From assembly GCA_031262705.1 (NCBI GenBank), contig JAISHD010000049.1:1-33117 (forward strand): a stretch of 33,117 bases of DNA, in the 5' to 3' direction. Shown here in pieces: positions 1-33,117 of the stretch. The notes beneath the pieces are model-generated. The model was not told where the DNA came from, made no database searches, and saw nothing but the letters and a program-made list of their open reading frames with translations. Source of the stretch: Methanocalculaceae archaeon (lineage in GTDB: Archaea; Halobacteriota; Methanomicrobia; Methanomicrobiales; Methanocorpusculaceae). The position numbers and the translations under genes are program-made. How positions within the stretch are numbered: position 1 is the stretch's first letter; every line of letters starts with the position of its first letter.

Positions 1-44
1 CCAATACAAAGGAGCGCAAGAATGAGTATGCCTGTACGTTTCAT
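1..44 (-). CDS. N-terminus of a probable secreted protein, truncated by window edge
   Basis: An ATG on the minus strand at 44 opens a frame reading MKRTGILILALLCIG before the window ends. A short positive N-terminus followed by a run of hydrophobic residues is what a signal peptide looks like, and the LLCIG end could be part of a lipobox. A TATA-like element (CGCATATAAC read on the minus strand, about 66-76) lies roughly 25 bases upstream, which would give a leaderless or very short-leader mRNA. Only 14-15 residues are visible, so the function cannot be told. Confidence 0.5.
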   Translation of the reverse strand, partial: MKRTGILILALLCI

Positions 45-146
45 ACCAATATGATTTGCAGGCAGTAGTTATATGCGTCGAGATGATTACAATTTTTTTT
101 GGAGAACACATCATCCACTCTCTCATTTGCCTGACGGAGAAAAGTC

Positions 147-153
147 AAAAAAA
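147..153 (-). terminator. Oligo-T terminator after the M20 deacylase gene
   Basis: A run of seven A on the plus strand (seven T in the transcript), with a second run of four A just upstream, sits 15 bases beyond the stop codon of the M20 gene. Archaeal transcription commonly ends at such T tracts without needing a hairpin. Confidence 0.5.
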
Positions 154-167
154 GTATATTTCCGAAA

Positions 168-1358
168 TCAGAATCCGTACTCTTCCCGGTACATATTGAT
201 CAGCCGGTAGTAAATCTCTTCAACCGACCGCAGTTGATCAATGCGTACCCGCTCGTTTAACCCGTGCAAACCGCACAACTCTCCCGGCCCGTACTCAATC
301 GCCCGGAACCCTGCCTTGCGCAGTGCCCGCGCATCCGACGCTGCCCACTGCACCATCGGTTTTGAAGCAACATTATACACACTGCTTATCGCTCTTGCAG
401 TACTTTGTACCAGAAAAGACTCCGTATCCGTAAGGGAAGCATTCGCCTTTGTGATCGGTGTAATTTTTGCTGAAGACGGCAGATTTCCATAAATTTCTCC
501 GAGAATATCATCATAGTTGCAGCCCCAAGGAAACCGGAGGTCCATTGTCAGGCGGCATTTCTGCGCAACAATATTCACGCGCTCACCACCGGAGATGAGA
601 CCGGGGTTGTACATGATCTGCCGGAAAATCGGCGAAAGCTCGTGACTTCCCTGCCCCTCCTGCATGTCACTGATCGCAATGGAATGCTCAATAAGTTCTT
701 CCAATGCGGGAGACTGCGGATATATGCGGTTGTGCAGTGCGTCAATCCATGCCAGAAACGAAAACGCCTGCATAATCGCACTTTCTCCCACCACCGGAAA
801 CAGCGACGAGTGTCCCGGTGTTCCGGTAAACTCCACCTCAAACCGGCAGATCCCCTTTTGGCCGACCGACGGTGCAAACGCAGGAGTCGGTTCTGCAATC
901 AGTACATCACAAGGATGAATCAGCTGTTTTTCAATCAGGTACCGCGTACCGCAGCGGCCGCCTCCCTCCTCATCACAGACAAATGCAAGAGACACCGGAA
1001 TTTCGCCGCAGTCATCCATCGCCCGCTCCACTGCGGTAAGAATCGCCGCACAGCCGCCTTTCATATCCGTACTTCCGCGACCGTGCACATACGTATCGTC
1101 AACAACCCCTGCATACGGGGGAATATCCCAGCCCTCCTCCATGGCAGGAACCACATCCATGTGGCCGGAAAGCATCAGTGCACGATTCTGTTCCCGGGAA
1201 ATAACATTGCAGTGCCCGGGAGACCCTTCCGTAATATCCGAACGGATGCCAAGCCCCTCAAGAAGCGATGCAATATACTGGGCAACCTCCGTTGTGTCGC
1301 CGGGCGGATTTTCGCTTTTGATCTTCACCAGTTCCGAACAGATACGTACAACATCCAT
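168..1358 (-). CDS. M20 family metallo-deacylase (ArgE/DapE-like)
   Basis: A 396-residue zinc-dependent amidohydrolase of the ArgE/DapE/CPG2 family, which removes acyl groups from amino-acid derivatives. The metal-site motifs are in order: SGHMDVVP (His66), GRGSTDMKGG (Asp98), CDEEGGG (Glu130/131), AEPT (Glu156) and a late LHGLNE histidine. The dimerisation domain with GTPGHSS lies around residues 178-184. The start follows GAGG seven bases before the ATG, inside the end of the upstream gene, and the two genes are three bases apart, so they are probably co-transcribed. The dapA/dapB genes nearby suggest succinyl-DAP desuccinylase, but methanogens usually make DAP by the DapL aminotransferase route, so N-acetylornithine or another acyl-amino acid is equally possible. 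Family is certain, substrate is not. Confidence 0.9.
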   Translation of the reverse strand: MDVVRICSELVKIKSENPPGDTTEVAQYIASLLEGLGIRSDITEGSPGHCNVISREQNRALMLSGHMDVVPAMEEGWDIPPYAGVVDDTYVHGRGSTDMKGGCAAILTAVERAMDDCGEIPVSLAFVCDEEGGGRCGTRYLIEKQLIHPCDVLIAEPTPAFAPSVGQKGICRFEVEFTGTPGHSSLFPVVGESAIMQAFSFLAWIDALHNRIYPQSPALEELIEHSIAISDMQEGQGSHELSPIFRQIMYNPGLISGGERVNIVAQKCRLTMDLRFPWGCNYDDILGEIYGNLPSSAKITPITKANASLTDTESFLVQSTARAISSVYNVASKPMVQWAASDARALRKAGFRAIEYGPGELCGLHGLNERVRIDQLRSVEEIYYRLINMYREEYGF

Positions 1359-1361
1359 CGC

Positions 1362-1877
1362 TTACCTCGCAGCGTGCTTCGCCTTGTACTCAGAGAACAG
1401 TTTCCCGAGTGCACCCGTCGGGTAAATGCTCCGCAGAATCTGCTGGGAGAAAATATCATCGGCCATGTCATGGAAGAACTGCGGCGGCAGCGGTGTCCGG
1501 GAAGCAGGGTCCAGAACAATCCGGAATCCCACATACCGCGTACACTCGTCCGGATCATATATCAGCTGCCAGAGCATCGGGCAACTCTCAAACATCTCCT
1601 GATCTGTATCCCGAAGCCAGACCATAAATCCGGGGAACAGCGCATTGTCCCCTTCTTTTGCCTGATCAACCCTGCGGCGCAGATACTCAGCCGTCATCAC
1701 ACAGCGGATCGAGTCGGGATTGTAGGCAAGAGAACTCAGAGTATAGTCGAGATGCGCGACGGCATCAATAAGGTAAAAGTAGAGAACCGGATCCATCTCA
1801 GACGGATTTTCCAGAATCATTGATTTGTGATAGAGATACTCAGCCTCATTTGAGTACTCGTTTCTCTGCGGTAACAT
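1362..1877 (-). CDS. Conserved-looking hypothetical protein, 171 residues
   Basis: I do not recognise this family. The frame is open further upstream, but the ATG at 1877 (MLPQRNEYSNEAEYLYHK) is the sensible start because the extension is hydrophobic and runs over the intergenic region up to the ferredoxin gene. The protein is soluble, acidic and mostly helical in character, with no transmembrane segment, no cysteine cluster and no nucleotide-binding loop. It contains several aromatic-rich stretches (FPGFMVWLRD, LWQLIYDPDE). It ends three bases before the M20 deacylase start and carries that gene's ribosome binding site, so the two likely form one transcription unit. Confidence 0.75.
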   Translation of the reverse strand: MLPQRNEYSNEAEYLYHKSMILENPSEMDPVLYFYLIDAVAHLDYTLSSLAYNPDSIRCVMTAEYLRRRVDQAKEGDNALFPGFMVWLRDTDQEMFESCPMLWQLIYDPDECTRYVGFRIVLDPASRTPLPPQFFHDMADDIFSQQILRSIYPTGALGKLFSEYKAKHAAR

Positions 1878-1975
1878 AGTAGTAGTTTGTCGGAATAGAC
1901 AAAAAGCGTTGGTATGCAAGTGGAAAACACTACCAAAAAACAGTGCTGAAAAAGAAAAGAAAACGGTGAATGGGT

Positions 1976-2149
1976 TTATTCCATGTGGATGGCGCTTTCC
2001 GGGCACTCATCCACACAGGTCTCACAGTCAACGCATGCAGGTACGTCCACAACTGCTTTGTCACCTGCAAGTTCAATTGCTGCTGCCGGGCAGATATCCA
2101 CACAGGTTCCACAGCCGGTACACTTGTCTTTATTTACTACTGCTACCAT
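1976..2149 (-). CDS. Small 2[4Fe-4S] ferredoxin, 57 residues
   Basis: A complete short gene. The translation begins MVAVVNKDKCTGCGTCVDIC and ends ECPESAIHME. It has two cluster motifs, CxxCxxCxxxCP starting at Cys10 and a second starting at Cys39 (CVDCETCVDECP), which is the classic 8Fe clostridial-type electron carrier. A GAGGT ribosome binding site stands about seven bases before the ATG, and a TATA-like ATTTTTATC lies near 2191-2202, so it probably has its own promoter in the gap after dapB. Ferredoxins of this kind pass low-potential electrons between methanogen enzymes; the partner is not shown by the sequence. Confidence 0.93.
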   Translation of the reverse strand: MVAVVNKDKCTGCGTCVDICPAAAIELAGDKAVVDVPACVDCETCVDECPESAIHME

Positions 2150-2216
2150 TTCAAATACCTCAAATAGTTCTTATTGTATTTCAATCAGAGATAAAAATAG
2201 GTTTCGACCGGGGAAC

Positions 2217-2224
2217 AAAAAAAA
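2217..2224 (-). terminator. Oligo-T terminator after dapB
   Basis: Eight consecutive A on the plus strand (T8 in the transcript) lie about 30 bases past the dapB stop codon, with a further A run at 2240-2246. This separates dapA-dapB from the ferredoxin promoter. Confidence 0.5.
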
Positions 2225-2254
2225 CCGTTCTTTCCCAAGAAAAAAGTACAGGGG

Positions 2255-3010
2255 TTACAACCCGAGAACTTCTTTCATCGTGTACAGACCCGGATCCTGA
2301 CCTGATACCCATGCAGCCGCACGAACAGCACCACGGGAAAATACTGCACGGTCATATGCCCGGTGGGTCAGTTCGATCGTTTCATAGTTCTGGTGGAACT
2401 GCACGGTATGATCGCCGACCACGTCACCGCCGCGAATCACATGAACACCGATCTCATTCCCGCGTTCGGTCATGCCGCACCGACCGTACATCTCCTCACG
2501 TTTGCCGATCTCTTCTTCAATAACCTTCAAAATGGTCTTTGCAGTACCACTCGGGGCATCCTTTTTGTGGCGGTGATGGGCTTCGATCACTTCAATGTCG
2601 TAGTCGCCGAGTTTCTTTGCGGCTTCACGAACCAGTTCCCAGAAGATGTTGACGCCGACGCTGAAGTTCGTCGTTTTTACAACCGGTACACCTTTGACTG
2701 CATCAATCAGTTCTGCATCCTGTTCCGGCGTGAACCCGGTCGTACCGATAACAAGGGCTACACCATGTGCTGCAGCGATTTTTGCGTTTACCATTGTGGC
2801 CGCGGCAACCGTGAAGTCGATCATCACGTCCGGCTTGTGTTCCCCGATAAACGCTGCAAGACCTGACGATTCTACCACCGGTTTTCCGAGAATCTGTCCC
2901 GGACGGATATCAACACCGCCGACCAGTTCAAGTCCCGGATTTTCCACAACCATGTTGGCGATGGTTGTGCCCATGCGGCCCATTGCACCACAGATCATTA
3001 CTTTAGTCAT
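2255..3010 (-). CDS. dapB: 4-hydroxy-tetrahydrodipicolinate reductase
   Basis: A 251-residue enzyme that reduces 4-hydroxy-tetrahydrodipicolinate with NAD(P)H, the second committed step of DAP/lysine synthesis in the cytoplasm. The Rossmann loop GAMGRMG is at residues 8-14, the GTTGF segment near 89-93, and the family signature [14 protein letters not shown] at 143-156 holds the catalytic His and Lys. Length is normal for the family. The start overlaps the last 8 bases of dapA, so translation is probably coupled and the pair forms an operon. A T8 tract follows the gene. Confidence 0.97.
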
Positions 3011-3896
3011 AGTGAGAAAGCACCTCCCGCAGTTTGTCGGTCATTTCAGGGGACAATGAGTCCAGAGGCAGCCGGACATTTCCTGAGGCAACAAGTCCGC
3101 GGATCTCTGCAGCACGCTTGACCGGAACAGGGTTTACCTCCATGAACATCGCTTTGGACAGTTCCATCAGTTCATAGTGAATTTTGCGTGCGCCGTCCAT
3201 GTCGCCTTTTACAAAGGCGTTATACATGGCAACCATACGTTTCGGCTCAATGTTTGCGGTAACGGAGATGCAGCCCTGACCACCGATGGAAAGCACAGGC
3301 AGCATCAGCGAATCATCACCTGAGGTGAGGACAAACGGATACTCGCGTTCCACACCTTCGAGGCCGTGGATGATGGCCATCATCTGATCGATGTTGCCAC
3401 TTGCTTCTTTGACGGCGACGATGTTGGGGATTGTTTTTGCCATCTCAACAATGAGGTCAGGCGGCAGGTTCTGGCTTGTTCGGCCGGGGATGTTGTACAC
3501 CACAACGGGAAGACCGACATCGGCGACTTTTTTGTAGTGCTTGAGAAGACCGCTTCTGTTTGGTTTATTGTAGTAAGGGCTGATCAGGAGGGCACCATCC
3601 GCTCCGGCAATTTTTGCGGCGCGGGTCATGAGAAGTGCTTCTTCGGTGTTATTGGATCCGGTTCCGGCAATAACGGGTATGCGGTTGTTTGCGGCAGACA
3701 CAACCTCTTCAATGACACGGATGTGCTCAGCATGCGTCATCGTGGCAGATTCACCGGTTGAGCCGCAGGGCAGAAGACCGTGAACGCCGCCGGAGATTAC
3801 ATGCTCAATACAGCTCCGAAGTCCCTCGATATCAAGGGACTGTGAGGCATCCTCACGGAACGGAGTGATGAGTGCAGGAATCACACCTTCGAACAT
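3003..3896 (-). CDS. dapA: 4-hydroxy-tetrahydrodipicolinate synthase
   Basis: A 297-residue class I aldolase-type enzyme that condenses pyruvate with aspartate semialdehyde. Visible active-site residues are the GSTGES loop (Thr47), Tyr134 in VVVYNIPGR, and the Schiff-base lysine Lys163 in AVKEASGN. I start it at the ATG at 3896 ([13 protein letters not shown]), which matches the normal N-terminus of the family. The open frame continues upstream for 31 residues with no family resemblance. A TATA-like ATTTTTATTC near 4036-4046 would give a leader of roughly 120 bases. The 260-base gap upstream holds no gene. dapB overlaps its end. Confidence 0.97.
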
Positions 3897-4157
3897 AGTA
3901 CATATGCATTGGGCGCGGAAGCTACATGTATCTTCGCTTGATACAGGTGTCACCATTGACCGTGAATTTCCAGGAAACCTCTTCCACAAAAAACAGGCTG
4001 CCAGCTCTCCGGAAAAAATACGGCAGAACGTAAAACAGAATAAAAATGTATTTTGCCGGGAAGGCGAAATCCTCCGCAGAAGGAAAACTCTCCCGCACGA
4101 ATGTATTACAGGGCCGCGAAACGGTGAATAAGGCTTTACACCTTGCGATTGTAAGAA

Positions 4158-4352
4158 TTACCGGCGGCGGTTGTGGGTATTGACCTTGCGGGTAATGAAC
4201 CCGGCAACGCGGTTGCGGATACTCTTACTCTCAATGGTGGTGATCTCGGAAACAACTCTCTTGTTGTCGTCAAAGCTGTTGTTGAAGCTTGCTCCGTGCT
4301 GTTCCATAAGGGCGATGCCCATACTCTTGATATACCTTGGCTTAATTCCCAT
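4158..4352 (-). CDS. rps17e: Ribosomal protein S17e
   Basis: A 64-residue protein beginning MGIKPRYIKSMG and ending in a basic tail (NTHNRRR). This is the small eS17/S17e ribosomal protein found in archaea and eukaryotes but not in bacteria; it sits in the 30S subunit. The start is set by TGAGGA about seven bases before the ATG. The frame is open upstream but the extra residues belong to the overlap with the thiN region. It is the last gene of a minus-strand cluster HD hydrolase - ThiN - S17e. Just past its end lies an imperfect hairpin (4123-4142, GGTG paired with CACC) that may mark the 3' end. Confidence 0.95.
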   Translation of the reverse strand: MGIKPRYIKSMGIALMEQHGASFNNSFDDNKRVVSEITTIESKSIRNRVAGFITRKVNTHNRRR

Positions 4353-4362
4353 GCGATATTCC

Positions 4363-4881
4363 TCAGATGTCTGTATATGTAAGTCGTTCTGATATGATAA
4401 GTATTCTGTTTGCCACTTCCTCAGGAGTAGAACCAAGAATACGGATCAGCGGCTCGGTTCCTTTTGTACCGCTGTCGATAATTACCAGCGGCACTCCCTC
4501 CCGGCAGCAGGAGGCAATACCCCAGTCCATACTGGATATCCCCGGTGGAAACTTCGCCGGATCATACTCGGCAACATCACGCAGAGTTTCCCTGACAACC
4601 CCGGCAATCTCCTCGGTATACCGGATACATCCCACCGCGCGGATGTCTGCATCAAACCTGACTACCGTCAGCAGCACACGAACGAGGATATCGTCTGTGC
4701 CAAACCCGATTCCGGTCGATCTGACCACCGCAATATCCTTCATATCGCGGGGATTTTTTATGGCATACGCAAGCGCCACACCGCCGGAAGGCAGGAGATA
4801 GCGGGGAATATTCATCACACGACCGTGAGCCTGCTGAAGAGCCTTCAGCACTACGGACTGCTCCTTGGCTGACATGATCAC
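4363..4881 (-). CDS. Free-standing ThiN-type thiamine-phosphate synthase domain protein
   Basis: A protein of 170-172 residues resembling the ThiN domain, the archaeal thiamine-phosphate synthase usually found fused behind ThiD or an HTH domain. Typical segments are present: GIGFGTDDILVRVLLT, the FDADIRAVGCIRY segment, MDWG, and DSGTKGTEPLIRILG. Here the domain stands alone, with about 30 N-terminal residues that are too short to be an HTH. The start is either a GTG at 4881, overlapping the HD gene stop as GTGA, or the ATG at 4875; both give tight coupling to the gene upstream. Joining thiazole phosphate and HMP-PP is the expected activity of the family, but a role as a thiamine-phosphate sensor is also possible. 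Confidence 0.8.
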   Translation of the reverse strand: MIMSAKEQSVVLKALQQAHGRVMNIPRYLLPSGGVALAYAIKNPRDMKDIAVVRSTGIGFGTDDILVRVLLTVVRFDADIRAVGCIRYTEEIAGVVRETLRDVAEYDPAKFPPGISSMDWGIASCCREGVPLVIIDSGTKGTEPLIRILGSTPEEVANRILIISERLTYTDI

Positions 4882-5429
4882 GCAAGCCCGAGCTGATCCC
4901 GTACCGCGGAAATCTCGCGAATCGCAATTTCATACATCCGCTCACGCGGCACCAGTACATCACCCAGTGCAATCCGGGTGCGGTCGCAGCCTGCTGCAAA
5001 GGATGAGGTCTTGTACTTCTTTGTCACTGTCTTTGGGGTGACCTCCGTAACTTTGCCGCCCTTCACATACGCACAGGCAATCACCAGGCCCGACACACTG
5101 TCGGCAACCTGCAGACAGATCTCAACCGGTGTTGTGTATTCTCCCAGAAACAGCATATGATTGTGGCGCCTGATCGGCTCTGCAATTTCATCACACACCC
5201 CGGCAGCCTTCAGAATATCATATCCTGCAAGCCCGTGCCGGGTCATATCCTCATCAACCTCTTCAAAATCAATATCATGCAGAATACCAATTACCTCCCA
5301 GAGACGGGCATCCTCCGAAAGCTCCTCGGCAAGCCCCTTCATAACAGCAGCTGTCGCGATACAGTGTCCGCGAAGCGAATCCGTCTTCACATGCGCATGC
5401 AGCAGAGCCAGCGCTTCATCCTTCTCCAT
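4878..5429 (-). CDS. HD-domain metal-dependent phosphohydrolase
   Basis: A 183-residue HD superfamily protein. The metal ligands are in the expected order: His22 (RGHC), His51-Asp52 (LHDIDFE), His65, His89/His91 (RRHNHM) and Asp110 (QVADSVSG). The start at 5429 (MEKDEALALLHAHV) fits the family; the open frame extends 13 residues further, but that part contains the divergent promoter region. Proteins of this shape hydrolyse phosphate esters of nucleotides or similar small molecules. It is translationally coupled to the ThiN gene downstream, which weakly hints at thiamine or nucleotide housekeeping; the substrate cannot be read from the sequence. Confidence 0.88.
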   Translation of the reverse strand: MEKDEALALLHAHVKTDSLRGHCIATAAVMKGLAEELSEDARLWEVIGILHDIDFEEVDEDMTRHGLAGYDILKAAGVCDEIAEPIRRHNHMLFLGEYTTPVEICLQVADSVSGLVIACAYVKGGKVTEVTPKTVTKKYKTSSFAAGCDRTRIALGDVLVPRERMYEIAIREISAVRDQLGLA

Positions 5430-5484
5430 ACGTATAATTACGCTATCAAAACTCATAAAAGCACACACGTCAATTCATATAACC

Positions 5485-5664
5485 ATGAAAGGATGGGTTC
5501 TGGATATCATTGTCGGGGTCTCTGCCCTGATAGTGTTCGGCATTCTGCTGTTCGCTCTGCCAATGGTCATGCCTGCGGCATACGGATACATTGGCGCATT
5601 ACTACTGTTTGTTGTGTACCTGACCGTTGCCGGTCTGACCGTCATTAAGAAAACAATCGCCTGA
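5485..5664 (+). CDS. Small membrane protein with two transmembrane segments
   Basis: A 59-residue protein starting MKGWVLDIIVG and ending TVIKKTIA. Two hydrophobic stretches (about residues 6-27 and 34-53) are separated by a short turn with PAAYGY, so both ends are probably on the same side of the membrane. It is transcribed divergently from the HD hydrolase across 55 bases and faces the acyl-CoA ligase gene convergently. No known family is recognised. Steady hydrophobic coding content and a good ATG support a real gene. Confidence 0.7.
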   Translation: MKGWVLDIIVGVSALIVFGILLFALPMVMPAAYGYIGALLLFVVYLTVAGLTVIKKTIA

Positions 5665-5700
5665 AACTTCAGAAAAAATATTTTTTTGTGCTGGTTTGAT

Positions 5701-7386
5701 TCAGCGGGACGCATTTTTCCGGAGTTCCAGTTCCTCCAGCGCCCGGTAATCGGTCTTTTCCAGTTTGGTACGCGGAAGGGCGGAAACGATCTCAACCGCT
5801 GCAGGAATACTCCACCGGTTCAGTCTCCCCACTGCATACTCAATGAGCTTGCACTCCGCCTCCGCAGGATCCATCTTCCGTTTCAGTGTGACATACAGCT
5901 TGATTCTGGTGTCAGGTTTCCAGGGAATACCAATTGCACAGACTTCCTGCACATCAGGATGCGTCTGCATGACCTCCTCGATCATCATCGGGTATACATT
6001 GTAGCCGTTCACCTTCACCATGCGCTTGTACCGTGAACGGAAACAGATGTCTCCGGTAGGAGTGATCTTTACAATATCCCCGGTGTGCAGCCAGAGCCGT
6101 CCATCCTCATGCCGCTTGAGAACCGCATCCGTTGCCTCCTGATTGCGATAGTAACCGGTCATCACTGCATCGCTTAAGAGACACAGCTCCCCTTCCATGC
6201 CGTCCGGCAGAACATTCGTAGTTCCCGGCTCAACCGTACAGACCCTGTTTCCCATCAGCGGAATACCAACACAGCCCGTAGGAACCGTGCGGTAGCCGTC
6301 TGCCGTTAACGCACAGACACTGCATGCCTCGGTCAGTCCGTAACCTGGCCGGAACTTCACCATACAGTGGCCCTGCCGGAGAAGCTGGTTGTACCGGTTG
6401 ATCAGACTGCCGCTGACACTGTCGCCGCCCGCAACGATCAGTTTGATGAATGAAAGATCCTTTCCCTCAAACTCGCTGTACATCCGTTCATACATTGCAG
6501 GGACTCCGGCACTGTATGCGGTCTTCTCCGAGAGAATTGTGTGGGCACACTCTTTTGCATCAAACCTCGGCAGAAGGGCAACCTTCAGACCTGCGGAAAG
6601 CGGCGTATGGGTGGTGACCGCAAGACCGAATGCATGGAACATCGGAAGAATTGCCAGAAATCCGTCGCCCACATGAATGTCCTCACCGCCGATGCCGACA
6701 ACAAGCTGGATTGCAATCGCGTTTACCGCGAAGTTGGAGAGCATGACACCCTTCGCCGTCCCGGTCGTACCGCCGGTGTACATAATAACAGCGGTATCTT
6801 CGGGATTTCCCACCATCTCCGGAACACCCGACGCGGCAACTGCGGCACGTCCCTCTTTCATGAGATCTTCCCACTCGGTGATCTTCCTGACATTTTCACC
6901 GTTGAGACATTTCCGGACCGCACGACGGTACACCCATCCCATGAGATAGCCTTTCGGCGTTTTTGGGAAATAGGCAGGTGTTCTGCACCGGATAATCTCC
7001 ACATCCATACCCGAGCAGATCGCCTCATTGATCTCGCAGGTCAGTACGTACTTGCTTTCGGTCAGATCCACTGCATATCCGGTTTCACCGGTGGTTGACA
7101 ACGGGTGTACCATGTTGCAGACCGCACCGATCAGATTGATTGCATAGACTGCAACAACACATTGCGGGATATTGGGAAGGAAGATGGTAACAAAGTCCCC
7201 GCGTCTGACCCCATGAGCACGAAGACCGGCAGCGCATGCATGGACCTCTTCAAGAGGTTCGCCATAGCTGATATGATTGCCGTAATAGGCAAGAGCAGGA
7301 CGTACGTCTCCTGCCCGCTCTGCTCCGTATCTGAGCATAGAGTACAGGGTTTGTTTCGCAGATTCAGGATAGGTTATTACTGGCAA
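5701..7386 (-). CDS. AMP-forming acyl-CoA ligase
   Basis: A 561-residue member of the adenylate-forming superfamily, which activates a carboxylic acid with ATP and transfers it to coenzyme A. The phosphate loop MYTGGTTGTAKGVM lies near residues 203-216, the adenine motif GYGLTEA near 348-354, followed by LHTGDI and the VNGYNVYP hinge. The C-terminal catalytic lysine is in the PRTKLEKTDYR region. I propose a TTG start at 7386, because GGAGG stands six bases upstream, a TATA-like AATATTTATA lies at 7436-7446, and the longer frame would run through the end of priL. The next in-frame ATG is at 7335. The substrate (fatty, branched-chain or aromatic acid) is not evident. Confidence 0.9.
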   Translation of the reverse strand: MPVITYPESAKQTLYSMLRYGAERAGDVRPALAYYGNHISYGEPLEEVHACAAGLRAHGVRRGDFVTIFLPNIPQCVVAVYAINLIGAVCNMVHPLSTTGETGYAVDLTESKYVLTCEINEAICSGMDVEIIRCRTPAYFPKTPKGYLMGWVYRRAVRKCLNGENVRKITEWEDLMKEGRAAVAASGVPEMVGNPEDTAVIMYTGGTTGTAKGVMLSNFAVNAIAIQLVVGIGGEDIHVGDGFLAILPMFHAFGLAVTTHTPLSAGLKVALLPRFDAKECAHTILSEKTAYSAGVPAMYERMYSEFEGKDLSFIKLIVAGGDSVSGSLINRYNQLLRQGHCMVKFRPGYGLTEACSVCALTADGYRTVPTGCVGIPLMGNRVCTVEPGTTNVLPDGMEGELCLLSDAVMTGYYRNQEATDAVLKRHEDGRLWLHTGDIVKITPTGDICFRSRYKRMVKVNGYNVYPMMIEEVMQTHPDVQEVCAIGIPWKPDTRIKLYVTLKRKMDPAEAECKLIEYAVGRLNRWSIPAAVEIVSALPRTKLEKTDYRALEELELRKNASR

Positions 7387-7459
7387 ATTGCTCCTCCATA
7401 CGCCACACAGTTCACTTATGATGTATTGACGGCGGCTATAAATATTTACGGAATTATCG

Positions 7460-8509
7460 TTATTCCTTCGGCTTTTCCGGGACAGTTTTTTCCGCAGCAG
7501 CCAGTGCCTGCGCTTCTTCCCGGAGACGCTTTCTTTCCAGCAGTTTTTTCTTGGAACGGTAATAGTTGAGGGGATGGGCAATTTTGTCGCACAGTGAGTC
7601 ACGGTTCACACAGATACCGTGCGTCAGCATGGTCTGGCAGGCAGGCGTTGTGTATTCATGCGTGGTGATATGATCCACCTGATACATGGTCATGTCAGGA
7701 TTAAAGTCAGGGCTCCGGGCAAAGATTCCCGCAACCTGTACGGACGTCATGCCGATGTTGTTCAAAAACGCCGTCATCGCAAACCTGCCCGAGTGCGAAA
7801 GGTTGACACCTGCCACCGCTCCCGCAATCAGTGCCTGAATGCAGGGGGGGTATGCCGACTCATCGATCGCCCCGAACTCTGCAAGTGTTCTCTCCTGCAA
7901 GGCCGCCGTGATCCTGTCGCACCATGGTGCAAACTCATGCTCCATCGACGGAGGGATGGTTAGCGGCAGCTGGGAGACAAGAATTTTTCTGATGCGTTCC
8001 CGCAGCAGTATGTCCTGTTCATCACCAGAGATGGCAACCTGTCCGGCATCCACGTCGCGGTTAATGAGACGCCACTTCGGTTCGCGGACGGTTGAGGCAA
8101 GCTCTACATAGTTGATCACCGGCATTTTCCCAAGACCCAGTGTGATACCGAGTGTCTCACAGACATGGTTCTTGAGTTTTTCATTCTCCTCGTCATGGAT
8201 ATAGAAGTACACCCGTTTTGCTTCCATGCGTGCAAGCCGCTCAATGAGGTTGCGATCTTTGATACAGGAGACAAGAACGCGTGCAAGCACATAGGTTGCA
8301 ATGTCGGCAACAACATCCTGTGACTCAGGATACATCTCTTTTCCGTCGATAGCACAGGCTACCCGCTCAACCGCTGTGTCGAGATACTTTCGTCCGAGGG
8401 CTGATGCAGTGAAGTCATGCATCTTGATGCCGCGTGCGGCAAGAAACTCCTGAGACTCTTTCAAAAAAGGATAGTGGGTTAGATCGCGCGGCTCAACGGC
8501 GAGACGCAT
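7460..8509 (-). CDS. priL: DNA primase large subunit PriL
   Basis: A 349-residue archaeal/eukaryotic-type primase large subunit, which binds the catalytic subunit PriS and helps start RNA primers at replication forks. Four cysteines expected to hold the [4Fe-4S] cluster of the C-terminal domain are at 223, 291, 300 and 307, with the typical HPLNYYRSK segment just after the last one. The C-terminal 30 residues are charged and probably disordered. It starts two bases after the pcn stop codon, so the sliding clamp and primase subunit genes form an operon. Confidence 0.95.
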   Translation of the reverse strand: MRLAVEPRDLTHYPFLKESQEFLAARGIKMHDFTASALGRKYLDTAVERVACAIDGKEMYPESQDVVADIATYVLARVLVSCIKDRNLIERLARMEAKRVYFYIHDEENEKLKNHVCETLGITLGLGKMPVINYVELASTVREPKWRLINRDVDAGQVAISGDEQDILLRERIRKILVSQLPLTIPPSMEHEFAPWCDRITAALQERTLAEFGAIDESAYPPCIQALIAGAVAGVNLSHSGRFAMTAFLNNIGMTSVQVAGIFARSPDFNPDMTMYQVDHITTHEYTTPACQTMLTHGICVNRDSLCDKIAHPLNYYRSKKKLLERKRLREEAQALAAAEKTVPEKPKE

Positions 8510-8511
8510 GA

Positions 8512-9255
8512 TTAGTCTGCCTCAATTCTCGGGGCAAGCAGATAGCCGATCTTTCCTTTGCCGTCTGCATAGACAAAGGAGAACTGTACCGGATGGTCGT
8601 TGCCGAGCCGGATCTGTACCTTGTCGGCTCTGCTGCTGGATTTGCCCATGTCCTTCAGGTAGTCAAGGGAGAAAAGGGAACGTGCCGCGGCGCAGGAGAT
8701 ATAATGGACATCGTCACCTGCAAGTTCGCGTTTGATTCTGTCGCTGTCACCTTCGGCATTCAGGGTGAAGACCTGGGTCTCCGGATTTACGGATAAGGAG
8801 ATCTTGTCAGAGACCATTGCAGCGGCCTTGATTGCATCGTAGAACATCGAACCTGCAAGTTCAAAGGTTGCGGGAAGGTCAAGGTTCGGCGCGTTCGGAT
8901 CCTTTCTGATGGTCTTCGTGTCAAGCAGGGTTATGGAGTATTCATATCCGCCGAAACTGATCTTCAGCTTTTTTCCAGTCTCATCAAGTTCAAGTGCAAC
9001 GGAGTCAGTCTTACCGATCATGCCCATCATTGCCCGGATCTTTTCAATGTCAAGACCAAGCTCTACAGGTTCTGCTGCATAGGTGGAAAATGCACCGGCT
9101 TCAAGCTCCAGGGATACCATGGCAACGTTGGAGGTATCAACCGTGATTGTGCGGATGCCGCGCTCATCGACATGAAGTCGGCATTCGTTTACCAGTGCAG
9201 AGACAGCGTCGATCGTCTCCCGGAAAATATCTGCATCTATTGTTGCTTTTAACAT
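8512..9255 (-). CDS. pcn: DNA polymerase sliding clamp PCNA
   Basis: A 247-residue PCNA that forms a ring around DNA and tethers polymerase, FEN1, ligase and other factors. The start at 9255 (MLKATIDADIFRETIDAV) gives the usual N-terminus; a slightly earlier in-frame ATG only adds MCQGVLQ. Family signs are the LDxEKI segment (DIEKIRAMM), the acidic interdomain region, and the C-terminal SFVYADGKGKIGYLLAPRIE, where the KIGYLLAPR part ends the clamp. It is the first gene of the pcn-priL operon and has a TATA region at 9313-9333. The fen1 product in this window carries a matching clamp-binding tail. Confidence 0.96.
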   Translation of the reverse strand: MLKATIDADIFRETIDAVSALVNECRLHVDERGIRTITVDTSNVAMVSLELEAGAFSTYAAEPVELGLDIEKIRAMMGMIGKTDSVALELDETGKKLKISFGGYEYSITLLDTKTIRKDPNAPNLDLPATFELAGSMFYDAIKAAAMVSDKISLSVNPETQVFTLNAEGDSDRIKRELAGDDVHYISCAAARSLFSLDYLKDMGKSSSRADKVQIRLGNDHPVQFSFVYADGKGKIGYLLAPRIEAD

Positions 9256-9312
9256 CTGTAATACCCCTTGACACACCCGAACATGCCAGTGTGACGGTCG
9301 TTAATAATACTG

Positions 9313-9333
9313 TACTTATACACCGTATAAATT
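9313..9333 (-). promoter_or_regulatory. pcn promoter with a perfect dyad
   Basis: Two TATA-like elements (TTTATACGG and GTATAAGTA on the minus strand) lie 60-80 bases upstream of the pcn start codon. They overlap a perfect inverted repeat, TTATAC-ACC-GTATAA, at 9316-9330. The dyad could be a regulator binding site or simply two overlapping TATA boxes. The implied leader is about 45 bases. Confidence 0.5.
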
Positions 9334-9614
9334 TATATCATTGCCGCTGTTTTCGGTGTTGCTCCAAACGTCCATACTTGTTCATAAAGTCGGATCGGAT
9401 TTAAATTCAGTTGCCCGAAATTCCTCGATGCATGGCTTTACTTCGAGTAACCACGTGCCGAAGAACTTCGAAGACGGAAATCAGAGTTATTCGGAAAATA
9501 TTTGCCCATACAGTAAGAGAGTCTTCAGATATTTGGTGCAAAAACTCTGTTTACGGGGAATTTCATCGACAAATCAAAAAAATATTTAGAAGAATAACCC
9601 GCGATCCAAAGAAA
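9334..9614. other. AT-rich intergenic region between tbp and pcn
   Basis: About 280 bases of noticeably lower GC content than the surrounding genes. Short open frames on the plus strand (9341-9589 and 9411-9713) have no recognisable family, no ribosome binding site and run into the antisense of tbp. Seven A at 9576-9582 make a T7 tract that probably ends tbp transcription. Nothing else was recognised here. Confidence 0.55.
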
Positions 9615-10175
9615 TCAGAGCATCTTCATATCGGAGAGATCTTTGTAAATCTTCTGAACAGCCCGCTTTGCATCCTCAGGAACCTTACCGCCGGTGATGA
9701 TCAGTTTTCCTGAACCAAACAGCAGGACAACAACCTTCGGATCGTCCAGCCGATAGACAAGACCAGGGAACTGCTCCGGTTCATACTCGATCTTGTCGAG
9801 GTTAAAACTCATTGCGATCTTGTTGAGATTGATGCGCGAGCCGAGATCTGCGGAGGTCACAATATTCTGAATACTGTAGGTAGGATTGTCCACAATCTCG
9901 ATATTGAGGTCGCGGAGGAGGCCTACCAGATACTCAAGCCCTTTGTTGAGACTGTCGATGCTTTTTGCACCGGTAAGCACAACCTTACCCGATCCGAACA
10001 CCAGTGCGGCAATTTTTGGGTTCTGCATCCGCAGAACAACACCCGGAAACCGCTGTTTATTGTATTCTGCGCCGGGGATCTGCGCTGCGAGAACGAGGAG
10101 ATCCAGTTTATCATTCACCTTTGTGGATGCAACCACATTTTCGATCTTCAATGATTCATCGGGCAGGCCTGACAT
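9615..10175 (-). CDS. tbp: TATA-box-binding protein
   Basis: A 186-residue archaeal TBP, the factor that binds the promoter TATA box and recruits TFB and RNA polymerase. It consists of two direct repeats of about 90 residues. The matching segments are visible: IENVVAS / IQNIVTS, FPGVVLRM / FPGLVYRL, and PKIAALVFGSGKVVLTGAK / PKVVVLLFGSGKLIITGGK. The basic or acidic tail is very short (SDMKML). The start codon lies about 25 bases after a strong TATA box, so the message is probably leaderless. Confidence 0.97.
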   Translation of the reverse strand: MSGLPDESLKIENVVASTKVNDKLDLLVLAAQIPGAEYNKQRFPGVVLRMQNPKIAALVFGSGKVVLTGAKSIDSLNKGLEYLVGLLRDLNIEIVDNPTYSIQNIVTSADLGSRINLNKIAMSFNLDKIEYEPEQFPGLVYRLDDPKVVVLLFGSGKLIITGGKVPEDAKRAVQKIYKDLSDMKML

Positions 10176-10195
10176 ATTTATATCTAAAACAGGTA

Positions 10196-10207
10196 ACTAT
10201 ATAAAAA
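10196..10207 (-). promoter_or_regulatory. TATA box of tbp
   Basis: The minus strand reads GTTTTTATATAGTT here, about 22-32 bases before the tbp start codon. With the usual archaeal spacing, transcription would begin at or within a few bases of the ATG. Confidence 0.6.
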
Positions 10208-10268
10208 CTCGGTTGGGATCGTAGAAAAATCAGGTGGGAGATTCACCTCTCCCCAGCTGCATTCCGAT

Positions 10269-10589
10269 TCAATCGTATTCACGCCAGGTGTGTTTGCATT
10301 TGGTGCAGCGGAAGAACCTGACCTCGGATTCATCAGCACTACGAAGCTGACGAAGCCACCACTCGGCAATTCCATGTCCGCAGTTCGGGCATTTGACGGT
10401 GCAGGTAGGTTTTGTCTCGATTTCCATATCATCATCAACGATAAGAATGTCATTCTCCTGCATGTAAGCGACTTTTTTCATCTGTTCCTTCTCTGCCGAG
10501 CTGATCTCCTCTGCATACCCGCACTTTGCACAGATCAGTTTGCCGTCTTTAGACTTCATCAATTTCCCGCATTTCGGACAGAACATCAT
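10269..10589 (-). CDS. tfs: Transcription factor S (TFIIS-like RNA cleavage factor)
   Basis: A 106-residue archaeal TFS, which enters the RNA polymerase channel and stimulates cleavage of backtracked transcripts. The N-terminal zinc ribbon uses CPKCG (from Cys5) and CAKCG. The C-terminal ribbon uses CPNCG and CTKC, with the catalytic acidic pair in RSADESEVRFF and the terminal HTWREY typical of the family. The first codons are ATG ATG. A TATA element lies about 25 bases upstream and there is no ribosome binding site, so the message is likely leaderless. It lies downstream of a possible 47-residue gene and upstream of tbp. Confidence 0.95.
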   Translation of the reverse strand: MMFCPKCGKLMKSKDGKLICAKCGYAEEISSAEKEQMKKVAYMQENDILIVDDDMEIETKPTCTVKCPNCGHGIAEWWLRQLRSADESEVRFFRCTKCKHTWREYD

Positions 10590-10601
10590 AGACTTAAATA
10601 T

Positions 10602-10745
10602 TTATTTTGAAACCTTATATACTCTGATCATAACGGGCCGCAAATCCTCCAACGGTGTTGCCTTCGGCCTGCGCTCAGTGTTTTCTGTGAGAGACAGGAT
10701 GTTATGGGCAACACTTCTCCCAACAAAACCCTCTTTATCGATCAC
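10602..10745 (-). CDS. Possible 47-residue protein upstream of tfs
   Basis: An open frame on the minus strand that ends in a TAA 12 bases before tfs. It could start at a GTG at 10745 and reads roughly (M)IDKEGFVGRSVAHNILSLTENT and on to RPVMIRVYKVSK. The frame remains open for seven more codons upstream (ELITLFA), without an ATG or TTG. Amino-acid and codon composition look protein-like, which is unusual for an intergenic stretch. Against it: no clear ribosome binding site, a non-ATG start, and the tfs/artA TATA element lies inside it. The alternative is that this stretch is only the artA leader. Confidence 0.3.
   Translation of the reverse strand: MIDKEGFVGRSVAHNILSLTENTERRPKATPLEDLRPVMIRVYKVSK
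10614..10622. promoter_or_regulatory. Shared TATA element between tfs and archaeosortase genes
   Basis: The sequence TTATATACT reads as a TATA box on both strands. On the minus strand it is about 25 bases from the tfs start. On the plus strand it would start an archaeosortase transcript with a leader of about 120 bases. Confidence 0.45.
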
Positions 10746-10768
10746 GGCAAACAGTGTAATCAGTTCTT

Positions 10769-11632
10769 ATGCTGGAGCAGTTGATTGAAACCGTTGTCAT
10801 CCTTTCCTGTATTGCATTCCTACTGTTTCTGATTCCGGGAAGGCATCAGAAGTATGTGGCGAGTATCGGATGGGTTGCAATGGAAGCAGTGCTCCTTCTG
10901 ATGTTTCCCCACTTCTTTGAGGAGGGAAATTTTGTCTATCCAACAATTGCAATCGCTGTTCTGCCCTGTATTTACATCACTGTTAAACGGCTGTTCATGG
11001 ACGATTACTATATCCGCCGCCTGACGTATGCCGCATCTATTGCGTATCTGATCTATGCACCGTTCGCGTTCATACCGGCGCTCGGAAACTGGCTGATCAG
11101 TGTGGTCGTGGATCTGGTAGCAATTGTTCTCACCGCAATCGGAACACCCTATACCATGTCGGCCTGGAACATCTTCATGGGAGAGATATTGCCGGGCAAC
11201 ACCTTCGGATTTCAGGTTGAGGTGATTCTTGGATGTACCGGTATTCAGGCGATTGCCATTCTCCTCGGTGTTGTGGCTATCATTCCATCAAGCTGGAAGA
11301 GAAAACTCGGTCTGTTCTTTTTAGTAACTATACCGATCTTTGCGGTGAACATTTTCCGCAACGCATATGTGGTAACCGCATACACACAGCAGTGGTATCC
11401 CTGGTTCCAGGAATGGTTCCCGGAACCGGAGATGTACGGCTATGCGAGTTTCTTCTGGGCACACAATGTGTTCTGTGAACTCCTCGCAGTTGTCGTGCTG
11501 ATTGGTATTGCCTATCTGCTCTTCAAACTTAATCCGACGATGGTTACGACGCTGCGCGACATCGGGGTCGTGTACTATGATGAGCTGATTGCAATGCGCG
11601 ACCGGATCTTCGGCAGAAAATCAGCCGAATAA
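10769..11632 (+). CDS. artA: Archaeosortase A, membrane transpeptidase
   Basis: A 287-residue polytopic membrane protein of the exosortase/archaeosortase family. Such enzymes cut the PGF-CTERM tail of surface proteins such as the S-layer glycoprotein and attach a lipid anchor. The three active-site residues of the family can be seen: Cys156 in LGCTGIQ, Arg197 in NIFRNAY, and His232 in FFWAHNVFCE. At least seven hydrophobic segments surround them, and the C-terminal 40 residues are cytoplasmic and charged. No PGF-CTERM substrate is encoded in the visible window, as expected for an enzyme serving many scattered substrates. A T9 run follows the gene. Confidence 0.92.
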   Translation: MLEQLIETVVILSCIAFLLFLIPGRHQKYVASIGWVAMEAVLLLMFPHFFEEGNFVYPTIAIAVLPCIYITVKRLFMDDYYIRRLTYAASIAYLIYAPFAFIPALGNWLISVVVDLVAIVLTAIGTPYTMSAWNIFMGEILPGNTFGFQVEVILGCTGIQAIAILLGVVAIIPSSWKRKLGLFFLVTIPIFAVNIFRNAYVVTAYTQQWYPWFQEWFPEPEMYGYASFFWAHNVFCELLAVVVLIGIAYLLFKLNPTMVTTLRDIGVVYYDELIAMRDRIFGRKSAE

Positions 11633-11634
11633 TC

Positions 11635-11643
11635 TTTTTTTTT
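11635..11643 (+). terminator. T9 tract between artA and the HIT gene
   Basis: Nine T in a row begin two bases after the archaeosortase stop codon and end directly against the ATG of the HIT gene. It can act as an oligo-T terminator for artA. If the two genes are co-transcribed, the HIT start has a U-rich leader and no ribosome binding site. Confidence 0.45.
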
Positions 11644-12027
11644 ATGACAGCCTGTCCCTTCTGCAATCCTGATGAAGTTCTTCTGGAAAATGATCTGGCG
11701 TTTGCCAAGTATGATCTCTATCCGGTCTCTCCCGGCCATCTGCTGGTAATTCCCAAGCGGCATGCTGCATCCTGGTTTGATCTCACACCAGCAGAGCAGG
11801 CGGCGGTTCTTGCGCTTGTAACCCTGACAAAAGATCTGCTGGATGAAACATATGCACCCGACGGCTACAATCTCGGTGTGAACTGCGGGGAGGCAGCAGG
11901 CCAGACGGTGATGCATGTTCATCTGCATGTAATTCCGCGCTATACCGGGGACGTGCCGAATCCCCGTGGCGGAATCCGGGCGGTGATTGCGGCAAAACAG
12001 GATTATACGAACAGGATCAGACGTTAG
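11644..12027 (+). CDS. HIT family nucleotide hydrolase/transferase
   Basis: A 127-residue histidine-triad protein. The triad HVHLHVIPR is at residues 91-99, with His93 as the expected nucleophile. The N-terminal CPFC pair (4-7) and His40 probably bind zinc as in Hint/Fhit-like proteins. Members cleave the phosphate link of AMP-amino, dinucleoside polyphosphate or similar compounds. The sequence does not fix the substrate. Its stop codon overlaps the stop codon of the converging fen1 gene. Confidence 0.92.
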
Positions 12028-13025
12028 AACCAGGAGTCGAGAGTTGCCTGACCCTTTTTTGCGCCGAGACGCTCAAGTCCTGCGGACACCCGCTCCTCTG
12101 AGAAGCCATGCTGTTCGCAGAGAATTTCAAAAACTTTCTCCTGTACCGGTGCTTTTTTTGCAATGATGTAGTTCTTTTCCACCGGCGGGTCAAGGAAGTA
12201 GCGGATAAGTTCCTCCGGATCTGCAGCGTTTTCTGATTCAGTGATGCGTTCGGCGAACTTTCCTTCGCGGACGATCTTTACCGCGGTTTTGGGACCGACA
12301 CCTTTTACACCGCTGTTGTAGTCGGTACCGATAAGAAGCGCTGCTGCAATCAGCTCAACCTGCGTCATTTCCAGAGCGTTCAGGACTTCTTCAAGGATTA
12401 GCCGTTCCGGATAGACCGACACATACTTTCCGTGCATGCGGCGTTTGCCGGAGACGGTGAGATTACGGAGAAGCTTCGGCGTTCCAAACAGCAACGCGTC
12501 GTAATCCTGCGACACCGCGTAGGTGACATCTCCTGAGGCGGCCATATATGCGGACTGGGCCTCTCCTTCCTCGGGAGCCTGAATCCAGGGAATGCCAAGA
12601 GCCGTCAGAAGTTCCTTGGAGGAGTCGGTGATAAAAGCATCAACCTTTGAGGAGGCCATTGCATACTTGCGTGCGGCGTCCTCGTCCCCTTCTTTTACGG
12701 CGCGTTCCCAGGATTCTTTTGCGTTTTCGCGAATGACGCGTCGTTCGGCAAGGGTTGCTTCCTTAAATACCGGCGGTTTTCCGTCAAACACGTACACGGG
12801 AGTGATATTTTTTTCCACAAGATTTGCAGTACGGAACAGGAGACCACTCAAGTGGGACGTGATGCGGCCTTCGTCATCCATCAGCGGTGTTCCATCCGGC
12901 TGACGAATACCGCTTAAAAACTGGTACAGGGCATTGTATGCATCGATGGCCGCAGTACCTCCAAGCTGATCCCATGCAAGGGATTCCTTATAATCCGCAA
13001 TGAGCGGCCGCAGCGCAACACCCAT
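12024..13025 (-). CDS. fen: Flap endonuclease 1
   Basis: A 333-residue structure-specific nuclease that removes 5' flaps from Okazaki fragments and takes part in base excision repair. The start at 13025 gives MGVALRPLI; the N-terminal Gly after Met is functionally important in the family. Acidic metal ligands are visible in VFDGKPP, the EGEAQ motif ([13 protein letters not shown]), [10 protein letters not shown] and [18 protein letters not shown], the last also containing the helix-hairpin-helix. The C-terminus QATLDSWF is a PCNA-interacting peptide. A membrane coiled-coil gene ends 10 bases upstream and probably shares the transcript. Confidence 0.96.
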
Positions 13026-13035
13026 GTTTTTTTTC

Positions 13036-13365
13036 CTACCGGTACATTCTGCTTTTGATGCTCTCAACTGCCTCAACAACCTTCTGCGAGGTTGCATCCT
13101 GCCTCTGGATCATCTGACGGCCGAGGTCTTCAAGGTTGCTGCGCATGATCCGTTCACGTGCCGCGCTCTGCTCCTCAAGTCGGCGGAGACGGAAAAGAAT
13201 CGAGAGCAGCAGCAGGCCCACAGAGATAATCAGCAGTTCAACCCCAATTGCGACAATAGCGTCCTGCCAGAGCCGGATAATGATAGCAAGACCGGATACT
13301 GCCATGACAATTACCAGCAGAACTTCCAGCATGATTCCCGGAAGGCTTTCACGACGAACATTCAT
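13036..13365 (-). CDS. Small membrane protein with C-terminal coiled coil
   Basis: A 109-residue protein with no family I can name. Two hydrophobic segments (about residues 10-30 and 37-58) are followed by a long charged helix rich in Arg, Glu and Gln ([15 protein letters not shown] and on), typical of a cytoplasmic coiled coil. It ends 10 bases before fen1, so the two are likely in one operon, although nothing in the protein suggests a DNA role. It is divergent from the presenilin-like gene across 42 bases. Confidence 0.8.
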
Positions 13366-13367
13366 AT

Positions 13368-13384
13368 TTTAACTAAGGAGACCG
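13368..13384 (+). repeat. 17-base sequence shared with 30913-30929, copy 1
   Basis: TTTAACTAAGGAGACCG occurs here in the 42-base gap in front of the presenilin-like gene, and again in the leader of the symporter genes, in the same orientation. Both copies precede plus-strand membrane-protein genes. The significance is unknown. Confidence 0.6.
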
Positions 13385-13407
13385 CTAAAATATTAAGTTA
13401 CCTATAC

Positions 13408-14329
13408 ATGAGTAAATTTTCTGTCCGTTCTCTTGTGCCGTACTCCGGCATGCTCCTCCTGATGCTTGCGACCGGGATACTGTCGCTTCTGCTGATCTAC
13501 CCAGTTACGCAGGCAGGACTTGGTGCATTTGAGGATCCGGATTCGATCGCAAATCCGTTTGTGTTCCTGTTTATTATGCTCGTGTTCACTGCGCTCCTTT
13601 TACTTTTGATTAAGTGGAAAGCGCAAACGATTATCAGCGCAATTATCGGTATCTGTCTGGCACTGGTAATCTATTATGTCGTCTCTTCGCTGATATTTTC
13701 CTATGTCCCGACGCTTCCGGCGTCGTTTATCGGTATTGCCGCTGCGATGATCGTGATTCTGCTGCTCTGGTACCGGCCGGAGTGGTATGTGATCAATGTT
13801 TCGGGGATTCTTATCTCGGCAGGCTGTGCGGCGATCTTCGGCATTTCACTTTCGATTATTCCCGGTACTGATTCTTTTGATTCTGCTGATTGTGTATGAT
13901 GCGGTTTCGGTGCACCGGACAAAGCATATGCTGACGCTGGCAGACGGAGTTCTCCGTCAGAAAATGCCGATTATGTTTATTGTTCCTAAAACCCGCAGTT
14001 ACTCCTACCGGAGTTCCGGGTTTTCCCTGCAGGACAAAAAAGAGGAACGTGGTGCCTACATGATTGGGATGGGAGACATGATCATGCCGGCAATTCTTGT
14101 GGTTTCCGCACAGGTGTATGCGGGCGGCGAGGGCATTCTCTCAGTGGCAGGTGTTGCGCTTCCCGCACTTGGTGCCATGATCGGCGGTATTGTTGGTCTG
14201 TGTTCGCTGATGATCCCCTTAAACTCCGGAAAACCGCAACCGGGCCTTCCGTATATTAACGCAGGAGCCATCATCGGTTTCCTGATCTGCTGTGCAGTAA
14301 CCGGTTCTTGGGCCTGGGTCGGATTCTGA
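13408..14329 (+). pseudogene. Presenilin/SPP-type intramembrane aspartyl protease, split by a +1 frameshift
   Basis: Two overlapping frames join into one protein. The first runs from the ATG at 13408 to a TGA at 13897-13899; the second continues to 14329. Dropping one C from the CCC at 13861-13863 fuses them into 306 residues, close to the roughly 300 of archaeal presenilin homologues. The joined protein has every hallmark: six or so N-terminal membrane segments, the catalytic VYDAVS (Asp164), the second catalytic GMGD (Asp223) and the PAL motif (252-254). Such proteases cut substrates within the membrane. As written, translation would stop 11 codons after the shift, before either catalytic residue. 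It may be a true mutation, a programmed +1 shift or a sequencing error. Confidence 0.9.
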
Positions 14330-14351
14330 CGCGAGAATTGGAATCGTAATG

Positions 14352-14358
14352 TATATAT
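14352..14358 (+). promoter_or_regulatory. TATA box of the tRNA-Gly gene
   Basis: TATATAT lies about 32-38 bases upstream of the mature tRNA 5' end, fitting transcription start a few bases before the tRNA. Confidence 0.55.
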
Positions 14359-14389
14359 GCGAATTCTGCCAATTTTGTAAGGCACACAC

Positions 14390-14461
14390 GCATCGATAGT
14401 GTAGTGGTTATCACTAGGCGTTGCCAACGCCTAAACTCGGGTTCGAGTCCCGGTCGATGCA
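14390..14461 (+). tRNA. tRNA-Gly (anticodon GCC)
   Basis: A complete 72-base cloverleaf can be drawn by hand. The acceptor stem pairs GCATCGA with TCGATGC, with A as discriminator base. The D arm closes with GTG/CAC, the anticodon stem AGGCG/CGCCT holds the loop TTGCCAA (anticodon GCC), and the T arm has the TTCGAGT loop. No intron is present and CCA is not encoded. A TATA box stands upstream and a T-rich run (TTCTTTTTCC) follows. Confidence 0.95.
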
Positions 14462-14572
14462 CTTCTTTTTCCGATTTCTGTTGTGACAGTTCCGAATGTA
14501 TTTCTGCTGAGTTGTTTCGGAATGCAGCAATACGTTTTCAGTATTACAAAGGCGTCTGCCCAAGAAAATATA

Positions 14573-14579
14573 CAAAAAA
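14573..14579 (-). terminator. Oligo-T terminator after the reductase operon
   Basis: Seven A in a row on the plus strand (T7 in the transcript) about 27 bases past the end of the last geranylgeranyl reductase gene, with another A run at 14600-14605. Confidence 0.45.
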
Positions 14580-14605
14580 AGGTTAGGAAAGTATTTCCGA
14601 AAAAA

Positions 14606-15799
14606 TCATCCCCGACGCAGGAAGAGCATCGGGAACCTGACCACAAGCCAGGGATTGCTCTTCAGCATCGCTGCAAGAACAGATGGAATCGTCACCTCGT
14701 CCAGATGCATATCCGGGACGGATCCAATCACTGCATTCAGCAGGGAATCATCCATCCGGAAGAACACCTCTTTGATCAGATACGAGCGTGACAGGAACGT
14801 CCCCATACGGCTCTGGCGCCAGGTCCGCTCATAGACCATCAGTGCCTGCTTGGAGCAGTCTCCCAAGGCAACTGCATCCGCTGCCGTCTCACCGGCAAGA
14901 CGCCCCGAATACAGCGCCTGATAGATGCCCCCGCCAGTGAACGGATCAGAAAGCCGTGCAGCATCCCCGCAGATGATCAGGTTGTCTGCAACCGTGGACT
15001 CAAGCGGTTTGCAGGTGGAGACACCGCCCGCGATCAGTTCCGTGATCTTACCGTCCGGGAAGTTCTCCTCCATAAACCGATCCAAGTAATCCTTCGCCCG
15101 GTGACCGTCGCCGGACTTTGTCCCGGGGATCCCTATGCCGATGTTTGCACAGCGCTGACCTTTGGAAAATATCCAGATGTATCCATGCGGGCTGGACGTA
15201 TTGCCCCAGTAAAAGACATTCGTCTCCGGCTCAATATCAATGCCGGTAACCAGATACTGCACACAGGAGTCAAGATCGGCAAGCGGCACAGTGGTATTGA
15301 TGCCGGCAAGTTTTCCAAACTTCGACTCCACACCATCAGCCGCAATCACAACTTTTGCACGGATTTCACAGGTCTTTCCATGCTGATGGATTATTACACC
15401 CGCAAGTCTGCCCCCTTCCATGAAAGGGACAGCCCGCGCATGGACCAGAACATCTGCGCCCGCATCGGCTGCTTTCCTTGCCAGATCACGATCAAAGATT
15501 TTCCGATCCAAGGTATAGCCAAGCACCTCATTCCCGGTCTTTCCGGCAATGGTAAAACTGCTTTTGTCCGGCGCAATGAACCGGGCTTTCCTGATAACCG
15601 TAGAAACCCATTTCGGATCCGGATCCATGAACTCGGCAAGGTCTCCGGTTACAATGCCCTCGGCACACCGTACCGGAACACCGATTGCGGGCCGTTTTTC
15701 AACCAGCAGAACCGAGATCCCGCGAACGGCAGCAGCATGTGCCGCCATGGAACCCGCAGGTCCTGCACCTACAACAACAACATCATACGCTTCTTTCAT
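14606..15799 (-). CDS. Geranylgeranyl reductase family FAD protein, copy 1
   Basis: A 397-residue flavoprotein of the digeranylgeranylglycerophospholipid reductase family, which saturates the isoprenoid chains of archaeal membrane lipids. The FAD-binding GAGPAG is at residues 11-16, the CAEGI cysteine at 45, an AADGVESK segment near 153-160, and the second FAD motif [14 protein letters not shown] at 278-291. The substrate-channel motif reads YIWIFSKG (207-214), with Ser where the neighbouring paralogue has Pro. It starts 17 bases after copy 2 and shares its N-terminal MKEAYD, so the two arose by tandem duplication and belong to one operon with the ferredoxin gene. Confidence 0.9.
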
Positions 15800-15816
15800 C
15801 GTACCGAAAAAAGAGA

Positions 15817-17010
15817 TTAGAGTGCTTTGAGGAGATGCGGCAGTTCAAGAGCCAGCCACGGGTTCGCCTTAAAGATTGCAAGCACCAGCTTTTTCACGCT
15901 CAGATCCTCAATGCTGAGATCCGACATGGAGTGAACAATCGAGTTCAGTTTCTTGTCATCCATCTTGATGAACGACTCTTTGACCGCATAATTGCGTGCA
16001 AGTGTTTTGCCGACCGGTCCCTCACGCCAAGTCTTGTCATAGACCATCAGGGCTTTCTTCGATGTGTCGCCGTTCTTAATCGCGGTTGCCGCAACTTTGC
16101 CGGCGAGATCGCCGGTGTACATCGCATTGTAGATGCCACCGCCGGTGATCGGATCAGAAATCCGTGCTGCATCCCCCACAATCAGCAGATTGTCTGCAAC
16201 CGTGCATTCAAGCGGCCTGCAGACGGAGACACCGCCCACCATAAGTTCGGTGATCTTTGCGTTTGGGAACTCCTTTGCCATAAACCGGTCAAGGTAATCC
16301 TTTGCACGGTGACCTTCACCGGACTTTGTTCCGGCAATGCCGATGCCGATGTTTGCACAACGCGGGCCTTTCGGGAAGATCCAGATGTAGCCCCACGGAC
16401 ATGCCTCGTTGGAGACATAAAACACGTTTGCCTTCGGGTCAATATCGATGTCATTGACGAGATACTGGGCACAGGTCTCAAGCTCCCAGAGCGGCACGGT
16501 TGTATCAATTCCGGCCCACTTTGCAAACTTCGACTCCACACCGTCAGCTGCAATCACGACTTTTGCACGGACTTCGTAGGTCTTTCCATGCTGGTGGATG
16601 ACAGCTCCCTGCAGTTTGCCGTCGATCATGATCGGTGCGGATGCACGTGCATGCACCTGAATCTCTGCACCCGCTTCTGCGGCACGCCAGACGAGTTCAC
16701 GGTCAAACATCTTGCGGTCCAGAACGTATCCGACCTTTCCTCCGGTCGCTTCGCCGCCAATGGTGAATCTTGTACCGTCCGGGCCGACAAGCACCGCACG
16801 CTCAATGTCAGTTGAGACCCATTTCGGATCTGCTTCGATAAACTCAGCAAGCGCGCCTTTCCCGATACCCTCCGCACAGCGGACCGGGGCACCGATTGCA
16901 GGCCGCTTTTCAACCAGCAGGACTGAAAGACCTGCTTCAGCTGCTGCCTTTGCCGCAAGAGCTCCTCCCGGACCTCCTCCAACAACCAGAATGTCGTAAG
17001 CCTCCTTCAT
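15817..17010 (-). CDS. Geranylgeranyl reductase family FAD protein, copy 2
   Basis: A 397-residue paralogue of the preceding entry. It has GGGPGG at 11-16, CAEGI at 45, the full [17 protein letters not shown] motif, and [14 protein letters not shown]. The ATG at 17010 overlaps the ferredoxin stop as ATGA and is preceded by GGTGGAG, so I prefer it to the ATG four codons earlier. The FPKG form is the canonical one, making this the better candidate for the main lipid reductase. In Methanosarcina acetivorans a geranylgeranyl reductase is known to need an adjacent ferredoxin to give fully saturated archaeol; the same gene order here suggests the same electron supply. Confidence 0.93.
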
Positions 17011-17198
17011 TTCTCCACCCATTCAATAGCCCCGAGAGGACAAACAGTCGAACAGATTTTGCATTTGTCCTTGCAGGTCTCTGTATCAACAGTAAGATAC
17101 GCGTCGATTAACTCAAGCGAACCCTGCGGGCAGACTGACACACATGCCCCGCAGTAGCCGCAAACGTCTCTGCGAATATTGATCATTGCAGTACTCAT
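17007..17198 (-). CDS. Ferredoxin for geranylgeranyl reductase
   Basis: A 63-residue ferredoxin with two four-cysteine cluster motifs: [12 protein letters not shown] from Cys13 and [13 protein letters not shown] further on, the latter with an extra residue between the first two cysteines. It is the first gene of the operon and overlaps the reductase start by four bases (ATGA), so the two proteins are made together. Its likely job is to feed low-potential electrons to the reductase. A TATA-like GTTTATGCG is near 17208-17216. An in-frame ATG four codons in gives MINIRRD as an alternative start. Confidence 0.93.
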
Positions 17199-17246
17199 TG
17201 GGGGGCGTAACGCATAAACTCTCTGGATGAGAGAAAGATAAGCAAT

Positions 17247-17342
17247 ATGGATGAGGAAATACCAAAGCCCGGACTGATGTATATTGTGCTGATGATTGTT
17301 GCCATCGGTTGTGTCGTTTACGGCATATCACTGATGTTTTAA
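17247..17342 (+). CDS. 31-residue single-span membrane peptide
   Basis: An ATG at 17247 opens a short frame that begins MDEEIPKPGLMYIVLMIVAI, continues hydrophobic and ends with VYGISLMF before a TAA. It has a charged, proline-containing head followed by one transmembrane helix of about 21 residues. This is the layout of small accessory membrane proteins, and the GCVVYG segment resembles GCIVYG in the symporter accessory protein at 31024. It lies alone on the plus strand between ferredoxin and the PiT transporter. The match of a helix exactly filling the frame favours a real peptide. Confidence 0.5.
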   Translation: MDEEIPKPGLMYIVLMIVAIGCVVYGISLMF

Positions 17343-17384
17343 GATACGCAGAGCGGATTTTCACCCTCAGGAAAAGGATTCGGA

Positions 17385-18587
17385 TTAAAACCCGAATACC
17401 AGTCGTGCGGCAATGTAGCAGATTCCAGAGACCGCTGCAGCTGCGGGAATAGTTAAGATCCAAGCGGTAACCATCTGACGGACTGCTCCCCATCGCACGG
17501 CACCGGTTCCCCGCGTCACGCCGGTTCCCATGATGGTTCCCGTTGCAACGTGTGTTGTTGAGACCGGAACACCAAACATGGTCATAAATGATAATACCAT
17601 TCCGCCGGACATTGACGCGGAAAATCCCTGATAGGGACGGATGCGGGTAATGCCTGTGCCCATTTTTTTGATAACCTTCCAGCCGCCGGACAAAATACCC
17701 AAGGCAATCGCAAGAGCCGATAGTACAATTACCCACATTGGAAGTTCTGCATCAGCGGTTACAAATCCTGCGGCGATCAGAATTGCAATGATGATACCCA
17801 TTGCGTTCTGGGCGTCATTGCCGCCAAGACTCATTGCCTGAAAACCGGAACCCACGACCTGCGCACGCTGGAACCATTTGTTCATCTTTGTTGGATGCTT
17901 GGCGCTTGCCATGATTTTGGTTAAAATGGTGGTGAAGATGTAGGAGACGATCAGACCGAGCATTGGCGAGACACAGATGAAAAGCACAATGGCAAGCAGC
18001 CCTTTAATGACGAACAGATCCAGAATCATCAGAATGGGGATTGCCACAACTGCTCCGACTGCCGCCCCGAGGATTGCATAAAACTTCAGAGAGTCCTTGA
18101 AGATTACCGCAAGACGTGTCATGATAACCGCACCGAGAGCTGCACCGCAGGCAAGATAGACTACGGTCCATCCGACAAGACCCGGTTCAGGCCAGAACAC
18201 GGCGGAAATCCCTCCTGCGGCAAGACCTGCCCCCATCAGGCCGCCGACAAGGGCGTGCGATGAGGATACCGGAATACCGTAGTGCGAACAGGCATTCACC
18301 CACAGCACTGCACCGATAAGTCCGATGAAAAGAAGTACTGGTGTGAAGATGCCGGGGTCAACGATACCTTTTCCAATGGTTTTTGCGACTGCGGTTGAGT
18401 AGATAAAGGGGCCTGCAAGGCAGCAGACAGACGCGATGAGAATTGCAGTACGGGGTGCAAGTGCCCGCGTCGCGATGACGGTTGCTACCGTGTTGGACGC
18501 GTCATTTCTTCCGTTGGAAAAGTTGAACGCAAGCGCGATCACAATGCCTGCGATGATAATAATCGTGTTTGCGTCCATTGCACTCAC
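17385..18587 (-). CDS. pit: PiT family inorganic phosphate transporter
   Basis: A 400-residue integral membrane protein of about ten or more helices. The repeated family signature is seen twice: NGRNDASN at 25-32 and GGNDAQNAMG around 250, one in each inverted half. These carriers import phosphate (or metal-phosphate) driven by H+ or Na+. Its start overlaps the stop of the DUF47 gene by four bases, so translation is coupled. The C-terminus ends in a helix (ICYIAARLVFGF). Confidence 0.93.
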   Translation of the reverse strand: MSAMDANTIIIIAGIVIALAFNFSNGRNDASNTVATVIATRALAPRTAILIASVCCLAGPFIYSTAVAKTIGKGIVDPGIFTPVLLFIGLIGAVLWVNACSHYGIPVSSSHALVGGLMGAGLAAGGISAVFWPEPGLVGWTVVYLACGAALGAVIMTRLAVIFKDSLKFYAILGAAVGAVVAIPILMILDLFVIKGLLAIVLFICVSPMLGLIVSYIFTTILTKIMASAKHPTKMNKWFQRAQVVGSGFQAMSLGGNDAQNAMGIIIAILIAAGFVTADAELPMWVIVLSALAIALGILSGGWKVIKKMGTGITRIRPYQGFSASMSGGMVLSFMTMFGVPVSTTHVATGTIMGTGVTRGTGAVRWGAVRQMVTAWILTIPAAAAVSGICYIAARLVFGF

Positions 18588-19213
18588 GTGTGACGGATCA
18601 GAATTGCGGCAAACACATCGGCCACATCTTCACATTTGTCGGTCGCAATCTCAAAGTGCTCATAAATATCCTTGAACTTGATGATCTCGACAGGATCTTT
18701 TGTCTTGAACAGACTGCGCAGGGCATTTGACAGGATATCGTCTCCCTGATTCTCCAAGCGGTTGATCTCAATGCAGCATCCTTTGATGGTTTCGGGGTCA
18801 TTCAGTGTGCGAAGACCGCCAACACCAGTACGAATCTCCTCTGCTGCCTGACGGATCACCACGGCAAACTGAACCATGAAGTCGTCGGGCTTTTCGATTT
18901 CGTAGATAAGGAGCATATTGGCACCCGAGTCGATGAAATCGATCACATTGTCTAAGGCGGTAACCAGCCGGGAGATCTCTTCGGGTTCGATGGGCGTGAT
19001 GAACGTCCGGTTCAGTTCGTCATATGCCCGGTGTGCCATCACATCACCACGGTGCTCAAGATCTTTCATTTGCCGGTATTTTTCCTGAATATTGGTATAG
19101 TCAGCAAAAATATTTACTAAAAGATCTGCCGCTTCACAGACAATTTCTGCCAGCTCTTCAAACAGCTCAAAAAAGAATTTATCCTGCGGGACCACCCAGC
19201 TTTTCAACCCCAT
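18584..19213 (-). CDS. DUF47/PhoU-like partner of the phosphate transporter
   Basis: A 209-residue, wholly helical, acidic protein of the TIGR00153/DUF47 family, distant from PhoU. Characteristic parts are the MKDLEHRGDVMAHRAYDEL segment, with metal-binding E/D residues in the first bundle, and NRLENQGDDILSNAL in the second. These proteins are nearly always encoded beside PiT carriers and are thought to regulate them. GAGAGG stands directly before the ATG. It is the first gene of a two-gene operon. Confidence 0.92.
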   Translation of the reverse strand: MGLKSWVVPQDKFFFELFEELAEIVCEAADLLVNIFADYTNIQEKYRQMKDLEHRGDVMAHRAYDELNRTFITPIEPEEISRLVTALDNVIDFIDSGANMLLIYEIEKPDDFMVQFAVVIRQAAEEIRTGVGGLRTLNDPETIKGCCIEINRLENQGDDILSNALRSLFKTKDPVEIIKFKDIYEHFEIATDKCEDVADVFAAILIRHT

Positions 19214-19342
19214 CCTCTCGTAACCTCTTTACAGATACATAGTAAGGAATGTTACATGAATCTTTGCCTTTTGCGAGGGGCATTTTTCAGAGCCGAATAC
19301 TACTTATTACACCTGCGATCCATATCTGACGGAACACAAACC

Positions 19343-19948
19343 ATGCAGTATTTCCCTTACGGCACAATTGAAACCGAGGCTTTGAAAGCAGCAGATCCAA
19401 CTCTCGGAGCTGCAATTGACCGGCTCGGACACCCCAACCGGCCACTGATGCCGGATCTTTTTACAGCCCTCGTCAACTGCGTGATCGCCCAGCAGATCTC
19501 AACCAAAGCAGCCGAGACTGTGCATGGCCGGGTGGTTGATCGGTGCGGCGGGGTTGTAACCCCTGAACAGATCGTCCGACTCTCCGAAGAAGAGATTCAG
19601 TCACTTGGTATGTCGCGGAGAAAAGCAGGATACATCCGAGGCATTGCTCTCGCTTTTGTCTCAGGACAGATTGATGTTCAGGAACTGCGTAATGCGGAGG
19701 AGGATCGGATCATCAGGGAGCTTACTGCGCTCCCGGGGATCGGCATCTGGACTGCCGAGATGCTGATGCTTCACTCTCTGCAGCATTCGGACATCTGCAG
19801 CTGGCATGATCTCGGCATCCGGAGGGGAATGATGCGGCTTTATGGAATGGAGGCAATTTCAAAGGTCGAATTTGAGGTTCTGCGCCGCCGCTACTCCCCC
19901 TACGGAAGTGTTGCTTCAATCTATCTCTGGGCACTCGCACATCAATAG
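19343..19948 (+). CDS. HhH-GPD DNA glycosylase, AlkA/3-methyladenine type
   Basis: A 201-residue base-excision repair enzyme that removes alkylated bases from DNA. The helix-hairpin-helix LTALPGIGIWTAEML lies at 127-141 and the catalytic aspartate is Asp156 in SWHDLGIRRG. No iron-sulphur cysteine loop is present, so it is not an EndoIII or MutY type. The start at 19343 (MQYFPYGTIE) fits; the frame is open 29 codons upstream without family resemblance. Its last five codons lie in the first copy of a 45-bp tandem repeat. Confidence 0.9.
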   Translation: MQYFPYGTIETEALKAADPTLGAAIDRLGHPNRPLMPDLFTALVNCVIAQQISTKAAETVHGRVVDRCGGVVTPEQIVRLSEEEIQSLGMSRRKAGYIRGIALAFVSGQIDVQELRNAEEDRIIRELTALPGIGIWTAEMLMLHSLQHSDICSWHDLGIRRGMMRLYGMEAISKVEFEVLRRRYSPYGSVASIYLWALAHQ

Positions 19949-20070
19949 CTGTGCTCGACTCCCCCTTCCGGGGTCATACCCGCACATCAATAGCTGTGCT
20001 CGACTCCCCCTTCCGGGGTCATACCCGCACACCAGTACCTGCGTTCAGCTCCTCCGTGCGTCACAGTAGC
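19936..20070. repeat. 45-bp tandem repeat, two perfect copies and a degenerate third
   Basis: Unit 1 is 19936-19980 and unit 2 is 19981-20025; they appear identical and begin CGCACATCAATAG. A third unit, 20026-20070, keeps roughly half the bases. The first unit includes the last codons and stop of the glycosylase gene, so the repeat seems to come from duplication of that gene end. Each perfect unit contains CCCC-TTCC-GGGG, able to form a short hairpin. Confidence 0.9.
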
Positions 20071-20108
20071 TACCACAGATTATTGGTACATTTTCCAAAA
20101 CAACTGTA

Positions 20109-20114
20109 TTTTTT
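20109..20114 (+). terminator. T6 tract downstream of the glycosylase and repeat
   Basis: Six T in a row about 160 bases past the glycosylase stop and before the TATA-like TATTAATAC (20130-20138) of the next gene. A plausible archaeal termination site, but not a strong one. Confidence 0.3.
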
Positions 20115-20160
20115 GGGACTTTCATCCATTATTAATACTTCATCATCCTACAACTTACCC

Positions 20161-20625
20161 ATGAGACCTATGAGGAGGAAAGCGTCCCAACTCCCGGACA
20201 GGGATGCATGGGATCTTCTGCAAAACGGCATCTGGGGAACGCTTGCAACGGTAGACAGCAACGGACAGCCCTATGCAGTTCCCATGAACTATGCTTTGCT
20301 TGGAACCACCCTGTATCTTCACTCTGCAATGGAAGGACACAAAATCGACAACCTGCACGAAAATCCGCGTGTATCCTTTTCGGTTGTCGCAACAGCAGAA
20401 GTTCTCTCCGAACAGTTTGACATGACATACCGGTCCGTGGTGGTGTTTGGAACAGCCCGGATTGTCAAGGATACAAAAGAAAAACTGACTGCCCTTGAAG
20501 CCTTGATGGAAAAATATTCACCGGCATTCCATGACAAGGCAATGGAGTACATCAGTAGTAACATCGGCAGAACAGCCGTTATTGCAGTTGAAATCAGCGC
20601 TATTGCCGCAAAGACAGGACGGTAA
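20161..20625 (+). CDS. Flavin-binding split-barrel protein (PNPOx/NimA-like)
   Basis: A 154-residue protein of the pyridoxamine-phosphate-oxidase-like FMN barrel superfamily, closest in pattern to NimA-type proteins. Typical parts are GTLATVDSNGQPYAVPMNYA, LYLHSAMEGHKIDNL with the family histidines, NPRVSFSVV, and YRSVVVFGTARIV. The first ATG at 20161 lies about 25 bases after a TATA-like element, so the message may be leaderless; a second ATG three codons later is followed by GAGGAGG and is less likely. One base separates its stop codon from the next gene, an FAD reductase, which suggests the two flavoproteins work together. Confidence 0.87.
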   Translation: MRPMRRKASQLPDRDAWDLLQNGIWGTLATVDSNGQPYAVPMNYALLGTTLYLHSAMEGHKIDNLHENPRVSFSVVATAEVLSEQFDMTYRSVVVFGTARIVKDTKEKLTALEALMEKYSPAFHDKAMEYISSNIGRTAVIAVEISAIAAKTGR

Positions 20626-20626
20626 A

Positions 20627-21670
20627 ATGTATGATGTGGTCATATCGGGAGCAGGACCTGCAGGCTGCATCACCGCAAAACTCCTTGCCGATTCAGGATA
20701 CTCGGTTCTGATCGCAGAAAAAATGGCAATACCCAGAAGGAGGTCCTGTTCCGGTATTCTGATCCAGAAATCCGTCGGCATCCTTGAACATACATTTGGA
20801 AAGATTCCTCAAGCCGTGTATGCCGAGCCGCATCTGAACAAAGGTATGATCCTCACTACCGATACCGGTATGATAGTCCCGATTGAGGGATTTTGCCTCA
20901 GTATCTGGCGCAGCTTCCATGATTACTGGATGATAATGGAAGCGGTTGATGCCGGTGTAGTGTTTCTTGAAGAGACGCCAGTCACCGGATTTATTGAGAA
21001 AAAAGATTATATTGCGGTCCGGCTCGGCGGGAGAAACGCTTCCAATATATCGGCGAGAGTCCTTGCCGGATGTGACGGGCCTGCCGGAACCATTCGCAGG
21101 AAACTTCGAGGGAAACCGGGGGACTGCATCACTACCCACCAGGTTTATTCCAAAGGGGAAATTGATCTCGATCCCGCGTACTTTCATACATTTCTGCAGC
21201 CTGAGCTTTCCGATTATGATGCATGGTGTGCGGTCAAAGATAACTACATTATCACTGGTGTCGGTGTTCATCATGCATCGGATGCAGGCAGATATCATAA
21301 AAAATTTCTCGCGTATCTCGCAGAAAATCACCATGCAAGACTTTCCGTCCGGGAATTTGAGGAACGGTGGCTGCTTCCCCACATAACATTGGAAAACCCG
21401 GTGGACAAAGGAGAGGGAAGAGTTTTTCTTGCGGGGGACGCGGCAAATCTTCTCAATCCGCTGGCGGAGGGAATTTCCAGTGCTCTGGTAAGCGGCAGTG
21501 CATTTGCTGATGCATTTATGGGTGCCGCAGAACCGGGGGAAAATCCGGATCTCATCCGCCTTCGCGCCGGTTATGAAACCAATCTTTCCAATACCATTGA
21601 CCGCATGCATCGGCAGTGGAAATATCTTGCTGAAATCTCACCGAAGTTTGCCCGTCTGAGAGATATCTAA
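20627..21670 (+). CDS. FAD-dependent reductase related to geranylgeranyl reductases
   Basis: A 347-residue flavoprotein with GAGPAG at residues 8-13, RRRSCSGIL (the cysteine region of the family), an AGCDGPAGTIRRKL segment and the FAD motif GDAANLLNPLAEGI. It is about 50 residues shorter than the two lipid reductases in this window and lacks the YxWxFPK motif, so it probably has another substrate. It starts one base after the split-barrel gene stop with GGACGG upstream and is clearly coupled to it. A decayed acetyltransferase follows 26 bases downstream. Confidence 0.85.
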   Translation: MYDVVISGAGPAGCITAKLLADSGYSVLIAEKMAIPRRRSCSGILIQKSVGILEHTFGKIPQAVYAEPHLNKGMILTTDTGMIVPIEGFCLSIWRSFHDYWMIMEAVDAGVVFLEETPVTGFIEKKDYIAVRLGGRNASNISARVLAGCDGPAGTIRRKLRGKPGDCITTHQVYSKGEIDLDPAYFHTFLQPELSDYDAWCAVKDNYIITGVGVHHASDAGRYHKKFLAYLAENHHARLSVREFEERWLLPHITLENPVDKGEGRVFLAGDAANLLNPLAEGISSALVSGSAFADAFMGAAEPGENPDLIRLRAGYETNLSNTIDRMHRQWKYLAEISPKFARLRDI

Positions 21671-21696
21671 AAAAAATTTCAGGGCGAATACTATGT

Positions 21697-22182
21697 ATGG
21701 ATTCACTGCATCTGCGATTTGCAGTTCCCAATGATGTGCCCCAGATACTCGGATTCATCCGCGAACTGGCTGAGTATGAACATATGGAGAATGAGATTGT
21801 GGCAACCGAGAAACTTCTCCATGAATAGCTGTTTGTCAGACAAAAAGCAGAGGTTCTAATAGGAGAGAGGCAGAGTTGCAGTTGGGTTTGAGCTGCTTTT
21901 CCATAATTTTCCACATTTCTCGGGCGGGCAGGAATCCATCTGGAGGACCTGTATGTGATACTAGAGTTCCGCGGATCCGGGTTTGGAAAAGCGTTTCTTT
22001 CGCGATTTTCCCCAATTGCGGTGGAACATGGTTACGGCAGGCTTGAATGATGGTGTCTGGACTGGAACCGCCCGAGCATCGAATTTTATCTCTCGTTCGG
22101 CGCTGTGCCGATGAGCGACTGGACGATGTACCGCATCTGCGGTAACACATTATCAGAGCTGGTAGAAAAGGATCGGCAATAA
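21697..22182 (+). pseudogene. Decayed GNAT family N-acetyltransferase
   Basis: Read in one frame from the ATG at 21697, this resembles a full-length GNAT protein (about 161 codons) with at least four disabling changes. There is a TAG at 21826-21828, a frameshift near 21870-21880, a compensating shift near 21907-21910, and a TGA at 22048-22050 where family members have Trp (LE-stop-WCLDWN). The intact parts are recognisable: VPQILGFIRELAEYE, VGFELLFHNF (in the +1 frame), FSTFLGRAGIHLEDLYV, EFRGSGFGKAFL (acetyl-CoA loop) and DWNRPSIEFYLSFGAVPM. This is the pattern of diamine or amino-acid N-acetyltransferases. It lies behind the flavin operon and must be inactive. Confidence 0.9.
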
Positions 22183-22210
22183 CCTGACAGAGAGGAAAGG
22201 CCACGTCGTC

Positions 22211-22218
22211 TTTATAGT
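22211..22218 (+). promoter_or_regulatory. TATA box of the fae-hps gene
   Basis: TTTATAGT stands about 34-41 bases upstream of the fae-hps ATG, placing transcription start near 22240 with a leader of about a dozen bases. Confidence 0.5.
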
Positions 22219-22251
22219 CTTACAAGACCAACGGTACTGAAGAGATTTTCT

Positions 22252-23463
22252 ATGTTTTTGATTGGTGAAGCACTCGTTGGCGATGGAGCAGAACTCGCTC
22301 ACATCGATCTTATGATCGGCGATAAAATGGGACCGGTAGGAACCGCTTTTGCAAACGGTCTGACCCAGCTTTCCGCCGGACACACTCCGCTGCTTGGCGT
22401 TATCCATCCGAACCTTCTGCCAAAACCGGCAGTCCTGATCGTTCCAAAAGTTACGCTGAAGCACACTGAACAGGTAACCCAGATATTCGGCCCTGCACAG
22501 GCCGCAGTCTCCAAAGCGGTTGCCGATGCACTTGAGGACGGTATCTTTACCGGCATGGATATTGACGATGTGGTAATTGTTGCAAGCGTTTTCATCTCTC
22601 CGGAGGCAGAGGACTTCAACAAACTCTACCGGTTCAACTACGGAGCAACACGCCTCGCACTTTCCCGGGCGCTTGACAAGTTCCCGGACACCGCAACCGT
22701 TCTCAAGGAGAAGGACCGGGCAGCCCATGGTGTTATGGGATTCAAGGTTCAGCGGCTCTGGAACCCGCCGTATCTGCAGGTCGCCATGGATCTTGTTGAT
22801 ATGAAACAGGTGGAGCGCGTGCTGCGCGAGGTTCCGCAGAATGATCATGTCATCTTTGAGGCGGGAACACCGCTGATCAAACAGTTCGGCTTACACGTCA
22901 TCGGTGAGATCCGCAAGATCCGCCCGAACTGCTTCATTGTTGCAGACTTAAAGACACTGGACACCGGCAACCTTGAGGCCCGCATGGTCTCCAACGCCGG
23001 CGGCGATGCAGCAGTGGTCTCCGGTCTTGCACCGGTCGAGACGATTGCAGCATTCATCAAGGAAGCAAAGAAGTGCGGTATCTATGCAATCATCGATATG
23101 CTCAATGTTGCAGAACCGGCAAAACTGATCGAGAGCCTTGCAAAGATGGGCGGGGCGGCTCTCCTTCCGCAGTATGTTGAGATGCACCGCGCAATCGATA
23201 AGGAGGCAAGCGGCGAGTACAGCTGGGGCGACATCAAGAAGATCAAGGCAGTTGCCGCAAAGTACAATGCAAAGATTCTGGTTGCAACCGCCGGCGGTAT
23301 CCGCGTGCCGGTCGTCAAGAAGGCAATCGCTGCAGGTGCAGATGTTGTGGTGGTCGGACGCGCCATTACTGCAAGCAAAGATATCAAGAATGCAGCAGAG
23401 TCCTTCCTTGCAGAGCTTGACTCCGAAGAGATCGACCAGTTCCGTGTGATGACGGATTTCTAA
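22252..23463 (+). CDS. fae-hps: Bifunctional formaldehyde-activating enzyme / hexulose-6-phosphate synthase
   Basis: A 403-residue fusion. Residues 1 to about 170 are Fae, which condenses formaldehyde with tetrahydromethanopterin; the conserved His17 (AHIDLMIG) and GHTPLLGV are present. Residues from about 175 on are Hps, a TIM-barrel decarboxylase-fold enzyme, with AMDLVDM, the catalytic [10 protein letters not shown] and the phosphate site ATAGGIRVP...VVVGRAI. In methanogens this fusion splits hexulose 6-phosphate to make ribulose 5-phosphate for nucleotides and captures the released formaldehyde. The coding sequence has strong archaeal highly-expressed codon choice, its own TATA box and a strong T-tract terminator. 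Confidence 0.96.
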
Positions 23464-23473
23464 ACCGATTACA

Positions 23474-23488
23474 TTTTTTCCTTTTTTT
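23474..23488 (+). terminator. Double T-tract terminator of fae-hps
   Basis: T6 then CC then T7 begins 10 bases after the stop codon, a typical strong archaeal oligo-T terminator. Confidence 0.7.
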
Positions 23489-23518
23489 GTTCTGCCAAAA
23501 ACGATACTTTAAGCATTC

Positions 23519-23542
23519 TCACACCCAATAATCACAGTGTGA
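23519..23542. promoter_or_regulatory. Dyad TCACAC-N12-GTGTGA before metX
   Basis: A perfect 6-base inverted repeat lies just downstream of a TATA-like ACTTTAAG (23507-23514), at the place where transcription would begin, about 100 bases before the metX start. It could be an operator or a short RNA hairpin. Confidence 0.35.
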
Positions 23543-23645
23543 ATTTGCGAGGCAATGAACGTGAAACGACGTGCAATGTTTCGGAATGAGGTTTTCCCAG
23601 AATGTGCTCAATGAATAATACTATTTCCCGGGGGGAGGAATGGTG

Positions 23646-25106
23646 ATGAAAGGTTCCGTCGGAGACACAGCAACACAGTATCACCAGCTTGCCTCCCCTC
23701 TGCATCTTGAGTCTGGGGCTGTTCTGCGCGAAGTGATAATTGCCTACGAGCAGTACGGTACATCCCCGTCTCTTGGAAATACGATTCTCGTCTGTCATGC
23801 TCTTTCAGGTGATGCCCATGCGGCAGGCATGCACAAAGGTGATAAGCGTCCGGGATGGTGGGACGGTATCATCGGCCCAGGAAAAGCGCTTGACACCGAT
23901 CGCTACTGTATCATTGCAACGAATGTTATCGGCGGATGTAAAGGCTCCACCGGCCCGGCCTCAGTAAATCCGGAGACCGGCATGCCGTACGGCACGGACT
24001 TTCCGGTGGTGACCATCCGCGACATGGTTGCAGCGCAGCACCAGTTTCTGATCGAACGCGGCATCACCGACCTCTATGCAGTTGTCGGTGGATCAATGGG
24101 TGGGATGCAGGCACTGACATGGAGTGTGACATTCCCCGGATTTTCCCGCCGAATTGTTGCAATCGCAGCTGCAGGGTACTCAACCCCGATGCACATCGCC
24201 TTCGGTGCGGTGGGCCGGGCAGCAATCATGACCGATCCTGCGTGGAAAGGCGGACGCTACCCGGCAGACGAGCGTCCTGATCACGGATTATCGCTTGCGC
24301 GGATGATCGCCCATATTACGTATCTGTCGGATCAGTCTATGCACAAAAAGTTCGGACGCACGCTTCAGGAGAAGACCGAGTACGGGTACGGGTTTGAGAC
24401 AGAGTTCAGCGTGGAAAGCTATCTGAAGCATCAGGGAAGCAGTTTTGTGCAACGGTTTGATCCAAACTCTTACCTCTACATCACCAAAGCCATCGATTAC
24501 TATGATCTGACCAAAAACGGATCGCTCAGCCAGGGTTTTGCCGATGCCGATGCGAAGTTTCTGATCCTGTCAGTTTCCACCGACTGGCTGTATCCACCGT
24601 ATCTTTCCGAGGAGATCGTGATGGCGTTAAACAGTACTGGAAAGGATGTGCAGTACACTGAGGTGATGTCCGGATACGGCCACGACGGATTCCTTCTTGA
24701 GGATGATCAGATGAATTATCTCATCGGAAGGTTTCTGACACCCCTCACCGTTGCAGACATTATGATCCGTGATCCTCCCGCCATCTGCAGTTGTGCTACG
24801 ATTCGTGCAACGGCGCAGGCGATGATCGAGCGCGAGATCAATCACCTGCCGGTGCTGCACGCGGACGGTACGCTTGAGGGAATTGTGACTTCATGGGATA
24901 TTGCTAAGGCGGTTGCAGGCGAACACAAGATGCTCGCAGAAATTATGACACGGAACGTGGTGTGCGTATCTCCCGCGGACACATTGCGGGAAGCGGCACG
25001 CATTCTGGATCAGCATCATATCTCGGCGCTTCCGATCGTTGAGGAAGGCAGGGTTGTAGGTATGCTTACCAGTGAACAACTCTCGAACATGACGGAGAGG
25101 AACTGA
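23646..25106 (+). CDS. metX: Homoserine O-acetyltransferase with C-terminal CBS pair
   Basis: An alpha/beta-hydrolase of about 370 residues fused to two CBS domains (near 372-425 and 433-484, counted from an ATG two codons earlier at 23640). The catalytic triad is visible: Ser152 in GGSMGGMQ, Asp315 in STDWLYPP and His348 in GYGHDGFLL. It acylates homoserine for methionine synthesis by sulphydrylation. CBS pairs bind adenosyl compounds, so feedback by S-adenosylmethionine or AMP is an attractive inference. GGGGGAGG lies right before the ATG at 23640 and about seven bases before the ATG at 23646, so the latter is preferred. Confidence 0.94.
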   Translation: MKGSVGDTATQYHQLASPLHLESGAVLREVIIAYEQYGTSPSLGNTILVCHALSGDAHAAGMHKGDKRPGWWDGIIGPGKALDTDRYCIIATNVIGGCKGSTGPASVNPETGMPYGTDFPVVTIRDMVAAQHQFLIERGITDLYAVVGGSMGGMQALTWSVTFPGFSRRIVAIAAAGYSTPMHIAFGAVGRAAIMTDPAWKGGRYPADERPDHGLSLARMIAHITYLSDQSMHKKFGRTLQEKTEYGYGFETEFSVESYLKHQGSSFVQRFDPNSYLYITKAIDYYDLTKNGSLSQGFADADAKFLILSVSTDWLYPPYLSEEIVMALNSTGKDVQYTEVMSGYGHDGFLLEDDQMNYLIGRFLTPLTVADIMIRDPPAICSCATIRATAQAMIEREINHLPVLHADGTLEGIVTSWDIAKAVAGEHKMLAEIMTRNVVCVSPADTLREAARILDQHHISALPIVEEGRVVGMLTSEQLSNMTERN

Positions 25107-25135
25107 CGAAAAGGAACAAACAGAGAGAACAAACG

Positions 25136-25624
25136 ATGAAGATACTTGGCATTCATGCAGATCGCGTCTGGTATAAGGTGACGAAGAAAACAAAGATGGC
25201 AGAGCCGGAACCGGTTTTGGAAGATGAAATGACGGACTGTGTTCTCCTTTTCTGCTGTGTGGAAAAGTCCGATGAAATAAGTCCCGAAAAGACCGTTGCC
25301 GCAACGATTGAGAATATTCTTGTGCGGCTCGGACGATTGAAGGCAAAACAGGTGATGCTGTTTCCATATGCACATCTTGCATCCGACCTCGGATGTCCGG
25401 GAATTTCCCAGTGGATCTTAAAGTCCATACAGACACGCCTCATTGAGGAAGGCATTGAGACGAAACGTGCTGCATTCGGTTGGTACAAGGAGTTTGAGAT
25501 CAAAAGCAAGGGGCATCCTATGGCGGACTTTTCCATGTCGATCTGTCCGTTCATCGGTGGTGTCTGCGACGGCGAGTGCGGCCCGAAAAAACAGGAGCAT
25601 ATTGAGGCAGCCTGTCACTCCTAA
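25136..25624 (+). CDS. Free-standing archaeal ThrRS editing domain protein
   Basis: A 162-residue protein matching the N-terminal editing domain of archaeal threonyl-tRNA synthetase, a D-aminoacyl-tRNA-deacylase-like fold that removes serine wrongly attached to tRNA-Thr. Recognisable parts are MKILGIHADRVWYKV, the LFPYAHLASDL segment, RAAFGWYKEFEIKSKGHP and the intervening helices. No catalytic ThrRS domain follows; the gene ends with a cysteine-rich tail (CPFIGGVCDGECG). It may work in trans alongside a ThrRS encoded elsewhere, or serve another deacylase role. It starts 29 bases after metX and converges on sbcC with a 6-base gap. Confidence 0.85.
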   Translation: MKILGIHADRVWYKVTKKTKMAEPEPVLEDEMTDCVLLFCCVEKSDEISPEKTVAATIENILVRLGRLKAKQVMLFPYAHLASDLGCPGISQWILKSIQTRLIEEGIETKRAAFGWYKEFEIKSKGHPMADFSMSICPFIGGVCDGECGPKKQEHIEAACHS

Positions 25625-25630
25625 TATTTA

Positions 25631-28600
25631 TCAGACCAAAACCTTTGCAAAACTGCCGTCCGGTTTTTTCACCACGAGAATTTTCTTTTCAATCCGCTGC
25701 CGCAGATCCTCTACGTGTGAGATAATCCCGATAAGCCGGCTGCCGGTTTTCGGCACGGCAAGTGTTGCAAGTGTCTCAATCGCCTGATCCAGAGAGACCG
25801 CATCCAGCGATCCGAACCCTTCATCGATGAAGAGTGCATCAAGCTCAATACCGCCGGAACTTTCCATGATCACATCCGACAGACCGAGCGCGAGGGAGAG
25901 TGCGGCCTTAAACGACTCTCCGCCGGAGAGGGTGGAGGTGGGGCGCTGTTTCTGCGTGTAGCAGTCGATGACGTCCATCTCCAGTCCTTCCTTTTTCCGG
26001 AGATCGGTGGAGCTGCTGCGCTGCACAATGGAGAAGCGGCCGTCTGTCATGGCGTGCAGACGGATGTTTGCTTTTTCAAGAATGCGGGAGAGGTAAGCGG
26101 ACTGCACGTACTCCTCAAACTTCATCCGCACCGCTGACCCTGCGGCATCACCGTTTGCCACCCGGGCAAGGTCGGCCAGTTCGTCATACGCAGCAGCGGC
26201 CGTCTGGTACTGTTCCAGAAGTCCGGATATCTCAGATATTGCGGTGGTGTTCTGTAATATCTGATATCCGACTGCTTTTTCCTGTTCCTGAAGTTCGGCA
26301 TATTCCGCCTCGGTTTTGGCAAGTGCAGCCGCAAGAGCTGCAACATCTGCGGCAAAGCGGCCTTCGGTACTTTTCCGGAGAAGTACGATCTCTGCGGCTA
26401 CAGCCGATCGCATCTCGCGGTACTGTTCCAGCGTTTCTTCAGCACAGGCAGATTCCTCACTGGTCATGAGGTCTGCGCGGAAATGCAGACGATCCAGTCC
26501 GCGTTCCGCAAGTGCACGGGAGAAAGCCTCTTCATCGGCGGCGCACTGTGCCCCTGCATCATCACGGATACCGGCTGCCGCGGTGCAGGCGGAGGCTGCA
26601 TCATACCGGGCGATCTTTGCGGCTTCGCATGCGGTGGAAAACTCCATTTCCTGTTGTCGGTGCCGGGCAATCTCTTCTTCCATCCGCCGGACCGCCCCGG
26701 CAAGTTCGGCCGAGGAGGAGTAGCCGGGGGGGAGCTGACGTTTCAATGTCTCGGTACGGGACTTTGCATACGCGGCGCGTCTGCGAATGTCCTCCGCCTG
26801 TCTGGTGAGGAGGGCAGATTTCTGTTCGCGTACCGGGGAGGTTTCGTCCAGCGCCCGCAGATCTGCTTCAAGGGATCTTTTCTCCCCAGCAAGTTGTGAC
26901 AGCGCCGAGATTTCGGCGATTACCCAGTTGTACTGCGCAGCGGTCTCGGCAATTTCTGCATCAATCAGTCCGTCCAGCTGCCTCGTCCGGCTCGGCGCTC
27001 CGGAGAGTGCAAAGAGCGGGGATGCAAGGGATACGATGTGCTGTTCTTCTGATTTCAGCGTTGCAAGCGCTGCGGAACACGCGGCAGCAGCGGCATTCCG
27101 CTCGTTTTCCCGTTCGGCAAGTTCTGTCTTTGCACGGTTCAGTGCGGTTTCGGTGGGGATTTCAGCTGAGAGTCCGGCCGGATGCGGATGATGCGGTGAG
27201 CCGCAGACCGGACAGGGGGATCCCTCGGTGAGATGCTGTGCGAGAACGCCTGCCTGCCCGTCAAAAAAGGCGCGTTCCTTTCGCCGGCAGACTGTGGCAG
27301 CTTCTTCACAGGCGTTCGCCGCTTTGGTGTAGGCTATCTCCTTTGCGGCATGATCTTTTTCGGTCTGCCGGTACGCGGCAAGAGATCTTTTTACGGTTTC
27401 CAGAGCTGCAGTGCGGGCGGTGATCTGGTCCTTCCGGTGGTTTGCTCCGGCGAGTTTTTCCGGAACATCGGCTATCTCGGCCAGACGTACCGTCAGCTTG
27501 TCGCGGCGCACCTTCTCCTTTCCGGCCTCAGCCTTGTGGTCTTCCAGATCCTTTTCGATTCTTGCAAGCTCCGCTTCCCCCCGCTCCATCTGGCCTGCCG
27601 CGGCCTCGTACTCATCAAACTGTGGAACAAGACTTTTGAGTTTGCCAATATCCTCCTGTTTTTGAGGGATGGAAAGCGTTGTTCTCTGAATCTCCGCCAG
27701 AGCAGCAACTGCAATACCTTCCGCCTCCTGCATTCGAACAAGTTGTTCTGCTGCTTTTTTACAGGCGGCGTCCGCCTCGGCATACCGCTGCCGGGAAGCT
27801 GCTGCCCGCGCCTCAAGCGGCAGCACTTCCCGGATCTTCTTCGAATGTCCGAGTTTCTGACCGAGTCGGATCATATCCGATTCCTGATTCTGCAGTTCAA
27901 CGGAACGCTGAATCGCTGCGGCAAGACGATCAAGTTCTGCATTGATCAGTTTTCCTGCTTCGATCTCGGTGCGGATGTCGACGGCCTGCCGTTGTGCGGA
28001 GACGATACTGCTTTTGAGGGCGGATGCCTGCATCCGATCCTCATGGACGGCGGCGTTGGCAGCTTCAAGCAGTTCGTCCATCCGGAAAAATCCCTCTTTT
28101 GCGGAGATGATCTCTGTGGCAAGTTCGGCGAACCGGGTGCCGGGGACTGCGGCAACGCGTCCGGCACACCCGGTGCAGGACATTTTGATGCCATCAATCG
28201 CGAGTTTTGCATCCCGCGCACGTTCGGCAATTTTTTCCTGTAATACCGAGAACCGGTCGGTTGCAAAGAGTTTTCGGAGAATGTCCGCACGTTCACGGCT
28301 GGTACAGAAGAGGAACTTCTGGAAGTCGTTCTGGGCGAGCATTGCGACCTGCCGAAACTGCTGGCTGTCCAGGCCAAGCAGGGAGATGATCTCTTCACCA
28401 ACATGTTTCGGCCCGGAGATTTCGGTGCCGGACGGCAGGACAAGGCTTGCGGTTGCTTTTCGTTCGGTTCCGGAGGCTATGTATGCAGGCGTTCTGCGGA
28501 TGGTGTAGGACTGACCGCGGTGTTCAAAGGAAAGTTCCACTTGCGGGACGGCGCCTGTGGTGGCGAAATCGCTTGCAAGTGTTTTGGCTTCACGGATACT

Positions 28601-28774
28601 GCCGCTTGCAACACCGTAGAGCGCGTAGGAGATTGCATCGAAGATGGTGGTTTTGCCGGCGCCGGTGTCGCCGGTAATGAGAAAGATGCCGGAGGTTCCA
28701 AATCGTGAGAAGTCGATGACCGTTTCTTTTGCGTAGGGGCCGAAGGCGGACATGACAAGGCGTATCGGTTTCAT
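25631..28774 (-). CDS. sbcC: SbcC/Rad50-type ATPase of an exonuclease complex
   Basis: A 1047-residue SMC-like protein. Walker A GDTGAGKT is at residues 35-42, the zinc hook CPVCG near 519, the ABC signature LSGGESFKAALSLALGL near 945-960 and the Walker B LDALFIDEGFGSLD near 980. Two long coiled-coil arms, rich in Ala, Glu and Arg, fill the space on either side of the hook. With SbcD it forms the ATP-driven nuclease that processes double-strand breaks and hairpins. Its overall form (CPVCG, LSGGESF) is more like SbcC than archaeal Rad50 in HerA-NurA clusters. The start overlaps the sbcD stop by four bases. Confidence 0.95.
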   Translation of the reverse strand: MKPIRLVMSAFGPYAKETVIDFSRFGTSGIFLITGDTGAGKTTIFDAISYALYGVASGSIREAKTLASDFATTGAVPQVELSFEHRGQSYTIRRTPAYIASGTERKATASLVLPSGTEISGPKHVGEEIISLLGLDSQQFRQVAMLAQNDFQKFLFCTSRERADILRKLFATDRFSVLQEKIAERARDAKLAIDGIKMSCTGCAGRVAAVPGTRFAELATEIISAKEGFFRMDELLEAANAAVHEDRMQASALKSSIVSAQRQAVDIRTEIEAGKLINAELDRLAAAIQRSVELQNQESDMIRLGQKLGHSKKIREVLPLEARAAASRQRYAEADAACKKAAEQLVRMQEAEGIAVAALAEIQRTTLSIPQKQEDIGKLKSLVPQFDEYEAAAGQMERGEAELARIEKDLEDHKAEAGKEKVRRDKLTVRLAEIADVPEKLAGANHRKDQITARTAALETVKRSLAAYRQTEKDHAAKEIAYTKAANACEEAATVCRRKERAFFDGQAGVLAQHLTEGSPCPVCGSPHHPHPAGLSAEIPTETALNRAKTELAERENERNAAAAACSAALATLKSEEQHIVSLASPLFALSGAPSRTRQLDGLIDAEIAETAAQYNWVIAEISALSQLAGEKRSLEADLRALDETSPVREQKSALLTRQAEDIRRRAAYAKSRTETLKRQLPPGYSSSAELAGAVRRMEEEIARHRQQEMEFSTACEAAKIARYDAASACTAAAGIRDDAGAQCAADEEAFSRALAERGLDRLHFRADLMTSEESACAEETLEQYREMRSAVAAEIVLLRKSTEGRFAADVAALAAALAKTEAEYAELQEQEKAVGYQILQNTTAISEISGLLEQYQTAAAAYDELADLARVANGDAAGSAVRMKFEEYVQSAYLSRILEKANIRLHAMTDGRFSIVQRSSSTDLRKKEGLEMDVIDCYTQKQRPTSTLSGGESFKAALSLALGLSDVIMESSGGIELDALFIDEGFGSLDAVSLDQAIETLATLAVPKTGSRLIGIISHVEDLRQRIEKKILVVKKPDGSFAKVLV

Positions 28775-29925
28775 TTTTCTGCCTCCAGTTCCTGAAGAAT
28801 GGCAAGGACGGTCTGTTCCTGAAAGGTGCTGAGTTCTCTTCCGGTGGTTTCTGCAAAGAATCCGGCGAAGAGGTCACGGTCGGATTTCCGCAGGTCTTCC
28901 ATCCGGGCGCCGGCTGCGGCGGCAGCAGGCAGGGCGTCGTTTATCATTTCAAGGGTGATGATGTTGGGGTACACTGACCTCAGACGCGCCATGGCGTCTG
29001 CGGGCGGGAGGGGGTCGGTGAGCTGGACGGCGAAGTAGTCGTCGTGCGGGGCGGGGACGGCATCGTCCGTTGTGAGGTCGTTGAGGGTTCCGCAGATGAT
29101 CCGCAGGTCATGCAGGGGGTGTAAGGGGATCTGCCGGATGGTTACGTTTCCTTTTTCAAAGAATTCCACAAGGGTTACAGATTTTGCGGTGCCGCATTCG
29201 GAGGGGGAGTATTTGAGGGGGGAGCCTGCGTATCTGATGGTCGGAAGGCCGACCTTCTGCGGTTTGTGCAGGTGGCCGAGTGCGACGTACTCAAATTCGG
29301 TGAAGCGGTTTGCGTTGACCTGTTCGATACCGCCGACGATGATGCGTTCCGATTCGGAGGAAGAGGGAGTGGTGCCGAGTCCGGCGATGAACTGGTGGGC
29401 GACGGCAACGTAGCGTTCGTCCGGTCTGAAGGGGATGTCGGCAAGGACGGCGGCAACGGCGTCGTCGAAGGTGGTGATCTGTTCTGCGGGAAAGCGTCTG
29501 GAGCTGCGGACGGAGGCGGGGTCGAGATAGGGGAGAAGGCAGATGTGCAGCGGGCCGTAGGCATCGTGCAGGTCTACGATTCTGATGTTGCGGTCATCGT
29601 CGTAGATGCCGCTGATGTGGATACCGCAGCTGTCCATGATGTCGCTTGCGTAGTGGATGCGTTCGGGGGAATCGTGGTTGCCGCTGATCATGAAGACGGC
29701 GATCTTTTCGTCTTTGAGTCTGGTGAGGAAACGGTTGAGCAGGTCGATTGCGGTGCGGCCTGCAACGGCTGTGTCAAAGATGTCGCCTGCGATGATGAGG
29801 CCGTCGGCATGTTCTCGGACGGCGGTTTCTGCGATCTGGGTCAGGATGAATTCCTGGTCGGTAAGGATGCTGTATCCGTAGAGTTGTTTTCCGAGGTGGA
29901 GGTCGGCGGTGTGAATCAGTTTCAT
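28771..29925 (-). CDS. sbcD: SbcD/Mre11-type nuclease subunit
   Basis: A 384-residue calcineurin-type phosphoesterase. Metal-site motifs appear in order: DLHLGK (Asp8, His10), GDIFD (Asp48), SGNHDSPER (Asn83-His84), the VAHQFI histidine and ALGHLHKP. The C-terminal 100 residues should form the cap and SbcC-binding part. It cuts DNA ends as the nuclease partner of SbcC. It is the first gene of a two-gene operon and the genes overlap by four bases (ATGA). The membrane protein gene ends 10 bases upstream. Confidence 0.95.
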   Translation of the reverse strand: MKLIHTADLHLGKQLYGYSILTDQEFILTQIAETAVREHADGLIIAGDIFDTAVAGRTAIDLLNRFLTRLKDEKIAVFMISGNHDSPERIHYASDIMDSCGIHISGIYDDDRNIRIVDLHDAYGPLHICLLPYLDPASVRSSRRFPAEQITTFDDAVAAVLADIPFRPDERYVAVAHQFIAGLGTTPSSSESERIIVGGIEQVNANRFTEFEYVALGHLHKPQKVGLPTIRYAGSPLKYSPSECGTAKSVTLVEFFEKGNVTIRQIPLHPLHDLRIICGTLNDLTTDDAVPAPHDDYFAVQLTDPLPPADAMARLRSVYPNIITLEMINDALPAAAAAGARMEDLRKSDRDLFAGFFAETTGRELSTFQEQTVLAILQELEAEK

Positions 29926-29935
29926 AAAAAGAGGG

Positions 29936-30673
29936 TCAGGGGGTGGTTTTGTTGTCGTAAACGAGTACCATGTACCGGGCGGAGAAGACGCCTAATGCGG
30001 CGGCAAGCAGGATTATGACCAGCATCCAGAGGAAGAGGAACATGGTGACCAGGGAGCCGAGTGCGCCGAGCAGTATCCAGAAGGCAAATGTGATGAGTTC
30101 AAGGATGATGCTGAATGCCAAGGCGCAGACGATGAGGATGATGATTGCGGCGATGTAGTCGAGCCATCCGATTGTTTTGATCGATGCAAGAATTTCGCGG
30201 AGGTTGAAAGCTTCGCTGATTTTTCCGTTCCGTGTCATCCGGACCATGCCGAGCGTTGAGAGGAGGGAGAGGAGGAGGGAGACAAGGAGGGTTATCACGA
30301 TGAAGGCGAGGAGCAGACCCATCAGCATGGCGGCGGCTTCGGGGCCGAGGGAGTCGGGGCTGTTGGAGGGGGCGGGGATGAAGCCGGTGATGAGGAGGTA
30401 GAATACGGCGGTGATGAGGAGGAACGGGAGGGCATAGAGGATTCCTGCGATGTTCATCTTCCAGCCTTTGCAGAAGAGGTCTTTGATGCCGGATACTGCG
30501 GGGACGCCGGAGGTTGCTTCCATTATGCGGTAGAGGTAGCCGGAAAAGAGCGGTACGATGCAGAGTGTTACGGCGTTTATCAGTAGATAGATGAACAGGT
30601 AAAACCAGCGGTCCGGCCTGCATGTCTCTTTAACGTAGGTCAGAGAGGAGGAGAGTATTGCCCCGGGATCCAT
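29936..30673 (-). CDS. Multi-spanning membrane protein, DUF4013-like
   Basis: A protein of about 245 residues with six or so hydrophobic segments arranged in pairs, and the RPDRWFYLFIYLLINAV and GYLYRIMEA patterns of archaeal DUF4013 proteins. The function of that family is unknown. I place the start at the ATG at 30673 (MDPGAILSSSLTYV) because GGTGG stands six bases upstream. The frame is open to an ATG at 30793 with a polar 40-residue extension (GRQQQEEACESF), and a TATA box at 30803-30813 would allow a leaderless start at the ATG at 30778, so a longer protein is possible. It ends 10 bases before sbcD. Confidence 0.75.
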   Translation of the reverse strand: MDPGAILSSSLTYVKETCRPDRWFYLFIYLLINAVTLCIVPLFSGYLYRIMEATSGVPAVSGIKDLFCKGWKMNIAGILYALPFLLITAVFYLLITGFIPAPSNSPDSLGPEAAAMLMGLLLAFIVITLLVSLLLSLLSTLGMVRMTRNGKISEAFNLREILASIKTIGWLDYIAAIIILIVCALAFSIILELITFAFWILLGALGSLVTMFLFLWMLVIILLAAALGVFSARYMVLVYDNKTTP

Positions 30674-30802
30674 TTTTTCCACCAAGTTTTCGTTGCTATA
30701 CTCTTCGCTGTAGGACGGATTAAAGGATTCGCACGCTTCTTCCTGTTGTTGTCTGCCGTATTTCACCCATGACAACATGACACGTGATAGCATACCACAT
30801 CA

Positions 30803-30813
30803 TTTTATATACT
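30803..30813 (-). promoter_or_regulatory. TATA box upstream of the DUF4013-like gene
   Basis: The minus strand reads AGTATATAAAA, a good archaeal TATA box. Transcription would start near 30780 and could cover the membrane protein gene and sbcD-sbcC downstream. Confidence 0.5.
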
Positions 30814-30912
30814 TGCACCTATAACGTTGTTATCGGATTTAGAATGAACGAAAGGCCGATATCTTCACATCACATTTATCAGGCCCGGTTCATCGTCTTT
30901 TTCTTCTTTCAC

Positions 30913-30929
30913 TTTAACTAAGGAGACCG
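30913..30929 (+). repeat. 17-base sequence shared with 13368-13384, copy 2
   Basis: The same TTTAACTAAGGAGACCG as in front of the presenilin-like gene. Here its last bases form the left arm of a hairpin, which is not the case for the first copy. Confidence 0.6.
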
Positions 30930-30953
30930 TCACGTTTTCGTATGACGGTTTTT
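30926..30953 (+). terminator. Hairpin followed by a T tract in the symporter leader
   Basis: ACCGTC pairs with GACGGT and, inside it, ACG with CGT around a TTTT loop, leaving a two-base bulge; the stem runs straight into a T5 run. This is the shape of an intrinsic terminator or attenuator. It lies about 70 bases before the small symporter gene, so it may end a short leader RNA or regulate the symporter. Intrinsic terminators with stems are not the rule in archaea. Confidence 0.45.
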
Positions 30954-31023
30954 GGAACTGTTCTTTTACGAGTCCGTGACGCGGCTAGACACAAATTCTT
31001 CCACAAAAGGCGGATACTACAAC

Positions 31024-31152
31024 ATGTTTGGAATTAGCGACCCGGGTGTATGGATGACATATGTTATCTGTATCGCGGCATTGATCGGCTGTATCGTTTA
31101 CGGATACCTGAACTGGAATAAGGATAGTGATGACGATGGCAGTGAGTACTGA
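31024..31152 (+). CDS. Small accessory protein of an SSS symporter
   Basis: A 42-residue protein starting MFGISDPGVWMTYVICIA, with one transmembrane helix and an acidic tail (DSDDDGSEY). It overlaps the symporter start in another frame by 17-23 bases. Short one-span proteins with a DPxxW head directly before a sodium:solute symporter gene are a known pairing in archaea, and the overlap implies coupled translation and a 1:1 complex. The leader upstream holds the hairpin described above. Confidence 0.85.
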   Translation: MFGISDPGVWMTYVICIAALIGCIVYGYLNWNKDSDDDGSEY

Positions 31153-32706
31153 GCTGACGATTCTGATTGTCCTTTTCTATCTGGTACTGATTCTTGGTCT
31201 CGGGTACTACGGGTACCAGAGGACGAAGAAGGTTGAGGACTATATGGTTGCAGGACGGAATACGCATCCGATGGTGATTGCACTATCGTATGGTGCGACG
31301 TTTATCAGTACGTCGGCGATTGTGGGGTTCGGCGGAACGGCGGCACAGTATGGTATGAGTCTGATGTGGCTTACGGTGCTGTGCATTGTGGTCGGAGTGA
31401 TTATTGCATTTCTGTTTATGGGGAAGCGTATCCGCCGGATCGGAAAGGAGCTTGGTGCTCTTACGTATCCGGAACTTTTGGGCAAGATGTTTGGGTCAAA
31501 GTTTTTGATTTATGCGTCAGGTCTGATCTTTGTTGCGGCGATGCCGCTCTATACGGCTGCAGTTCTGATCGGCGGGGCCCGGTTTATTGAGACGACGCTT
31601 GGTATTCCGTATATGACGGCTTTGTTAGGTTTTGCGGGAGTTGTTGCGCTGTATGTGGTTATCGGCGGTCTGATTGCGGTGATGTACACGGACGCGGTGC
31701 AGGGTGCGATTATGCTTGCGGGTATGGGTATTCTGCTGGTTCTGACGTATGTGTATCTGGGCGGTGTTACTGCGGCGAACAGTGCTCTTGAGGCGATGAC
31801 GCCGCTAGTTCCGGAAAATCTTGCGGCGATTGGTATGACAGGCTGGACATCGATGCCGGAGTTCGGATCTCCTGTGTGGATGACGGTGATTACGACGCTG
31901 GTTCTTGGTGTAGGTATCGGTGTTCTCGCACAGCCGCAGCTTGCGGTGCGGTTTATGACGGCAAAGGACGGGAAGTCGTTGAATCGTGCGGTTCCGATGG
32001 GTGCACTGTTTATTGTGATGATGACAGGTGTTGCGTTTACAGTCGGTCCGCTGACGAATGTGTATTTTATGGAGACGACAGGACAGCTTGCGCTTGCGGC
32101 GGGGAATGCGGATTCGGTGATTCCGCTGTACATTAATGTGGCGATGCCGGAGCTGTTTGTGATTATTTTTATGCTGACACTTTTGTCTGCTGCGATGTCA
32201 ACGCTGTCGTCGCTTCTGCATACGATGGGTACGACGCTCGGCGGTGATATGTTTGCACGGCTGAAGGGGAAGCGGTATTCGGTGCGGGCGAATCAGGTAG
32301 GTATTGTGGTGATGATGCTCGCGAGCCTTGCGATTGCGGTGGTGATGCCCCGGAGAGTATTATTGCCCGTGCGACAGCGATGTTTATGGGTCTGTGTACG
32401 GCGGCACTTCTGCCTGCGTTTACGCACGGTATTACGTCGAAGGCGCCGTCGCTGCTCGCGGCGAAGTGGAGTATGATTGCAGGTGCGGGGGGCTGGCTGT
32501 TGTGGACGATGTTTGCCCATACGGCAGAGTCGAAGGCCCTTGGGATCTGCAATGCACTGTTCGGGGTTGATTCTCTGGTTGCAAGTCCGTGGAACCATCT
32601 GGATCCTCTGGTGGTGGGTACGGTTCTGTCGGTGATTGTGCTGCTGATTCTGATACCGCTGGATAAGAACCGTGTGACTCGGGAACGGCAGAAGAGTTTT
32701 GTGTGA
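31136..32706 (+). pseudogene. Sodium:solute symporter (SSS family), split by a -1 frameshift
   Basis: The first frame runs from 31136 (ATG GCA GTG; alternatives ATG at 31130 and GTG at 31127) to 32476 and the second continues to 32706. Adding one C to the CCCC at 32348-32351 joins them as VVMPPESIIARATAMFMGL into about 523 residues, normal for the family. The N-terminal part has the expected helices and family motifs (DYMVAGRNTHP, GTAAQYG, TYPELLGKMFG, GVGIGVLAQPQLAVRFM). As written, the protein loses its last 100 residues to about 40 unrelated Arg-rich residues. SSS carriers import solutes with sodium; the substrate is not evident. The change may be a mutation, phase variation or sequencing error. 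Confidence 0.88.
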
Positions 32707-32716
32707 GGGAGAGGAT

Positions 32717-32740
32717 GATGCGGGATGTTCGGTACCCGCA
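32717..32740 (+). terminator. Hairpin downstream of the symporter
   Basis: ATGCGGG and CCCGCAT form a perfect seven-base stem around a ten-base loop, 11 bases past the symporter stop. A weak TTTT follows at 32750-32754. It may protect or end the symporter mRNA. Confidence 0.4.
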
Positions 32741-32871
32741 TACATTCATCATTTTCAGCGAAATATCTTTTGCGGGTCATTTTCCGGAGGATTTCCTCTC
32801 TGTTCGGGGAATGATCTGCCCGGTTTTATTTGAACTTCTGCGGTGTACCTACGGAACGGACAGGGTCTTCG

Positions 32872-32973
32872 TCTTTCTTTGACTCCGATATCCAGCCCAC
32901 TTGCCACTCAGCCGTACACAAGAATACAACATGGTAAAAGCCATAGAAGAGTCTTCCCAGAGTCAAAGAAAGA
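32872..32973. repeat. 14-base inverted repeat with a 74-base spacer
   Basis: TCTTTCTTTGACTC at 32872-32885 is the exact reverse complement of GAGTCAAAGAAAGA at 32960-32973. Weaker similarity continues outward for about 30 bases on each side, so that both strands encode an ESKKDE segment. No transposase and no target duplication were seen. Confidence 0.8.
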
Positions 32974-33117
32974 TGAGAGGGTGCCGGTATCGACAGGCAC
33001 TCTTGCAAATATGTGTGATGACGACTGAACGTTTGGAACTTGCCTCTACAATTTTTTTTATTTTGAACGGGGAGTTCAGTTATTCAGCCGAAGCCTTCCT
33101 GTGGAAATGGGATTGTT

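Follow-up and report, generated by a model that had tools for sequence, protein, structure and literature searches.

The window analyzed here, a stretch of 33,117 nucleotides from contig JAISHD010000049.1 of a Methanocalculaceae archaeon, belongs to a draft genome (G000) of 84 contigs that is 78.9% complete, and it contains a gene of the archaeal presenilin/signal-peptide-peptidase homologue family (PSH) that is read in two frames. The gene begins with an ATG at 13408 on the forward strand and ends at its normal stop codon, a TGA at 14327-14329. It adjoins a segment (8512-13097) carrying genes for the PCNA sliding clamp, TATA-box-binding protein, archaeosortase A, a HIT protein and the flap endonuclease FEN1, and is followed by a tRNA-Gly (GCC) at 14390-14462. 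Two adjacent genes of the geranylgeranyl reductase family lie in the same orientation at 14606-17022, probably as a result of tandem duplication. A search of the window's genome for a further copy of PSH found none.

The frame that opens at 13408 reads through the CCC at 13861-13863 and ends at a premature TGA (13897-13899, +), which shares bases with the codon for the first catalytic aspartate (13898-13900) in the other frame. Its product (13408-13899, +) is a 163-residue stub, in which residues 1-152 are PSH sequence and the final 11 are out of frame. The catalytic half continues in the +1 frame (13862-14329, +) for 155 residues to the normal stop; this frame is open from 13793, and the mechanically called ORF that contains it spans 13796-14329 (+). 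By the reading frames alone the extra base could be placed anywhere from 13790 to 13899; DNA alignment with the two nearest relatives (93% and 91% identical) pins it to the C run, the only one-base gap across 922 bases, which reads CCC in the window (13861-13863, +) and CC in both relatives. The letters spanning the indel, at 13852-13870, are TCGATTATTCCCGGTACTG. In this assembly, then, the gene is not one uninterrupted frame, and joining its two parts across the break gives the full 306-residue protein that had been predicted, with the junction-spanning peptide SLSIIPVLILLILLIVYDAVSVHR.

The family call made in the original prediction, a presenilin-type protease, is borne out by profile matches on either side of the break. 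NF041679 is matched in register at positions 2-139 by the first part (116 bits) and at positions 134-280 by the second (200 bits, against a cut-off of 125), and this two-part match is far beyond chance. PF06550 (SPP) is likewise matched in register, at positions 3-138 and 133-280, with both halves above the cut-off. The catalytic half also aligns residue by residue with residues 145-301 of 4HYC (E 7e-49), a structure of the PSH of Methanoculleus marisnigri (MCMJR1; PDB 4HYC, 4HYD, 4HYG and 4Y6K), which resembles the window protein in family, length, and possession of YD and GxGD. Because both parts match the same profiles in register, and given the 4HYC alignment and the single one-base gap, the split of the gene by one extra base is confirmed. 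The broken frame leaves the homology unaffected, and judged by its sequence, what the window carries is an ordinary archaeal PSH gene (NF041679, PF06550) in single copy.

Alignment to 4HYC places the YD motif at 13895-13900 (+), within a VYD at 13892-13900, and the GxGD motif, here GMGD with the second catalytic aspartate codon at 14075-14077, at 14066-14077 (+); the roles of both motifs have been described for PSH (PMC2947513). A third predicted motif, PAL, does not stand, since the literal P-A-L codons (14162-14170, +) fall within ALPALGAM, opposite APTLGAM of 4HYC and upstream of the last transmembrane segment, and not at the PAL position. Where presenilins and SPPs have PAL, before the last transmembrane segment, the window protein has PYI (14249-14257, +). 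This is no bar to membership, because the characterized PSH is likewise without PAL: it has PPL at this position, and its authors report no obvious PAL (PMC2947513). MCMJR1 thus differs from the window protein in having PPL rather than PYI, and its frame is not broken by one base as the window gene's is. Homology to PSH would make the rejoined protein a GxGD diaspartyl intramembrane protease (PMC2947513), for which the natural substrates in archaea were not known to the PSH authors (PMC2947513). As read, the assembly would encode no active PSH, because neither catalytic aspartate is in the stub, while the second half is missing the N-terminal transmembrane segments and, unless recoded, any obvious start.

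The corresponding genes of the two nearest relatives, G024, which we infer to be Methanocorpusculum vombati CW153, and M. petauri MG (G008), are 93% and 91% identical to the window's in DNA over the whole gene, but are one base shorter and consist of a single uninterrupted frame of 306 codons; stub residues 1-152 are 96% identical to the G024 protein. Among 25 Methanocorpusculum genomes, one per species and including the window's own, 18 have PSH whole in one frame, one (G017, 95% identical to the window gene) has a fragment cut off by the end of its contig at base 389 of PSH, no match is found in four incomplete drafts, and the gene is broken in two. Eighteen of the 20 complete copies are therefore intact, as are those of all 12 genomes that are at least 90% complete, and the extra base is present in none of the 18 other species. 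The second broken copy, in G012, resembles that of the window in that a single base is inserted and the draft is one of the less complete, but its break lies elsewhere in the gene: this independent insertion, an extra A in GGTGATAATGATT (L015:2110-2150), occurs just after GxGD. More broadly in the order, PSH was found in 133 of the 135 other genomes searched (at least 90% completeness), in 132 of them in one frame and in one cut by contig ends.

We have also scored the changes specific to G000, relative to G024 and G008, on either side of the indel. Upstream there are five silent and three replacement changes; downstream, in the catalytic half, there are 13 silent changes and one replacement, and these give no sign of relaxed selection in that half. 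The lesion is single, and a very young pseudogene would look alike. The catalytic half thus appears, as predicted, to be intact and without decay, constrained as in the relatives until very recently, which fits either an error or a young mutation that has left no trace.

The reading that we prefer, with about an even chance of being correct, is that the extra C is a private indel without a regulatory role, most likely a base-count error in the draft assembly. In that case the organism itself would have two Cs at this position and would produce the normal 306-residue protease. The extra base is in the assembly, is absent from every relative, and has intact coding sequence on both sides, and the draft has a high load of small indels; that it reflects a miscount and not a mutation is what we infer. 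The near-universal presence of whole PSH genes in the order favors an error, as does the presence of frameshifts in conserved core genes of the same draft. Against it, the change from CC to CCC is not in a long homopolymer, and the two-base indels that are frequent in this draft are atypical of short-read error.

About 1.09 Mb of G000 was aligned, protein to DNA, against 1.20 Mb of G024, and genes were retained only if their differences fell mainly at third codon positions. Relative to G024, G000 has 31 small frameshifts and nine nonsense codons in 444 genes, a raw tally in which one event, just before the ATG of the nucleoside-diphosphate kinase gene, is not a broken gene and some others may fall in over-extended starts. 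The reverse comparison yields five nonsense codons and seven frameshifts, at least two of which are breaks in G000 itself viewed in the opposite direction. G000 thus carries an unusual indel load, in which two-base indels are common. A break at about 9283, in PCNA, was discarded, since it lies upstream of the likely start codon and does not break the gene.

Two of the events affect core genes. In the serine hydroxymethyltransferase gene (glyA; L133, about 3418-3439, G000:C45) two extra Gs in a G run split the gene, which is single-copy, is 97.9% identical to that of G024, and is intact in G024, G008 and G005, with the family present in 14 of 14 control genomes. In the archaeal DnaG primase gene (L069, about 2290-2301, G000:C20) a two-base frameshift near the C-terminus replaces the last ∼85 residues. 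Both breaks look more like errors. Accessory genes make up most of the other named breaks (MFS and AI-2E transporters, PEGA and TPR proteins, TrmB, FecCD and polyphosphate kinase), the labels core and accessory being our own judgement. A chlor_Arch_YYY-family gene (L151, about 48171-48892 of G000:C3; G024 C2:120599-122602) has two frameshifts and a stop, and is a clear pseudogene.

It is because of this three-lesion gene that real gene decay can be said to occur in G000, and the distribution of the remaining breaks bears on the rival account, that a real and very recent private mutation of CC to CCC inactivated PSH as part of an ongoing loss of dispensable genes. The frameshifts are not random: only seven of the 31 lie in genes at least 94% identical, which contain half of the codons (P 0.0015), although this bias may be partly circular because decayed genes diverge faster. 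Since the frameshifts avoid slowly evolving genes and are mostly in accessory ones, and nonsense codons are present, part of the load must be decay, and much of it, possibly including PSH, may be. The independent insertion in G012 is a further point in favor of loss. Opposing it are the near absence of PSH loss from the order, the breakage of glyA and dnaG in the same manner, and the 13 silent changes to one replacement in the catalytic half, which still look selected and because of which any loss must be very young. The signals from frameshift and nonsense counts, from gene conservation and from gene type conflict with each other. Because the order rarely breaks PSH, and because both of the broken copies, which differ in the site of the break, come from less complete drafts, we give a base-count error even odds and regard real loss as a serious contender that falls somewhat short of an even chance; all other readings together share a very small remainder.

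Sequencing error and very recent loss were two of the three readings originally put forward, and both survive. The third, programmed +1 frameshifting by the ribosome at CCC so as to toggle between a membrane stub and an active protease, is not supported by the sequence, and we consider it most improbable. An intact catalytic half and a shift placed just upstream of the first catalytic residue are what such a switch would have; however, the extra base is private to this assembly, being found in no other Methanocorpusculum homologue, and G010 has a CCC codon at the site with its frame intact. The codon after CCC is GGT, an ordinary glycine codon and not a stop, the stop being reached 11 codons later, and folding of the next 120 nt after the site shows no RNA structure above chance (z -0.06). 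Comparable indels, in their dozens, are spread through unrelated genes of the draft. The established case of programmed shifting in an archaeal chromosomal gene, fucA1 of Saccharolobus solfataricus, resembles the window PSH in that the gene lies in two frames while its relatives are whole, but its shift is -1, at an A-rich slippery site accompanied by rare codons and a putative stem-loop (PMC8211752), whereas the window PSH would need a +1 shift, and neither slippery site nor structure was found for it. A +1 event has been reported for a haloarchaeal virus (PMC8211752). Because fucA1 also has full-length homologues in relatives (PMC8211752), intact relatives are strong evidence, though not absolute proof, against programmed shifting. 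The observation named at the outset as ruling it out, that relatives all have intact frames and no slippery site, is nonetheless what we find, apart from the unrelated indel of G012.

Two further readings deserve mention. The extra C may be real and tolerated, with low-level +1 slippage at CCC yielding a little full-length protease in a lineage that is throttling the enzyme, an idea to which we attach hardly any weight; if it proved true, it would, as far as we know, be the first case of +1 recoding in a chromosomal gene of an archaeon. It is just as doubtful that each frame encodes a protein of its own, the two forming a split protease in which internal initiation or stop-start coupling gives rise to the second half, since although the second frame has internal starts at ATG 13796 and GTG 13892 (the latter beside the TGA at 13897), the GTG would remove most of the helix holding the first aspartate, the ATG would add a non-homologous leader, and no split two-frame PSH was found in the genus or order other than the unrelated indel of G012.

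As it stands the finding, most likely a base-count error, amounts to a single private indel, seen in an incomplete draft, in a gene of an already known protease family, and matters little; the gene breaks of G000 should not be taken as biology without reads. Nearly all well-assembled genomes of the Methanomicrobiales have a whole PSH gene, and because it is kept whole across the order we would argue that it does something important there. If the insertion is real, it would be among the very few losses of PSH in the Methanomicrobiales.
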